From: Verrucomicrobiaceae bacterium
GTDB taxonomy: Bacteria > Verrucomicrobiota > Verrucomicrobiia > Verrucomicrobiales > Verrucomicrobiaceae
Direction: 5' to 3'
DNA: 64,000 bases
NCBI GenBank assembly: GCA_947458455.1
Contig: CANGYJ010000001.1
Location: 310,001 to 374,000 of the forward strand
Part shown: one piece after another, positions 1 to 64,000 of the stretch
How the letters are laid out: the number at the start of each line of letters is the position of its first letter
Numbering within the stretch: position 1 is the stretch's first letter
Notes under the pieces: model-generated
Databases searched by the model: none
What the model saw: the letters and a program-made list of their open reading frames with translations, nothing else
Told to the model about the DNA's origin: nothing
Translations under genes and position numbers: made by a program

Positions 1-801
1 CGGGTTTTGATTCTCAAACACATACTCGGCGATGACGGCGGTGTTCTTCGGGTAGCCGTTGATGCGCAGGACTTTGGTCTTCGGTTCGGAGAGGCGGCCG
101 AGCAGGGACTTCTCGCCAAATTTCACCATGGTGAGTGCCTCGCGGAGGAAGAGATTCGTGGCGGAGATGAGCACGCCTTCGCCATCTTCGGCGACGATGC
201 TTTCGCTGGCGAGCACGGCGGGGCTGATGTTCGCATTCCGAGCGCGGGCCAGGGGGCTTTGAGGATCAAAGTAGATGGAAGTGTTGCTTTCGATAAACTC
301 AACGCGGTCAAAGATCTTCCGAAGGACCACGATGGTCTCCTCACCATAGCGGCCGCGGTTGTGACCGGCATCCACGGGGCCATCGACGCTGTGGTTGAAG
401 TAAATGAACTCGGGGCCGAGCTGCGATTTCGCGATGTAGAGCCACGGGGCACCCTTTTCCATGTCCAGATACATGCGGAAGAGGCCGTCGATGCGCTTGA
501 AGTCCTTCGTGAAGTCCGCCACGGACTTTCTCTTCGGCTTGCTGTCCTCGGCGGGCTTTGCGGCGGTCTGCGGAGCTGGAGCAGGCTGGGGCTTGGCTTC
601 GGGTTTGGGTTCCTGTTTTGGCTCCGGCTTCGGTTCTGGCTTCGGCTCGGGTTTGGGTTCCGGTTTGGCAGGATCGGGTTTTGGCTCGGGTTTGGAGGGC
701 GCGGGCTTCGGCTGCGGTTTGGGTTCGGGCTTCGGATCAGCCGCATGACTGCCCAGGGCAAGAAAGAGGAGGGTGAGGGAGGTCAGAGTGCGGCGAAGCA
801 T
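1..801 (-). CDS. Zinc-dependent metalloprotease-like secreted protein, DUF5117/DUF4953 type (C-terminal part beyond left edge)
   Basis: Open minus frame from ATG at 801 to window edge: MLRRTLTSLTLLFLALGSHA signal peptide, (PKPE)n linker, then DFTKDFKRIDGLFRMYLDMEKGAPWLYIAKSQLGPEFIYFNHSVDG...FLREAL resembling the DUF5117 N-terminal domain. Confidence 0.75.
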   Translation of the reverse strand, partial: MLRRTLTSLTLLFLALGSHAADPKPEPKPQPKPAPSKPEPKPDPAKPEPKPEPKPEPKPEPKQEPKPEAKPQPAPAPQTAAKPAEDSKPKRKSVADFTKDFKRIDGLFRMYLDMEKGAPWLYIAKSQLGPEFIYFNHSVDGPVDAGHNRGRYGEETIVVLRKIFDRVEFIESNTSIYFDPQSPLARARNANISPAVLASESIVAEDGEGVLISATNLFLREALTMVKFGEKSLLGRLSEPKTKVLRINGYPKNTAVIAEYVFENQNP

Positions 802-865
802 GGTGGGGGGGGAAGTCTGAAAATCTATGGGACAACGCCTTGAGATGCACGGCTTTGTGCGAAAA

Positions 866-1993
866 TTATTTGGGAGGGCGTTTGCTGTCGATGGTGCTCT
901 GAGCTTGGTCACGCTCAATGCAGGGGCCGCACAGGGAGAGTAAATCCTGTGCTTCGGTGATCGAGTGATCGGTGTAGGCCCATTGACCCGCTGCGCGGGC
1001 CGCAAAGGCATCTCGCAGCGGCCCGGCGGGGAGTTGGTGAGCCATCGCACACAGTTCGGCGAAGCTCTTCATCGTCGCTCCGAGATAACCGCCGACCTCA
1101 TTGGCTGACTTTTGAAGGTCGGGACGGTCGGAGTGACCGAGGAGCCATTGAAAGGCATCCTGCGGATGATCATTCACATAGGCGCTAAGCCATTCCTCGC
1201 TGAGCCGGCTGCGTTCCGCATGAGTGGGCAGTTGGGAGACGATTTCCAGCCCAGAGGCGTGATCGATGCCGTCGCGGTGGCAAACCCGAGACAGCAGATA
1301 GTCCCGCAGTCGCTTCGGCTCGACGTTCGTGAGGGCAGCGAGAGCTCCATTGGCATCTTTGATCATCCAACTGTGAGCGATCTGGATGAGAGCCTTCTCT
1401 CGCAGGAAGACATCCTCGATTTGATCCGCCCAAGCGGCACTGGCGAGCGGGTCTTTGTTTGCGCTGAGGGACAGCAAGTGCTCGATGCCGGTTTCTTGAA
1501 GCACGCTGTCGTCTTCGAGGGCATTGACCCACTTCCAAGCGGCCTCCGTGTCTGATTTTGTCCAGAGATCGAGAACTGCCCACAGAGCACGCTCCTTGAG
1601 CTGCGGTGAAGAAAGGCCACGCAGGGCTATGAGTGCGCCGTTGAGGTCCAAGGCGGCCCAGCGTTCGAAAAGGCAGCGCAGCAAGCGCCGACGCACCTCG
1701 GGGAAAGGATTGCGCAAGAGGCCGCGCAGCCTCGCGGGCAGTTCCTCCAGACTCATCTGCGAGATGGGATGAATGGCTTCCGCCCAGTTCTCGCAGGTCA
1801 GCAGGGCGAGTCCCGCCTCCGAAGCGGCTTGGGGCGGCGGCTGGTATGCCCGCACCTCGATGGAGCTTATCGATTCCGCTTGCTGGGTGCCTGCGACGGT
1901 CTTTTCAGAGGGTTCGAACGTGTTTTCGCTCGCGAGCCAGATGCCCGCGAAGGCGCACAGCGCATGCAAAAGCATCTGGAGCATGAGTTTCAT
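866..1993 (-). CDS. Hypothetical secreted/anchored helical-repeat protein
   Basis: ORF; start chosen at MKLMLQMLLHALCAFAGIWLA because it overlaps the upstream stop as ATGA (1990-1993); repeated A-x-x-W helical units (AAWKWVNALEDD, ASAAWADQIED). Confidence 0.7.
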   Translation of the reverse strand: MKLMLQMLLHALCAFAGIWLASENTFEPSEKTVAGTQQAESISSIEVRAYQPPPQAASEAGLALLTCENWAEAIHPISQMSLEELPARLRGLLRNPFPEVRRRLLRCLFERWAALDLNGALIALRGLSSPQLKERALWAVLDLWTKSDTEAAWKWVNALEDDSVLQETGIEHLLSLSANKDPLASAAWADQIEDVFLREKALIQIAHSWMIKDANGALAALTNVEPKRLRDYLLSRVCHRDGIDHASGLEIVSQLPTHAERSRLSEEWLSAYVNDHPQDAFQWLLGHSDRPDLQKSANEVGGYLGATMKSFAELCAMAHQLPAGPLRDAFAARAAGQWAYTDHSITEAQDLLSLCGPCIERDQAQSTIDSKRPPK

Positions 1994-3009
1994 CGAGCTG
2001 CCTCCAATCCATAGCTTTTCAGCAGCTTGGCACGCACTGCGGCGGTCATGAGCGACTCTGGCACATCGCCTTGCAGCCAAGTGAGAGCGGCGGCGCGATC
2101 ACTGGTGAGCCACTGCGCGACATCATGCTCGATTTCCCGCTGACGGTCCTCCTGATCGGCGATTTGGCCGTTCAGTTCAATCCCGCGAACTGGGTCATTC
2201 CGTCCGATTCCCCATGCGTAACCTTTGAGCATCTCTTCCCGCTTGGTGACGTCGGTTTCCACTGCGATCAGGCTCTCCATGGCCTGCGGGTCGATCTCGG
2301 CGAGATGCTGCCCCATGTGCCTCTCGGCGGAATAAACATCCTCATGCGGCTTTGTGTTCAGCCGGGCCAGAATGGCCGAGGAATTGCGCCAAGAGCCCGC
2401 CTGATTGGCGAAAGCGGTCATACCTTCCGCTAGGCATGAGCGTCCTTTGTCGGTCAATTGGGCCGCGAAAGCCAGCACACGCTCCGCCGGCAGCCTGCAC
2501 AGCCCCCAGGCGGCATTTTGCAGCACGCCGATGGTATTCAGCCGGTCCGCAGGTAGCGCTTCGATGAAACGCAGCGCACCCTCCACATCCTCGCCGCCCC
2601 AAGTGGCGATGAGACTCCATAGCAAGTGATCCACCGCCTGACTCGGAGGAAGTCCGAGCACGATGCGTGCAAGCGTGCGTGGATCGTGTCGGCGAAAATC
2701 GCGCACCAGCTCCTTCGCCAGCGCGAGGCGCTGCTCCGGCGTGAGTCCGGCATCGTGGCGAAAGAGCCGCTCCGCCGCGCTGGTGTTGCCTTGGCTTATT
2801 TCCTTCCGCACCCAGTCCATCGAGGCCGTGACGCTGGTGAAGGTTGGTGGCTTGGGGAGCAACTGGGTGGCACGAGTCGCTGCGGATGCCTTCTTCACTG
2901 ATTCAGGCTGCGATGTTGGAAGGGGCTCAACCCTTTTCATCGACGCACCCACACCTGCGCCAAGCGCCATGCATAGCGCGGAGGTGAGAAGGGGGCGGAG
3001 GAACGGCAT
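1990..3009 (-). CDS. Hypothetical secreted/anchored helical-repeat protein, likely paralogue of the downstream gene
   Basis: ORF with MPFLRPLLTSALCMALGAGVGA N-terminus; similar helical repeat architecture; ATGA overlap with next gene. Confidence 0.7.
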   Translation of the reverse strand: MPFLRPLLTSALCMALGAGVGASMKRVEPLPTSQPESVKKASAATRATQLLPKPPTFTSVTASMDWVRKEISQGNTSAAERLFRHDAGLTPEQRLALAKELVRDFRRHDPRTLARIVLGLPPSQAVDHLLWSLIATWGGEDVEGALRFIEALPADRLNTIGVLQNAAWGLCRLPAERVLAFAAQLTDKGRSCLAEGMTAFANQAGSWRNSSAILARLNTKPHEDVYSAERHMGQHLAEIDPQAMESLIAVETDVTKREEMLKGYAWGIGRNDPVRGIELNGQIADQEDRQREIEHDVAQWLTSDRAAALTWLQGDVPESLMTAAVRAKLLKSYGLEAAR

Positions 3010-3113
3010 TGGGCTTTTGAAACGGCCCAGATGTCGAAACCTTGGACAAAGCCAAGGAGCGGGACTTGCCAAGTCCCGAGAATGCCCCGGCACTTGGCAA
3101 GTGCCTCTCCTTG

Positions 3114-4343
3114 TTACTTGCCGAGCTTCGCGTCGAGTTCCTCCAATTTGAAGCGCACGCTGACGACATACGCCTCTTCGCCCTCGGTCCAGTGACCGTA
3201 GGTGGTGGTGACGAAGGTGCCGTCGGGAAGCAATTCGACGCCGGGATAGGTGGTGTCCTGGCCTTTTTTGTTGTCCATGATACGGACGCGATACTGGCCT
3301 TCTGTGCCGTTGACGATGTCGTCGTATTTGCCCACCCAGCCCACCCAGTCGCCTTTGGTGGCGCTGACGTGCGTGGTGTCGCGGAAGCTGATGAACAGGC
3401 GACCATCGGGCGCATACTTGGCGACATGGCGGTCACCGGTGAGCGCGGCGGGGAGTTCTTTCGGCTCGCTCCAGCTCAGGCCTTCGTCGTTTGAGAAAAT
3501 GACGAAGGAATTGTACTTCCGGCTGTTTTCGCGAAGCAGCACGGCGATCTGTTTACCATCGGGCGAACGCAGAGCACCGGGTTCGCAGAGATTCGCATCG
3601 GGCAGCATGGCGATGGGGGCGGGGATGCTCCAAGTGAGGCCACCGTCTTTGGAAAGCGTGGTGTACACCCAGAATCGCCACGGTTTGGCCGTTGATGACG
3701 AGTGATCCGGCGAGTGGGGGCTTTTGATGCGGTATTTCTCCACGTCACCGCCACGAATGAAGCGTCCGTCGTCATGGAAGAAGGCGAGGTAGTGCCCCGG
3801 CGTCTGCAAACCGATCACGGTGCTCATCGTGACTACACCGCCGAAGTCGCCGATGGGTTTCAATTCGCTCCAGTTCGCGCCATCGTCCTCGCTGACGGCC
3901 ATGCGGATGGGATACAGGCCACTGAACATGATGAGGCGCTTTTTGCCGCTCGCATCGACGACGCGATGCAGCGTGGGCACCTCCAGCGAGGTCTCCCAGT
4001 TCTTCGGTGTGGGCAGGCGGTCACTCCAAGTGAAGCCCGCGTCGTTGCTGCGCTTATAAACGATGGCTCCGCGTCCGTGGCCCTTCGGATAGACGGTGAG
4101 CATGGTCTTGTTGTCTTCGAGCAGTACCGTCGTCGGATGGCCGAGATACTGGCCTTTCTCGCGATCCACGATGATCTGACGCCGCGTCTCGCCGCTGATG
4201 TCCACGATGGGAATGGTGTAGCCGGGAGCGAGCTTCGTTTTGAGATTCTTCGGCGGCGCGAGCGTGATGTCGGCCTTTTGGAGCTTCGTTTGGGCGAAAG
4301 CGGAGGTGACAAGGACGATGGGGAAAAGGAAGCGGAGCATCAT
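3114..4343 (-). CDS. Sialidase family (BNR repeat) secreted protein
   Basis: Signal peptide; Asp-box-like repeats SNDAGFTWSD, SEDDGANWSE, SKDGGLTWSI, SNDEGLSWSE. Confidence 0.85.
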   Translation of the reverse strand: MMLRFLFPIVLVTSAFAQTKLQKADITLAPPKNLKTKLAPGYTIPIVDISGETRRQIIVDREKGQYLGHPTTVLLEDNKTMLTVYPKGHGRGAIVYKRSNDAGFTWSDRLPTPKNWETSLEVPTLHRVVDASGKKRLIMFSGLYPIRMAVSEDDGANWSELKPIGDFGGVVTMSTVIGLQTPGHYLAFFHDDGRFIRGGDVEKYRIKSPHSPDHSSSTAKPWRFWVYTTLSKDGGLTWSIPAPIAMLPDANLCEPGALRSPDGKQIAVLLRENSRKYNSFVIFSNDEGLSWSEPKELPAALTGDRHVAKYAPDGRLFISFRDTTHVSATKGDWVGWVGKYDDIVNGTEGQYRVRIMDNKKGQDTTYPGVELLPDGTFVTTTYGHWTEGEEAYVVSVRFKLEELDAKLGK

Positions 4344-4376
4344 GGTGAGGCTCCAAACGACCTGTGCAGGCTCTGA

Positions 4377-5435
4377 CTAACGTGGTTTCACTCCGTAACC
4401 ACCGTTCTTCTCCTCCACCGGCAGCTTCGGTCTCGACCGATCCGGGCGGTCCTCGGCAAGCCAGGTGTTGTTTTCAAAGCGGAAGGTTTCGGGAGAGGTG
4501 CCATCGCCGATGTTGAGGTCGGTTTGCACTTTCGAACGGCTGAAGTTGATCTGGTTGTCTTTGATAAGGACATGGCTACAGGGCACAAAACCAGGTTCAC
4601 GGGTTTCCTGGAGGATGCGGAAGATCCATTTGGTGGGGAAGCGGATCGAGTTGCCGCTGAACTCCGCGCCATCGACACCGACAAAGGCGGCGGCACATGG
4701 GCTGCCTTCGATGACATTGTCCCGCACGATGAGGCGGGCGGCCTCGAACTTGGCACCTTGTGGGCGGAAGTAGGGCAGGCCAGTGGAGCCACCGAGGTTG
4801 ATAGGACGCTCGCCCGCATTTGTGAAGTGACATTTTTCGACGATGACATCGCTTGTGCCGCCTTTGAGCTGGATGGCGGCACTGGCGGTGAAGCCTTCTT
4901 TGCCGGTGAAAAGGCAGCCGGTGATCAAACTATGATGACAGCCGACGAAGTCGATCCCCTGGCCGCCCCAGCCGGTGATGGTGCAATCACGGATCGTGAG
5001 CTGGTCGAGGCCGGAACACTTGATGCCATCATGATTGCCCTTGGGGCCAATGTCGCTGATCTCGATTTGCTCGATCGTGATGCCGGTGGAGGGATTCGCC
5101 AGATCGCCGCCGTCGTCGAGATTGAGGCCGTTACCGGTCTGGCCGCTGACGCGCAGTTTTCGCAGCGTGAGGTCCTTGCAGCGGGAGAAGTGAAAGGCGT
5201 TGCCACCGCCTTTGAAGTGCGGTGGCTGCGTTGGATCAAGCGCCTCAATGGTGAGCTTTTCGACGCCGCTGACGGAGTGGCCGCCGGGGTAGTCGCCAGG
5301 GGCGAATTTGAGTGTGGTGCCGGTTTTCAGGACGCGCAAAGCAGTCACGAGTTCGTCCGGCGACTTGATGAGGATCTCTCCAGCAAAGACGGAAGGGCCA
5401 AAAAGGACGGAAGCGATGAGCGGGCGGAACGTCAT
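4377..5435 (-). CDS. Secreted right-handed parallel beta-helix protein (polysaccharide lyase-like)
   Basis: Start MTFRPLIASVLFGPSVFAGE with ATGA overlap to upstream gene; beta-helix repeats ITIEQIEISDIGPKGNHDGIKCSGLDQLTIRDCTITGWGGQGIDF. Confidence 0.75.
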   Translation of the reverse strand: MTFRPLIASVLFGPSVFAGEILIKSPDELVTALRVLKTGTTLKFAPGDYPGGHSVSGVEKLTIEALDPTQPPHFKGGGNAFHFSRCKDLTLRKLRVSGQTGNGLNLDDGGDLANPSTGITIEQIEISDIGPKGNHDGIKCSGLDQLTIRDCTITGWGGQGIDFVGCHHSLITGCLFTGKEGFTASAAIQLKGGTSDVIVEKCHFTNAGERPINLGGSTGLPYFRPQGAKFEAARLIVRDNVIEGSPCAAAFVGVDGAEFSGNSIRFPTKWIFRILQETREPGFVPCSHVLIKDNQINFSRSKVQTDLNIGDGTSPETFRFENNTWLAEDRPDRSRPKLPVEEKNGGYGVKPR

Positions 5436-6052
5436 GGCTTGGCGAGGCCTACAGGGAGCTGGGCGAGGCGTTCGAGTTCGGTGACTTCGTGGAAAAACCA
5501 CGGTTTGGAGTCCTTCACCTTGAAGATAATGGTCTTGGCGGCGTAGCGCAGGCCGTCGTGCTCTTTCCATTCGCTAAAGCGGTAGAAATCTCCGCGCCAG
5601 TCGAGGCGGAGGAGGAGGCTGGTTTCCTTGTCGAAGTAGAATTTCATCGCCGGATCGACGCTGCCGCTGATTTGCAGGACAAAGCAGTTTTTTCCTTCGT
5701 CGGTGAGATCAGGGATGACTTCGATTTTTGATTTCGGATCGACCAAAAGATCGAGCGACCAAGCGCGGACGTCGTCTTTGGCGGGTTCAGCACCGCGTTC
5801 CTTTTTGTTGATCCACCACTTGTCCGGCTGGGAGAGGATCGATTCGCGGGTGGAGCGCTTTTTGCCCTCGGCAGGCTCGGGAGTGCTGCCGAAGTGGAAG
5901 ATTTCTTTGATGCGGAAGGTTTTGAGCAGCTTGTCTTTGCCACCGACGGCGGCGAGGGCTTTTTCGACGAGCGGTTGTGGCTCCACCGTTTGAGTGAAGG
6001 CAGAGGTGGCGAGGAGAAGCGGGAGGAGAAAGCGCAGCATGGTGAGCTTCAA
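5432..6052 (-). CDS. Secreted LolA-like / outer-membrane lipoprotein-sorting-like protein (uncertain family)
   Basis: Signal peptide MLRFLLPLLLATSAFTQT; pattern ALAAVGGKDKLLKTFRIKEIFHFG...FYFDKETSLLLRLDWRGDFYRFSEWKEHDGLRYAAKTIIF. Confidence 0.6.
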   Translation of the reverse strand: MKLTMLRFLLPLLLATSAFTQTVEPQPLVEKALAAVGGKDKLLKTFRIKEIFHFGSTPEPAEGKKRSTRESILSQPDKWWINKKERGAEPAKDDVRAWSLDLLVDPKSKIEVIPDLTDEGKNCFVLQISGSVDPAMKFYFDKETSLLLRLDWRGDFYRFSEWKEHDGLRYAAKTIIFKVKDSKPWFFHEVTELERLAQLPVGLAKP

Positions 6053-6080
6053 ACGGCCTTTCGAGGCCTTTCATTGCGCC

Positions 6081-6596
6081 TCAAAGACCATCCGGGTGGC
6101 GGATGGTGTAGCCTTTGATGGGCCGCTTGCGATCCGTCCAGCGGGGGCCGCGGCTGTCGTCATCGTTGTAACCGGTGTCGAGGCGGAGGCCGGCGATCTC
6201 GCAGAAGACGTGGCCGTTGCGGGCATAGACAGTGATCCATTTGCCGTGGCCGCTATCACCAAATTTGCGGAAAGAGCCTGACACGGAGGGCGCGCCGAGC
6301 TTTCCGGCAGCGTGGAGGATGTAGGACACCGTGCCTGAGCAATCGTAGGCGCTGTCCTCGAAGTGCGCGTGGCCGCCACCACGACGGTAGGGCTTCGTAC
6401 AGATACGGTTCCCGGCGGAAATGGCCCGCAGGACAGGTGCGGGGGCATCGGCGGGTGGCACGGCCTTGTCATTGATGATGATGGCCGTCTTGCCGGGGAC
6501 GTAATCATATTCCCAGTTACTGGGACCGGAGGAGCACTGGCAGAGCAGCAGGCTGGCGAGGCAGATGAAAAGCAGGGCGGAAAAGCGGGCTGGCAT
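6081..6596 (-). CDS. NlpC/P60-like peptidoglycan hydrolase lipoprotein
   Basis: Lipobox LLLCQC; AYDCSGTVSYILHAAG (nucleophile Cys motif), later HGKWITVYARNGHVF. Confidence 0.75.
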   Translation of the reverse strand: MPARFSALLFICLASLLLCQCSSGPSNWEYDYVPGKTAIIINDKAVPPADAPAPVLRAISAGNRICTKPYRRGGGHAHFEDSAYDCSGTVSYILHAAGKLGAPSVSGSFRKFGDSGHGKWITVYARNGHVFCEIAGLRLDTGYNDDDSRGPRWTDRKRPIKGYTIRHPDGL

Positions 6597-7079
6597 TCGG
6601 TGATCTTATGACGGTAATATTCCGGCAATCAACAAGCGCGAGGGGCTAGGACGCGGCTTCAACCCAAAAGGCTTTTCACAAAGGGAGGGGGAGTTTCGTG
6701 CGGTATCTAAGCTACCGTCATTAATAGAAAGCACCAGACGGCATGGCTACCTTTGTGTCCTGAGTTTGTATTAAGTCCACTAGCTAGAATCTAGCTTTCA
6801 GATATGTGGACTGGCTCTATTGATTTGCTTTGTTCTGAACGGAGCCGGTTTATATGATAGTCTTCACGAATTCCAAAAATTTGCTGCATGTGGCAGTTTA
6901 TTGTTGCAATTTTGACACTAATTCGCAAATCTACCAATTATTCCCGATAATGATGCCGTCACCTCCTTCCAGAAATCATTTTATGCTGTAATTATCACAT
7001 CGTAGTTTCATTTATCCTCAGCTTTGATTCTCTTTCCCTTTTCCAATAACCCAAGACAAGACTAACAACCACACCCCTT

Positions 7080-7649
7080 ATGGCCGATACAGCACCGCCC
7101 GAACTTATGACGGTTAAAGAGACTGCGGAATACCTCCGTATTCCACTTCCTACCGTCTATTACCTCGTCCAGCGCGGACAGCTCCCCGCCGTGCAAATCG
7201 GTGGTCGCTGGCGCATCAAGCGCAGCTTGTTGGACCGTGATGTGCTTCGCAAAGAAGAGGAAGGTGGCCAGCCTACCGTGCTCGTGGTGGACGATGACCC
7301 TGCCCTCCAGGCGCTATTCAAGCAGTTCCTCAAAAAGGCCGGCTTTGGCCGCCTTGTCGTAGGAACTGGCTCGGAAGCTATCGCGATGGCCAAGAAGCAG
7401 AAATTCGACTTCGTTTTCCTCGACCTCAAACTGCCGGACGTGCCAGGGGATGAGGTGTATTCCCAGTTGAAGGCACTCTACCCTGACCTGCCCATTGTGG
7501 TCATCACAGGTTACCCGGATAGCGAAATCCTGAGTCGCATTCTTTCCCATGGCCCGGTGACAGTGATCAAGAAGCCCATCGAATACGATCAACTCAATCT
7601 TGCCGTCAAACAACTTGGCCACAAAGGAGCGGAAACGGCCGAAGCCTGA
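7080..7649 (+). CDS. HTH (excisionase/MerR-like) - response-regulator receiver fusion protein
   Basis: N-term LMTVKETAEYLRIPLPTVYYLVQRGQLPAVQIGGRWRIKRSLLD (helix_turn_helix_17 type); C-term TVLVVDDDPALQALFKQFLKKAG...FVFLDLKLPDVPGDEV...VVITGYPD...VIKKPI (REC domain). Confidence 0.9.
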   Translation: MADTAPPELMTVKETAEYLRIPLPTVYYLVQRGQLPAVQIGGRWRIKRSLLDRDVLRKEEEGGQPTVLVVDDDPALQALFKQFLKKAGFGRLVVGTGSEAIAMAKKQKFDFVFLDLKLPDVPGDEVYSQLKALYPDLPIVVITGYPDSEILSRILSHGPVTVIKKPIEYDQLNLAVKQLGHKGAETAEA

Positions 7650-7676
7650 TCCCTTTCAAAGCTCACTCCACATTAG

Positions 7677-7716
7677 CCCCAAGTCTCCTCGATGGAGACT
7701 TGGGGTTTGGTTTTTT
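7677..7716 (+). terminator. Rho-independent terminator of the HTH-REC gene
   Basis: Perfect 12-bp stem CCCCAAGTCTCC / GGAGACTTGGGG (7677-7688, 7694-7705), 5-nt loop, followed by TTTGGTTTTTT. Confidence 0.85.
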
Positions 7717-8050
7717 GGGCGAGATACATGTAAAGGTTTGAGGTGAACCAAATCTCAAAGGCATTTAAGTAAACGTTATGAGTGGCTTTGTCGCAACAGT
7801 AGGCAAGGTCAAGATACCATCGCGGCCAGATTTCATGGCTGGCTTGTATGTGGACGAGATGCGGAAACGGGAACGCTTCATGAATGAGGATACGTCAAAG
7901 TAGCGCTTGCACATGTTCGTGAGCGCCCGCGAGAACACGGCCGCCCTGACAAAGCGCATCGAGAGGAGCCCCCTAAGGCATTTTCATCGGAAACCGGCAT
8001 CTCAAGAGCCTATCAGAAAGTTTGTGTGAGGGGGGCAAGTACAGACAGAC

Positions 8051-8475
8051 ATGAGAAGGACCAAAACGAAGGAAGACAAGGCGCTGAATGCAGCATTCGA
8101 CGCATTGATCGCCCAGACCGGACATCCGCCGGAGGCGATCATGGGCGAGCAAGACGTGTTGGCCCAGATGACCAACAGGCTCATTGAGCGGGTGAACTAG
8201 TGCGCCACCTCAAAACCGGGCGCAGCCCCAGCGAGGCGGTGCTCGACGGTGGGGGCGAACGCGCCGAGGCGGGCGGCAACTGCCGCAACGGCTTCAGTGT
8301 AAACACCGTGCTCGGCGACAGCGGCGAGATGCACATCGGGGTGCCGCGCGACCGGCACAGCAGCTTCGAGGCGCTGCTGGTGCCCAAGTGGCAAAAAAGC
8401 AACCAGGCTTCGAAGACAAGATCATCGCCCTCTACTCACGCGGCATGACCGTGCGCGACTTCATAGCGATAATCG
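8051..8475 (+). pseudogene. IS256-family transposase remnant (5' part only)
   Basis: MRRTKTKEDKALNAAFDALIAQTGHPPEAIMGEQDVLAQMTNRLIERVN* then, across a stop and a frameshift, NCRNGFSVNTVLGDSGEMHIGVPRDRHSSFEALLVPKWQK / GFEDKIIALYSRGMTVRDFIA, which follows the IS256 transposase N-terminal half; the catalytic remainder is missing. Confidence 0.85.
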
Positions 8476-8580
8476 AGCCGCTCTCCAAGTCTCACGACTT
8501 CCAGTCTCCACGTCTTTCCGTCTTGCGGTGCAGCTGCTCTGCCCGTCTCAAAGTCTCACTACTCCAAATCTCCTCGTCTA

Positions 8581-8834
8581 TGTTCGACCCTACTCTCCAC
8601 CAAGAAAACACGCCCATCGACGCCGCGCCGATGCGGGAGCAGTTCAACAGCTTGAAAGCGTTGGCGGATGGCTGCGCGACGAGTGTGGATCTCGTCAACG
8701 CGATTCAGACGACGAGCAGCAACAGCAATGGCGTGTGTAACATGTCGATGAACGCGGACGTGAACTACGAACCGGCCCAGCTGCAAGCGGTGGTCGACAA
8801 GCACGATGAGCTGATCAATCTGCTGAGCCGGTGA
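8581..8834 (+). CDS. Small hypothetical protein (84 aa)
   Basis: ORF MFDPTLHQENTPIDAAPMREQFNSLKALADGC...VVDKHDELINLLSR inside the 388-frame ORF. Confidence 0.5.
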
Positions 8835-9088
8835 GAGTGGTTTGATGCCCGCTTTGACTGCGTGAGGATGGCTTATTTCGCAAAGGGCTTCCCTTAGAGG
8901 AAACGGGAGGGGCAACCGACTGATCACAGGTTCGCATTCATGAACTCGCGGCATCGGTTTCTTCCAAGAAAGCGTTTCACTTTTTCCGGCACTGTCTTGA
9001 TCGCAGACTTGCCATCAAGACGCCTCAATTGCTGGCTTACATTCGCCGCCTGTGGGGCTGCAAGAGCCCGGTGCATTCCCGAAACGCC

Positions 9089-9820
9089 TCAGTATGAGGC
9101 ATTAAGGCCGCGGGTGCGGTTTTTGGTCATCGGGACGACGGTGGGGGATTCACTGACTTGGTGAAACTCGACGATGTTGGAGGTCGTCTTGCTGTCTTCG
9201 ATGAGATTGACGATTTCGATGCCTGCTCGCTCTAGGTCGTGCATGAGGGAGCGGGAGCGGGCGGTGAGGAAGGCATAGCCGAGGTAGGCGGGAATAGCGA
9301 CGACGAGGCCGAGAGCGGCGGTGATGAGGCTCTGATAAACGCCCTGGGCGACATCAGCAGGGGTGGTGAGGCCGTTTGAGGAGGAGATGCGGGTGAAGGC
9401 ATCGAGGAGGCCGATGAGGGTACCGAGCAGGCCGATGAGGGGGCCGATGTGTGCGATGGCATTCAGGAGGCTGAGGAAGCGTTCCAAACGGGGGACTTCG
9501 AGCTGGCCTGCCTCTTGAACGATTTCTTTGAGTTGCTCCCGAGGGGCGTGATGGCGGAGGAGGGCAGAGTGGATGATGCGACCAGCGGGGACGCGGGTGG
9601 CGAGGCATTCCTGGAGGGCCTCGGCGAAGTTTCGGCGGCTGATGAGGGTGGAGAGGCCGGCGAGGAATTCGCCGATGTTCATGCTGGCGCGGTGAAAGTA
9701 GGCCAGACGCTCCAGAAAGATGGCACCTGAGAGGCAAAGGCAACCAAGGAGCAACCATACAAGCGGGCCACCTTTGGAGACGAGCTCCAGCGGGCCGGTG
9801 GTGATGCTAAGGTCGAACAT
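9089..9820 (-). CDS. MotA/TolQ/ExbB proton channel family protein
   Basis: Three hydrophobic segments; IAHIGPLIGLLGTLIGLLDAF and GVYQSLITAALGLVVAIPAYLGY, family hallmarks. Confidence 0.9.
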   Translation of the reverse strand: MFDLSITTGPLELVSKGGPLVWLLLGCLCLSGAIFLERLAYFHRASMNIGEFLAGLSTLISRRNFAEALQECLATRVPAGRIIHSALLRHHAPREQLKEIVQEAGQLEVPRLERFLSLLNAIAHIGPLIGLLGTLIGLLDAFTRISSSNGLTTPADVAQGVYQSLITAALGLVVAIPAYLGYAFLTARSRSLMHDLERAGIEIVNLIEDSKTTSNIVEFHQVSESPTVVPMTKNRTRGLNASY

Positions 9821-9895
9821 AGATGCGAATAAGGCTTATAAGTAGCAAGTTTTAGGCCGGAACGGGATACTTGTAAATCGCGGATGTGCCGGGCC

Positions 9896-10357
9896 TTACC
9901 AGGCTGGCATGGCGTGGAGGGCATCGCCGAGATTTAAAGCGGGTGCCGAGGTGCGGCGGGGCTGTGTAGAGCCGGTGGCGGTGAGCTGAAAGGTGGCGGC
10001 TTGGCGGCGAACAGAATCCATATTCGCTTCAGCTTCGCAACGGACGATGAGGGCGTGCCGGTGAGGAAGGCCACGCAGGAGCACGAGGCCGCCTTCGTGA
10101 TGCTGAACGAGTTCGATGCAGTCGCCGGAGCCGCTGCGGCGTCCGAATTCGGAGGCGGCACTGAGGGTGGCATGGGCAAGGACGAGCACGCCTGCGGATG
10201 GCGGCATGGCCTCGCCAGCGGCGGTGATGAGGTGGCCGGCGCCATCGGTGACGAAAGCGGAGAGAACGCCGGGATGCTGGAGGACTAAGGAGAGCATGAG
10301 GAGTGCGGATTGATTTTGAAGAGTGTCTCGATCAGGCGGCGGCGAGGGCGGGAGCAT
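9896..10357 (-). CDS. Roadblock/LC7 (MglB-like) domain protein
   Basis: Pattern LMLSLVLQHPGVLSAFVTDGAGHLITAAGEAMPP...IELVQHHEGGLVLLRGLPHRHALIVRC; overlaps the GTPase gene by 26 bp. Confidence 0.7.
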   Translation of the reverse strand: MLPPSPPPDRDTLQNQSALLMLSLVLQHPGVLSAFVTDGAGHLITAAGEAMPPSAGVLVLAHATLSAASEFGRRSGSGDCIELVQHHEGGLVLLRGLPHRHALIVRCEAEANMDSVRRQAATFQLTATGSTQPRRTSAPALNLGDALHAMPAW

Positions 10358-11009
10358 GGCCGCTCGTCATTTCACGAGGCATGAGTGCCTGCGAGATGGG
10401 CGTGGGACTGACCGGGGCATGCGCCTGGCGGAACTGGTGGATGATGGCCTGGGAGACGGCGTTGAGTGTGGCGAGAACATTGCGTCCTCCGCGAGCATCG
10501 GCTTCAAAGCTGAGAAAGGGAACGGGGCGGCTATTGAAGAGGTACTCGAGGTAATCGACGGGGGCCGCGTTTGGCAGGTCTCGCTTGTTGTATTGCAGGA
10601 CGATGGGGAGGCGGTCAATGGAGCTGTCGTTGAGGCGGAGATTGGCCTCAAGGCTCTGAAGGGCCTGCAAATTATCCCGCTGGCGGTCCATCTGGGAGTC
10701 GGCAACAAAGACGACACCATCGGCCTGGCGCAGAACGAGCTGGAGGGTGGCGTTGTAGGTAACTTGGCCGGGGACGGTGTAGAGGTGGAAGGTGGTTTTG
10801 TAGCCCGGAATGGCATCGGCTTCGATGCTGAGGAAGTCGAAGAAGAGGGTTCGATCCTGTGCAGTGGAGAGGGAAATGAGATCGCTGCGGCCGCGAGGAT
10901 CGAGCTTGGCGTGGATTTGCTGAATGTTGGTGGTCTTACCGCACAGTGGGGTGCCGCAATAGACGACCTTAAAACTGATGGTGCGTTCGTCGTGGTTGAT
11001 ACTGGGCAT
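10332..11009 (-). CDS. MglA-type small Ras-like GTPase
   Basis: P-loop CGTPLCGKTTN, atypical G3 TVPGQ as in MglA, G4 QYNKRDLP. Confidence 0.9.
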   Translation of the reverse strand: MPSINHDERTISFKVVYCGTPLCGKTTNIQQIHAKLDPRGRSDLISLSTAQDRTLFFDFLSIEADAIPGYKTTFHLYTVPGQVTYNATLQLVLRQADGVVFVADSQMDRQRDNLQALQSLEANLRLNDSSIDRLPIVLQYNKRDLPNAAPVDYLEYLFNSRPVPFLSFEADARGGRNVLATLNAVSQAIIHQFRQAHAPVSPTPISQALMPREMTSGHAPALAAA

Positions 11010-11038
11010 GGCGGTCGTGGGGAAATCCGATGGTTGGT

Positions 11039-14000
11039 TCAGCGAAGGAGTCGGGCGAGCTCACGGGCGACGAGGGTGATCTTATCGCGAAGGCCGGTGC
11101 CGGGTTCGCCTTGATGGAGGACGCCGACGGAGACTTCGCCGGGGAAGCAGAAGGTGAGGAGTCGGCCACCCGCATTGAGCGTGAAGGTTTCAGCCCCGTC
11201 GATGCCGATAAGCGGGGCGAGGCCGCGGAGCTGGCGGGCGATGTCTGGGGCCTGCTGCTGGAAGGTTGCGGCTTCGGGGGCGGAGGGATTGGCGTGGCTG
11301 AGAACGCTGGAGCCATTGAGGCAGATGCAGGCGCTGAGGCCGGGCAGGGTGGCGAGGAGCTGGACGACGCGGGAGGCATCGAGCGAGTCATCGACGCCGA
11401 GGAGAGCACGGAGGAGGAGCTGATCGGTGTCTGTATCCAGGGCGGAAAGGCCGAGGAAGGAGGCTTTGCTCGGAGCCGCCGCTTTGGGCTGGGGAGAGAA
11501 GAACGCGGCAGGCGCTGGAGAAGGAGCAGCTTCGTCAGCCGGGGCTGGCGTAGGAGCCTGAACTGGTGAGGGGGGCAGTTTCAGCGAAGGCGCGGGAGGT
11601 GCCTCTGGTGGGGCGGTAAAGGGATTGCTGATAGGTCCGGGGGCAGGTGCTATGGCGGGTGCCAGCATGGTCCCGGTGGGGGCGTTTTCGCTGGCGGTGC
11701 TGAAGGATGCTCCAAAGAAGGCGGAGGGCTTTGGATCCGCACTGATCAGGGGAATGACGGATTCGGCCGGAGCGGTTTTGGCCTCTCTTTGGCTAGCGAA
11801 AGGCTCGATCAGGGGCTGGGTAGGCGGGGCTTGTCGGAAGAGGGAGCTTGTGGCGAAGCTGATGGGGGCTGCCGGGACTACGCCGAGCAATTGCTCGCTA
11901 CTCAGGCCGGTTGCAGCCGATGGGGCGAAGGGATCGAAGGCCTTCACCGCAGAATGGATAGGTCGGCTAGCTGCGGGAGCGGATTCCGCAGGAAGTGCAC
12001 CAAAGGCATTGAAGGCTCCCGCCAGTGGCTGAACGGAGGTCGCGAGAGTCGAAAACGCACTTTTCGGTGCCTCGAGAGCCATGGGCAAAGGAGCTGGCGC
12101 AGGTGCCGAGGCGAAAGTTTGAGCTGGTTCCTCTGGTTGCGGTGGCTGGCTGGCGAAGAGGCTATTCTGAGGGGCTGGCGTTGGAGCCAGTGTGGGGACC
12201 GTAGCTGGTGATGGAGTAAAAACTGGGCTCGTGGCTGCTGGCGGAGTGGGATTTAGGATACCTGTGGTTGTAACCCCAGGATTGCCAAAGGGCGTGAAGG
12301 TGATCGGAGCTGCCGATGCCGCAAACATGAGGCTGGCTGCGGCTGGCATCGGGGCGGGGCGCTCTGCTGGCGGAGCACTGCTAGGTGGCGAAACCACCAT
12401 TTTCGGCAACGCCATGGAAGGGGCCGGAGTGGTGATGGTGGCTAGAGCATGTGCTGGGGCGGAGGCTCCGCAGTCTTGGGTCGCCGTGAGGGCGTGGAAG
12501 ACAACATTGGAGGGGAGCTGGACCTGAACGTCTCGCTTGGCTCCGGAAAGCATGCTGCGGAAGCCCTGATCCGCTACGCCATCGAGCAAGGCGCCAAGGC
12601 TGAGGGCATACGCCCCTTTGGAAGCCTGCTCATGGAGGAGGCTGGCATCGACGCTGGTTGAAAGCCAGGCGGGCACGCACGCGGGATTGAAGCCAAGGTC
12701 ATCGGCACTGCGTCCCTGGAGAAGGGTGGCGAGGGTGAAGCGAGCTTTGCCTCCGGCAGCGCCAGGGACACCTGAAAAGACGGGTAAAGCGCCTTCCGCT
12801 GGCTGAACTGTCAATGGAGCGGCAGCAGGTATTCGATGCTGTGGCCGAGCCATAGGCAACGTTAGGCCCGTGGTCGCCATGGGTGGGCTGCTGGGAGAAG
12901 CGGTGGCGGGTGGTTCGGCGGGTTTTGCCTCGAAAAGATTCGCCATGGCTCGATCCAGCCCCGTTGTGCTGGGTTTGGCAGGTTCCGCTGAGAATGCGGG
13001 AGCCCCGACTGGAGCGGATGAAGCAAAGATCGTGGGGGCACTCGCGGCAAAAGGTGAGGCTGTGGCGCTAAACACCGGGGCGGGTTCAACGGGAGGTATC
13101 ATCTCTCCGAATGGGGAAGCGAATACCGGTGCACTCACCGCGAAAGGCGAGGCCGTGGCTGGATTTGAAGACGCCGCTGCGAACGGCGAGGCCGCTGGCG
13201 AAGCACTGGCGAAAGGCGAAGCTGGAGTTGCAGCAGCAAAGGGTGAGGCAGACGGAGCTGGTGAGGCCGCTGCGAATGGGAAAGCTGGAACCGGCTGGGG
13301 AGCTGATGCTGCGAACAGAGAGCCCGCTGGCGATGGCGAAGCGGCTCCGAAAGGTGAGGCTGGAGCTGGATAGGAAGCTGCAGCCGTGAACGGAGAACTC
13401 GATGGCGCAGGTGTAGCCGCGGCGAATGGGGAGGCCTGGGTAGGAGCCAAGCTGGCTTGGGTAAACGGAGAGCCTGAACTCGGCGGGGGGGGCGAAGCGG
13501 CTGTGGCTGCTTGCCCAAACGGCGAGGCTACTCCTGCGGCCGCAATGGAAGGCATGGCCGCAGCAAACGGACTCATCGGAAAAGCAGATGACGGCGGAGC
13601 AGTCGGTGATCTCGACGGCTCGGCTGCCGCAAAAGATGAGGCTTGGGATGCTACTGGCAATGCCGGAGCAGAGGGGCGGGTGCCTGCGATCAATGCAGAC
13701 AGCTTCGCCACGGGCAGAGCCACCGTGCGTGGCTCCTGAGGAGAGACCGGACCCTGAAAAAGGGCCGGGCAAACTCGGTAAATTTCAAATACCGGCACTG
13801 TTGGCAGTCCGCTGCGCAGGGCATTTTCCAAAAGTGCCGGCGGTAACGTCAGTGGCTGCTCAGGCGACACAACTCCACCGCGCACGAGTTCGGGTGGTAT
13901 TAGGTGAATCACATCGCCGACGGTCAGGGGCATGTTCGTGGGTGCCGCAGAGGCCATGCCAAACGGGGAAAGGCCGCTGTGGGCGTTGATGGGAGGAGCT

Positions 14001-14089
14001 TCGATAGATTCTCCAGCGCAGGTGCGAAACAAAGGGGAACCTGCCATTTGGAAAAGGGGGGCGGGAGGCTGTGCCATGGTAGCTTGCAT
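11039..14089 (-). CDS. Large Pro/Ala/Ser/Phe-rich protein with possible C-terminal Roadblock-like domain
   Basis: 1016-aa ORF; N-term LTVGDVIHLIPPELVRGGVVSPEQPLTLPPALLENAL; central SPFAAA/SPFG-type repeats; C-term LLLRALLGVDDSLDASRVVQLLATLPGLSACICLNGSSVLSHANP...GRLLTFCFPGEVSVGVLH resembling a Roadblock/LC7 fold. Confidence 0.75.
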   Translation of the reverse strand: MQATMAQPPAPLFQMAGSPLFRTCAGESIEAPPINAHSGLSPFGMASAAPTNMPLTVGDVIHLIPPELVRGGVVSPEQPLTLPPALLENALRSGLPTVPVFEIYRVCPALFQGPVSPQEPRTVALPVAKLSALIAGTRPSAPALPVASQASSFAAAEPSRSPTAPPSSAFPMSPFAAAMPSIAAAGVASPFGQAATAASPPPPSSGSPFTQASLAPTQASPFAAATPAPSSSPFTAAASYPAPASPFGAASPSPAGSLFAASAPQPVPAFPFAAASPAPSASPFAAATPASPFASASPAASPFAAASSNPATASPFAVSAPVFASPFGEMIPPVEPAPVFSATASPFAASAPTIFASSAPVGAPAFSAEPAKPSTTGLDRAMANLFEAKPAEPPATASPSSPPMATTGLTLPMARPQHRIPAAAPLTVQPAEGALPVFSGVPGAAGGKARFTLATLLQGRSADDLGFNPACVPAWLSTSVDASLLHEQASKGAYALSLGALLDGVADQGFRSMLSGAKRDVQVQLPSNVVFHALTATQDCGASAPAHALATITTPAPSMALPKMVVSPPSSAPPAERPAPMPAAASLMFAASAAPITFTPFGNPGVTTTGILNPTPPAATSPVFTPSPATVPTLAPTPAPQNSLFASQPPQPEEPAQTFASAPAPAPLPMALEAPKSAFSTLATSVQPLAGAFNAFGALPAESAPAASRPIHSAVKAFDPFAPSAATGLSSEQLLGVVPAAPISFATSSLFRQAPPTQPLIEPFASQREAKTAPAESVIPLISADPKPSAFFGASFSTASENAPTGTMLAPAIAPAPGPISNPFTAPPEAPPAPSLKLPPSPVQAPTPAPADEAAPSPAPAAFFSPQPKAAAPSKASFLGLSALDTDTDQLLLRALLGVDDSLDASRVVQLLATLPGLSACICLNGSSVLSHANPSAPEAATFQQQAPDIARQLRGLAPLIGIDGAETFTLNAGGRLLTFCFPGEVSVGVLHQGEPGTGLRDKITLVARELARLLR

Positions 14090-14735
14090 GACGAGACGGG
14101 ATTAGGGTGAAAATGACTGTGCCGCAGTGGGGAAGCGCTCGATCGACCTCACCTGAATCAGCGCACGTTCCGTGGCATCAGTGCCGGAACCACGTACATA
14201 CAGCGTTTGGAGGAAAGAGTTCATCGGCAGCCTGAACAGCCCAATTCGACACCGCTGAGGTAGCAAAGGAGCTTATTAAAGATAGAAATTATAGAAAAAA
14301 TTAACGGCATCAACTGAGATAATTAAGCTAAATTAAATATCTACTCTTGTAAATTCAACCTTTTTCTACCTCTGGGTGAAATTTTGCTACCCATGACAAA
14401 TGATGGCGCGGCTCTCAGGCACTTGGCCTGCCGATAGCCTGCTTTTCTCATGCTCCTTTTTGCCGCAGCAGATGAGCCAAGAGGCAGCGGATGCCGAGGT
14501 TTCCTTTTGTTTTCATTTTTCATCTCTGAGTCCTCTGCTCCGCTCCTGCGGCAAAAGACTTTGGAAGCTGCCGTGTGTTTTGTGCGAGAAGTGCAGTCCC
14601 GCTGGATCGGAAAGGCAACTTTCATCCAATTCCATGAAGCATGTTTTTAGTGTCTGCCACGATCTAATAAAGTAGGAGACAAGCGCCGCGTCCTGCTCAT
14701 CATCGCGGCCCTTTCCCGCCCAAGCACCTGATCTT

Positions 14736-16373
14736 ATGTCCGAAGCCGAATCCAGCATTCCTCAACAGCCCCAGACCGATTCCCTCGATCTGTCCAGCCT
14801 GCGTCTAATACCCGCGTGGGTTGCGGATTTCGGCAAGGAAGAGAAAATTATCGAGCGCTTTGGCGATCGTGAAGACCGTCCGCAGCGTGGTGACCGCCGT
14901 GGCGGTGGTGGCTTCGGCGGTGATCGCCGCGGAGCAGGCGGTGGTGGTGCGGGTGAACGTCGTTTTGGTGGTGGTGCTGGTGCAGGCCCGCGTCGTGATG
15001 GCCCTGGCGGTCCGCCGCGCCGTGATGGACCCGGAGGCCCACCACGTGGGGATCGTCGTGATGGACCTGGAGGACCGCGTCGCTTCGGAGATCGGGATCG
15101 CAGCCGCGATGGTGGAGATAACCGGCCGCAACGCGATTGGGTGCCTATTCCACAGGACATTCAGGTTACGATCTATCCGCAAGACGAGACGCTCGATACG
15201 CTCGCTCAGCATGTTCGTAACACGGGCCACGCCTTCAGCATGTTCGATGCTGCACGTATCGTCCTCGCGGGTGGTGAGCGCTTCAATGTCCGCTATCTAT
15301 GCGCCGACACACGTCCCTCTCCGCTTTTCAAAACCACGGCCGATGGCGGGCTCTTTCTCACGCGTGATGAAGCCGTCTCGCACATCCTCAACAGCACCGT
15401 CATCGACGAATACTACCGAGTCGAAGACATCGAACTCGAAGTGCCAAAGGGTGATTTCAAATCTGTCGCCGTCTGTGGCATGAGTGGTGAGATCCTCGGC
15501 CCTGCTAGCCATCACAGTTACCAGACGAAGCTCATCCGCCTCCATCGTGAGCGCTTCGCCAACATGCCGTTTGAAGATTTCAAACGGCGCGTGCGATCGG
15601 ACACCACGCCTGAGACTATCGAGAAGTGGAAAGAGCAGGCCAGCAAAGGACGCCGATGGGTTTATCTCAAAGGCGAAATCGCCGAAGGAACCGAGCCGCA
15701 AGCGTTTCCGACCCGTGCGGAAGTCGAGGCGCATTTCCGGCGCATCCACGCGGCTGATTCCGTCATCGAACTGCGTGATGTGAACGTTGCTGGCGGCATC
15801 GATAAGTCCAAGCTATCGCACGTGCTCTTCATCATGCTGCGCAATGCCGTCGAAAATGCTCGCAAGCACCTCTTCGACATCTCGCAGAAACTCGCCGCCG
15901 GTCTTGAACGGCGTGGCTTGAAGATGTTTAAGCGCCGCAGCGGCAAAATGTTCGTCAGCCGCGTGCGTCCGCGTGCTGTCGATCCTTCCGTCGTCTTCTC
16001 TGCGCCGCTCGCCAAGATCGTCGAACTGCTCAAGCAGAACTCCGGCGGCATGCACCTCCACACGCTCGTCGAATCCATCACGCCCGCGCCTCCCAAGGAT
16101 GAAGATGCGCCGCCTCCCGTTGATGGTGAAGCCCCCAAGCTCACGCAGCAGCAGATGGAAGTCCTGAAAGACATCCGCTGGCTCGCCAATGAAGGTTACG
16201 TCATCGAATACAGCGATGGCATGATCTTCCTCGGCGTGCAGGGGGAACCTGCTCCAGTCAAAAAAGCGGAGGAAGCTCCGAAAACCGAAAAAACGGAGAA
16301 GCCAGCCAAGGCTCGCAAAGCTCCCAAGACCATCGCTCCGATCGTCGATGTTCTCGAAGATGTCTTCGAGTGA
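14736..16373 (+). CDS. RGG/Gly-Arg-rich N-terminus hypothetical protein, probable nucleic-acid binding
   Basis: 545-aa ORF with RGDRRGGGGFGGDRRGAGGGG...RRDGPGGPPRRDGPGGPPRGDRR tract, then a globular, non-repetitive C-terminal region. Confidence 0.75.
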   Translation: MSEAESSIPQQPQTDSLDLSSLRLIPAWVADFGKEEKIIERFGDREDRPQRGDRRGGGGFGGDRRGAGGGGAGERRFGGGAGAGPRRDGPGGPPRRDGPGGPPRGDRRDGPGGPRRFGDRDRSRDGGDNRPQRDWVPIPQDIQVTIYPQDETLDTLAQHVRNTGHAFSMFDAARIVLAGGERFNVRYLCADTRPSPLFKTTADGGLFLTRDEAVSHILNSTVIDEYYRVEDIELEVPKGDFKSVAVCGMSGEILGPASHHSYQTKLIRLHRERFANMPFEDFKRRVRSDTTPETIEKWKEQASKGRRWVYLKGEIAEGTEPQAFPTRAEVEAHFRRIHAADSVIELRDVNVAGGIDKSKLSHVLFIMLRNAVENARKHLFDISQKLAAGLERRGLKMFKRRSGKMFVSRVRPRAVDPSVVFSAPLAKIVELLKQNSGGMHLHTLVESITPAPPKDEDAPPPVDGEAPKLTQQQMEVLKDIRWLANEGYVIEYSDGMIFLGVQGEPAPVKKAEEAPKTEKTEKPAKARKAPKTIAPIVDVLEDVFE

Positions 16374-16412
16374 GGCCTAGCCAGCCTTTGCCTATTTCCA
16401 TTCGGATTTCTC

Positions 16413-17110
16413 TATGACCGGCGTGCTCTCTGAATGCGCCTGGCGAGTCCTGCGGGCAGGACAATCATCACGCTACCTGGTTCAGGCACCGCGTGGGTTT
16501 GCAGGGTGCAGGCTGTGAGCGGAGCGGTGAAGTCACCGCCGCCTTGCACATTGTGCAGGCCGCCCCAGACAGGATTGAGGGCGTTGGAAAGAGGGTATTC
16601 CCAAGGAAGGGCCTCGGAGGGGCTGGGCAGGGCCAGTCGTTGGCAGGATTGAGATCGCTGCTGTCATTGGTGACGAAGGCCCACTGGCTGCCATTCGTGA
16701 TGCTAAAATCGTTGTAACCCCAGAGGTAAGCCAGTTCTCCGGCGGCGAAGACATCGTCGGAGAGACCTTGGTCAGACTGGCCGCTGAGCTGGAGGATGCC
16801 GCTCTTGTTGAAATAGGAGATGGAAGAGTTCCAGCCGTTGATGGAAGGAGCTTCGGCACGGGCAAATGGTTTCCAGTTGTCGATCCAGTTGGCGATGTTG
16901 TTTCCAGTGGGGGGAATCCCGCATCAAAGTTGCCGAATTCGAATACGAAGCTGGTGTCGAGGGCCGTGACGCCATCTTGCTTCAGGAGGGTGTTTCCTGG
17001 AGTGTTTTAGAAATTGATCGAGCCGACGTTGAGCGAGGTCGGCATCAGCCCCTGCGCACTGCAAATCATGACCAGCGCAGCCTTTCTCCACGCGGATAGG
17101 GCGGAGAAGA
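16413..17110 (-). pseudogene. Decayed PEP-CTERM sorting-signal protein
   Basis: Reading across frames on minus: AALVMICSAQGLMPTSLNVGSINF*NTPGNTLLKQDGVTALDTSFVFEFGNFDAGF / TGNNIANWIDNWKPFARAEAPSINGWNSSISYFNKSGILQLSGQSDQGLSDDVFAAGELAYLWGYNDFSITNGSQWAFVTNDSSDLNPANDW / ALPSPSEALPWEYPLSNALNPVWGGLHNVQGGGDFTAPLTACTLQTHAVPEPGSVMIVLPAGLARRIQRARRS*; one nonsense codon and two frameshifts. Confidence 0.8.
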
Positions 17111-17311
17111 AAGGGACAAGAGGCTGGCGTGAGTGAAATAAGATCTAAAAAATCACCTAATATTATAATAAATTAAAATGTAATTTACATATCTACGGTG
17201 TCTTGGGGAATGAATTATTAGAAAGCGTCTTCGCCGAGGGAAAACACCTTGGAAGGCGGAGCGGAGGTGTGTTACAGGGACCGCTCAAACCTACCCACAA
17301 TCGCTCTTCAC

Positions 17312-17899
17312 ATGAAATGCATCTTTATCGGCGGCGGCCATGGGCGGGTGCTGCTCGAAACGCTCGAGCAGCTGCGTCCGGGCGTGGTTGTGGGTATTTT
17401 GGACTCTCAGCCCGGTTTGTAGCAGATCGCCGAGGTGCCGGTGCTCGGGGGAGGTGAGATGCTCTCCAGGCTCAAGGAGCTACATTTCACCCATTTTGTC
17501 ATCGGTGTAGGCAGTTCCCAGCCGTGCCGTATCCGGGCGGAACTGTATCTCGCCGCCCGAAAGGCGGTCTGGAGCCTCTCGGTGTGGTTCACCCGCAAAC
17601 GTTCGTCTCTCATCAGTCGGAAATGGCGGCGGGCTGTCAGATCATGGCTCGGGCCGTGGTGAATACCGGAGCGCGGCTCGGTGGTCATGTGCTGATCAAC
17701 ACCGGGTGTATCCTGGAGCATGACGTGGTCATCGGGGCGCATAGCCTCATTGGCAGCGGCATGGAGCTCGGCGGCGGCGTGCAGTTAAGTGAGAGAACGC
17801 TGATCGGTGCTGGAGTGGTGGTTCGGCAAGGCAATTCGGCTCGGTGCCCATCTGGTGATCGGGAAGCTGGATGTGCACGATGGCACGGAAATCGCATGA
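17312..17899 (+). pseudogene. Decayed sialic-acid O-acetyltransferase NeuD-family (left-handed beta-helix) acyltransferase
   Basis: MKCIFIGGGHGRVLLETLEQLRPGVVVGILDSQPGL*QIAEVPVLGGG...FVIGVGSSQPCRIRAELYLAARKA / GLEPLGVVHPQTFVSHQSEMAAGCQIMARAVVNTGARLGGHVLINTGCILEHDVVIGAHSLIGSG... / AIRLGAHLVIGKLDVHDGTEIA*; one nonsense codon and two frameshifts. Confidence 0.85.
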
Positions 17900-18594
17900 G
17901 CCGCGTCTCCCCCGCCCATCGTGTGAGCCTTTGGTGGCGGCTATTGGCCTGGGCCGGTGCCTTGGCGGGCTTGCTGGCTGCCTTTTGGCATGACTGGACA
18001 GTGCCGCTGCTCGGCATGGACCTGCGGACCAAGCCCGGCCATGTGCTTATCGAGGCTCAGGAAGCGGTGAAAGCGGCGATGAAGCTGGGCAAGCATTTCT
18101 ATTGCGAAAAGCCGCTGGCGCACACCATCGAGGAGACGCGTATCATGGCAAAGGTGGCCGCCGAGATGAAAGTGGTTGCGCAAACGGGCAACACCGGCCA
18201 TGCCAGCGAAGGTCTGCGGCTGTCGAAGGAATGGTTCGACGTCGGAGCCATCGGCGCGGTGAAGGAGGTGTATGTGTGGTCGGATCGGCCCGGCAAGTTC
18301 TGGGATTCGCAGAGCAAGCCACGGCCTGTCGAAGTGGACGGCATGCAGCTCGATCAGCCATTGGAGTTGGAACTGGTGCTTGAACTCGAAAGTGAACAGT
18401 TCGTGCCGCTTTTCATTCTGTGCGTTGATTCCATCACACCTCTTCATGAAGCCCACCTTCTTTCCGAAATCAGGCTGCCAGGTTGGCAAGAGGGGTTGAT
18501 TCTCAACTTCAATTCCGACTCGATGCGTGATGGTATCCGACGTATCAGTCTCACTCGCTCGCAAAGCCATTTCATCACGAGTTCCGAACCTTAA
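17896..18594 (+). pseudogene. Chimeric ORF: short membrane-protein start fused to an internal fragment of a Gfo/Idh/MocA oxidoreductase
   Basis: MSRVSPAHRVSLWWRLLAWAGALAGLLAAFWHDWTVPLL... then EAVKAAMKLGKHFYCEKPLAHTIEETRIMAKVAAEMKVVAQTGNTGHASEGLRLSKEWFDVGAIGAVKEVYVWSDRP (internal Gfo/Idh/MocA segment, no Rossmann N-terminus). Confidence 0.75.
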
Positions 18595-18648
18595 TCCCTC
18601 TTTGCGACCTTCCAATCTCCGCGGTGCAAAAGCAGCCTCCTAACCTCC

Positions 18649-19641
18649 ATGAAACTCACCCTCACCCTTCTAACCTTCCTCACCGCCTCTACCTTCGCCC
18701 TCGATCCGCATGTTGAGGCCGTCACCCGCATCGTCGAGGCCGCCAAAGGCAAGGTCGAGAAAACCGAAGACGGTCAGAGCTTGAAACTCGTCGATCTCGC
18801 CGTGCCAAACGCAGGTCCGCATGACCACCGCAAAGACGATCCTTATGACGCCGCCTTCTTCGAGCACCTCAGCCACATCACCACGCTCGAATCCCTCAAC
18901 GTCATCTCCACCAAAGCCAACGACGAATGGATCGCGCCACTCGGCAAGCTCACGAACCTCAAAACGCTGCGTTTCACCAACAACGGCAAACTCACCGATG
19001 CCGGTATGGCGACCTTTGCCAGGCTTAAAAACCTCGAATCCTTCTCTTTCGTCGGCACCGCCATCACCGGCAAAGCCTATGCGAAATGCAGCAACTGGAG
19101 CAAAGTCACCAAAGTGAGCCATCGCGGCAGCAGCATCGACGACGAGGGCCTCAAACAGCTCAGCGAGCATCTCCCCAACCTCGAAAGCATCAGCCTCGCC
19201 CACGCCAAATTCACCGACGCGGGCGCTGTCCACCTCGCGAACCTCACCAAGCTCAAAGGCCTCGAAATTGGCACCAAGAACGCCACGCCTGCCTGCCTCA
19301 AAAACCTCGCCAGCCTCCCGATCGAGTATTTGCAGCTCGGCGACGGCCTCGATGCCCCTGAAGGCATCGCCGCCTGCAAAGCCCTCGCATCGCTGAAACG
19401 CCTCACACTCACCCACTGCGAAAAACTCGATGAGGCAGGCCTCGCGCTCGCCGCCGCACTCACCCAGCTCGATCAACTCGAAATCGGCGGCCTTGCCATC
19501 CCCGACGAACGCATCCCGCAACTCGCCGCCTTCGCCCACCTCAAAGAATTGAAGCTCATCAACCGTCCCAAAGGCTACCCGCCCGAAACCCAGGCCAAAA
19601 TCAAAGCCCTGCTGCCCAAGGTCGAGGTGAAGTTTCAGTGA
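18649..19641 (+). CDS. Secreted leucine-rich-repeat protein
   Basis: Signal peptide; LRR units LTNLKTLRFTNNGKLTDAGMATFARLKNLESF, LPNLESISLAHAKFTDAGAVHLANLTKLKGLEI. Confidence 0.85.
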   Translation: MKLTLTLLTFLTASTFALDPHVEAVTRIVEAAKGKVEKTEDGQSLKLVDLAVPNAGPHDHRKDDPYDAAFFEHLSHITTLESLNVISTKANDEWIAPLGKLTNLKTLRFTNNGKLTDAGMATFARLKNLESFSFVGTAITGKAYAKCSNWSKVTKVSHRGSSIDDEGLKQLSEHLPNLESISLAHAKFTDAGAVHLANLTKLKGLEIGTKNATPACLKNLASLPIEYLQLGDGLDAPEGIAACKALASLKRLTLTHCEKLDEAGLALAAALTQLDQLEIGGLAIPDERIPQLAAFAHLKELKLINRPKGYPPETQAKIKALLPKVEVKFQ

Positions 19642-19732
19642 GAGCGTCGCCTGAAGGCGGAGTTTTCGCCGGGAGGACGAAGAAGTGCATTGAAGAGCGG
19701 GCGGCACTCGCCACATGCTGGGGTTCCCCTTC

Positions 19733-20935
19733 ATGAAAGCCCTGTTTTTGACCAACGAATACCCACCGCACATTTATGGCGGTGCGGGTGTGCATGTGGA
19801 ATACCTCTCGAAAGAGCTGGCCAAGCTCATGGAGATCGAGGTGCGCTGCTTTGGTGATCAAGACGACACGCAGCCCAATCTCCGCGTGATTGGCACGCAG
19901 ATCGACACGGCCGATTGGACGTCTCCAGTGCATTTGAAATCAGTCTTTGGCGCTTTGCAGCGCTGTCTGGATTTCAACACGAAGAACATCGACGCCTCGC
20001 TGGTGCATCTGCACACCTGGTACTCTCACTTTGGCGGCATTCTGGCGAAGCTGAACTACGGCGTGCCGATGGTGCTCACGGTGCATTCGCTGGAGCCGCT
20101 GCGCCCGTGGAAACGGGAGCAGCTCGGCGGAGGTTATGATTTCACGGTCTGGCTGGAGGCCACGGCCCTGAAAATGGCCGATGCGGTCATCGCGGTGAGC
20201 GAGGAGACGAAGGTGGACCTGCTCCGCCTGTTTGAGCTCGATCCGCATAAGCTTCACGTCATCCACAACGGCATCGACCTCGATGAATACCACCGTGTGG
20301 AGGCTCCCGAGGTGCTGCTCAAGCACGGTGTCGATCCGGCGAAGCCGTATGTGCTCTTCGTGGGCCGCATCACGCGTCAAAAAGGCATCATCCATCTCGT
20401 GCGTGCCATTGAGCACCTCGATCCTGAGATTCAGGTGGTGCTCTGTGCCGGTGCGCCGGACACGCCGGAGATCAAAGCCGAGATGGAGGCCGCGGTGGCT
20501 GCGGTAAGTTCGAAGCGTCCAGGGATCGTCTGGATTCAGGCGATGTTGCCGGTGCAGGAAAAGATCGCCATGTATTCGCACGCGGCCGTCTTTTGCTGCC
20601 CGTCGATCTATGAGCCCTTTGGCATCATCAATCTCGAAGCCATGGCCTGCGAGACCGCCGTCGTCGCCAGCGCCGTCGGTGGCATCAAAGAAGTCGTCGT
20701 TCATGGCGAGACTGGCCTGCTTATCCCTCTCGAACAGCAGACCGAAAGCCCCTTTGAGGCGCTGCATCCTGAAAAATATGCGAAAGACCTCGCGAACGGC
20801 ATCAATCAACTCATGCGTGATGAACCGAAACGCCAAGCGATGGCCTTCGCCGGCCGCAAACGCGCGGTCGATCACTTCAGTTGGAAATCCATCGCCCGGA
20901 AGACGCTGGCACTCTACAAGACGCTGATGGAGTGA
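19733..20935 (+). CDS. glgA: Glycogen synthase-like glycosyltransferase
   Basis: MKALFLTNEYPPHIYGGAGVHVEYLSKELAKL...HTWYSHFGGILAKL...VLFVGRITRQKG...CPSIYEPFGIINLEAMACETAVVAS. Confidence 0.85.
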   Translation: MKALFLTNEYPPHIYGGAGVHVEYLSKELAKLMEIEVRCFGDQDDTQPNLRVIGTQIDTADWTSPVHLKSVFGALQRCLDFNTKNIDASLVHLHTWYSHFGGILAKLNYGVPMVLTVHSLEPLRPWKREQLGGGYDFTVWLEATALKMADAVIAVSEETKVDLLRLFELDPHKLHVIHNGIDLDEYHRVEAPEVLLKHGVDPAKPYVLFVGRITRQKGIIHLVRAIEHLDPEIQVVLCAGAPDTPEIKAEMEAAVAAVSSKRPGIVWIQAMLPVQEKIAMYSHAAVFCCPSIYEPFGIINLEAMACETAVVASAVGGIKEVVVHGETGLLIPLEQQTESPFEALHPEKYAKDLANGINQLMRDEPKRQAMAFAGRKRAVDHFSWKSIARKTLALYKTLME

Positions 20936-21103
20936 TTAACCGAGTTTCGATTTTCGTTTTGTCTCAGCCTCTGGCGCGACCGCCACGCCAGCCCATTGGA
21001 AGCTGCGGAGGTTACCGGCCATGACAGGATACTTGTCCTCTGCATCCCAAAGTTTCTGGAGAAACTTGGAGACTCGGGGTTGGGTGTTTTTGGATTTTGG
21101 CAT
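20936..21103 (-). CDS. Small basic hypothetical protein (55 aa)
   Basis: MPKSKNTQPRVSKFLQKLWDAEDKYPVMAGNLRSFQWAGVAVAPEAETKRKSKLG; start 2 bp after GNAT stop. Confidence 0.55.
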   Translation of the reverse strand: MPKSKNTQPRVSKFLQKLWDAEDKYPVMAGNLRSFQWAGVAVAPEAETKRKSKLG

Positions 21104-21105
21104 GG

Positions 21106-21723
21106 CTATTGTTTGGTTACGACAAAAGGTGTCGCATCTCTTTGGAGGTTCGCAAGATTTCTCCCGCGTATGAAAAAGTGATCTTGAACCTTTCGCTTGT
21201 TCTCTTGAAGTGCGGCTGCCTTGTAAAATCCAGCCGATGCAAGGGTGGCCTCGCCCCAGATCAGTGGAATTTTCGTGCAACGTGTGATGTGACCAAGCGC
21301 AAGGAGCATGGAGGCCCCGATCCTCCGGTATCCACTGCTCTTGTCATAGAGCGGGTGTGAGGCGAGAAAATCCAGCACCAGGTGATTGCACCAAGTGCGG
21401 CGACACCATGCCATGCCTATAATGTCGTTGCTGCCAGGGAGTTTCGCCACAAGCAGGAAGCCCAGTTCATCATGGCCCTTCGCTGACCTCAGTACGAGTT
21501 CATCAATGGACCCCACGTTCTCCGCACGTCCTGCATAATATCTCCACCGTTTCCCGGCCAAGCTGGCAAACTCAATCGAGTCTCGCGAGTTCACCATGTC
21601 AGTGGGCGATCTTGCATCATTCCACGAATCCAGTCGTTCTGCGTCTGCGGAATCGCCAAAACTCACACTCAAGAACTGCTCTCCCTTCGGAGTAACGACG
21701 GGAGGTTGAATGAAAGGCTTCAT
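21106..21723 (-). CDS. GNAT-like N-acetyltransferase (probable)
   Basis: ELGFLLVAKLPGSNDIIGMAWCRRTWCNHLVLDFLASHPLYDKSSGYRRIGASMLLALGH...GEATLASAGFYKAAAL. Confidence 0.6.
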   Translation of the reverse strand: MKPFIQPPVVTPKGEQFLSVSFGDSADAERLDSWNDARSPTDMVNSRDSIEFASLAGKRWRYYAGRAENVGSIDELVLRSAKGHDELGFLLVAKLPGSNDIIGMAWCRRTWCNHLVLDFLASHPLYDKSSGYRRIGASMLLALGHITRCTKIPLIWGEATLASAGFYKAAALQENKRKVQDHFFIRGRNLANLQRDATPFVVTKQ

Positions 21724-21741
21724 AGATGACTCAACTTCGCT

Positions 21742-23169
21742 TTACAACTTCCATCCTGCCCGCGGCTCGCGAGAGAGGAAGCGGTTCGCCGTTTCCATGT
21801 TGGTGATGCGCATGGTTTTGGCGTCCCAGAGGATTTTGCCTCCGGCGCGGTGGGCCACATTGCCGAGGTGATTGGCCTCAGTGAGCGGTCCGGCGTAGCT
21901 GAAGGGACTGCCGGTGGGCGTGCCATTTTTGATGGCATTGAGCCACTCGGCGTGGTGGCCGGGTGAATCGGGAATGAAGGGCGTGGGGCGGACGAAGTCT
22001 TTGAACTGGTTCTCCGGCAGGAGGAGGTGCTTGCCGTAATCGGAGAGGAGCATGCCTTTGTCGCCGATGAAGAGGACGCCGCTGCTCCATTGGCTGATGA
22101 CGGGATCATTCGTCCAGGCCTCGGGTTTGCTGGAGCCTTGATGCCAGTGGATCTTGCAGGCGGGCATGTCGCCACGCGGGCCGTATTCATACACCGCATG
22201 CATGTTGGCCGGGGCGATCTCGGGATGTGCTTTGGGCCCAAAGGCCTCGATGCTGAGTGGGGCGTCGAGTTTGAGTGCCCAGAAGGGCAGGTCATTCCAA
22301 TGGCTGCCGAGATCGCTCATGGTGCCATTGCCGAAATCCCACCAGCGATACCATTTGGGGCCGGGGAAATAGACCTCGTTGTAGGGGCGCATCGGCGCGG
22401 GGCCGATCCACAGGTCCCAGTCGAGGTAGGTCGGCGGCTCCTGAGCCTCTTTCGGGCGTTCATCGACGAAGATGATGTCCTTGTTCTTCTCTGCTTCCTC
22501 CTTGGTTTGCAGTCCCCAGGCACGCGAGACGCACACATGCGCCTCGGTGACCTTGCCGATGGCGCCACTTTGGATCAGCTCGACCACACGGCGGTAGTTG
22601 GCGCTGGAATGGATTTGCGTGCCCATCTGCGTGGCCACACCGGCCTCAGCGGCGGCTTGGGTGATGAGGCGGGCCTCGGCTACATTGTGTGAGAGTGGCT
22701 TTTCGCAATACACCGGCTTCTTCATGAGCAACGCGGGAAGCGTGGCATAGGCGTGGGTGTGCTCGGTGGTGCTGACGACGACGCCGTCGATCTCGCTGGG
22801 CTTCAGCGTGTCGTAGAGCTTGCGGAAATCTCGGAAGGTCTGCGCACCCGGATGGAATTTGGAGGCGAGTTCTAGGTTGTGCGCATTCACATCGCACAGC
22901 GCGACGATGTTTTCAGCCGCATCGGCGGCGGAGGGCAGGGCAGGGGGCGGCGTTTTTGGGTCGGCCCCGTCTTTTTTCTTCGGCAGGGCCATGGGGATGC
23001 CGCTGATGCTGGAGAGATTGCCACCGCCGCGTCCGCCCACGCCGATGAAGACGAGATTGAGCTTCGCATTCGGCGAGCGGGAGCGGGTGATGGCCGGAAA
23101 AGCCAGGCTGGCCGCGGCGGCGGCTCCGCTGGCGAGAAACTGGCGGCGTGAGGTGCGTGAGGAACTCAT
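21742..23169 (-). CDS. Gfo/Idh/MocA family oxidoreductase with Tat signal
   Basis: [27 protein letters not shown] Tat signal; [53 protein letters not shown]. Confidence 0.92.
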
Positions 23170-23209
23170 GGTCAGGTGGTAACGACGTGGCGGGCGGTGT
23201 CTTGCTGGT

Positions 23210-24094
23210 TCATTGCCCGGTGAGAAAGCTGTGCAGCTCCTTTCGTGCCAGCAAACCTTCACGCCAAGCGAGGGGAATGGCGTCGAGGCCATGTGTGGCT
23301 CCAAGCAGCATCCCGAGCACCAAGGCGCGGGCACAGTTATCACCCCCAGCCATGGCGTTTTCGATGCTGGCCAGCTCGAAATCGTGGCCGTGATGCTTCA
23401 CGAGCCACAAAACGGCCGGAAGTGCCTGTGGAATGGGGCAGGCAAGCCCGAGCTTGCCGATGCCATCGGAGTCTCCAGCCGCCTCGGCAGCGTCGAGAGC
23501 CCATTTGGGGGCGGTTTGAGCGATCACTTCGGGCAGCGAGCCGCCATGCAAAAGCCGGTGGGTGGCCCGGGCGAGGAATGCCGCGCATTCGAGGGTCTCC
23601 GGTGAGCGATGCGTGAGGACGGTTTGCTCGATGGCGGCCGCCACGGCCTCGGATTCAGGCTTGTCAGCCAAAAACGCCATCAGTGGGGCGATGCGGGCGG
23701 GGCCAGCGAGTTCATCCGAGGCCGCGCCGCTCGTCGCAGGCGTGGCACCGGCCTGAAGATTGGCTAGCGTGGCTTTGGTGGCCTTGTCCACATAGTCGTC
23801 GTAGTCGGGCCACATGGCCTGCCAATCGGCGAGGAAGGCGGCGGCCTCCCAGCGGCGTTTGCGATGCAGAAAGGCCAGCAGGCGCAGGGCCTGATCTCCG
23901 GCATGGCCTTGGGCACCTGCCTGCTTGCGGGGATGATACGACTTGGCTCCGGGGGCATGGTATCCCGTGACGCGGCCATGGCGGCGCACGATCACCTCGG
24001 GATCGTAGATCCAGTGAACTCCAAGAGAGAGGGCTTCAGCGATGAAACTGCCGTGCAGCATGCCGACGACGCGAGAGTGGAAATCTAGGGACAT
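23210..24094 (-). CDS. ADP-ribosylglycohydrolase family protein
   Basis: [24 protein letters not shown]...HAGDQAL...[31 protein letters not shown]. Confidence 0.85.
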
Positions 24095-24199
24095 ATTGCG
24101 GACGTAGCTTTGCCGTCATCAAATAGCAAACCAAGCGCAGCACTTCGTATTTCCATGCTTGCTCCGGAAGACAAAAAAGAGCATTTCATCTCCTACCTC

Positions 24200-25453
24200 A
24201 TGCAAAACGATTACGATGCCATCATCATTGGAGGCGGCCCTGCCGGAGCCACGGCGGCCATGACACTGCGCCAGGCTGGCCGGAAGGTGCTGCTACTCGA
24301 AAAGGAGAAGTTTCCGCGCTTTCACATCGGTGAATCGCTCCTGCCATATAACCGCCCCATTTTTGACGAACTCGGCGTATGGGAAAAGATCCAAGCCGCC
24401 GGTTTCATGACGAAGCGCGGAGCGCAGTTCTGGATGGGCGATGGCTCGATGCACACGAGGCTGAATTTCTCCCGCGGTTCGTTCACGGAGTTTCCCGAAG
24501 CCATCCAGGTCGAGCGGTCCAAGTTTGACGACATCCTGCTCCGTCACGCCGAGGAACTCGGTGCCGAGGTGCGTGAAGAAACGCTCGTCACCGGCCATGA
24601 AGTGGAAAAAGACCGCGTCACCCTCCGCGTGAAAGCCAAGGACGGCAGCGAGCAGGAGGTCACGGCTTCCTTCCTCGTGGATGCGAGCGGCTTGAACAAC
24701 TTCACCGCCAACCGCGAGAAGCTGCGCGAGTACTACCCCGGCCACAAAAAGATCGCCATCTTCGGCCACTACAGCGGCGTGCTCATGACCGAGGGCGAGG
24801 AAAAGGGGGACATCCTCATCGTGCGCCGCAAGAACTCGTGGTTCTGGATGATCCCGCTGGCCGACGACAAGGTCAGCGTGGGCCTGGTGCTCGACTTGAA
24901 TGACTTCAAAGAGCTGAAGCAGGAGCCGCTGGCCGTCTTTGAAGATGCCGTGACCTCCACCGCAGCCGTGCGCGATCGCATGATGAACGCCAAGCCGATC
25001 AATCAGGGGCATGTGCTGAGCGATTTCTCCTACACGAACAAAAAGCTCGTCTCCGACCGTGTGGTGCGTGTGGGCGATGCCGCCGGATTTATCGATCCCA
25101 TCTTCTCCAGCGGCGTGATGCTGGCCATGCACAGCGGGCAGAAAGGTGCCCAGGTGGTGCACGAGGCTCTTGCTACCGGCCGCACGATGACCTCATCGAT
25201 GAAGCGCTACGAAAAGGCCACGAACAAGCATGTGGGACGCTTCTGGCAGTTCATCGAAAAATTCTACACGAAGCACTTCGCGCAGCTCTTCTTCCAGCCG
25301 GTGAACCGCTTCCGCGTGGTCTGCGCGATCAATTGCGTGCTCGCCGGGTGTCCTGAGATGACGTTTGCTACATGGTGGAGGCTGAAATTCTTCTTCGGCC
25401 TCGTCTGGCTCCAGAAGCGCTTCTCGCTGGCGAAGCCGATCGAGATCGGTTGA
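24200..25453 (+). CDS. NAD(P)/FAD-dependent oxidoreductase, flavin halogenase/geranylgeranyl-reductase-like
   Basis: MQNDYDAIIIGGGPAGATAAMTLRQAGRKVLLLEKEKFPRFHIGESLLPYN; VVRVGDAAGFIDPIFSSGVMLAMHSG. Confidence 0.88.
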   Translation: MQNDYDAIIIGGGPAGATAAMTLRQAGRKVLLLEKEKFPRFHIGESLLPYNRPIFDELGVWEKIQAAGFMTKRGAQFWMGDGSMHTRLNFSRGSFTEFPEAIQVERSKFDDILLRHAEELGAEVREETLVTGHEVEKDRVTLRVKAKDGSEQEVTASFLVDASGLNNFTANREKLREYYPGHKKIAIFGHYSGVLMTEGEEKGDILIVRRKNSWFWMIPLADDKVSVGLVLDLNDFKELKQEPLAVFEDAVTSTAAVRDRMMNAKPINQGHVLSDFSYTNKKLVSDRVVRVGDAAGFIDPIFSSGVMLAMHSGQKGAQVVHEALATGRTMTSSMKRYEKATNKHVGRFWQFIEKFYTKHFAQLFFQPVNRFRVVCAINCVLAGCPEMTFATWWRLKFFFGLVWLQKRFSLAKPIEIG

Positions 25454-25477
25454 AGCCGGTGAAGCACTCCGGCCCCT

Positions 25478-26368
25478 TCATGAGGTGCGCCACTTCAGTT
25501 CCACCTTGAGGTCATTCCAGGCGTGATCAGGCTGATGCGTATGCGTTGTCGCCTCGGCCCCATGTGGCGTGAGTCGTAGCATCGTCCAACCCGTGGTGGA
25601 GGTCTTCTTATCGGCGACGTAGGAGGTCGCAGGTGTGTTGAGGATATGAATGTCCTCGTGCTGGAAGAAGTTTCGATGATGAATGTGGCCGTGAAGGTAG
25701 GCTTTGACGTGCTTTCGGGCTGCGAGGATTCGCCAAAGCTCTTCGGAGTCCTCAAGGCCGCCGGGGAAATGAATCGGATCACCCCCGAGCCGGGGATTGT
25801 GATGGGCAAAGAGGAGCGCAGGTTTGTCGGCATGCTGATCGAGCAGCTTCGTCAGCCACACGAGTTGTTCCCCACCGAGCAGTCCCTGAGTGATCATGGT
25901 GGCCTTGAGCGAGTCGAGTAGAAACAAGTTCACTGCGGGCAGTTCAATCAGGCTGAGATGCTTCGAGTTCACGGCGGAGGCATCCGCTTTGAGCACGTCA
26001 TCAAACACGGCGCGGTCGTCATGATTGCCCATCGTCAGGTGCAGCGGTACACCCGCCCGCTGCAATGGGGCTATGAGGGCCGCGAAGCGTTCGTAATCCC
26101 CGCGTTGGCCGTCCTTCAGGGCGAGATCGCCATTGATGATGACCGCAGCCGGTCTCTTCGGCAGGGCGAGCAGCCAGTCGATGGTCATTCCCAGGTTCAT
26201 CTGGATCGCTGCGGTGGGCGACTGCTGGGCTCCGATGTGCGTGTCATTCAAAACGGCGATCAAGCCATCATCGACCTCTGCCGTTGGTGAGGCTGCCACC
26301 TGCGTCAAGATGGCCGCACCTCCGAGTTGTCCTAGAAATTGGCGTCGGGAACTGAGGTGGATGGGCAT
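25478..26368 (-). CDS. Tat-exported metallophosphoesterase
   Basis: SSRRQFLGQLGGAAIL; IAVLNDTHIG, VIINGDLALKDGQRGDYERF, LTMGNHDDR, LHGHIHHRNFF motifs. Confidence 0.9.
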   Translation of the reverse strand: MPIHLSSRRQFLGQLGGAAILTQVAASPTAEVDDGLIAVLNDTHIGAQQSPTAAIQMNLGMTIDWLLALPKRPAAVIINGDLALKDGQRGDYERFAALIAPLQRAGVPLHLTMGNHDDRAVFDDVLKADASAVNSKHLSLIELPAVNLFLLDSLKATMITQGLLGGEQLVWLTKLLDQHADKPALLFAHHNPRLGGDPIHFPGGLEDSEELWRILAARKHVKAYLHGHIHHRNFFQHEDIHILNTPATSYVADKKTSTTGWTMLRLTPHGAEATTHTHQPDHAWNDLKVELKWRTS

Positions 26369-26500
26369 GGAAGGGACTACGGGGCTTGAGGGTGACCTTT
26401 TCCGCTCAGGTGGGAATGTCCCATGCATACCAGCGGTTGAGCCCCATTCGGAGAAAACATTGCCCGAACGAGCGCGGCCTGTCATGGTCTCAGAGGTGCC

Positions 26501-29299
26501 GTGCGTTTTTTCCTCCTGAGTTCAGCCTTTTGCCTCCTCGGCGCGATTTCCGCCTGGGCCCAGTTGAGCTACACCGGAGGCACGTTGGGGCAAAACTTCG
26601 ATTCTTTGCCCACGTCGGGTTCCTTCACCTATCCCAGCCATGGAGCGGCGGAGCTCACCGCTTCGCCGTTGAATGCCTCGGGCATGAGTGGGTGGAGCCT
26701 CGCCCCGGTGAGTAGCACCACGGCGGCACGAATCCGCGCCGATGCGGGAACCAGCTCGACCGCCTCGCATCTCTCGAATGGCGCTGGTGCGCAGTCGGAT
26801 CGGGCGCTCGGCATGCTGGCCAGCTCGGGCTATGTCGGACGTGCTGGCCTCGTGCTGGTGAACAACACCGGCGGCCCACTCACCCGCTTCACGCTCAGCT
26901 ACACAGGCGAGCAATGGCGTGTCGGAGGTGGCGTGGCGAACACACTGACCTTTGGCTATGCGATCGGCACCACGAGCATCACCAGTGGCAGCTTCAAAAC
27001 CGTGAGCGCCTTGAGTTTCACCTCGCCGATTACCAGTGCCACGGCGACGGCACTCGATGGCAATGCCGCAGCGAACCGCGTGACCATCTCCGCCACTGTC
27101 ACCGAGGTGCCGTGGGGACCGGGGCAGACTCTCGTGCTGCGTTGGTCGGATGTGGATGATACCGGTGGTGATGATGCGCTGGCCGTGGATGACTTCTCCT
27201 TCTCTGCGGAAGCTGGCGTGGTGCCCTCGATCACCCGCATCCACGCCATCCAGAGCAATGTGGTGACGAGTCCGATGGTCGGTGCCGTGGTGACCATCGA
27301 AGCCGTCGTCACCGGTGATTTCCAAGGCTCGAACGCATTGAGCGGCTTTTACCTTCAAGAACGCCCGGCGGACCAGGATGCGGATGTCGCCACCTCGGAA
27401 GGCATCTTCGTGAGTGATGATGGCAGCTACGATGTCTCGCCGGGGGAGGCGGTGCGAGTCACCGGTACCGTGGCGGAGGTCAGTGCCGTGACATCGATCG
27501 TCAATCCGACCTTCATCGTGAAATCGGCAACAACCTCGCTGCCTGCGCCGCTGAGTCTCACCATGCCGCCGAGCAGCACCTCCGGCTTTGAACGCCATGA
27601 AGGAATGCTCGTGCAATTCACCCAAACACTTACCGTGACGGATAACCGGCAACTCGGCACGGTCGGGCAGTTAGTGCTTGCCTCCGGCGGCCCCATCGAA
27701 AGCCCCACGGAGAGTCTTGATCCGAATGATTCGCCTGCCAGCGGCACCAGCAGCAGCGGCACAAGCAACGTGGCGCCCATCTCGGCCCAGGAAAGCCTCA
27801 ACACCCGCCGCCAGCTCGTGCTCGATGATGGCAGCCTTTTGAGCAATCCCGCGCCCATGCCGTATCTGAATGGCCAGCAGACGCGGCGTCGCGGAGATAC
27901 CACCGGCAGCGTCACCGGCTTCTTCAGCTACGCGAATGGCGTGAACAAGATCCAGCCCGCTGCACCTGTCACCTTCATCGACACGAATCCACGCCCCTCG
28001 ACAGCTCCCGTGGTCGGCGGACGCTTGAAAATCGCCGGGATGAACTGCTTGAACTACTTCATCACGCTCGGTTCACGCGGTGCGGCGCTGGCAGGTGAGT
28101 TCACGCGGCAGCAGCACAAGCTCGTCGCCCAGATCATTGGCCTCGACGCGGATGTCGTCGGCCTGATGGAGATCGAAAACAATGGCACCGTGGCCCTCGA
28201 TAACCTGCTCACCGCGCTCAATGCGGCTCTCGGCAGTCCCGTGTATGCCCGTGTGCCCGAGCCCGCTGGCACGGGAGGCGATCTCACCCGCGTGGCAATG
28301 ATCTACAAGCCTGCCACCGTGCGCCCCGATGCCATCAGCCACACCGATGGTGATGCCGTGTGGAATCGCTGGCCGCTCGCCGTGGTCTTCACCGAGGTCA
28401 GCACGGATGCGCGGTTCATCACCTGCGTGAACCACTTCAAATCGAAAAGCTCCACCGCAGCCACGGGGGCGGATTTGGATCAAAACGATGGTCAAGGAGC
28501 CTTCAACGACCGCCGCAAGCAGCAGGCCGCGCGGCTCATCACCTTCCTCGCCAGCCTGCGCACCAGCACCGGCGTGGATGCCGTGCTCGCTCTGGGGGAT
28601 TTGAACGCCAGCTCGCAGGAAGACCCCATCGACCTGCTGCGAGCCACTGGCTACATGGATCAGCAGGCGATCTTTGACCCCGGTTCCTACTCGTATGTCT
28701 TTGATGGAGCGCAGAGCCATCTCGATCATGCCTTTGCCACGCCCTCTCTCAGCAGTCAGGTCACCGGTGCCGCTAGCTGGCACATCAATGCCGATGAACC
28801 CACGGTGCTCGACTACACCCAGATCGGCAAAACCGCCGCGCAGCAGGCCCTTTTCACGCCGAATGCCTTTCGCGCCGCTGATCACGATCCCGTGCTCATC
28901 GGTCTGAATCTCACACCACCTCGCGTCACCTACGCTTCGTGGTCATCGAGCATCCCATGGCCGCCCGTCAGCGCCACCGGCGCGAATGACGATACCGATC
29001 AAGACGGCTTCAGCAATGCCGCCGAACTCCTCCACGGCAGCGATCCCCTCCGGCCAGATACCGCGTTGCGTCCCACGCTTCTCCGAGATGGCAGCGGCTC
29101 CCTGCACTTCGATTACCGCCAACGCAGCACCGTCACCGGCCTCTCGCTCGTCCCTCAATGGTCCACCGATCTCCTCCAATGGAATGACCTCGCTGAAGGC
29201 AGCGTACTTTCCACACTCACGCCCGTCGTATCCATGCGCCGCGTCGTTTTCAGCCCGGGAACGATGCCCCAGGTCTTCATGAGGCTGATTTTAAGGTGA
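26501..29299 (+). CDS. ExeM/NucH-family extracellular endonuclease
   Basis: Signal peptide; OB-like domain IHAIQSNVVTSPMVGAVVTIEAVVTGDFQG; endo/exonuclease core LKIAGMNCLNYFITLGSRGAALAGEFTRQQHKLVAQIIGLDADVVGLMEIEN...ALGDLNASSQEDP. Confidence 0.9.
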   Translation: MRFFLLSSAFCLLGAISAWAQLSYTGGTLGQNFDSLPTSGSFTYPSHGAAELTASPLNASGMSGWSLAPVSSTTAARIRADAGTSSTASHLSNGAGAQSDRALGMLASSGYVGRAGLVLVNNTGGPLTRFTLSYTGEQWRVGGGVANTLTFGYAIGTTSITSGSFKTVSALSFTSPITSATATALDGNAAANRVTISATVTEVPWGPGQTLVLRWSDVDDTGGDDALAVDDFSFSAEAGVVPSITRIHAIQSNVVTSPMVGAVVTIEAVVTGDFQGSNALSGFYLQERPADQDADVATSEGIFVSDDGSYDVSPGEAVRVTGTVAEVSAVTSIVNPTFIVKSATTSLPAPLSLTMPPSSTSGFERHEGMLVQFTQTLTVTDNRQLGTVGQLVLASGGPIESPTESLDPNDSPASGTSSSGTSNVAPISAQESLNTRRQLVLDDGSLLSNPAPMPYLNGQQTRRRGDTTGSVTGFFSYANGVNKIQPAAPVTFIDTNPRPSTAPVVGGRLKIAGMNCLNYFITLGSRGAALAGEFTRQQHKLVAQIIGLDADVVGLMEIENNGTVALDNLLTALNAALGSPVYARVPEPAGTGGDLTRVAMIYKPATVRPDAISHTDGDAVWNRWPLAVVFTEVSTDARFITCVNHFKSKSSTAATGADLDQNDGQGAFNDRRKQQAARLITFLASLRTSTGVDAVLALGDLNASSQEDPIDLLRATGYMDQQAIFDPGSYSYVFDGAQSHLDHAFATPSLSSQVTGAASWHINADEPTVLDYTQIGKTAAQQALFTPNAFRAADHDPVLIGLNLTPPRVTYASWSSSIPWPPVSATGANDDTDQDGFSNAAELLHGSDPLRPDTALRPTLLRDGSGSLHFDYRQRSTVTGLSLVPQWSTDLLQWNDLAEGSVLSTLTPVVSMRRVVFSPGTMPQVFMRLILR

Positions 29300-29381
29300 T
29301 CGCTTCTTCGATTTTGGTCGATGGGCCGATGAAACTACGAGCCCTGCAGTTGAGCTAACCCTGGGTCTTGAAAGGAATGGT

Positions 29382-29440
29382 GTTCGTAGTTCGGGCTTTA
29401 GCCCGCGATTGAGGGACGGGCTAAAGCCCGAACTACGAAC
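29382..29440. repeat. REP-like palindrome: perfect 24-bp inverted repeat
   Basis: GTTCGTAGTTCGGGCTTTAGCCCG (29382-29405) and its exact reverse complement CGGGCTAAAGCCCGAACTACGAAC (29417-29440), loop CGATTGAGGGA. Confidence 0.9.
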
Positions 29441-29580
29441 TTTTCTCCAAACGTGCGGAGGTGCATCGTCAGACAACCGAACCATGCCTCAATTTTGAGA
29501 ATCCCCCACGAACTTGTCATCGCCAAAGAAAAGAGCGTCCCCGTTACCAGAGACGCTCTTCAAATCAGTCGAAGCTTGGA

Positions 29581-31059
29581 TCACGGCAAGCTCGTCGCAC
29601 TCATGAGGAAGCGGTCGCACTCTCTCGCGGCACCACGGCCTTCGTTGAAGGCCCAAACGACGAGGGATTGGCCACGGCGGCAGTCGCCAGCGGCGAAGAC
29701 GCCGGGGATGCTGGTGGTGTATTTCTCGTGTTCGGCTTTGATGTTGCTGCGAGGATCGGTTTCGAGATTGAGGGCTTCGACGAGGGGCTGCTCAGGGCCG
29801 AGGAAGCCCATGGCGAGCAGCACAAGCTGCGCGGGGAGGACCTTTTCGGTGCCTGCGACCTTCTGCGGGCCGAAGTTGCCTTTGTCGTCTTTCTTCCACT
29901 CGACATCGACGACGTGGACGGCTTTCACATTGCCATCGGCATCGCCTTCGAAGTGGGTGGCGGTGGTCAGGTACACGCGAGGATCATCGCCGAACTTGGC
30001 GGCGGCTTCTTCCTGGCCGTAGTCCATCTTGTAGGTCTTGGGCCATTCGGGCCACGGATTGTTGGCGGCGCGGGTCATGGGCGGTTTGGCCATGATTTCG
30101 AGCTGCGTGACGGTTTTGCAGCCGTGACGCAGGCTGGTGCCGACGCAGTCGGTGCCGGTGTCGCCACCGCCGATGATGACGACGTCTTTGCCGTCGGCGG
30201 TGATGTATTTGCCAGAAGGATCGAGCACCGCCTTGGTGTTCGCCGTGAGGAAGTCCATGGCGAAGTGGATGCCTTTCAATTCGCGGCCGGGGATCGGAAG
30301 GTCACGCGGCTTGGTGGCTCCGGTGGCGACGATGATGGCGTCGAAGTCCTTGCGGAGCTGCTCGGCGGTGATGTCGGTGCCGACGTTGACGTTGCACTTG
30401 AAGGTGACGCCTTCGTCTTCGAGCAGCTTCACGCGGCGGAGGACGACTTCGTTCTTGTCGAGCTTCATGTTGGGGATGCCATACATGAGGAGGCCACCGG
30501 GGCGGTCGGCACGCTCAAAGACGGTGACGGTGTGGCCGGCTTTGTTGAGCTGCGCGGCGGCGCTGAGGCCGGCGGGGCCGGAGCCGATGATGGCGACTTT
30601 TTTGCCAGTGCGCTTTTCAGGCGGTTCGGGCTTCACCCAGCCTTCTTCCCAGCCTTTGTCGATGATCGAGACTTCGATGTTCTTGATCGTGACGGGCGGG
30701 TTGTTGATGCCGAGCACGCAGGAGCCTTCGCACGGGGCAGGGCAGACGCGGCCGGTGAATTCGGGGAAGTTGTTGGTCTTATGGAGGCGGTCGAGCGCTT
30801 CTTTCCAAAGGCCGCGGTAGATCAGGTCATTCCACTCGGGGATGAGGTTGTTGATCGGGCAGCCGCTGGCCATGCCGCTGATGAGGGTGCCGCTGTGGCA
30901 GAACGGGATGCCGCAGTCCATGCAGCGTGCGCCCTGCTTTTTGAGGTTCTCTTCGGGCAGGTGGAGATGAATTTCCTTCCAGTCCTTGATACGCTCGAGC
31001 GGATCGCGGTCAGCGGGGAGTTCGCGGGTGAATTCGATGAAGCCGGTTGGTTTTCCCAT
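29581..31059 (-). CDS. gltD: Glutamate synthase small subunit
   Basis: [103 protein letters not shown]. Confidence 0.96.
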
Positions 31060-31098
31060 GTCTGTGTGTCTTGCGGTGAAAAGTGAAGGAAGGATAGT

Positions 31099-31314
31099 TT
31101 AAACGAGCTTGTCCCACTCTTTGGGATCAATCTTGGCTTGCTTGAGGATTCGTTTCATGAGGGTCCAGTCGATGTCTTTGCCGTGGGGATTCGGGATGTG
31201 GATGGTTTCTTCACCGCGACGCATGAGGGGATGACTTCCTCCTGAGGACGGGCCTTCGTAACCACTTTGCCGTAGTCGGCGAACCATTTCGCGCCAACTA
31301 ATAGGCTTCGGCAT
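31099..31314 (-). CDS. hicA: HicA-family mRNA interferase toxin (type II TA)
   Basis: ISWREMVRRLRQSGYEGPSSGGSHPLMRRGEETIHIPNPHGKDIDWTLMKRILKQAKID, with the GSH motif and HicA fold pattern. Confidence 0.88.
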   Translation of the reverse strand: MPKPISWREMVRRLRQSGYEGPSSGGSHPLMRRGEETIHIPNPHGKDIDWTLMKRILKQAKIDPKEWDKLV

Positions 31315-31555
31315 AGGCGGATTCGGGTTTGTAGTTCAAGTCGATGCCTCCGACGACTGGCATGGTGTCACCGAAACGCAGTTTCAGGGCCATCCAGTCT
31401 TCCAGCACGGACCCAAGCTCGTCCCGACACGCCTCCAAGGTATCCCCATCGGCCCAGCAACCCTGAAGAGAGGGGATGCTGCCGAAAAAGCGGCCGTCTT
31501 CCATGATCTCATATTGAGCCTCATGCATGGCAGCTTGGATGTACTTGGTGAGCAT
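31298..31555 (-). CDS. hicB: HicB-family antitoxin
   Basis: YEIMEDGRFFGSIPSLQGCWADGDTLEACRDELGSVLEDWMALKLRFGDTMP; 17-bp overlap with hicA. Confidence 0.88.
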   Translation of the reverse strand: MLTKYIQAAMHEAQYEIMEDGRFFGSIPSLQGCWADGDTLEACRDELGSVLEDWMALKLRFGDTMPVVGGIDLNYKPESAYAEAY

Positions 31556-31599
31556 GTTGGGAGTTTACTCGGTGAAAGTGAATCTCAAAAGGCCAAATT

Positions 31600-34500
31600 T
31601 TAACCCCCACCCACGCGGGCGGCGTCCTTCGAGTTGCTCTCAAAGGCGGCGATGAGGGCGTCATCACCGACGAGGCCGTCGTCTTTGGCTTTCTTGAGGG
31701 CTTTCAAAACGCGGGCGTAATCGCGAGGCAGCACTTTGACGAACTGCGGCACGCTCTGCTCCCAGAGGGCGATGAGTTTGAAGGCCTTCTGGCTCTTGGT
31801 GAGGTCGGCGTGCTTCTTGATGAGTTCGTAGAGGCTGTCGATCTCCTCTTTGTCATCGAGCTTGAGCAGATCGACCATGCCGGCATTGCAGCGGGTGGCA
31901 AAGTCACCCTTCTCATCGAGCACGTAGGCGATGCCGCCGGACATGCCTGCGGCGAAGTTGCGGCCCGTGGTGCCGAGCACGACGACGCGGCCACCGGTCA
32001 TGTATTCGCAGCCGTGGTCACCCACACCTTCGACGACGGTGTCCACACCGCTGTTGCGCACGGCGAAGCGTTCGCCCGCCATGCCGCGCAGGAAGAGTTC
32101 TCCGCTGGTGGCACCATACAGCGCGGTATTGCCGGCGATGATGTTTTCCTCGGCGGCAAAGGTGCTGGCGGCAGGCGGATAGACGAGGATGCGTCCGCCG
32201 CTGAGGCCTTTGCCGATGTAGTCATTCGTATCGCCTTCGATTTCGAGCGTGACGCCTTTCGGCACGAACGCCCCGAAGCTCTGACCAGCGCTGCCCTGGA
32301 AGTGCAGATGCACAGTATCGTCCGGCAGGCCCTGCCAGTGACGCTTGGTGATCTCGTTGCCGAGGATGGTGCCGACGGTGCGGTTGACGTTGCGGATGGG
32401 GAGCGTGGCCTTGACCTTCTCGCCCTTCTCGATGGCGTCTTTGCAAAGCGGCAGCAGCGTGGTGATGTCCATGCTTTTGTCGATGCCGTGGTCCTGCGCC
32501 TCGGAGCAGAATTTGCCGACTTCGGGGCCGACTTTCGGGCTGTAAAGCAGGTTGCTGAGGTCGATGCCGCGAGCTTTCCAATGATCGACCGCGTGACGTG
32601 CTTCGAGCATGTCGGTGCGGCCCACCATGTCCTCCAGCTTGCGGAAGCCGAGCTGTGCCATGAGTTCGCGCACTTCCATGGCGACGAACTTCATGAAGTT
32701 CACGGCGTATTCGGGATCGCCGCTGAATTTCGCACGGAGCTCGGGGTTTTGTGTGGCGACGCCGACGGGGCAGGTATTCAGATGGCAGACGCGCATCATG
32801 ATGCAGCCCATGGTGACGAGCGGCGCGGTGGCAAAGCCAAACTCCTCAGCACCGAGCAGCGCGGCAATGACGATGTCACGGCCCGTCTTCATCTGGCCAT
32901 CGGCCTCGACGACGATCTTGGAGCGCAGGTTGTTCAGGAGCAACGTCTGATGCGTTTCAGCGAGACCGAGTTCCCAGGGCAGACCGGCGTGTTTCACCGA
33001 GGTCTGTGGCGAGGCACCGGTGCCGCCATCGTAACCGGAGATGAGCACGACATCCGAGTGCGCCTTCGCCACACCAGCGGCGATGGTGCCGACGCCCACT
33101 TCGGAAACGAGCTTCACGCTGATGCGTGCGGCGCGGTTCGCGTTCTTCAAGTCGTGAATGAGCTGAGCCAAATCCTCGATGGAGTAGATGTCATGATGCG
33201 GAGGCGGGGAGATGAGGCCCACGCCCGGCGTCGAATGACGCACCTTCGCGATCCAGGGATACACCTTGCCGCCAGGAAGCTGGCCGCCTTCACCGGGCTT
33301 CGCACCCTGGGCCATCTTGATCTGGATTTCCTTTGCCTGGCTCAAATAGAGGCTGGTGACGCCAAAGCGACCCGAGGCGACCTGCTTGATCGCAGAGTTC
33401 TTTGAGTCGCCCTTCTCATTGGTCCAAATGTAGCGTTCGGGGTCTTCGCCACCTTCACCGGTGTTCGATTTGCCGCCGATGCGGTTCATGGCGATGGCGA
33501 GGGACTCATGCGCTTCGCTGGAGATGGAGCCGTAGCTCATCGCGCCGGTTTTGAAGCGCTTCATGATGCTTTCCACGCTTTCGACTTCGTCGAGCGGCAC
33601 GGAAGTCTGCGCCTTGAAGTCCAGCAGGCCACGCAGCGTGTAGATCTGCTTCACCTGCGTGTTCACCAGCGAGGAGTATTGCTTGAAGGTCTCGTAGTTA
33701 CCCGTGCGGACGGCTTTTTGCAGCGTGTGGATCGTCAGCGGGTTGAAGAGGTGAGCTTCACCTTCTTTACGCCACTGGTAGTCACCGCCCACATCGAGCG
33801 CATGCACCTGCGAATCGCGATCCGGGAAGCCGCGCTGATGACGCTGGATGCACTCCTCGGCGATCACCTTGATATCGCTGCCTTCCACGCGAGTGGCGGT
33901 CCAGGTGAAGTATTTTTCCACCACGCTCTTGCAGAGGCCCACAGCTTCAAAAATTTGAGCACCGCGATAGCTCTGCATCGTGCTGATGCCGATCTTCGAC
34001 GCCACCTTGATGACGCCCTTCGTCGCAGCTTTGATGAAGTTATAAACCGCCTTCTTGTGATCGACATTAACGAGCAGACCCTGGCGGATCATGTCATCGA
34101 GCGTTTCAAAGGCGAGGTAAGGATTGATCGCTCCGCAGCCGTAACCAATCAGCGTGCAGAAGTGGTGCACTTCACGCGGTTCGCCGGATTCCAGCACGAT
34201 GTCGCACTGCGTGCGGGTGCCTTGGCGGATCAAATGATGATGCAGACCGCCCACAGCCAGCAAAGCCGGGATCGGAGCCTTTTCGGCCGAAATGCCGCGA
34301 TCCGTCAAAATGAGGATGTTGCGGCCTTTTTTGATCAAATCGTCTGCCTGGGCGCAAATCGCGTCCATCGCGGCTTCGAGGCCTTTTTCGCCCAATTTCG
34401 GATCAAAGGTGATGTCAAGCGTCGCGGAGGCAAATTCGCCGCTGGCGATGGCTTTGAGCTTCGCCAACTCCTCGTTGCTAAGGATTGGCGTCTTCAGTTC

Positions 34501-36186
34501 GATCAAATGGCAGCTTTCCGGCTTCGGATCGAGCAGGTTTCCTTCGCGACCGATGGTCGTGATGGGCGACGTGACGATTTCCTCGCGGATGCAGTCGATC
34601 GGCGGATTCGTGACCTGGGCGAAGAGCTGCTTGAAGTAATCGTAGAGCAGCTTGGCCTTGTTGGAGAGCACGGCGATGGGGATGTCTGTTCCCATCGAGC
34701 CAATCGCCTCCACGCCATCGCGGGCCATCGGTGTCATCAACATGCGCAGGTCTTCCCAGGTGTAACCAAAGGCCTGCTGGCGCTTCAGCATCGTCTCATG
34801 GTCCGGCAGCGGCGCAGGAGCACCTTCGGCGATGTCCGCCAGCTTCACGAGGTTCTTGTCGAGCCACTCACGGTAAGGCTTCTCAGCGGCGATCTTCTCT
34901 TTGATCTCGTCGTCCGGCACGATGCGGCCTTCTTCCATGTTCACGATGAACATTTTCCCCGGCTGCAAACGGCCTTTGAGCTTCACATTGGCTGGATCGA
35001 CCGGTAGCACGCCCGCTTCCGAGCCCATGATGACCAGATCGTCATGCGTCACATAATAACGGGAAGGACGCAGGCCATTACGATCCAACGTAGCTCCCAT
35101 CATCGTGCCATCGGTGAACGCCACGGACGCAGGACCATCCCACGGCTCCATGAGGCAGGAATGATATTCGTAGAAGGCCTTTTTCGCCTCGCTCATCGAC
35201 TCATGACCGCTCCACGGCTCAGGAATCATCATCATCATCGCATGTGGCAGGCTGCGTCCGCTTAGCACGAGCAGTTCCAGCGCATTGTCAAAGATGGTCG
35301 AGTCCGAGCCATCCACATTGATGACTGGCTTGATCTTGTTGATGTCATCACCAAACAGCTCCGATGCGAACAGCGACTGACGGGCCAGCATCCAGCTAAT
35401 GTTCCCACGCAGCGTGTTGATTTCGCCATTGTGGGCGATGTAGCGGTAGGGGTGCGACCGCTCCCAGTTCGGGAAGGTATTCGTCGAGAAACGGCTGTGA
35501 ACCAGCGCCAACGCCGACTCCATATCTGCATCGCTCAGATCGAGGAAGTAGCCGCCCACCTGCATCGGCGTGAGCATGCCTTTATAGACCAGCGTGCGGC
35601 AGGAAAAGCTCGGCGCATACCACACCGTGTCCAACTTGGGCACGCGGATGGCGTTGTGAGCCACTTTGCGCAGCACGTAGAGCTTCCGCTCAAAGGAAAG
35701 ATCATCCAGCGCCGCTGCATGGCGCTGCACAAACACCTGGCGCACCAGCGGCTCGCTCGCCTTGGCCGATTTGCCCAGCGTCGAGTTATCCACTGGCAGC
35801 TCACGCCAGCCGATCACCGGCATGCCTTCCGCCGCCGCGACCTTTTCAAAAGTTTCCTTCGCCTTCGCCCACGAATCGCCACCGCGAGTGGTGAACACAT
35901 TCGCCACGCCATACTGACCCTGGGCAGGAAGCTCAAAACCGGCCTCCTTGGCCTTCTTCACGAGGAACGCATGCGGCACCTGAATCAGGATACCCGCGCC
36001 GTCGCCCGTATTTTCTTCCACACAGGCACCACGATGGTCGAGATTCTCTAGAATCTGAAGGGCATTGGCGACGATGGAGTGCGATTTCTTCCCCTTCATG
36101 TGACAGACAAAGCCGACGCCACAGGCGTCATGCTCGTTTCGCGGATCGTAGAGACCTTGAGCGGGGGGGAGACCGGGGTTGTTCAT
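31600..36186 (-). CDS. gltB: Glutamate synthase large subunit
   Basis: [39 protein letters not shown] with N-terminal Cys propeptide; [29 protein letters not shown]-terminal beta-helix. Confidence 0.97.
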
Positions 36187-36436
36187 TGGTGGGGCTGGAG
36201 GGAAAAGAGGCGATGTTTCCTTCCCGCCGCCGCATGTGGGTTGGACGGGAAAGGGGGCGGCATTTAGCCGATGGGTAGAAACCGTGCAAGAGCATTCTAG
36301 GGGCCAAAAAGTCATCTAACTTTCACCACTTTTGTTGGCTCTGTCTGGACACGTAATTGCTGAAAGCAGGAATGCCTTTCGATAAATCGAAAAACAGGCC
36401 AAAAAAGGCATTCGGTGGCAGGCTAAAGGGGCTGCT

Positions 36437-38233
36437 TTAGTTATTCTTGAGCACCTCGATGAAGGCTTCTTGCGGGATATTGACCTTGCCGATGGCCTTC
36501 ATCTTCTTCTTACCTTCCTTCTGCTTGTCGAGGAGCTTGCGTTTGCGGCTGATGTCACCGCCGTAGCATTTGGCGGTGACGTCTTTGCGGAGGGCGCTGA
36601 TGCTTTCACGAGCGATGACCTTGCCGCCGATGGCGGCCTGGATGGCGACGACGAAGAGCTGCTGCGGGATGACTTCTTTGAGCTTGGCGCAGAGCTGGCG
36701 ACCACGGAACTCAGCTTTGCCGCGGTGGACGATGCAGGAGAAAGCGTCCACGGGATCGCCAGCGATGAGGATGTCCATTTTGACGAGTTCGGCGGCTTCG
36801 TAACCAGCGTGTTCGTAGTCCATGCTGCCGTAGCCACGCGTGATGGATTTGAGCTTGTCGTTGAAGTCCACGAGAATTTCGTTCAGCGGCAAAACGGTGT
36901 GCAGGAGCACGCGGCGGTCGTCGAGCGTTTCGGTGTTGTTGACCTGGCCGCGCTTATCCATGACGAGCTGCATCATATCACCGATGTGCTCGTTGGGGAT
37001 CATGATGTTGACCTTGACGATGGGCTCGCGGATTTCATCGATCTCCTGGTCGCTGGGGAGGAAGCAGGGATTGTCCACCTGGAGTTCTTCGCCATTCGTT
37101 TTGCGGACCTGGTAGATGACGGAGGGATACGTCGAAATGACGTCCATGTTGAACTCCCGGCGGAGGCGCTCCTGGACGATTTCCATGTGCAGGAGGCCGA
37201 GGAAGCCGCAGCGGAAGCCGAAGCCGAGGGCGGCGGAGCTTTCACTCATGAAGGTGAAGGCGGCGTCATTGATCTGGAGCTTGCCGACGGCGGCTTTGAG
37301 CGATTCGAAATCGTCCGTGCTGACGGGGTAAATGCCGCTGAAGACGAGCGGGTGGATTTCTTTGAAGCCGGGAAGCGGCTCGGGTGCTGGGCGGCGTGTC
37401 TCGGTGAGCGTGTCGCCGATTTTGACGTCGGCGGTGGTCTTCACATTGGCGATGAGGTAGCCGACATCGCCGGGCTCGAGCTTTTCACAACTGACCATCT
37501 TCGGGCGGAAGATGCCGACGTCTTTGATTTCGTAATCGAGGCCGGTGGACATCATGCGCACCTTTTGACCGCGAATGATGGTGCCGGAGATGACGCGGAC
37601 GTAACTGACGACACCGCGGTAGGCATCAAAGATGGAGTCGAAGACGGAGGCGCGGAGATAGCCATCGCCAGGATCGGTCGGTGCGGGGATGAAAGCGACG
37701 ACGGCCTCCAGAATGTCCTGGATGCCGATGCCCATCTTGGCGCTGGCTGGCACAGCTTCATCGGCGGAGAGCTGGAGGATGTCCTCGAGCTGGCGTTTGC
37801 ATTTGTCGATGTCGGCGCTGGGAAGATCGACTTTGTTGATGACGGGGATGACGTGCAGGTTTTGCTGCAAGGCAAGGTTCAGGTTGGCGACCGTCTGGGC
37901 CTCGACGCCCTGGGAGGCGTCGATCAGGAGAAGGGCACCTTCGCAGGCGGCGAGGGAGCGGCTGACCTCGTAGCTGAAATCGACGTGACCGGGCGTGTCG
38001 AGCAGGTTGAGCTTGTACATCTGCCCGTCGCGGGCTTTGTAATTCATGCACACGGGGTGCGCCTTGATGGTGATGCCACGCTCACGTTCGAGGTCCATGC
38101 TGTCGAGGAGCTGGTCCTGCTGCTGACGCACGGTGATGGTGTGGGTGAACTCGAGAAGCCGGTCGGAGAGCGTCGTCTTCCCGTGGTCGATGTGCGCGAT
38201 GATGGAGAAATTGCGGGTGTTGGCGATGGACAT
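36437..38233 (-). CDS. lepA: Elongation factor 4 (LepA)
   Basis: IANTRNFSIIAHIDHGKTTLSDRLLEFTHTI; LDSMDLERERGITIKA; LLDTPGHVDFSYEVSRSLAACEGALLLIDASQGVEAQT. Confidence 0.97.
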   Translation of the reverse strand: MSIANTRNFSIIAHIDHGKTTLSDRLLEFTHTITVRQQQDQLLDSMDLERERGITIKAHPVCMNYKARDGQMYKLNLLDTPGHVDFSYEVSRSLAACEGALLLIDASQGVEAQTVANLNLALQQNLHVIPVINKVDLPSADIDKCKRQLEDILQLSADEAVPASAKMGIGIQDILEAVVAFIPAPTDPGDGYLRASVFDSIFDAYRGVVSYVRVISGTIIRGQKVRMMSTGLDYEIKDVGIFRPKMVSCEKLEPGDVGYLIANVKTTADVKIGDTLTETRRPAPEPLPGFKEIHPLVFSGIYPVSTDDFESLKAAVGKLQINDAAFTFMSESSAALGFGFRCGFLGLLHMEIVQERLRREFNMDVISTYPSVIYQVRKTNGEELQVDNPCFLPSDQEIDEIREPIVKVNIMIPNEHIGDMMQLVMDKRGQVNNTETLDDRRVLLHTVLPLNEILVDFNDKLKSITRGYGSMDYEHAGYEAAELVKMDILIAGDPVDAFSCIVHRGKAEFRGRQLCAKLKEVIPQQLFVVAIQAAIGGKVIARESISALRKDVTAKCYGGDISRKRKLLDKQKEGKKKMKAIGKVNIPQEAFIEVLKNN

Positions 38234-38327
38234 TCGAAAGGGGCTGGCGGGAGGGGGCGCGTATCTAGGCGAAAGCCGCCGGGAATGCAATGCAGGATGC
38301 ACCGGGGCCGTTTAGGTTGGTTCCAGC

Positions 38328-38627
38328 ATGAAACGCGAAAAACTCACTGAACCTCAAATCGACGCCGAAATGGCCTCGCTCTCGGTTTTTGGCGGCTGGC
38401 GGCTCGAAAATGGCCTGCTGGTCAAAGAATTCCGCTTTGCCAGTTACCTCGATGGTGTGCGTTTTGCCTGCCGAGTGGCCGAGGCGGCGGAAAGCATGGA
38501 CCACCACCCCGATCTGACGATTTCCTGGCGGCGGGTGCTCTTTCGTGTGAGCACCCACAGCGCCCAGGGCCTCACAGAGCTGGATTTCGAGCTGGCAAGG
38601 CGGGCGGAGGATCAGATGGCGAGGTAA
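38328..38627 (+). CDS. 4a-hydroxytetrahydrobiopterin dehydratase family
   Basis: FASYLDGVRFACRVAEAAESMDHHPDLTISWRRVLFRVSTHSAQGLTELDFELAR. Confidence 0.9.
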   Translation: MKREKLTEPQIDAEMASLSVFGGWRLENGLLVKEFRFASYLDGVRFACRVAEAAESMDHHPDLTISWRRVLFRVSTHSAQGLTELDFELARRAEDQMAR

Positions 38628-39136
38628 TCCCGCATTTCGTAGAGCTTGGGGTCGCGGACGGGCTCTTGGCGGGCCGCTTTCACGCGGCTGAGCATCTGCG
38701 AAAAGAGGGCATCGCCCGCTCCACCTTCATCGAGGTCGCCGAACTGCTCCTCCAGCTTCTCCGGGTCTTCGCCCGCTTCGAGACGGCGCACCATCTCACG
38801 CAACTCCGGCGGGGCTTTATCGCCCATCACCGAGGTCATTTTGCGCATGAAATGGCCGAGCTGCTTGGGATCGGGGTTGTTCTCGTCGAGGCCACCCATG
38901 TCCCGCTCCATCTCCGCCATGAAGGCGTCCATTTTCGACTCGTCGAGGCCGTCAAAGGGATCATCGGCGGATTCCTCCTTCGCCTTGCCGATGACCGCAA
39001 ACCGCGAAACCCGCCGCTCCATGCGCAAAGCCGGGCCGTCGGGGCATTTCGGCAGCTTGTCCTTCATGGCCAGCGAGCGGGCGAGGAAGGAGTAGAGCTT
39101 GTTGTTGTCTGGGCAGTAGAACTCGTAGATCGGCAT
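38612..39136 (-). CDS. FmdB-type zinc-ribbon-like regulatory protein
   Basis: MPIYEFYCPDNNKLYSFLARSL...LPKCPDGPALRMERRVSRFAVI (FmdB-like start, partly degenerate ribbon). Confidence 0.65.
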   Translation of the reverse strand: MPIYEFYCPDNNKLYSFLARSLAMKDKLPKCPDGPALRMERRVSRFAVIGKAKEESADDPFDGLDESKMDAFMAEMERDMGGLDENNPDPKQLGHFMRKMTSVMGDKAPPELREMVRRLEAGEDPEKLEEQFGDLDEGGAGDALFSQMLSRVKAARQEPVRDPKLYEMRDYLAI

Positions 39137-39159
39137 GGCGGGTGAATGGGGTGGAAATT

Positions 39160-39768
39160 TCAAGCTGCCTTCTCAGGGGACATCCGCCGGATGAAAAACA
39201 CGACCGCCAGGCCAGTGAGCACGCCTAGGGCCATGCTCGGCGGGATGTCGGAGGGCCAATGAGCCCCGCAATAGATGCGGGACCAGGCCACGGCGGCGGC
39301 GAGAAGGTAGATGCCGAGGCCGATGCGGCGGTAAAAGCAGGCCACGACGGTGGCGACGGCAAACATGTTCACCGTGTGGCTGGAGGGGAAGGACTTCCCG
39401 CGCAGTTCGCCACGCGGGCGGCTAATTTCCTTCGTGGGAGGCGCAAAAAGTCGCATTACCGCCGGTGTGGCCGGGGCGAGGTCACGCACGATGACGCCTT
39501 CGATCGCATCCCGAGGACGCACACGGCCGACGAGTTTTTTGAGGGTATTGGAGACCAGTGCATCACCGATGCCGATGGCGAGCGCCGCGCAGAGAAACAT
39601 GACGCGTGCCTTTAGCCCGCCGCGCATCACGAGCACGAGTGCCACCAGGACGAGCGGTGGCATCCAGGCCTCAATGGCGGAGATGGCGGGCATGGCGTAA
39701 TCCAGCCAGCCAGCGGACCACGTTTGATTGATGAGGCGGAGTAAATCGAGGTCCCAGGCGTGATTCAT
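39160..39768 (-). CDS. PAP2-family phosphatase
   Basis: KKLVGRVRPRDAI, GKSFPSSHTVNMFAVA, WSRIYCGAHWPSDIPPSMALG. Confidence 0.9.
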   Translation of the reverse strand: MNHAWDLDLLRLINQTWSAGWLDYAMPAISAIEAWMPPLVLVALVLVMRGGLKARVMFLCAALAIGIGDALVSNTLKKLVGRVRPRDAIEGVIVRDLAPATPAVMRLFAPPTKEISRPRGELRGKSFPSSHTVNMFAVATVVACFYRRIGLGIYLLAAAVAWSRIYCGAHWPSDIPPSMALGVLTGLAVVFFIRRMSPEKAA

Positions 39769-41288
39769 GAGGGGCGGATGGCTTTCCAGGTTTTCAGTTT
39801 CACGCCGCGAAACACGCCAAACTGCCGCGTCTCCCCGCCCAGCGGGATGGTCATTCTTCCGAGGGCTTCGAGCCGCTCGAAGCAGTCAGAGAATTCCACC
39901 GGCATCACGGTGGTCTCATCCGCACCGGGCACCAGAATCAGCGCATCCTGGCCGAGTCGCTCCTCCGGGCCGGGCCAGATTTCATACTGCGATTGCGGAA
40001 AGGCGGTCGGCTCCCAGCGATACACCCGTGGATGGCTGGGCATATAAAAAGCCATCCAGGCGGCGTGGTAACGATGCCCCAAAGCCATGACGAAGGTGTT
40101 TTCACGCTCTGGCATCTTTTGCAGCCAGGTCTCCGCCGCGATACCCGTCTCACGCCAGCCGCGAAGTCCGGCCACTTTCTTGATCGATTTCAATTCCGTG
40201 AGCATCACCACGATCACGGCCAGGTGAATCACCACCGCCAAACCGCCCGCGATGCGCAGCGACCAGCGACACCAAGTTTCACGTCCGTTTTCCAGCAGCC
40301 AAGCCGCTGTGAGGATGATCGCAGGGACGAAGAAGGCGGCGGGCCAGTTCGGATTGATGCGCTGGCGCAGGGCGAGAATGGCAAAACAGGCCATCGCCGG
40401 CCCTGCCCAGAGCCAGAGGTAACTATGCGGCCTGGAAAGCCCTCGCAGGCCGCGAAAGGTCTGCCAAAGAGCCGCCACCATCGCGACGAAAAGCACCGGC
40501 GTGTAGACCAGCGCCTGGAGGCCGATGTTTTCTGCGGTACGGCCTAGCCACTTGCTGAAGGTCGGCGTCGAGGAGGCGTCGAAATGGTGCTTCGTATGCT
40601 CCAGCGTGATCCAGCCATGCTGCTCATTCCACCAGAGCACCGGCAGGATGAAGAGCAGACCTAGCACGGCGGCAGCCCAAAAGCCCGCTCGTTTGAGCAA
40701 ACCACGATCTTCCGGCGAAACGGCCGCGAAGACGATCATGAGCAGGGGGAAGACGAGCATCATCTGCTTGCTCAGGCAGCCAAAGCCGATCACCAGGCCC
40801 AGCAGCAGCCAGCGCCCAAATTTCTCCGGAGCCTCCACTGCCCGCCAAAAGAGCCACAGTGCCGCCGTCCAGGCCAACAGCAGCGGAGCATCAATGGTGA
40901 GCAGAAGGCACAAGCCCGCATTGCCCGGCGTGAGCACCATCAGCAGCGCCGCGAGGGCTGCCACACGCTCGCCCAGAAGATCGCGGGCCAGCCGCCAGGT
41001 GATGAGCAGCGTCATCAGGCCCAGCAGCAGAGCCGCCAGACGGATGCCCCATTCCGCATCGCCCGTGAGCCAGCCGATCAGGCCCATCATCCATCCAATC
41101 ATCGGCGGCTTGGAATAATAACCCCAATCGGGCTGGCGACCCCAGTCCCAGTAGTAAGCCTCGTCGCCGGCGAGATCAGCTCCGTTCACCACTGCCAGCA
41201 GCATGACCAGCCGCACGAGCACGATGCCGCCCAGCCAAAGCCACAGGCGCTTGCCGCGCAGGTTGTCCAAAAGCGAATCCCAAGTCAT
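39765..41288 (-). CDS. GT39/ArnT-like membrane glycosyltransferase
   Basis: VNGADLAGDEAYYWDWGRQPDWGYYSKPPMIGWMMGLIGWLTGDAEWGIRLAALLLG, multiple TM helices; overlaps PAP2 start by 4 bp. Confidence 0.88.
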   Translation of the reverse strand: MTWDSLLDNLRGKRLWLWLGGIVLVRLVMLLAVVNGADLAGDEAYYWDWGRQPDWGYYSKPPMIGWMMGLIGWLTGDAEWGIRLAALLLGLMTLLITWRLARDLLGERVAALAALLMVLTPGNAGLCLLLTIDAPLLLAWTAALWLFWRAVEAPEKFGRWLLLGLVIGFGCLSKQMMLVFPLLMIVFAAVSPEDRGLLKRAGFWAAAVLGLLFILPVLWWNEQHGWITLEHTKHHFDASSTPTFSKWLGRTAENIGLQALVYTPVLFVAMVAALWQTFRGLRGLSRPHSYLWLWAGPAMACFAILALRQRINPNWPAAFFVPAIILTAAWLLENGRETWCRWSLRIAGGLAVVIHLAVIVVMLTELKSIKKVAGLRGWRETGIAAETWLQKMPERENTFVMALGHRYHAAWMAFYMPSHPRVYRWEPTAFPQSQYEIWPGPEERLGQDALILVPGADETTVMPVEFSDCFERLEALGRMTIPLGGETRQFGVFRGVKLKTWKAIRPS

Positions 41289-41401
41289 CCGCCTTCCTAA
41301 ACAGGCCTGCGGGCTTTGTTTCAAGCCCGGCGTGAAATCAAACGCGTCGCGAAGCAGATTCGCGGCTGGCGATGACGGCGGAACCTCCTACCATGCCCAG
41401 C

Positions 41402-41722
41402 ATGCACTCGGTTCTCGTTGTTTTATGTACCTTTCCAGATGTCCAAAAGGCCCGCGAAGTCGGCACGGCTCTTGTGGAGGCGCAGTTGGCAGCCTGCGTG
41501 AATCTGCTGCCGGGCATCGAATCCATTTACCGGTGGCAGGGGGCCGTGGAAAGGGCAGGGGAGGTACTGGCGGTGTTTAAAACGACCTCCGGAGCTTGGC
41601 CCGCGTTTGAGAACAAACTGCGGGAACTGCATCCCTACGACGTGCCGGAGATCGTGGCGCTGCGCCCAGAGCAGGTGGCGGAGAGTTATGCACGCTGGGT
41701 GATGGTGGAGACGAAGGCATGA
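41402..41722 (+). CDS. cutA: CutA-family divalent cation tolerance protein
   Basis: MHSVLVVLCTFPDVQKAREVGTALVEAQLAACVNLLPGIESIYRWQGAVERAGEVLAVFKTT...ELHPYDVPEIVAL. Confidence 0.92.
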   Translation: MHSVLVVLCTFPDVQKAREVGTALVEAQLAACVNLLPGIESIYRWQGAVERAGEVLAVFKTTSGAWPAFENKLRELHPYDVPEIVALRPEQVAESYARWVMVETKA

Positions 41723-41747
41723 ATTGAAAATCCCGTCACGAGACGTT

Positions 41748-42614
41748 ATGACTGACGATATGCCCCCCTCGATCCTGCCTGATAACCCTTTCCCAGGAAT
41801 GAATCCCTATCTCGAGCACTCGTGGGGGGGCGTTCACACTGCCTTGCTGGTAAGAATACAGGATGTTTTGGCCGAAAAATTGCCCCTCGGACTTTTGGCT
41901 AGGCCAGAGGAGGGTGTGATGCTTGAAATCGATGATGAGGATGCATGGAAAGATGGCTCGCCCAGCCGTTACCGCGTCGATCTTGGCATTTCCGAGGAGT
42001 GGAAGCAGGGCTTGCCGCCGGGCTGGCGTCCTGATGGTGAGAAGGAAGCGGTGCTGGCGGAGCCGCTGGTGATCGAGAGAGTGGACGAGCCAGAGACGCA
42101 GCGGTGGCTGGAGATTCGCGAATCTGGCGGCCGGCTGGTAACAATTATCGAGGTGCTCAGCCCGACGAACAAAGGTTCGAAGCATGATGCCTATCGGAAG
42201 CGTCGTCGGCGCTTTCAAAGCTCTGGGGTCAATGTGGTGGAGATCGATCTGCTGCGAGCAGGCGGCCATGCTGTGGCGGTGCAGGACAACGCCTGCCGTT
42301 GGGAGGATGGTGCCGTGCCGGATTACCTCGTCTGCGTGTGGCGGGCGGTGCGGCCGAGGAAATTCGAGGTGTATCGCTGGCGCTTGAGGGAGCGGTTGCC
42401 GTGCTTCCGCGTGCCGCTGCGACCTACGGACCCGGATGTGGCACTCGATTTGCAGCCGCTGATCGATACGATCCACCGCACGGGCCGCTACTACATGCTC
42501 AACTATGCGAAACCGCTCAAGCCAGAGCTTTCTGCTGAAGACAAGGCTTGGGTGGCGGATCAATTGAACGCAGCGGGGCTGAGGAGTGAGCCAACGGCGG
42601 AAACCCGCCCTTGA
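41748..42614 (+). CDS. DUF4058 family protein
   Basis: NPFPGMNPYLEHSWGGVHTALLVRIQDVLAEKLPLGLLARPEEGVMLEI; LVTIIEVLSPTNK. Confidence 0.85.
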   Translation: MTDDMPPSILPDNPFPGMNPYLEHSWGGVHTALLVRIQDVLAEKLPLGLLARPEEGVMLEIDDEDAWKDGSPSRYRVDLGISEEWKQGLPPGWRPDGEKEAVLAEPLVIERVDEPETQRWLEIRESGGRLVTIIEVLSPTNKGSKHDAYRKRRRRFQSSGVNVVEIDLLRAGGHAVAVQDNACRWEDGAVPDYLVCVWRAVRPRKFEVYRWRLRERLPCFRVPLRPTDPDVALDLQPLIDTIHRTGRYYMLNYAKPLKPELSAEDKAWVADQLNAAGLRSEPTAETRP

Positions 42615-42681
42615 AGATGCGGGGCCGTGGGGAATAATCGGCTCGTCGTTATTCCCCACTCTCCTCCTTTCATCGTCACCC

Positions 42682-44886
42682 ATGCCGGACCCGAGCCAAT
42701 TCAGGCACTACCAGATCGTCCAGGACGCCGACGGCAACAACGTCGAGCTGGTGCGCAATGCGGAGCAGGTGGCGGTGCTGGCCTTTGACACCCAACGGCT
42801 CGAATACGTCCACTGCCATGTGCTGCTCGAGCCGCTGGCGAATCGCGGCGCCTTCGAGGACGCCTGCCGAAAGGTCCAGCGTGCGGGCCACCCGGCCATG
42901 GCGCGAGTGATCGAATATGGTGAGGACGAGGGAAATCCTTTCTACATCACCTCGAACATCGACGGCGAATCGCTGCGCACCTTCCTCATGCGGCTCACGG
43001 ACATGCCCTGCTGGCTGGCGGTGATGCTGGCCTGCCGCTCGCTGGAGACGGCGGTGGCGGTGGCGGAGCGTGGAGATTTCCTCACGGATCAGCCCTTGGA
43101 TCATTTCCGCGTCGTGCAGACTGGGCCGCAGACGGTGCAGGTGCTGGCGGCCGATCTTCGCGTACTGGACAATGGCGGTGCGAAGAAGCGAGCGCTGAAA
43201 AGCGGCTTTGAGAAGCAGGCGAAGTTCTTGAAGGCTTTTCTTCTTGAGCAGGCAGGTGGGAAAGTGACACTGCCCGATCATCCGGTGCCCGCGCCGGAGT
43301 TCATGGAGCTGCTCGGAGCCTGTCTTTTTAATACTGGTCCTGGTGTAACGGTGGCGATTCGGGATCTGAAAAACCAGCTTCTCAAACTCTCGCCCGAGCA
43401 TCTTTCCGGCGAGATTCCCACCGCGCAAAAGCCGCGTGCGCTGCTGGCCCCGCTGCTGGCGAGTTATCAGGATGTGGCGCGTGGAGTGGTGAATCTGGTG
43501 CGCATTCAAAGCCAGCGTCTCGACATGGCCAATCCTTACAGCATGCGCGGCACCCTCACGAAGGCGGGTCGCGGGGTGTTGATTGAGCAGGTGCCACCGG
43601 CCCGTGTGTGCTGCCCACAGGTGCTTTCTGCTGATCAGGCCGCACTCAAGGTCACGAAGAAGCGGGAAAACACCGCGCTCATCACCGTGGCGCTGGTGAA
43701 CGAAGCCGAAGGCACCACCTGTCTCGTCGAGGAAGTGGCGGAAGGCATCAGCCTGGCGGATTTACTCAAGGAACGCCGCTCGCTGGAGACGCAGGAGGCT
43801 TACCTCGTGCTCGCCGGTCTCGATACACCGCTCACGCAGCTCGACGCCGCCAACCTCACCATCGGCAAACTTCGCCTGGAGGACATTTTTTTGCTCACCG
43901 GCCTGCCTCGCGAGGATGCTCGCTGTGCGAAGCTGCTCGTCTCGAAGCTCAACGAATGGCCGGCCTTCAATCTGGTCGTGCGGGCGCATCCCACGCTCGC
44001 CTCGATGGTGGGTCGCGGCACCGATCCAGCCGTTTTGCTGCCGCAGGTGGCCATCAAATCGGACACGCTGTGGCATGGCGGTTGGCTCGCGGCGCTCACA
44101 AAACTGCTCATCGGCCTCGAATCCCCCGTCGGCGTGCAGGCGGAGCTTTCCGGCAATTCTCGCGAACGTGAAACCGTCGCTCGCTTGCTCGATGAAGAGA
44201 TCGCGAAGGTCTTCGATGGAAAGCCGGGCACGCGGGGTGATTTCCTCGCCCGCTACGCTCGTGTGATTCAGCATCATGATTTGGTGAAGCCATCCACGGA
44301 ACTGTCCGTCACAGCGGACATGGATCGCATTCAGCCCAAGTCTCGCGGCAAAAGCGCCACCCGCAGCGTTTCCGCCCCACTCAATCGGGATGCCGTGCCG
44401 CCCGTTGCCGGTGCCTTGACGAGCGGCAGCATCGTAGCCTCACCGGAGACGAATTCGATCGGCTTTGCCGAGCTGCTGTTCCGCAGTGGCGGGGGCGAGC
44501 CAGCGCCGCCGGATTCACCGGACTGGGCCAAAGCTGCCGCAGGAGCCCCACCGACGCTGCCGGAGTATCTGCTACCCAGTGATGAAGTTCCCCAATGGCT
44601 GAAAACAGCGGTCTTCATCGGTGGCTCGATGATTCTTGGTGCTTTTTGCGCCCACCTTTCCGGCAAGGCTCTCTGGCTCAAAAAACAGGACGAGCTCAAA
44701 AACGCCCCCGCAGCCATCGCCGTGCCCAAACAGGCTCCTACTCCGCCGAAAGCCCTTCCGGTGCCGGATGATGTGCCTCTCACGCCAACGGCTGAAACGC
44801 CCTCCAAAGGCCCTGGTATGTCCCTTTCACTACCAGCGGGTGCCACCGGCCTCCGCGATCAGCTCAGCCGGGAGCCCGCGAAGTAG
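42682..44886 (+). CDS. Protein-kinase-like membrane protein, probable (tandem?) pseudokinase
   Basis: VAVLAFDTQRLEYVHCHVLLEPLANRGAFEDACRKVQRAGHPAMARVIEYGEDEGNPFYITSNIDGESLRTFL resembles a Hanks kinase N-lobe without catalytic motifs; C-terminal TM helix. Confidence 0.55.
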   Translation: MPDPSQFRHYQIVQDADGNNVELVRNAEQVAVLAFDTQRLEYVHCHVLLEPLANRGAFEDACRKVQRAGHPAMARVIEYGEDEGNPFYITSNIDGESLRTFLMRLTDMPCWLAVMLACRSLETAVAVAERGDFLTDQPLDHFRVVQTGPQTVQVLAADLRVLDNGGAKKRALKSGFEKQAKFLKAFLLEQAGGKVTLPDHPVPAPEFMELLGACLFNTGPGVTVAIRDLKNQLLKLSPEHLSGEIPTAQKPRALLAPLLASYQDVARGVVNLVRIQSQRLDMANPYSMRGTLTKAGRGVLIEQVPPARVCCPQVLSADQAALKVTKKRENTALITVALVNEAEGTTCLVEEVAEGISLADLLKERRSLETQEAYLVLAGLDTPLTQLDAANLTIGKLRLEDIFLLTGLPREDARCAKLLVSKLNEWPAFNLVVRAHPTLASMVGRGTDPAVLLPQVAIKSDTLWHGGWLAALTKLLIGLESPVGVQAELSGNSRERETVARLLDEEIAKVFDGKPGTRGDFLARYARVIQHHDLVKPSTELSVTADMDRIQPKSRGKSATRSVSAPLNRDAVPPVAGALTSGSIVASPETNSIGFAELLFRSGGGEPAPPDSPDWAKAAAGAPPTLPEYLLPSDEVPQWLKTAVFIGGSMILGAFCAHLSGKALWLKKQDELKNAPAAIAVPKQAPTPPKALPVPDDVPLTPTAETPSKGPGMSLSLPAGATGLRDQLSREPAK

Positions 44887-44890
44887 TGGC

Positions 44891-45862
44891 ATGACACCGC
44901 TGGAGCATTTCGAGCATCTTCTGGCCCGGCCGGAGCCGTTGCTGGCGCTGGCGCCGATGCAAGATGTCACGGACCGCGCCTTCTGGGAGCTCATCAGCCG
45001 CTACGGCGGTGCAGATGTGTATTACACCGAGTACTTCCGCGTCCACCCAGACTCCCATTTGGAAAGGTGGATCCTCGAATCCATCACCGAGAATCCCACC
45101 GCCCGCCCCGTCGTGGCGCAGATGATCGGCAATGACATTCCCTCGCTCGTCCGTGGAGCCAAAGAACTCCAGCAGCATGCCGTGGCCGCCATTGATCTGA
45201 ATCTCGGCTGCCCTGCACCCATCGTGTATCGCAAATGCGCGGGCGGTGGCCTGCTACGGGATGTGCCGCGCATCGAGGGCATCCTCGGGGCTTTGCGTGA
45301 GGCCGTGGAGGTGAAATTCACCGTGAAGACAAGGCTCGGTTTCGATGACACGGAGACCATCGATGCCCTCGTGCCGCTGTTTGCGAAGCATGGCGTCGAT
45401 CTCGTGACCATTCATGGCCGCACCGTCACGCAGATGTATCGCGAAGGCGTGCGCTACGATCTCATCGGCACGGCCCGCGAGAGACTTCCATGCCCGGTGC
45501 TTGCCAATGGAAACATCGGCACCCACCACGATGCGGAGGCCGTCACGAACCAAACGGGCGTTCGCGGTCTCATGCTCGGACGTGGAGCCATCCGCAATCC
45601 CTGGCTCTTCGAGCAAATCCGCCAGCATGGACGTGGCGAGGAGGTCCATCAGCCGTCACCTGAACAACGGCTGGCCTATGTGGAGGAGCTTTACGAATGC
45701 GTCACCGTCCCGGCCACGCGTGAGATCGATCAGGTGAACCGCGTGAAGAAGCATCTCAGCTTCTTCGGCCCCGGTTTGAGAGACGCGGAGACCTTTCTCC
45801 ATGACATGCGCCGCTGCACCACCCGCGCCGCGTTGCGCGAGGTGTGCGAGAGATGCTTCTAA
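44891..45862 (+). CDS. dus: tRNA-dihydrouridine synthase
   Basis: LLALAPMQDVTDRAFWELISRYGGADVYYTEYFRV; AIDLNLGCPAPIVYRKCAGGGLL; LVTIHGRTVTQMY; GLMLGRGAIRNPWLF. Confidence 0.94.
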   Translation: MTPLEHFEHLLARPEPLLALAPMQDVTDRAFWELISRYGGADVYYTEYFRVHPDSHLERWILESITENPTARPVVAQMIGNDIPSLVRGAKELQQHAVAAIDLNLGCPAPIVYRKCAGGGLLRDVPRIEGILGALREAVEVKFTVKTRLGFDDTETIDALVPLFAKHGVDLVTIHGRTVTQMYREGVRYDLIGTARERLPCPVLANGNIGTHHDAEAVTNQTGVRGLMLGRGAIRNPWLFEQIRQHGRGEEVHQPSPEQRLAYVEELYECVTVPATREIDQVNRVKKHLSFFGPGLRDAETFLHDMRRCTTRAALREVCERCF

Positions 45863-45912
45863 AAAACCTCTCCTCTTGACCTCGCGGGCTGGCTTGACCA
45901 CTTGGCGGCCGC

Positions 45913-47940
45913 ATGAAGCCCAACCACGCTCTCCTCGCCCTGCTTTTCGCCGTCACCGCCCTCGCGGATGGCCCCAAGGACAACACCGCCGAAAATGTGC
46001 GCCCCGTTCCACCACCCGGCGTGGCGGTGCCAGAGGCGGATAAGGCACGACTCACCGAAGGCCTTACCAAGCTCCGTGCCGCCATCGAAGAGGCAGCCAA
46101 AGCGCAGGCGAAGAACCCACGGCTCGCCGATCTTCTCCCCGATGTGGAGATTTATCACAAGGCCGTCGATTGGGCGCTGCGCTACAACGAGGTCCATAAA
46201 CTGCCCGAGCTGAAATCCGCCGATGAAGCCCTCGCGGAAGGTTTGAAGCGTGCCGCCGCTTTGAAGGAAGGGAAATCGCCTTGGACGCAGCAGAAGGGCC
46301 TCGTCGTGCGTGCCTATCGTTCCAAGATTGACGGCAGCGTGCAGCCTTACGGGTTGGTGATTCCCGAGTCGTATATCGGTGCTCCAGTGCGTACGGACAT
46401 CTGGTGCCACGGTCGCGGCGAGACGCTCAGCGAACTGGCTTTCATCGATCAACGCAGCAAGCAGGTCGGCAATGTGCAGCCCCAAGGTACCATCGTATTG
46501 CATCCCTATGGCCGCTACTGCTGCGCCAACAAGTTCGCGGGCGAAGTGGATCTGCTCGAAGCGCTGGAGCACGCCCAAAAGTTCTACGCCATCGACGAGG
46601 ACCGCATCGTCATGCGCGGCTTCAGCATGGGCGGCGCGGCGGCCTGGCAGTTCGCGGTGCATTACGCCGATAAGTGGTGCGCGGCGAATCCCGGCGCGGG
46701 CTTTGCCGAGACGGCCGAATTCCTCGGCGGCTTCCAGAGCGAGGATGTGACCAATGCCTCGTGGTTTCAAAAGAAGCTCTGGCATTGGTATGATGCCACG
46801 GACAATGCCCTGAACCTCGAAATGTGCCCCACCGTGGCCTACAGCGGTGAAATCGACAAGCAGAAACAAGCTGCCGACATCATGGAGCGGTCGCTGCGTG
46901 GTGAGCAGGTCGATCTGATGCACATCATCGGCCCACAGACCGGCCACAAGATCCATCCCGATTCGCTCATCGAGATCGAGAAGCGCCTCGCGGACATCTG
47001 CGCCGTTGGTCGCGATCGCAATCCGCAGGAAGTGCATCTCTCCACCTGGCATTTGCGTTACAACCGCATGAACTGGGTCGTGGTCGATGCCTTGGAGGAG
47101 CACTGGGTGCGCGGTCGCATCCACGCTCGCGTCATCAGCCCCACGGAAGTGGCGGTGCGGTTGCAGAACATTAGCGCCTTCACCTTCGACATGCCGGCCG
47201 GGCATTCGACGCTCTGGGCGCTCGAAAAAGTGAAAGTCATCCTCGAAGGCCAGCCTCTCAATGTCTCACGTCCGAAGTCCGACCGCTCTTGGCGTGTGCA
47301 TTTCCGCCTCGTGGACGGCCGCTGGCGGCAGGCGCTCAGCCCCGAGCTGGAGGATCAGGGCAAGCTCATCAAAAAGCACGGCCTCAGCGGCCCCATCGAC
47401 GATGCCTTCATGGACAAATTCCTCTTCGTGAAGCCCACCCAAGCCGCTTGGAATGAAAAAATGGATGCCTGGAGCAAGGCCGAACTCGAACGAGCGCAGT
47501 TTGAATGGCGTCGTCAGTTCCGCGGTGATGCCCCCATGAAGGACGACACCGCCATCAGCGAGGCCGACATCGCCGCGAACAACCTCATCCTGTGGGGCGA
47601 TCCCTCCAGCAATGCCGTCCTCGCCAAAATCGCCGACAAGCTGCCCATCCAGTGGTCTCAGGGTAAACTCACCGTCAACGGCAAGGACTACGACGCCACT
47701 AGCCACGCCCCCGTTTTGATCTTCCCGAACCCGCTGAATCCCGCGAAGTATGTCGTGCTCAACAGCAGCTTCACCTACCGCGAATACGATTACCTCAACA
47801 ACGCCCGCCAGATCCCCAAACTACCCGATTGGGCCGTGATCGACCTCAGCAAGCCTAAGACTTCCCAAGCCCCCGGCGGCATCGCCGAGGCCGGCTTCTT
47901 CGGCGAGAAATGGGAATGGAAGGCTGCTCCGACGAAGTAA
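45913..47940 (+). CDS. Secreted alpha/beta hydrolase, prolyl-oligopeptidase-like
   Basis: Signal peptide; WCHGRGETLSELAFI; DRIVMRGFSMGGAAAWQFAVHYADKW; IIGPQTGHKI. Confidence 0.8.
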   Translation: MKPNHALLALLFAVTALADGPKDNTAENVRPVPPPGVAVPEADKARLTEGLTKLRAAIEEAAKAQAKNPRLADLLPDVEIYHKAVDWALRYNEVHKLPELKSADEALAEGLKRAAALKEGKSPWTQQKGLVVRAYRSKIDGSVQPYGLVIPESYIGAPVRTDIWCHGRGETLSELAFIDQRSKQVGNVQPQGTIVLHPYGRYCCANKFAGEVDLLEALEHAQKFYAIDEDRIVMRGFSMGGAAAWQFAVHYADKWCAANPGAGFAETAEFLGGFQSEDVTNASWFQKKLWHWYDATDNALNLEMCPTVAYSGEIDKQKQAADIMERSLRGEQVDLMHIIGPQTGHKIHPDSLIEIEKRLADICAVGRDRNPQEVHLSTWHLRYNRMNWVVVDALEEHWVRGRIHARVISPTEVAVRLQNISAFTFDMPAGHSTLWALEKVKVILEGQPLNVSRPKSDRSWRVHFRLVDGRWRQALSPELEDQGKLIKKHGLSGPIDDAFMDKFLFVKPTQAAWNEKMDAWSKAELERAQFEWRRQFRGDAPMKDDTAISEADIAANNLILWGDPSSNAVLAKIADKLPIQWSQGKLTVNGKDYDATSHAPVLIFPNPLNPAKYVVLNSSFTYREYDYLNNARQIPKLPDWAVIDLSKPKTSQAPGGIAEAGFFGEKWEWKAAPTK

Positions 47941-47963
47941 CTTCAATCCGCCTCCGTCTCTGC

Positions 47964-48002
47964 CTCCGCCTCCGACTCAAACGTGTCGAGTCGGAGGCGG
48001 AG
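47964..48002. terminator. Strong hairpin, possible terminator
   Basis: Perfect 15-bp stem CTCCGCCTCCGACTC / GAGTCGGAGGCGGAG (47964-47978, 47988-48002), 9-nt loop; no clear poly-T tract. Confidence 0.5.
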
Positions 48003-48054
48003 TAGGAGTCGGAGGAAGATTCTGCTCACCTCTCACGATTCACTTTCACGCTCC

Positions 48055-49227
48055 ATGCGCCTCAACCACGACATCCACCTCGGCTACTGCACCAACATCC
48101 ATCGCGGCGAATCGTGGGAAGAAACATGGCGTGGACTCAAGGAACACACGCTTCGAGTCAAAGACCGCGTCAGCGGCGGCAAGCCCTACGGCATCGGTCT
48201 GCGTCTCAGTGCGCAGGCGGCCAATGAATTGAATCAGCCGGGCAAGCTCGATGAATTTCGTCGCTGGCTCGATGACAACGGCTGCTACGTTTTCACCATC
48301 AATGGCTTCCCCTACGGCTCATTCCACGGCACGCGGGTGAAGGAGCAGGTCTTCAAGCCGGATTGGTCCACGAAGGAGCGGCTCGACTACACCAACCTGC
48401 TCTTTGACCTTCTCGCGAAGCTGCTCCCCGAAGGTGTGAGCGGCAGCGTGAGCACGCTTCCAGGCTCGCACAAAACCTTCCAGGTCGGCTCCGACGAGTT
48501 ATCGGCCATTTTCACGAATTTACGCCTCTGCCGCCAGCACATCGAAAAAGTCGTCGAAGCCAGCGGGCATGATTTGCACCTCGGTTTGGAGCCGGAACCG
48601 CTCGGCCTCTTCGAGACGAGTGGCGAGACGCTGAAGTTCTTCGGCCTCTATTTCGATCGAAACCCGCAGGATCGCGATTTCTTCAAGTTCATCGGCCTCA
48701 ACTACGACACCTGCCACCTCGCCATCGAGTTCGAAGAAGCCGCCGAGGCCCTCAACCGCATCACCGGCGCGGGCATCCGCCTCAGCAAACTGCACTTCAG
48801 CTCCGCCTTGAAGCTTCAGCCCACCGCCGAGAAAATCGCTCGCCTCCTCAGCTACGACGAACCGGTCTATTTTCATCAGGTGATCGCCAGCTACGGCCCC
48901 GACGAACCGCTGCGACGCTTCATAGACCTGCCCGATGCTCTCGCCTTTGCCGCCACCAACCCGAGCGCTCTCGGCCGCGAGTGGCGCGTGCATTTCCACA
49001 TCCCCATCCATGCGCAGCCCGCCGATGGCTTCGACAGCACCCGCGATCATCTTGACGGCGCCATGCAGTGGCTGGCGAAAAACCCGACGAAGTGCCAGCA
49101 CATCGAAATGGAGACCTACACCTGGGAAGTCCTCCCGCAGGACATGCGCAGCGGCGATGTCGTGGATCAACTCGTCAAAGAATACGACTGGACCTTGGCT
49201 GCCATGCGTGGCTGCGGGCTGGCGTGA
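48055..49227 (+). CDS. EboE-like TIM-barrel protein
   Basis: MRLNHDIHLGYCTNIHRGESWEETWRGLKEHTLRVKD...IGLRLSAQAANEL...YVFTINGFPYGSFHG...TWEVLP, typical EboE pattern. Confidence 0.85.
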   Translation: MRLNHDIHLGYCTNIHRGESWEETWRGLKEHTLRVKDRVSGGKPYGIGLRLSAQAANELNQPGKLDEFRRWLDDNGCYVFTINGFPYGSFHGTRVKEQVFKPDWSTKERLDYTNLLFDLLAKLLPEGVSGSVSTLPGSHKTFQVGSDELSAIFTNLRLCRQHIEKVVEASGHDLHLGLEPEPLGLFETSGETLKFFGLYFDRNPQDRDFFKFIGLNYDTCHLAIEFEEAAEALNRITGAGIRLSKLHFSSALKLQPTAEKIARLLSYDEPVYFHQVIASYGPDEPLRRFIDLPDALAFAATNPSALGREWRVHFHIPIHAQPADGFDSTRDHLDGAMQWLAKNPTKCQHIEMETYTWEVLPQDMRSGDVVDQLVKEYDWTLAAMRGCGLA

Positions 49228-49234
49228 GAGGGCC

Positions 49235-50173
49235 TCAATACCCTTCCGTCGCCTCGCTGAAATTCCAGGGGGCCTGATAGGCACCGGTACGTTCCTTTTC
49301 GAGCTGGCGGACAAGGTCGTTGAGCAAGGCGGAGGCCCCGAAGCGGTAGCGGCGGTTGTTTAGCCAGTCGTCGCCGATCGTTTCTTTGACGGCGAGGAGG
49401 AAGTGCAGCGCTTGCTTCGCCGTGCGGATGCCGCCAGCGGGCTTCATGGCGATGGGCACGCCGGTGGCGAGGAAGTGATCGCGGATGGCCTCCAGCATGA
49501 CCTGGTTGTTGCCCAGGGTGGCATTGGAGGAGGTTTTGCCGGTGCTCGTCTTGATGAAATCATTCGGGCGAATCATTCGCATGGCGAGGAAGCTGGCGGC
49601 GCGGATGTTGTCGTAGCTTTCGAGTTCGCTGACCTCCAGAATGACCTTCAGCGTGGCCTTGCCGCAGGCCTCGACCACGGCGGCGATCTCGTCCTGCATG
49701 CGGCCAAACTCACCCGATAGAAAGGCCCCGCGATTGATCACCATGTCGATCTCGTCTGCGCCATCATTCACGGCCGCCGTGACCTCGGCGAGCCGCGTTT
49801 TCAGAGGAGCCTGACCACTCGGGAAGGCGGTGGCGACGCTTGCCACCTTCACGCTCGTGCCGGCGACATGCTTCTTCGCGTGCTTCACCATCGCCGGATA
49901 CACGCACACCGCCGCCGTCGATGGGATGTCGCCCTCATCATGCGGCGTCAGCGCCTTCTGGCAGAGCGAGGCCACCTTGCCGGGCGTGTCCTTGCCCTCC
50001 AGTGTGGTCAAATCGACCATCGAAACCGCCAGCCGCAGGCCGAAGACCTTCGACTGCTTTTTGAGGCTGCGCGTGCCATACTTCGCCACACGCTCCTCGA
50101 TGCCGACGTGATCGACGGTGCCGATTTCATCGAATAAACGGCGGAGACTGACGGGCGCTTTGGCGGCGGACAT
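49235..50173 (-). CDS. deoC: Deoxyribose-phosphate aldolase
   Basis: VDLTTLEGKDTPGKV; VCVYPAMV; VASVATAFPSGQ; EIDMVINRG; LKVILEVSEL; FIKTSTGK; IAMKPAGGIRT. Confidence 0.95.
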   Translation of the reverse strand: MSAAKAPVSLRRLFDEIGTVDHVGIEERVAKYGTRSLKKQSKVFGLRLAVSMVDLTTLEGKDTPGKVASLCQKALTPHDEGDIPSTAAVCVYPAMVKHAKKHVAGTSVKVASVATAFPSGQAPLKTRLAEVTAAVNDGADEIDMVINRGAFLSGEFGRMQDEIAAVVEACGKATLKVILEVSELESYDNIRAASFLAMRMIRPNDFIKTSTGKTSSNATLGNNQVMLEAIRDHFLATGVPIAMKPAGGIRTAKQALHFLLAVKETIGDDWLNNRRYRFGASALLNDLVRQLEKERTGAYQAPWNFSEATEGY

Positions 50174-50258
50174 GGCGCGTATGAAGTCTGGGACCGCCCG
50201 GAACACAATCTCGAACTTTTGCGTGACACCCGCCCCGCCCGTTGTGCATGGTGGAGGC

Positions 50259-50726
50259 ATGTCATGGCCTGTCCATTCCGCCCGCATCATCCGCGGCCAT
50301 CGAGTCGCCTCCGGTTTGAATGGCGATCCGCGTTTCCCCGGCGGCACTGTGGCGATGCAGGTGCCCCACTTTGCCCGTCTCGGCCTCGATTTGAGCCGGT
50401 ATCATCGAGGCACGCTGAATCTGGACATCAGCCCTCTGACCTACCGCTCGCTGAAGCCACGCCACATCTTCGAGCGGCTTCATTGGCATCCGGTGGAGCC
50501 CGCGGAGACGTTTTCGTTTTTTGATGCCCGACTCCTTCACGCAGGCCAAACCCACGAGGTACTTATCTACCTCCCCCATCCCGAGACCAAGCCCGAGCAC
50601 TTCCAAGCTCCCACCACCCTCGAAGTCCTCGCCCCATGGATCGAGGGCCTCAGCTACGAAACCATCCTCCAGCTCGCCATCGACCCGGCGCAGATGATTC
50701 TCACCTCGTCGGCAGCTTTACCGTGA
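50259..50726 (+). CDS. Hypothetical protein (155 aa)
   Basis: ORF from ATG 50259; TFSFFDARLLHAGQTHEVLIYLPHPETKPEHFQAPTTLEVLAPWIEGLSY. Confidence 0.6.
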   Translation: MSWPVHSARIIRGHRVASGLNGDPRFPGGTVAMQVPHFARLGLDLSRYHRGTLNLDISPLTYRSLKPRHIFERLHWHPVEPAETFSFFDARLLHAGQTHEVLIYLPHPETKPEHFQAPTTLEVLAPWIEGLSYETILQLAIDPAQMILTSSAALP

Positions 50727-51939
50727 GCGGAATTTCACGCCGCAACGCTTTCCCGATCTGTCCCGTGAGCCACAGGTAGTGGTCAGAAGGCAACGAATCC
50801 TCCGTTACAAAACCCAGCGTTCCCTCCGGCACCTCGGAGGCGGTTTTGAAGATCGCCGTGCCTTCATCCATCTCGTCAAACATCGCCACATAGAGCATCG
50901 TCGCACCGCCTTGAATGCGTTCTCGGGCCTGCTGCCAAAGAAACTGCCCACCCAGTCGCGGCACCTCATTCAGCCGGGCTTCTTTGCCTCGCATCTTCAT
51001 CAGATTGGCCCAGCTAAAGCCTGGAAATGTAACGGGAAGATAACTTTTGCTGCGTTCCAAACACCAAGCTTCATCGGCCACCTGCACCGCGCTGATCATT
51101 CGCGTTGCCGACGTTACATCATGGTAACGGCCCACGCTCCACGGGCTGAGAATGTCGGCTTTTTGCAGCACCTCGTGTAGTTTCGGATCAGGCGCTGCAT
51201 CGCGATCCAGTGTGCGCCAGCCCCAGGGCACCCCGGCCATCACGGTCAGTTTGCCGAAATCTGGGTTATCATGCAAGAAACGTAACAAGGTGTGGCTTTC
51301 CTCTAGCGTGTAGTCACGACCATCGTTGAAGCCGATGCCCCACACGGCCACCACCGGCTTCCCGGCATGCTTTTGATATGCGTTACTTTCCAGCACCTTC
51401 AATTCCGTCCGCAGGCGCTTCCAGTCCTGCATGACCACGCTCTCGATCTCGCCCGCCCGGAGGCCACTGAGGTCATACATCACACACCAAGACCTCCCGG
51501 CGGCCTCCGCACCCGCTCGCACGGCGGCGAGCACTCGATCTGCATGATCGCGAGATTTCGTATCGTGGAGCACGCTACCAAAGCGTTGCAAAAACACCCC
51601 GTCGATGCCGTGTTCCCGCATCCATTCAAAGTGCCGCTGCACCGTCTTCGGATGCGCCGAGCGAAACACCTGCGCCGTACGTCCATCGGCGAACTTCAGC
51701 GGCGTATCCACCCGTTCATCCGCATCGAGTTCCGAAACATCCGGCCACAGGTCGATGTGGCACTGGACCTGCTTTTCAAATCCATAATGCCGCCAGCCCA
51801 TGCCTTCGCCATCCGCTGGCGTTACGAACCACCCCTGGTAGCCGCACATCACCTTCCCGAACAAGGACATCGGTTCCGCTGCTTCCACCCGGAGGCAGGC
51901 GAGCACCCAAAAGACAAAAATCAGCATGCGTGGCTTCAT
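50701..51939 (-). CDS. Secreted GH71/GH99-like glycoside hydrolase
   Basis: Signal peptide; GKVMCGYQGWFVTPADGEGMGWRHYGF...WMREHGIDGVFLQRF...KPVVAVWGIGFNDGRDYT...GVPWGWRTL. Confidence 0.8.
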   Translation of the reverse strand: MKPRMLIFVFWVLACLRVEAAEPMSLFGKVMCGYQGWFVTPADGEGMGWRHYGFEKQVQCHIDLWPDVSELDADERVDTPLKFADGRTAQVFRSAHPKTVQRHFEWMREHGIDGVFLQRFGSVLHDTKSRDHADRVLAAVRAGAEAAGRSWCVMYDLSGLRAGEIESVVMQDWKRLRTELKVLESNAYQKHAGKPVVAVWGIGFNDGRDYTLEESHTLLRFLHDNPDFGKLTVMAGVPWGWRTLDRDAAPDPKLHEVLQKADILSPWSVGRYHDVTSATRMISAVQVADEAWCLERSKSYLPVTFPGFSWANLMKMRGKEARLNEVPRLGGQFLWQQARERIQGGATMLYVAMFDEMDEGTAIFKTASEVPEGTLGFVTEDSLPSDHYLWLTGQIGKALRREIPLTVKLPTR

Positions 51940-52019
51940 CCTCGCCTTATGAACCGCATTCCACCTCCCGCCAAGGAGAGAACCGCCCTCCGCTTCACGT
52001 TCCTCCTACTCCGTCATTC

Positions 52020-55000
52020 ATGAATCTTACGCTCCGTCCCGCCACCCTCGCTGCGCTCGATGCCTTCCGCGCTCGAAGGGCCTCCTTGCTCAAAACGCGG
52101 GCGCTTCTCTGCGCCATCGCCTTCGCACTCGCGGCCTTCACCGTGATCGCCCTGCTCGATCGTGCGTGGTTCATGCCGGACGCCATCCGTCCGTGGTTCA
52201 CGCTCGCCACCTATGCCGGAGCCGCCTTCGCCGCGTGGAAAGTCGCGCTGCGCTTCATCTCGCAGGCGAAGGGTCAAACGGGAGCTGCCAAGCTCATCGA
52301 AAGCGCTGAGCCAGCTCTCCGCGAGCGCCTGCTCGCCGCCGTCGAGCTTTCCGCCAGTACCGACGTCAAGGACAGCGCCGAATTCCGCGAGCGCCTCCAA
52401 GACGATGTCGCCAAGGCCGTCGAGGGTGTCGATTGGGACTCGCGCCTGCCTTCTCGCTCGTTGAAGCCGTGGTTCCTCGCCGCCTTTGGCACCGCCGCCG
52501 CCGTCGGAGGGCTTTGCTTCATCCCGCAGCTTCATTTGCCCGGCTTCCTCGCCCGCGCCGCCGTGCCGTTTGCGAACTTCGAGCGCCCCGCCTCGCTCAA
52601 AATCACCATCGCCGAGCCCGCGCCCGCCTCCACGCTTGCGCCCATCGGCAGCGAGGTGCCGCTCATCATCGAAACCGAAGGTGCCAAGGCCGCGACCGCC
52701 ACGTTGGAAATCCTCACCGATGGCAGCCGCCCGCGCAAAATCGAGCTCACCGCCTTTGGCAGCAACCGCTTCGATGGACTCGTCCCCGTCGGTCAAAACG
52801 ACATTCAATACCGCGTCCACGCCGAGGATGCCATCACGCCCTGGCACACGCTTTCCGCCCGCGCACGGCCACGCATCGTCAGCTTCGAAAAAACCATCGT
52901 TCCGCCCCAATACACCGGTTTGCCCGAAACAAAGCTCACCGAGGACCAGGGCGATTTGGAGGCCCTCGAAGGCTCCACCGTCAAACTCACGCTCACCGCC
53001 AATCAGCCGCTCAAATCGACCGAAATCGTCCTAAACGCCGACCTGGCAGAGAAAAAGACCATCGCCTCCACCCTCACCAAAAACACCGTCAGCACGGTCA
53101 ATACCGTCATTGAAGTCACTCCAGCTTCCGCCACCTGGCTCGCCGCCCTCATTTCGGCCGAAACCGGCTTCACCAACGAAGAAACCACCCCCTGGCGCAT
53201 CACCAGCATCCCCGACCTCCCGCCCACCGCGCAGATCACCGAGCCCGCACAGCAAATCGAACTCCTCCCAGATGAAGCCGTGCGCCTCACCGGCCTCGCC
53301 ACCGACGACGTGGGCCTCGCCGCCGTCACCCTCTCCCACGCCATCAACGGCACCAAATGGACCGAGACCCCGCTCGTCATCACCAAAGCCACCAAAGAAG
53401 CTCAAGTCACCCATCTCCTCCTGCTCGCCCCCCTCGGCGTCAAAGCCGGCGATGCCGTGCTCTTGAAGCTCATCGCCACCGACCTCAAAGGCCAGAAAGC
53501 CGAGTCCCAGACCGTCCGCGTCATCCTTCTGGAGCAGACCATCGATCCGCGTCAGCGTGACTGGGCCGAAAACCAGCGCCGCCTCGCCCAGCGGGCCGAT
53601 TCCCTCGCCAAACAAACCCGCGAGCTCACCAAGTCCCTCGACCAAGTCCGCAAGCAGGAGAAAAAAGATCCCGCCCAGGCCGACACCGCCCTCGCCAAGG
53701 CGCAGAGCGAACTGGAGCAGGTCAAAGAGCAGTCCGAGCAGCTCTGGACCGACCTCAAAGAAGCCGCCAAAAACGCCCCGAACCAGCTCGATGCCGCCGA
53801 AGCGCAGCTCCTCGGCGAAAAACTCGCCCAGCTCCGCCGTGAGGCTTTGCCCAAAATGGCCGCCCTCGAAAAAGGCGACACCGAACAGCTCGACGCCCTC
53901 AAAAAAGCCTCCCGCGTGGCTGATGCTGCCGCCGATGCCATCGCCAGCGCCGCCAAGGCCTTCGCCAATGAAGACACCGCCAAGATCGCCGCGCAGGAAT
54001 CTCAACAGCTCCAGCGCCAGGCCAAACTCCTCACCGAAAACGCCCTGCCCGCCAATCGCGACGCCAATCAGCGCCCGCAGTGGCAGGAGCAGCAGCGAGC
54101 CATGATCGCCCAGACCGAGGCTTTGAAGAAAGACCTCATCACCCTCGATGAAACCAGCCGCCAGCGTCACGCCGGTCAGCTCAAAAACCTCGACAAACAG
54201 CTCACCGAAACCGCCACCGACCTCAACGCCTCGCTCGACAAACCGGATCAAACGAAGAGCCCCGAGCACCTCTACGGCGCCAGCGACAACCTCCGCAATC
54301 GCCTTCAACAAACCGCCGACGCCACCCGCACCATCGCCGAGCAAGCCACCAAAGAAGCCGAAGCCCGCCGCGAGCAGCTCATGCGTCAGGACAACCCCGC
54401 CCTCGTCGCCTTGACCGAAGCCCGCCAAGCCCTCTCCGAGGCAGAAGCCGCCGCCAAAAAGCCCGACAAAAAGCCCAAGCAGGAAAAAGACGGCCTCACC
54501 CCCGCCGAGCGTGCTCAGCAAAAACTCGCCGAAGCCTCCAAACAACTCCAGGACCAGGCCGAACTCCGCGAGCAAAACCAGCTCACCAACACCCAGGCCG
54601 CGCTCGATACCAACCGCGCCTCCCGCGCCATCGACGAACTCGCCCAGAACTTCCAAAAAGCCGCCACGCCCGAAGAGATTGCCGCCGCCAAAGCGCAGAC
54701 CGAAAAGCTCGCCCAAATCGCCCGCACCCTTGAGGCCGACGCCGCCATCCAAGAAGCCGCCCAGGCCCTCGCCAGCGCCCAGCAGGCCGCCATGCAGCCC
54801 GCGAACAAGCAGGACCTCCCGCAAACCGCCGCCCTTGCCAAATCCGCCGCCGAAACCCTCGCCGAGGCTCAAAACCAGCTCAACCGCACCACCATTGCCG
54901 CCGAGCTGACCAAACAAAATCCCCAGGCCGCCAACCAACTCCGCCAGCTCAGCGAAGAAGCCAAAAACACCGCCAAGAACGCCGCCGAGCAAAACAAAAC

Positions 55001-56606
55001 CCTCGCCAGTCAAGCCGCCCAGGCCCAGCCGAACCAGCAGCTCAATCAAGACCCCGCCCAGCAAGCCACCGCCCAGGCCCAGATGAAGGCCAACGAACTC
55101 GCCGCCCTCATCGAGCCGCAAACCGCTGCCGCCCGCGCCGATCTCGCCATTCTCACCCCCGAGGTCAGCGACATGATGAAGAAGGTCGCCGCCGATTTGA
55201 AGAAAACGCAAGAGCAGACCCAAAACGCCGCCAACGAAGCCAAAGCCGAAAAACCCGTCGCCGCCGTCGCGGAGAGGGCGCAGGCCTTAAAGGCCGAAAA
55301 TGCTGAAAACACCGAGAAAATGGCCGCTTTGCAGGCTGCCCTGCGTCAGGAAGCCAACGCGGCCGATTTGACGCAAAAACCCGAAATGCAGATGGCCCGC
55401 GCCGCCGATGTCGCCCTGGCCCAAATGCAGAAAAACACCCCTCAAATTGCCCAGAACCTCAAGCAAGCCGCTCAGGCCACCCAAAGCCAACCCCAGGCCC
55501 AAAATTTGCAGCAAGCCGCCGATGCTCAGCAGCAAGCCGCCCAGGCTTTGAACCAGCTCGCTCAAAACATGCAGAAGCTCGAAGACGGCCAGCAGCTCAC
55601 TGAAGGCGAACAAGCCGCCATGGCCGGGATGGAGCAGGAACTCGGCGTCCAAGAGCCGCTCGACGAATCCTACCAGCGAGCCCAGGAACTCGCCGAAATG
55701 GCTCAAAACGCCAAAGAGAACCCGCAGGCCGTGTTAGCCGCCCTTGAAAAAGAGCTGCCGAAAAACCCCGCCATGCAGAAAGCCCTCGCCACCCTCGCCA
55801 AAGACACCGCGCAGCAAAGCGAGGCCGCCGTCGCCAAGGAAAGTCAGCAGCTCAGCAGCACCGGCATGGCCACCCTCGAAGCCGCGAACGACCTCAAACG
55901 CGTCGCCCGCCATCAGGACCGCCTGGGCGACAAACCCGCCGCCCAAACCACCGCCGAAGCCGCCCAGGCCCTCGAAGCCGCCGGCAAGCAAGCCCAAGCC
56001 ACCCAAGCCACGCCCCAGGCCAATCCCCAAGCCGCCCAGCAAGCCCAAGCCAACGCCGCCCAGGCCGCCAAAGCCGCCGAAGCCACCAACAGTAAAACCG
56101 CGCCGCCCCTTTTCACCAGTCCCCTCGCCCAAATGCAGGGCCAAATGCTCGCCCAAGCCCTCGACCAAATCGACGCGCAGCTCAATCCCGCTGCCCAATC
56201 CGGTCAACAAGGTCAGCAAAGTCAATCCGGTCAGCAGGGCCAGCAGCAGCAAGCCGCCCAAAACAGCCTCAACCAAGCCCAACAAGCCCAGCAGCAGCAA
56301 ATGGCCGACAGCCGCAACAGCGGCCAAACGCCGGGCCAGCAGCCCAGCCCGCAGCAGATGGCTCAGAACCAAAAAGAGAGCCAGCAAAACGGCGCTCAGA
56401 GCAACGAAGGCGGCAACAAGAGCCAACTCGTCAAAGCCGAAGGCGAGCTCGGCACCATCACCGTCCTCGTCCCCGGTGATTGGGGCCACCTCCCCCAAAA
56501 AATGGCCGACGACCTCACCGAAGCCACCCGCACCGAAGCCGCCCCCGAATACCGCGCCGCCATCGAAAGCTACTACAAAGCCATTGCTCAGAAGGCGAAG
56601 AAGTAA
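52020..56606 (+). CDS. DUF4175-like membrane protein with very long Ala/Gln-rich coiled-coil region
   Basis: N-terminal TM segments, Ig-like domain with LTGLATDDVGLAAVTLSHAINGTKW, then ~1000 aa of A/Q/E/K heptad-like sequence. Confidence 0.75.
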   Translation: MNLTLRPATLAALDAFRARRASLLKTRALLCAIAFALAAFTVIALLDRAWFMPDAIRPWFTLATYAGAAFAAWKVALRFISQAKGQTGAAKLIESAEPALRERLLAAVELSASTDVKDSAEFRERLQDDVAKAVEGVDWDSRLPSRSLKPWFLAAFGTAAAVGGLCFIPQLHLPGFLARAAVPFANFERPASLKITIAEPAPASTLAPIGSEVPLIIETEGAKAATATLEILTDGSRPRKIELTAFGSNRFDGLVPVGQNDIQYRVHAEDAITPWHTLSARARPRIVSFEKTIVPPQYTGLPETKLTEDQGDLEALEGSTVKLTLTANQPLKSTEIVLNADLAEKKTIASTLTKNTVSTVNTVIEVTPASATWLAALISAETGFTNEETTPWRITSIPDLPPTAQITEPAQQIELLPDEAVRLTGLATDDVGLAAVTLSHAINGTKWTETPLVITKATKEAQVTHLLLLAPLGVKAGDAVLLKLIATDLKGQKAESQTVRVILLEQTIDPRQRDWAENQRRLAQRADSLAKQTRELTKSLDQVRKQEKKDPAQADTALAKAQSELEQVKEQSEQLWTDLKEAAKNAPNQLDAAEAQLLGEKLAQLRREALPKMAALEKGDTEQLDALKKASRVADAAADAIASAAKAFANEDTAKIAAQESQQLQRQAKLLTENALPANRDANQRPQWQEQQRAMIAQTEALKKDLITLDETSRQRHAGQLKNLDKQLTETATDLNASLDKPDQTKSPEHLYGASDNLRNRLQQTADATRTIAEQATKEAEARREQLMRQDNPALVALTEARQALSEAEAAAKKPDKKPKQEKDGLTPAERAQQKLAEASKQLQDQAELREQNQLTNTQAALDTNRASRAIDELAQNFQKAATPEEIAAAKAQTEKLAQIARTLEADAAIQEAAQALASAQQAAMQPANKQDLPQTAALAKSAAETLAEAQNQLNRTTIAAELTKQNPQAANQLRQLSEEAKNTAKNAAEQNKTLASQAAQAQPNQQLNQDPAQQATAQAQMKANELAALIEPQTAAARADLAILTPEVSDMMKKVAADLKKTQEQTQNAANEAKAEKPVAAVAERAQALKAENAENTEKMAALQAALRQEANAADLTQKPEMQMARAADVALAQMQKNTPQIAQNLKQAAQATQSQPQAQNLQQAADAQQQAAQALNQLAQNMQKLEDGQQLTEGEQAAMAGMEQELGVQEPLDESYQRAQELAEMAQNAKENPQAVLAALEKELPKNPAMQKALATLAKDTAQQSEAAVAKESQQLSSTGMATLEAANDLKRVARHQDRLGDKPAAQTTAEAAQALEAAGKQAQATQATPQANPQAAQQAQANAAQAAKAAEATNSKTAPPLFTSPLAQMQGQMLAQALDQIDAQLNPAAQSGQQGQQSQSGQQGQQQQAAQNSLNQAQQAQQQQMADSRNSGQTPGQQPSPQQMAQNQKESQQNGAQSNEGGNKSQLVKAEGELGTITVLVPGDWGHLPQKMADDLTEATRTEAAPEYRAAIESYYKAIAQKAKK

Positions 56607-56612
56607 GGGCCA

Positions 56613-57020
56613 CTAAGCTGTAGCCAACTCGTGAACTTCCTGAGTCTGTTCCGAAGCCGTTTTGGCTGTAGGCATCTTCGAGCGAATGATCTCAGCAGCC
56701 TTACGCAGCCAACGTGTAGCCTCCTCAACGGACTCGGTCACACCAAGCACATGCGTGATGTCGCCAAACCTTAGCATCACCTCCCATTCATCCCTCTCCG
56801 TCAGGTTCAGCGCAAAACCGCGGAAGTCCTCCGGCGAAACCATCGCTCCATGGTAGCAATCCGGTCCAGTTCCCTCAAAAAGAAGGATATTCCCCTCGGC
56901 AAAGTCCACGCACACACTGGAGTCTCTGTCCTCCAGATTGATGAACATGGCTCGCTCAGTGGTTTTAAAGCTACGGATTCTTTTACTCATGGCTTTGGGG
57001 GTGTGAGAGGCGGCGATCAC
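56613..57020 (-). CDS. Hypothetical protein (135 aa), coupled to upstream gene
   Basis: GTG start at 57020 overlapping upstream TGA (GTGA); MFINLEDRDSSVCVDFAEGNILLFEGTGPDCYHGAMVSPEDFRGFALNLTERDEWEVMLRFGDITHVLGVTESVEEATRWLRKAAEII. Confidence 0.65.
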   Translation of the reverse strand: MIAASHTPKAMSKRIRSFKTTERAMFINLEDRDSSVCVDFAEGNILLFEGTGPDCYHGAMVSPEDFRGFALNLTERDEWEVMLRFGDITHVLGVTESVEEATRWLRKAAEIIRSKMPTAKTASEQTQEVHELATA

Positions 57021-57499
57021 TCTTGCCGGAAGGTTTTCAAGACTTCGGTCATTAACTTGATACGCCCTTGTCTCACTTTTGGCAAGACGACACCCAGGAC
57101 TTGATTCACGACTTCAGTCACCCAGGTGACACAGTTATGCGCCCCCGGATGGTCATCGGGATTAAAACTGTAAACTCCTCGCGGCCCAGGCTTCGCCTTT
57201 TCAGCTAACTCTTCGATATGCCAGGGATTGGCTGGCCAGTGCCTAGCGATCAGATTGGCATCACCACACGCATGTTTTTCGATCATGATTTCATCCACGA
57301 TGACGTATCCAGGCACCACATGATCGAAGAGATACTCACGCCATTTCGTCACGCTTTGGTACTCAGCAGGCAAGTCGAGAACTTTAAAAACATACCCCCG
57401 AAACTCGACTGCCTCTTTCTCTTTTTGCCACGCCAAGAACATGTGCCCCGGCTCGTGATCCTCGGGAATCGAAGGCGAAAGATAGACGCTGACTGTCAT
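57017..57499 (-). CDS. Hypothetical protein (160 aa) with GH...HNC arrangement
   Basis: MTVSVYLSPSIPEDHEPGHMFLAWQKEKEAVEFRG...FNPDDHPGAHNCVTWVTEVVNQVLG. Confidence 0.65.
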   Translation of the reverse strand: MTVSVYLSPSIPEDHEPGHMFLAWQKEKEAVEFRGYVFKVLDLPAEYQSVTKWREYLFDHVVPGYVIVDEIMIEKHACGDANLIARHWPANPWHIEELAEKAKPGPRGVYSFNPDDHPGAHNCVTWVTEVVNQVLGVVLPKVRQGRIKLMTEVLKTFRQE

Positions 57500-57543
57500 T
57501 TCACCTGAGCCATAGACTGCAAGCCGCGATAGACAACCTGCCT

Positions 57544-57629
57544 ATGGCCGACGACCTCACCGAAGCCGACGTCGAATACCGTGCCGCCACGGAAGCTTCA
57601 GAGCCATCGCCGAGAAGGCGAAGAATTAG
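57544..57629 (+). repeat. Decayed duplicate of the 3' end of the 52020-56606 gene
   Basis: First 24 nt ATGGCCGACGACCTCACCGAAGCC identical to 56502-56525; then alignable GAATACCG(C/T)GCCGCCA...GAGCCATCGCCGAGAAGGCGAAGAATTAG versus ...AAAGCCATTGCTCAGAAGGCGAAGAAGTAA. Confidence 0.88.
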
Positions 57630-57701
57630 CCTGCTGGTGGCGCAACAACCCCACTTTGCCAGTTTCTTCCGGCGTGGAGCTTGCTAGGGAGCACGCCCCA
57701 C

Positions 57702-59594
57702 ATGTCGCCCCCCATCACTCAAGCTGTCATCTCCGCCAAAGACCTGCGCCTGCAATTCAGCCTCCAGCAGGTTTTCAATGACGCCACGATGAGCGTGCAT
57801 GAGGGCGAGAAACTGGGACTCGTGGGACGTAATGGCAGTGGCAAGACGAGCCTGATGCGCATCATCGCGGGCGCGGAGAAGCCGGATAGCGGTACGGTCT
57901 CGCGTCGCAATGGCATGATCGTGGGCTATCTGGCGCAGGAGTTCACCCTCGATGAGGAGGCCACGGTGCTCGACAACGTGCGATCAGGAGCCAAAACACT
58001 GCTCGAAATGGTTTCACGCTACGAATCCGGTGATTACACGGAGGACCAGGAGAGCGAATTGCTGCATCAAATCCAGCTTCACGATGGCTGGGGCGTGGAG
58101 ACCCATATCACGACGGCGATGAATGAACTAGGCCTGCCGGCCGGGGATCGCCTGGTGAAAGGTCTCTCCGGTGGGGAGAAGCGTCGCGTGGCCCTCGCTC
58201 GCACGCTGGTGGCGCAGCCGGATCTTCTGCTGCTCGATGAGCCGACGAACCATCTCGATGCGGAGTCCATCGAGTGGCTGGAGAAGTTCCTCGTCAGCTT
58301 CAGCGGCGCGGTGCTTTTTGTGACGCATGACCGCTACTTCCTCGACCGCATTGCCACGCGCATCATCGAGATCGACGATGCCCGCATCTATAGCCATCCG
58401 GGCAATTACAGCGACTATTTGGAGAGCAAGGCGCTGCGTGAATCCGTGGAGATGAACACCGAGCGCCGTCGCCAGGCCTTCTTGAGGAAGGAACTGGAGT
58501 TTGTGCGTGCCGGGGTCAAAGCCCAGCGCAGCAAGGCACGCACGCGGCTGGATGAGTTTGATCGCGTGGCGGCCATTGATGCACCGGAGGAGGAACTGGT
58601 GATGGATTTGATCATTCCGCCCGCTCCACAGCTCGCGAACACCATCGTGGAGGCAAAGGACATCGGCGCCCACATCGGGGATCGTTGGCTCTTCTCGCAT
58701 CTCGATCTCAATTTCGAGCCTGGCACCTGCACCGGCATCATCGGGCGCAATGGCCTGGGTAAAACGACGCTACTCCGCCTGCTCATGGGGCTCCAGCAGC
58801 CGGTGGAAGGCCGCGTGGTAATCGGCAAGCGCACGATCTTCAACTACGTGGATCAGCAGCGCCTGCTGCTCGATCCTGAAAAAAGCGTGATGGAAGAGGT
58901 CGCGGGACCAAACAGCGATTTCGTGCAGTTCGGCGATGAGAAGCTGCATGTGCGCACCTACTTGAAGCGCTTCCTTTTCACCGATGAACGCGTCACGATG
59001 CGAGTGAAGGAACTCAGCGGCGGCGAGCAGAGCCGCGTGCTCCTCGCCAAGATCCTCCGCCGTGGGGGGAACTTCCTCATCCTCGATGAGCCGACGAATG
59101 ACCTCGACCTCGCCACCATGCGTGTGCTGGAGGAGGCCGTGCTGGCCTTTGGCGGCTGCGTGTTGGTGGTGAGTCACGACCGCTACTTCCTCGACCGCGT
59201 GTGTGATCGCATCCTTGCCTTTGAAGGCGACGGACGCCTCCACGAGTGTGCCGGGAACTACAGTTACTACCAGGAAAAGCGGGCGAAGCAGGCTGCTGCC
59301 GAGGCGGCTCTCGCCAACGCGACGGTGAAAAAGGACAAGCCAGCCGTCGCCACCGAAAAACCTCGCAAAATGACCAATCGCGAGGCTCGCGAGCATGCGG
59401 AGCTGGAAGGCCAGATCGCTGCTCTCGAAGCCGAAATCGCCGGAATGGAGGCTGAACTCAGCAATCCGGAGACTTTCGTGAAACTCGGCGCTGGCACGAA
59501 TGACTTCATCGCCAAGCTGGAGAGCAAAAAAGCCGAGCTCGATGCCAAATTCACCCGCTGGGCCGAATTGGAGGAGCTCAAAGCCCTGGAATGA
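57702..59594 (+). CDS. ABC-F family ATPase
   Basis: Two ABC cassettes: GLVGRNGSGKTSLMRII / LSGGEKRRVALARTLVAQPDLLLLDEPTNHLD and GIIGRNGLGKTTLLRLL / LSGGEQSRVLLAKILRRGGNFLILDEPTNDLD; no TM; C-terminal coiled coil. Confidence 0.95.
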   Translation: MSPPITQAVISAKDLRLQFSLQQVFNDATMSVHEGEKLGLVGRNGSGKTSLMRIIAGAEKPDSGTVSRRNGMIVGYLAQEFTLDEEATVLDNVRSGAKTLLEMVSRYESGDYTEDQESELLHQIQLHDGWGVETHITTAMNELGLPAGDRLVKGLSGGEKRRVALARTLVAQPDLLLLDEPTNHLDAESIEWLEKFLVSFSGAVLFVTHDRYFLDRIATRIIEIDDARIYSHPGNYSDYLESKALRESVEMNTERRRQAFLRKELEFVRAGVKAQRSKARTRLDEFDRVAAIDAPEEELVMDLIIPPAPQLANTIVEAKDIGAHIGDRWLFSHLDLNFEPGTCTGIIGRNGLGKTTLLRLLMGLQQPVEGRVVIGKRTIFNYVDQQRLLLDPEKSVMEEVAGPNSDFVQFGDEKLHVRTYLKRFLFTDERVTMRVKELSGGEQSRVLLAKILRRGGNFLILDEPTNDLDLATMRVLEEAVLAFGGCVLVVSHDRYFLDRVCDRILAFEGDGRLHECAGNYSYYQEKRAKQAAAEAALANATVKKDKPAVATEKPRKMTNREAREHAELEGQIAALEAEIAGMEAELSNPETFVKLGAGTNDFIAKLESKKAELDAKFTRWAELEELKALE

Positions 59595-59621
59595 TTTCAG
59601 CTGCTGTTTCCATTGATCATC

Positions 59622-60803
59622 ATGCCCCCCCTCTCTGACCTTCTTTCCGATGAATCCCTCCGTGCGGAGGAGTTTCCGCTTGTGCGTGACAGCATCTTCC
59701 TGGCTCATGCCGGCGTCACGATCCTGCCCCGGCGAGTGGTGCGGGTGATGCAGGAGCATCTGGAGCAGAGCTGCCTGCGCATGCAGGAGTATCCCGAGGC
59801 TTGGAAAGCGGTCACGGAGACGCGTGGCATCGCGGCGGGACTGATCGGGGCGAAGGTTTCCGAGATCTCCCTGCTCGGGCCGACCTCCGTCGGCTTGAGT
59901 CTCGTCGCTGCCGGGCTGCCCTGGAAGGCGGGCGATGAGGTGGTGATGAACCCTGATGACTATCCGGCGAATGTTTATCCCTGGCGTGAACTGGAGCGAC
60001 AGGGCGTGATCGTTCACGAACTGAAACCCGCCTCACTCGGCGAGATCACGCCGGATCTTGTCGAGGCCGCTTTGACGCCACGCACGCGGTTGGTGGCCCT
60101 GGCTTCGTGCCATTACCTCAGCGGCTACCGCCTTGATGTGGATGCCATCGGCCAGTTGGTGCGGAGCAGGGGGATTTGGTTCTGCCTCGATGCCATCCAA
60201 ACGGTCGGTGCCTTTGAGACGCGAGTTGATCATGTGGATTTCCTCTCAGCAGACTCACACAAATGGATGCTCGGGCCGATGACGGCAGGGATCTTTTATG
60301 TGCGGGATGAATGGCAGGACATTCTGCGGCCTGGACTGCTCGGTTCATGGAATGTGCGCAGCCCCAATTTCATCGCCCAGGCGGGCATCGAGTTCGAGCG
60401 AGGTGGACGTCGCTATGAGCCGGGTGCTTTGAACATCAACGGCATCCTCGGCATGCGTGCAGGCATCGAGCTGATCGAGGAGATGGGCTTGCCAGCCATC
60501 AGCCAGCAGCTCATCCGGCTCAAAACACGACTGCACGAGCGGCTGACTCCACTGGGCTTTGAATTCCTCGGTCCACCGCCCGAGAGTCCGGCGGCCTCCG
60601 GCATCACGACGGTGTGGCATCCGCAGTTGAAGCTGGAGCCGATTCAGGAAGGTCTCGCGGCTCGGCGCATCGCGGTGTCTCTGCGGCACACGCGGGATGG
60701 CCGGGCGCACATCCGCTTTAGCCCGCACTTTTACAATACCGTCACGGAAATGGACCGTGTGGCCGATGCCGTGGCAGAACTGGTGGCTGCACAAGGCGAT
60801 TGA
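59622..60803 (+). CDS. Class V aminotransferase-fold PLP enzyme
   Basis: FLAHAGVTILPRRVVRVM...SLLGPTSVGLSLVAAGLPWKAGDEVVMNPDDYPANVYPW...DAIQTVGAFETRVDHVDFLSADSHKWMLGPMTAGIFYVRDE. Confidence 0.9.
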   Translation: MPPLSDLLSDESLRAEEFPLVRDSIFLAHAGVTILPRRVVRVMQEHLEQSCLRMQEYPEAWKAVTETRGIAAGLIGAKVSEISLLGPTSVGLSLVAAGLPWKAGDEVVMNPDDYPANVYPWRELERQGVIVHELKPASLGEITPDLVEAALTPRTRLVALASCHYLSGYRLDVDAIGQLVRSRGIWFCLDAIQTVGAFETRVDHVDFLSADSHKWMLGPMTAGIFYVRDEWQDILRPGLLGSWNVRSPNFIAQAGIEFERGGRRYEPGALNINGILGMRAGIELIEEMGLPAISQQLIRLKTRLHERLTPLGFEFLGPPPESPAASGITTVWHPQLKLEPIQEGLAARRIAVSLRHTRDGRAHIRFSPHFYNTVTEMDRVADAVAELVAAQGD

Positions 60804-60835
60804 CCTCGAAGCTGCCTTTCCCTAATCTCTCGGCC

Positions 60836-61585
60836 ATGCGCACCTCGAACCCCACGCTGAACGACTCCGTTTTCGAACACTCCCGCCTTGCCTCGCCTGC
60901 CGGCGCGGTGATGACCCTGAATGGCACCGTGCTAAAAACCGGCATCCTCGCGGTGCTGCTGGTGACGGCGGCAAGTTGGAGCTGGAAGATCGCCATGGGC
61001 GAAACGGGCGCTCCAGCGTGGTTCAGCACGGCACTGATGTTTGGCTGGATCGCTCCGCTCGGTCTCTCGCTCATCATTGCCTTTGTGCCAAAGACCGCTC
61101 CGGCTCTGGCACCCTTGTATGCCATCACGAAAGGCATCCTCGTGGGCATGATCTCGGCGATGTATGAGCGGCAATTCGGCGGCATCGTGCTCACGGCGGT
61201 GATGCTGACCTGCGGCATTCTCTTTGCGCTGCTAGCGGCCTACAGCACCGGCCTGATCAAGCCGAGCGAGAACTTCAAGCTCGGCATGTTTGCCGCCACG
61301 GCAGGCGTGGCCTTGTTTTATCTCGGCACGTGGGTGCTTTCGATGTTTGGCATCCAGGTGCCGGGCATTTTTGGCAATGGCTGGATCAGCATCGCCTTCT
61401 CCGGCTTTGTCGTCGTGCTGGCGGCGTTGAACCTCGTGCTCGATTTTGATTTCATCGAGAATGGCTGCGCGGGCGGTGCTCCGAAGCACATGGAATGGTA
61501 TGCGGCCTTCGGGCTGCTCGTGACACTCGTCTGGCTCTACCTCGAAATCCTGCGCCTGCTCTCGAAGCTCAACAGCCGCAATTGA
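60836..61585 (+). CDS. Bax inhibitor-1/YccA-type membrane protein
   Basis: MRTSNPTLNDSVFEHSRLASPAGAVMTLNGTVLKTGILAVLLVTAASWSW...PLYAITKGILVGMISAMYERQFGGIVLTAVMLTCGILFALL. Confidence 0.88.
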   Translation: MRTSNPTLNDSVFEHSRLASPAGAVMTLNGTVLKTGILAVLLVTAASWSWKIAMGETGAPAWFSTALMFGWIAPLGLSLIIAFVPKTAPALAPLYAITKGILVGMISAMYERQFGGIVLTAVMLTCGILFALLAAYSTGLIKPSENFKLGMFAATAGVALFYLGTWVLSMFGIQVPGIFGNGWISIAFSGFVVVLAALNLVLDFDFIENGCAGGAPKHMEWYAAFGLLVTLVWLYLEILRLLSKLNSRN

Positions 61586-61623
61586 TCCGCTTTCTTGTTT
61601 AACTCCACCCCTCCAGCTCGCGC

Positions 61624-62304
61624 ATGAAAAACACGCTATTCGCTCTTTTCGCCCTTGCCACCGCATCCCTGGCCAATCCCGAAATCGCCAACGTTGTCAC
61701 GCAAGAATACGGCGTGGCCGTCGCGGAAGGCATTTTGCTTCTTCAAGCTCCCGCCAGCGCTGGCGAGCCGGTGAAGTGGTCCGTCTATGCTCGTGATCCT
61801 TTCCGCACCGGTCAGCTCATCAAAACGGAGCTGACTCAGCAGGGCCGAAGCTGGGTGGTGAAGCCCGCCGGAGCCGATGACGATCTGCTGCGTGCCACAC
61901 CGCCGACCACCATCGCCTTCAACCGCGTGAAATACACCTCCACCGAAGCTCGCGGCATCGCCGCTCGCGCCGCCGTGGATGCAAAGACGACCTTTGCCAC
62001 GATCGAGTATCAACTCGCCTGCAACAAAGCCGATACCGCGCCGGAGTGGGGTCTCGCCTTGCTTGATACCGCGGGCGTCGAAGTGGGCTTCCTGCTCGTG
62101 AATGCCGAAACAGGCCTCATCACGCATCAGCAGTGGGCCAGCCAAATGGCTGCCGCACCGAAGAGCGGCGATATCGAAGGCGGTGAAAAAGGTGCCCGAG
62201 CGGCGCAGGAGGTCAAAGATGCCGCCCGCCGTGCCTGGAACTGGACCGATGGGGCTCGCAAGGAAACGAAGAGCTTCTTCAAAGAGCTGTTCCGCCGGAA
62301 TTGA
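61624..62304 (+). CDS. Secreted hypothetical protein
   Basis: Signal peptide MKNTLFALFALATASLA; complete ORF codirectional with neighbours. Confidence 0.65.
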   Translation: MKNTLFALFALATASLANPEIANVVTQEYGVAVAEGILLLQAPASAGEPVKWSVYARDPFRTGQLIKTELTQQGRSWVVKPAGADDDLLRATPPTTIAFNRVKYTSTEARGIAARAAVDAKTTFATIEYQLACNKADTAPEWGLALLDTAGVEVGFLLVNAETGLITHQQWASQMAAAPKSGDIEGGEKGARAAQEVKDAARRAWNWTDGARKETKSFFKELFRRN

Positions 62305-62574
62305 TTGTCAGCCGAGCGCTGTTTGGAAACCCCTTCCAGTCTCTGTGTCCCTCCGTGATCTCTGTGGTCGAGCATCCAGCTTCGCCACAGATCGCAAGGC
62401 CCCCTTGGGCCTGGGATGTGGAGCAGGGGTTCTTCTGGTTCCCCAAGCCAGATCGACAAGGGAATGGGGACAAAGGAATGATGGATGGGATTCCCCTGTC
62501 CACATTCCTCTGTCTTCATCATGCAAGTTAGTCGGGAGGTGAACGAGGAAACCGAATCTTCGGACGAGGTTCAG

Positions 62575-64000
62575 TTACTCGAGCTGAAGCTTTGCCAGCG
62601 AGCTGTAAAGGCCGCCGGACTTCGCGATGAGTTCATCGTGCGTGCCTCGTTCGAGAATGGCCCCGCCTGACATGGCGAGGATCTGATCGCAACGGCGCAC
62701 GGTGCTCAGGCGGTGGGCGATGATGATGCTCGTGCGGTTCTCCATGAGCTTATCGAGGGCATCCTGCACGAGACGTTCGCTTTCCGCATCGAGGCTGCTG
62801 GTGGCTTCATCGAGGATGAGGATGGCCGGATCAGCGAGAATGGCTCTCGCGATGGCGAGGCGCTGGCGCTGGCCGCCGCTGAGCTGCGTGCCGCGATCTC
62901 CGACGATGGTGTCGTAGCCTTCGGGGAGCTTGCTGATGTATTCATGCGCGTTCGCCTTCTTCGCCGCCGCGATGATGTCATCCTCGGACGCACCAGGGCG
63001 GCCGTAGGCGATGTTTTCGCGGATGCTTCCGCCAAACAAGAGCACCTCCTGCGGCACGAGGGCCAGGTTACGGCGCAGCGTGGTGAGGGAGAAGTCTTTG
63101 ATCGGTTGGCCGTCGATGAGGATCTCGCCGCTGGTGGGATCGTAGAAGCGGAAGAGCAGGGAGATGCTCGTCGATTTCCCGCTGCCGCTCGGACCGACGA
63201 GGGCGATGCGCTGGCCCGCTTTGGCGGTGAGGTTAAAGTCTCGTAGCACCGTGACGTCTGGCCGCGTGGGATAGGCAAAGCTGATGCCACGCATCTCGAT
63301 CTCGCCGTGAAAGCGCTTTTCCGGCGTGGGGCTGGCATCGGTGGGTTCCGTCTCGTCTTTGAGCAACTCGCGGACACGCTCGGTGGCTCCGAGTGCCCGT
63401 TGAAGCTGGGTGATGAGTTCCGGGAACTGCATGAAGGACGCCGCGATCATGCCGCTGAGCCCGGCGAACTGCGTCAGCTCATCGCGACCAATTTCATGAT
63501 GCTCCAGCATGCGCATGGCAAACCAGGTGACGAGGATCAGCGCCAAGCTGAAGGCGAAGATGATGAAGGCGATGAAGGAGGCCCTCGGCGCGGCGGCACG
63601 GATCACGGTGCGCAGGTATTCGCCGAGGTTTTTCTCGTAGCGGGCGATCTCGAAGGCCTCGTTGCGGAAGGCTTTCACGCTCACGATGCTTTGCAGCGAC
63701 TCATCCACGACGACCTGCGTGGCTGCGAGGTTGTCCTGCGCCTTGCGGGTGAGCTTGCGGATGCGGGTGCCAAAGATGGCGATGAGCACGATGACGACCG
63801 GGATGGTGCCCACCATGAACAAGGAGAGCTTCACACTCATCTGCAAAATGAGCACGAGGCAGATCGAAAGCATCACCGTGTGCCGGATGAGCATCGGGAT
63901 GGTCACCACGAGCGTTTCACGCATGGCCTCCACATCGTTCGCGAGGCGCGAGGCGAGCTCGCCCACGCGGCGGGCATTCAAAATGCCCATCGGCAGACGG
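62575..64000 (-). CDS. ABC exporter (fused TMD-NBD), 5' end beyond right edge
   Basis: ERRVGEL-type ICL GELASRLANDVEAMRETL; Walker A VGPSGSGKSTSISLL; LSGGQRQRLAIARAILADPAILILDEATSSLD. Confidence 0.93.
   Translation of the reverse strand, partial: RLPMGILNARRVGELASRLANDVEAMRETLVVTIPMLIRHTVMLSICLVLILQMSVKLSLFMVGTIPVVIVLIAIFGTRIRKLTRKAQDNLAATQVVVDESLQSIVSVKAFRNEAFEIARYEKNLGEYLRTVIRAAAPRASFIAFIIFAFSLALILVTWFAMRMLEHHEIGRDELTQFAGLSGMIAASFMQFPELITQLQRALGATERVRELLKDETEPTDASPTPEKRFHGEIEMRGISFAYPTRPDVTVLRDFNLTAKAGQRIALVGPSGSGKSTSISLLFRFYDPTSGEILIDGQPIKDFSLTTLRRNLALVPQEVLLFGGSIRENIAYGRPGASEDDIIAAAKKANAHEYISKLPEGYDTIVGDRGTQLSGGQRQRLAIARAILADPAILILDEATSSLDAESERLVQDALDKLMENRTSIIIAHRLSTVRRCDQILAMSGGAILERGTHDELIAKSGGLYSSLAKLQLE

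Follow-up and report, generated by a model that had tools for sequence, protein, structure and literature searches.

An MglA/MglB-type switch tells gliding bacteria front from rear, and the polarity it governs is understood chiefly in Myxococcus, Thermus and Bdellovibrio. In M. xanthus, MglA acts with the TPR protein SgmX to stimulate the formation of type IV pili (PMC7519303). The presence of MglA in Verrucomicrobia is already known: the passages on Group 5 in Wuichet and Sogaard-Andersen 2014 (PMC4316618) place the verrucomicrobial MglAs in that group and describe widely varying gene neighbourhoods, with no mention of a scaffold, PilB or ExbBD in that account. Among Ton-type motors, the ExbD Asp is essential, and Thr148, Thr181 and Ser34 of ExbB and the His of TonB are conserved (PMC12215075); PMC11658791 counts ExbD(D25N) among inactive mutants.

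We analyzed a window of 64,000 nucleotides (C1:310001-374000) in the 5.35-Mb genome G000 of a member of the Verrucomicrobiaceae, a family whose relatives of the host include Prosthecobacter and other Verrucomicrobiaceae MAGs. The window carries a cluster of four minus-strand open reading frames encoding proteins of 1016, 225, 153 and 243 amino acids: a large scaffold, an MglA-type GTPase, a Roadblock protein and an ExbB/TolQ-type channel subunit. The scaffold gene and mglA are 29 bp apart, mglA and the Roadblock gene overlap by 26 bp, and a gap of 75 bp separates the latter from exbB, so that genes, positions and spacing agree exactly with those given in the first-pass annotation. The same order recurs in other genera and orders, which places it beyond chance and answers the check on neighbourhood conservation proposed at that stage. 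A promoter scan of the four-gene cluster found no promoter-like sites, and terminators predicted in it were no commoner than in shuffled sequences, a result that speaks for no particular division into transcripts. We consider the gene cluster confirmed and its earlier interpretation partly supported, and we think it rather probable that an MglA/Roadblock polarity module, which probably serves type IV pili, lies here beside the stranded exbB of a de-energised Ton-like complex.

Judged by its sequence, the GTPase (10332..11009, minus strand) is of the MglA type, its similarity lying far above that to other small GTPases. It matched MglA structures with E values from 7e-53 (PDB 6h17) to 8e-49, against 2e-5 for the best non-MglA structure, Arl, and aligned over nearly its whole length with M. 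xanthus MglA at 182 bits, bearing out its original description as MglA-like. Residues G24 and K25 of the P-loop, R53, T54, Q82 and N141-D144 were invariant in 13 aligned MglA sequences, and the window protein has the P-loop, the arginine finger R53, T54, the catalytic glutamine Q82 and the NKRD motif intact. The two motifs singled out earlier, TVPGQ (containing Q82) and QYNKRDLP, are both present and common to every MglA relative aligned. MglA was detected in 50 of the 59 family genomes, one of them (G007) with a fragment only, and in 28 of 289 genomes in a survey across the phylum.

The third gene (9896..10357, minus strand) encodes a protein that we file as Roadblock by its predicted fold, and as MglB-like only by position and profile. 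The HMM check suggested for this gene gave a divided answer: the match to Pfam PF03259 (E 0.022, 14.9 bits) missed the cut-off of 23 bits, while comparison with a profile built from true MglB orthologues scored 95.5% in hhalign (E 1.4e-8). The structure predicted by AlphaFold (pLDDT 80.8) resembles M. xanthus MglB (6izw; Foldseek E 1.2e-6, TM 0.78), and in other orders the corresponding slot is filled by clear MglB orthologues (E 8e-31 to MglB). The proposed Roadblock partner thus stands on its MglB profile match and MglB fold, though its sequence falls below the Pfam cut-off. The gene is fast-evolving, with a dN/dS of ~0.57.

The scaffold (11039..14089, minus strand), which we call Big, had been described as a giant low-complexity protein. 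Its linkers are indeed low-complexity and rich in P, A, S and F, but they join three conserved folded regions: a first domain copy (~aa 40-138; 13676..13972, minus strand; located by AlphaFold and profile), a second copy (~aa 430-545) and a C-terminal Roadblock domain (~aa 900-1016; 11039..11400, minus strand). These N-terminal, middle and C-terminal regions are conserved among the relatives of the protein. The profile of the N-terminal domain also matches the second copies in several Verrucomicrobiota, from which we conclude that the two domains are copies of one family; this family spans Verrucomicrobiota. The N-terminal domain is predicted to adopt an alpha/beta fold with a pLDDT of ~90 across its core, for which a fold search against the PDB returned no match. 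The C-terminus compares with MglB at 91% in hhalign, and 10 of 25 members match Robl_LC7 (best E 3e-8).

The scaffold gene lies directly upstream of mglA in all 28 family loci whose upstream side could be evaluated, in line with the earlier suggestion of a dedicated large partner. It adjoins mglA in most other Verrucomicrobiota loci as well, other orders and classes included, sometimes in divergent orientation. Ten family genomes, some of them incomplete, have no intact MglA match, and eight of the ten have no scaffold C-terminus either (G003, G020, G022, G043, G044, G052, G055 and G056); the C-terminus is present in G048 and G007 despite the missing intact MglA. This joint loss indicates that MglA and the scaffold behave as a unit.

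The window copy of the module may be weakened. Nearly all scaffold relatives open with the motif M[SGA]FS[FI]R..F, which the window reading frame does not have, and an in-frame TAA (14102..14104, minus strand) stands directly upstream of its start codon; the absent motif and the high dN/dS of the Roadblock gene are the grounds for suspecting a reduced function. It could further be argued that the cluster is decaying and that the module has ceased to function in this strain, given the in-frame stop, the fast-evolving Roadblock gene, the separation of exbB from exbD (see below) and the absence of MglA and scaffold in the related G044. Each of the four reading frames is long and open, however, and the window MglA shares 82% identity with its G040 counterpart at a dN/dS of ~0.14; we judge outright decay to be quite unlikely.

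Gene neighbourhoods in other lineages point to the process that the polarity module may serve. At eight loci (L107-L109, L137, L140, L141, L144 and L148), including Chthoniobacterales-type ones, the scaffold gene is preceded by genes for a PilB-type ATPase and a TPR-MshEN protein; the cluster PilB scored 671 bits against TIGR02538, whose cut-off is 675.65. With pilB sitting in the cluster in these lineages, type IV pili are the better-supported partner process and most plausibly the output of the module. Against the pilus link, the PilB-like ATPases of Verrucomicrobiaceae lie outside the mglA cluster. The genome G000 carries PilB-type and PilC-type genes, and PilB/GspE-like ATPases are found at two to eight per genome in all 59 family genomes, the MglA-less ones included, so that their co-occurrence with MglA says nothing either way.

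The fourth gene (9089..9820, minus strand) encodes an ExbB/TolQ-type protein, as first proposed; it matches PF01618 with an E value of 3.6e-27 and 95 bits, above the cut-off of 22.9. The first-pass annotation had found no TolR/ExbD partner, which holds inside the window but not for the genome. On contig C3 (324790-325911), an ExbD gene with no neighbouring ExbB (C3:324790-325191) is followed by a TonB/TolA-like gene, and the C3 ExbD is 47-48% identical to the ExbDs encoded directly after exbB in L042 and L043. In those two loci and in L048, the cluster runs on as ExbB, ExbD (PF02472) and a TonB-like protein, in part detected by tblastn, and the full order in other genomes is scaffold-MglA-Roadblock-ExbB-ExbD-TonB-like. 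Since the C3 ExbD is orthologous and has the TonB-like gene next to it, we take the window exbB and the C3 pair to be two halves of one set. No decayed exbD was seen directly 3' of the window exbB in the frames read. As regards the third gene, TonB_C detected by Pfam alone was a weak criterion (2 of 16 members, best 0.019) and was replaced by a Ser-x3-His signature; the TonB-like profile gave no meaningful match to solved structures.

ExbB adjoins MglA in 13 independent organisms of the class, from at least two orders, upholding the neighbourhood link between channel and GTPase that had been put forward. At L108 and L141 the genes for TPR-MshEN, PilB, scaffold, MglA, MglB, ExbB, ExbD and TonB-like proteins follow one another on the same strand. 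This is an ancient linkage, disrupted on many occasions, and its recurrence across orders could reflect a functional tie. In one form of such a tie, MglA would govern the ExbB channel much as it does the Agl motor of myxobacteria, and the locus would join polarity to a motor, ExbD and the TonB-like protein being supplied in trans; besides the 13 adjacencies, Chthoniobacterales-type loci are favourable to it, their ExbD retaining the Asp and their TonB-like protein the Ser-x3-His. The distribution of the genes within the family speaks otherwise. Orthologues of ExbB and ExbD occur in an identical set of 56 of the 59 family genomes, both missing in G003, G020 and G049, and in most of the 56, MglA-bearing ones included, the pair lies far from mglA. 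Five genomes (G043, G044, G052, G055 and G056) retain ExbB and ExbD after losing both MglA and scaffold. In the class, 78 of 286 genomes carry a relative of the TonB-like protein, most of them with no MglA match where the MglA survey sampled them. Because ExbB and ExbD persist without MglA and mostly lie elsewhere, we conclude that MglA has no dedicated effector in this channel. The third protein is moreover TonB/TolA-like and not Glt-like, and the proton-path residues are missing in the family, leaving control of the channel by MglA a decidedly improbable explanation. For the same reasons of independent persistence and lost residues, the compact four-gene proton-channel switch originally envisaged is not upheld.

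The residues concerned are those of the proton path. Of the 42 ExbD orthologues from Verrucomicrobiaceae, 39 have Asn and 3 have Thr at the site equivalent to residue 25 of E. coli ExbD; none has Asp there, and acidic residues are absent from the neighbouring part of the helix in all 42, while the other ExbD copies of G000 retain the Asp. The window ExbB has Leu, Thr, Gln and Ala at positions 34, 148, 176 and 181 of the E. coli protein; throughout the family, Ser34 and Thr181 are replaced, the latter by Ser or Ala, while Thr148 is invariant and Pro141 and Pro190 are mostly conserved. The Ser-x3-His of the TonB-like protein was found in all nine loci outside Verrucomicrobiaceae and in none of the 22 inside. 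The nine loci from other orders all have ExbB Ser34, and most have Asp or Glu in ExbD. The loss of the ExbD Asp is recurrent, having occurred several times outside the family too (L249, L252, L253, L257 and L259-L263). The dN/dS of ExbB and ExbD is ~0.04-0.19, with synonymous sites partly saturated, and indicates purifying selection.

With the proton-carrying residues gone throughout the family, the channel probably does not work as a proton motor of the ordinary kind, and the sequences suggest a Ton-like complex without proton flow. One may still propose an ordinary energiser of TonB-dependent transport that lies near mglA by chance and conducts protons through other residues, as the gene order exbB-exbD-tonB-like, the Ser-x3-His in other orders, the invariant Thr148 and the largely kept prolines would allow. 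Against this stand the replacement of ExbD Asp25, ExbB Ser34 and Thr181 and the TonB Ser and His in the family, and the Asp kept by the remaining ExbD copies of G000, and we regard an ordinary energiser as unlikely. A bolder idea, to which we give a similarly low credence, is that ExbB, ExbD and the TonB-like protein, stripped of proton-coupling residues and maintained by purifying selection, form a non-proton-driven envelope device, which in some lineages MglA would switch or position by way of the Roadblock scaffold, so that a former motor serves as a structural or signalling link.

In our preferred reading, a polarity module beside a stranded exbB, the scaffold, MglA and the Roadblock gene would make up the form that the MglA/MglB polarity switch takes in Verrucomicrobiota. 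MglA would alternate between GTP-bound and GDP-bound states, the third-gene product would probably act as its GAP or regulator, and the scaffold, with its own Roadblock domain and two undescribed domain copies, may anchor the switch at a cell site. Acting through PilB, the switch would most likely place or activate type IV pili. The window exbB would be a remnant, still in its original place, of an exbB-exbD-tonB-like operon that formerly lay 3' of mglA/mglB, and whose exbD and tonB-like genes now lie together on another contig. The Ton-like complex of Verrucomicrobiaceae is probably passive or differently driven, spanning the envelope, and would not be a proton-fed effector of MglA.

In the literature consulted we found no description of the scaffold, of its link to PilB or of a de-energised ExbD. 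A scaffold-MglA-Roadblock module occurring across Verrucomicrobiota, a phylum close to Planctomycetes, and linked to PilB in several lineages offers a testable second model of front-rear polarity. The ExbDs of the family are natural versions, maintained by selection, of a mutation that kills the motor of E. coli, and allow the role of such complexes as non-motors to be asked.

Compared with TonB-ExbB-ExbD and TolAQR of E. coli, the channel set shares the ExbB and ExbD families and, in other orders, a TonB-like protein with a transmembrane Ser-x3-His; in Verrucomicrobiaceae it differs by the loss of ExbD Asp25, ExbB Thr181 and Ser34, and the TonB Ser and His. Like AglRQS of M. xanthus, it places TolQ/ExbB-type and TolR/ExbD-type subunits near MglA, but it has a TonB/TolA-like third gene and a family ExbD without the Asp, and it also occurs without MglA. 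The Chthoniobacterales-type loci, with their TPR protein, PilB, scaffold, MglA and MglB, recall MglA-SgmX-PilB of M. xanthus; their TPR protein ends in an MshEN domain, unlike SgmX, and is likened to it as a TPR protein only, and the window cluster differs from such loci in having no pil genes. The locus also resembles MglA-MglB of M. xanthus and Thermus thermophilus, with which it shares a GTPase bearing Arg53, Gln82 and NKxD and a partner of predicted MglB fold. It departs from them in that the third gene of the family encodes a diverged Roadblock protein below the Pfam cut-off, and in that Verrucomicrobiota have a dedicated Roadblock-bearing scaffold of 600-1200 amino acids directly upstream.

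About 45 N-terminal residues of relatives of the scaffold, the 1016-aa Roadblock-domain protein encoded directly upstream of mglA, are absent or degenerate in the window strain, among them the motif M[SGA]FS[FI]R..F. The scaffold start is closely preceded by an in-frame stop (window 14102–14104, minus strand).

Other arrangements were found among the scaffold relatives. At L229 (contig C6 of family genome G048), the scaffold C-terminus lies in a 374-aa frame with no MglA gene nearby and is possibly a remnant. In some loci outside the class, mglA and the scaffold relative are divergent (L126, 7438–9162; L125; L124), and at L126 the Roadblock domain of the latter is adjoined by a helix-hairpin-helix domain.

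Elsewhere in the window, the plus-strand ORF at 17524–18594 resembles, as judged by eye, run-together fragments of acyltransferase-like and oxidoreductase-like genes and may represent gene remnants. A small protein encoded at 7080–7649 (plus strand) combines an excisionase-type HTH (PF12728) with a following response-regulator receiver domain (PF00072).

The displaced exbD and tonB-like genes of the same genome (G000) occupy C3:324790–325911 (L077:7791–8912). There the tonB-like gene is followed by that of a 93-aa protein (family F6), an order recurring in many relatives; this protein is predicted to have a single membrane helix, and one of its ends is rich in Cys. Within the class, several further families have repeatedly lost the transmembrane Asp of ExbD (loci L249, L252, L253, L255–L257 and L259–L263); one of these losses falls inside a single genus, with Asp at L250 versus Asn at L253 and L261.

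Follow-up and report, generated by a model that had tools for sequence, protein, structure and literature searches.

In the window (the whole stretch of 64,000 nt analyzed here, from a Verrucomicrobiaceae bacterium), two small genes, A and B, have the intact 3′ end of a DUF4175-like gene on one side and a decayed duplicate of this end on the other. The pair was probably inserted behind this gene through recombination with an incoming DNA made of a gene end followed by the cassette, the resident end being left behind. A scar of the same kind recurs around A/B at another locus and around toxin–antitoxin (TA) pairs in Prosthecobacter, and this recurrence suggests that such pairs spread on DNA carrying its own copy of the neighbor's gene end. 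It is an old open question how chromosomal TA pairs, and other accessory pairs as small, move in the absence of a transposase or an integrase. The arms of a scar can be taken as a donor and a resident allele, which gives the direction of insertion, the donor lineage, and the relative age, and a recurring scar makes the question of mobility testable by counting.

A duplicated gene end in the window

Table 1. Features around the A/B pair (positions in the window)
Feature	Positions	Strand	Basis
DUF4175-like host gene, 1528 aa, 3′ end intact	52020–56606	+	full-length homologues across the genus
Duplicated 3′ end, intact copy, up to stop codon TAA	56502–56606	+	
Gene B, ~125 aa, predicted PH-like fold	56613–56990	−	homologues, AlphaFold/Foldseek
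Gene A, 160 aa, predicted permuted papain-like (NlpC/P60-type)	57017–57499	−	homologues, AlphaFold
Spacer, from the gene A start to the remnant	57500–57543	.	
Second, decayed copy of the DUF4175-like 3′ end, stop TAG	57544–57629	+	
ABC-F ATPase gene, 3′ of the remnant	57702–59594	+	Pfam ABC_tran, E = 4e-56

The preliminary description had the end of the DUF4175-like gene, from 56502, recurring at 57544–57629. These coordinates are correct (Table 1), and the match of the second copy in a search of the whole genome (E = 2.6e-11) is not due to chance. The duplicated stretch covers ~105 nt. Its first 24 nt are indeed identical (56502–56525 = 57544–57567, ATGGCCGACGACCTCACCGAAGCC), and the remainder is, as also described, diverged, with an internal deletion and a kept stop codon. 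Between 57555–57628 and 56528–56605, the identity is 79.5% over 78 columns; in the decayed copy, 15 nt are deleted in frame between two ACCGAAGCC repeats, a 4-nt deletion near the end leads to a frameshift, and TAG replaces the TAA of the gene. Over codon positions 1/2/3, the window copies differ at 2/5/6 sites, the remnant being so decayed that a resident allele and a copy made in place would look alike. The exact 24-nt run is kept at the same place in many relatives and is therefore no sign of recent copying.

No Pfam family matches the DUF4175-like gene above the cut-off; its homologues are 86% identical in G016 and 84% in G014 (G numbers stand for genomes, L numbers for loci). Among 48 genomes of the genus, the second 3′ copy is unique to the window genome. 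The adjacency of the DUF4175-like and ABC-F genes is absent in every relative examined, the flanks varying from genome to genome. The ABC-F gene starts with the ATG at 57702, its frame being open from TTG 57681, and its orthologues in the genus are 81%–89% identical with unrelated upstream flanks. Neither an empty site before the ABC-F gene nor the donor arrangement at the window locus was found among the relatives examined. Nothing in the genus convincingly matched the spacer between gene A and the remnant.

The A/B gene pair

Between the two 3′ copies, there are A and B alone, small, adjacent, and co-directional. The GTGA overlap of the two minus-strand genes, pointed out in the preliminary description, exists, with the frame of B also open from GTG at 57020. 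However, the conserved start of B is ATG 56990 (MSKRIRSF, aligning with MSKTIQ in relatives), which makes the overlap an unlikely functional start. In G013, G012, and G042, the two genes overlap as ATGA. The pair has 52% GC vs. 60% around it, and GC3 values of 57–60 vs. 75–77. Relatives of both genes occur in G013, G012, G042, G058, and a planctomycete, and a relative of B also in G001; gene A was detected in 5 of 386 genomes of the order.

Neither A nor B has a match in Pfam or NCBIfam, a fitting PHROG family, or a known TA family; against PADLOC and PHROGs, there are weak matches only (for B, HEC-01A of PADLOC with E = 0.012). The AlphaFold models are confident, with pLDDT values of 87 (A) and 85 (B). 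For A, the best folds are TseH, Aichivirus 2A, and YiiX, all weak (E at least 0.04). Residues H19, N122, and C123 of A are invariant in 6 homologues, the feature looked for in permuted papain-like (NlpC/P60) proteins being a His ahead of an Asn-Cys motif; folds of this class rank best, though with the same weak E values. The top Foldseek matches of B are PH domains, with a probability of up to 0.99 but E of at least 0.015. On these models, A may be a papain-like effector and B its PH-like partner, and the pair could constitute an addiction, immunity, or conflict module. The retention of B in G001 after the loss of A fits, as a single case, a protective role of B.

In the planctomycete (L109 1981–10231), the A–B homologues belong to an operon: An AAA_35 ATPase lies on one side of them and a trypsin-like protein on the other, and the next gene has a weak EAD7 match; B is there fused to a zinc-dependent phospholipase C-like domain. 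A and B would form a two-gene family without a name so far, one member papain-like and the other PH-like, with this relative in a probable conflict operon.

The same pair at the casp locus

In G013, G012, and G042, A/B has casp, a caspase-like gene, on one side and pabC on the other. In ten relatives, the site is without A/B, either as casp–pabC (G039, G004, G060, G008, and G045) or as casp–mem–pabC, with a small membrane gene, mem, in the slot (G021, G002, G011, G015, and G059). Two genomes keep traces of the pair together with a piece of casp. G001 keeps an intact B and the wrecked start of A, and 54 nt from the 3′ region of casp (85%) follow behind B. In G046, the pair is lost except for a wrecked start of A, with a decayed casp 3′ end behind it (alignment score 155 vs. 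a shuffle mean of 29). This remnant continues through the original ATGA junction into mem; therefore, the downstream copy is the resident end. At its informative sites, the remnant has the G002 allele 18 times vs. 8 for the intact copy of G046 itself. The same pair beside a duplicated target end at another locus, for which the preliminary description had advised a search, is thus seen at casp in G001 and G046, with empty sites in relatives.

Behind B at casp in G013, G012, and G042, no remnant was observed beyond shuffles; at lysS in G058, which also carries A/B, no lysS remnant was observed beyond chance. The casp gene trees show mosaicism: The 3′ ends of the carriers do not come cleanly together, and G021, without A/B, groups with them. 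In the AU test, the carrier clade is rejected in the 5′ part (p = 0.024) and not in the 3′ part (p = 0.22). A carrier clade of casp 3′ ends was considered as proof of a travelling gene end and not retained as such, being suggestive with trees that are not clean.

Two further observations concern this region. The slot between the convergent genes casp and pabC (e.g., L147 5225–5746, L085 8299–9368), which is empty or holds mem or A/B, is a hot slot for cassettes. In G046, ~300-nt direct repeats (92%) lie between casp and a vWA/GATase-like gene (L148 8618–9484) and are unexplained.

The scar at toxin–antitoxin loci

A locus of G023 that had been collected for another purpose displays, in a repeat scan of ~600 kb, the ABC-F gene followed by a HigB–HigA pair and, behind it, a decayed 3′ end of ABC-F. 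Three toxin families (HigB, ParE, and PIN) supplied 81 loci for scanning, with 80 loci of three core genes as controls. Gene-end duplications straddling the pair occur at 9 of the 81 toxin loci vs. 0 of the 80 core-gene loci (Fisher p = 0.0016), a count in which the cases were sorted by inspection, the control loci are orthologous and not independent, and the control figure holds after removal of dispersed repeats and contig-end artefacts. The nine loci are L176 and L184 for HigB, L199, L203, L205, and L219 for ParE, and L240, L243, and L250 for PIN. Repeats at L178, L182, L190, L221, L222, and L227, dispersed or intergenic, were not counted; straddling matches in L183, L200, L135, L136, and the first of L245 were rejected as artefacts of loci cut at contig ends.

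The pairs found within such scars are of the HigBA, ParDE, VapBC, and AbiE types. The duplications at the TA loci vary in length from 35 to 289 nt, and the inserts (~0.7–2.5 kb) consist essentially of the pair alone, without a recombinase. In most cases, the shared sequence ends 0–8 nt past the stop codon (18 nt in L243). Such an end of the similarity at the gene boundary is expected from an incoming cassette sitting tight against that boundary. L205 is the single exception at a 5′ end: A gene start is duplicated there, and the similarity begins exactly at the ATG.

Three loci deserve a description of their own. In L205 (1055–1141 and 1791–1880; G016), a mirror case, ParDE precedes a BatA-like gene, of which the initial ~90 nt have a second copy upstream. 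In L184 (979–1055 and 2011–2052; G046), HigBA follows directly behind tRNA-Pro; on its other side is a decayed copy, 42 nt long, of the 3′ end of this tRNA, and no integrase lies between. In L227 (955–1049 and 1947–2042; G002, contig C224), HigBA, VapBC-like, and ParDE pairs follow one another, the middle pair being enclosed by an imperfect repeat of 96 nt; this row of three could be a cassette array.

An unbiased scan of 1.26 Mb recovered the window scar and gave an AbiE pair between FKBP gene 3′ ends (G016), together with two gene-end duplications around cargo of another kind, a DUF1963 gene in one and clustered secreted genes in the other. A restriction of the scar to TA pairs was rejected, since these two cargoes are enclosed likewise. 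The first, in the window's own genome, is a 99-nt gene-end duplication (91%) around the single DUF1963 gene (L288 18446–18544 and G000:C2:100243–100340, L289 243–340). The second is a 383-nt duplicated 3′ end (92%) of a DUF7133 gene (L259 465–843 and 4323–4704; G000:C1:80465–84704), with a 3.5-kb cluster of secreted or Kelch-like genes between the copies.

Two alleles or one

In six protein-gene cases at the TA loci, the copies differ at codon positions 1/2/3 by 8/3/35 (third positions, 35 of 46; p = 4e-9), the third-position bias being absent in L219. From this excess, it follows that the copies are two alleles whose divergence took place in working genes, before they came together, and this speaks against copying in place. 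An insertion with a long target duplication, in which a transposition- or repair-like event would have copied ~100 nt of the resident gene end, has the same anatomy and size range, and variable duplications of ~100 bp without a transposase are on record (PMC3874152, PMC1643837). In the window, moreover, no other lineage is closer to the remnant than the intact copy by a clear margin, as a copy made in place would have it. We nevertheless hold this explanation to be unlikely: The recent copies at the TA sites differ mainly at third positions and the G046 remnant is G002-like, both indicating two alleles, and the similarity mostly stops near the stop codon, which a random staggered duplication would not give.

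The alternative order of events in the preliminary description, with the DUF4175-like 3′ end first duplicated in tandem and the pair inserted later and independently between the copies, is compatible with the window taken by itself. It is disfavored by the same third-position differences and by the G046 remnant, which sides with the G002 allele rather than with the intact copy of G046. In addition, none of the 47 relatives has a second copy beside its own DUF4175-like gene without the pair, and the scar recurs with pairs of the same kinds at loci that are unrelated, so that this order can be given hardly any credence.

For the younger cases, with copies 94%–98% identical, two strain alleles might have been joined in one contig during assembly. 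Many genomes of the genus, and probably most of those used here, are metagenome assemblies, and third-position differences are expected of strain variants. Yet the decayed cases (the window, G023, G001, and G046 at both casp and the tRNA; 72%–86%) would be left unexplained, three cases come from G016, an assembly of 6 contigs, and the cassette–remnant junctions are without a common sequence that would join contigs. Strain mixing in metagenome assemblies could imitate the youngest scars, not the decayed ones, and such an artefact is very improbable.

Probable route of insertion

The arrangement had been compared in the preliminary description to an integration with duplication of the target end. 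The insertion and the intact 3′ end are supported by the casp locus in G001 and G046. For the integrative part, no such support was obtained: Between the window copies, there is no integrase or recombinase and no att-like structure was seen, so a strict site-specific integrative cassette is not demonstrated. In a wider form, the scar would be the remnant of an integrative element with a gene 3′ end as attachment site, its site-specific recombinase and other genes being lost or acting in trans. Many tyrosine-recombinase elements use gene ends or tRNA 3′ ends, and here gene ends and the 3′ end of a tRNA-Pro are used and an intact end is restored. But inserts containing essentially the pair only, with no recombinase, many unrelated target genes, one of them hit at its start, and duplications whose lengths do not fit one att core make such a remnant rather improbable.

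In the recombination route that we favor, the incoming DNA, probably from a related strain, would carry the 3′ end of the DUF4175-like gene with A/B directly behind the stop codon. The first crossover would be homologous, inside the DUF4175-like gene. The other joint would be non-homologous and fall inside the 3′ region of the resident's own gene. The outcome would be an intact gene, the cassette, and the displaced resident 3′ end, which would later have decayed ahead of the downstream gene. The window scar is older and its codon bias is gone; therefore, for the window, we infer this route, a homology-facilitated illegitimate recombination, and the donor arrangement from the kindred scars. Counting against the route are the lack of an empty site or donor arrangement among the relatives at the window locus, the untidy casp trees, the A/B carriers without a remnant at casp and lysS, the missing third-position bias of L219, and the duplicated gene start of L205.

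More tentatively, the TA pairs of Prosthecobacter and similar pairs may belong to a class of integrase-free mobile cassettes that use a gene end as homology arm and restore it on insertion, a generalization about which we are rather doubtful. If true, cassettes tight against a stop (or start) codon would spread without harming the host gene and would leave a datable scar.

Comparison with known systems

NTP-dependent conflict systems with effector-associated domains have been described (Kaur et al. 2020, PMC7159879). The planctomycete A–B, with its AAA-like and trypsin-like neighbors and the weak EAD match, resembles them, whereas the Prosthecobacter window pair stands alone, without such partners. 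With the type II TA modules (HigBA, ParDE, and VapBC) and the type IV AbiE, A/B shares two small adjacent genes, a patchy distribution, and the same kind of scar in the same genus. In contrast to these modules, A and B match no TA family, and their toxin and neutralizer roles are putative.

Homology-facilitated illegitimate recombination is a described process, known from laboratory integration events (PMC3240628). There, foreign DNA is integrated through a homologous joint on one side and an illegitimate one on the other, which would give exactly the anatomy discussed here; in the present case, the process is inferred from scars around natural cassettes.

The closest description to the scars is the insertion of restriction–modification (R-M) genes with a long target duplication (Nobusato et al. 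2000, Gene 259:99, as presented in PMC1643837, PMC3874152, and PMC3031569), a case of which is that of Helicobacter pylori (PMC3874152, PMC1643837). In both, there is a small addiction-type unit, with variable direct repeats of ~100 bp and no transposase. Here, however, a TA or A/B pair is the cargo, the repeat consists of a gene end with its limit at the stop codon or close to it, and the copies in the young cases are diverged alleles and not a plain duplication, the origin of both copies from the same resident being contradicted at the TA loci by the third-position excess. The present scars differ from that description in their cargo, in their link to gene boundaries, and in the signs that each arm represents another allele.
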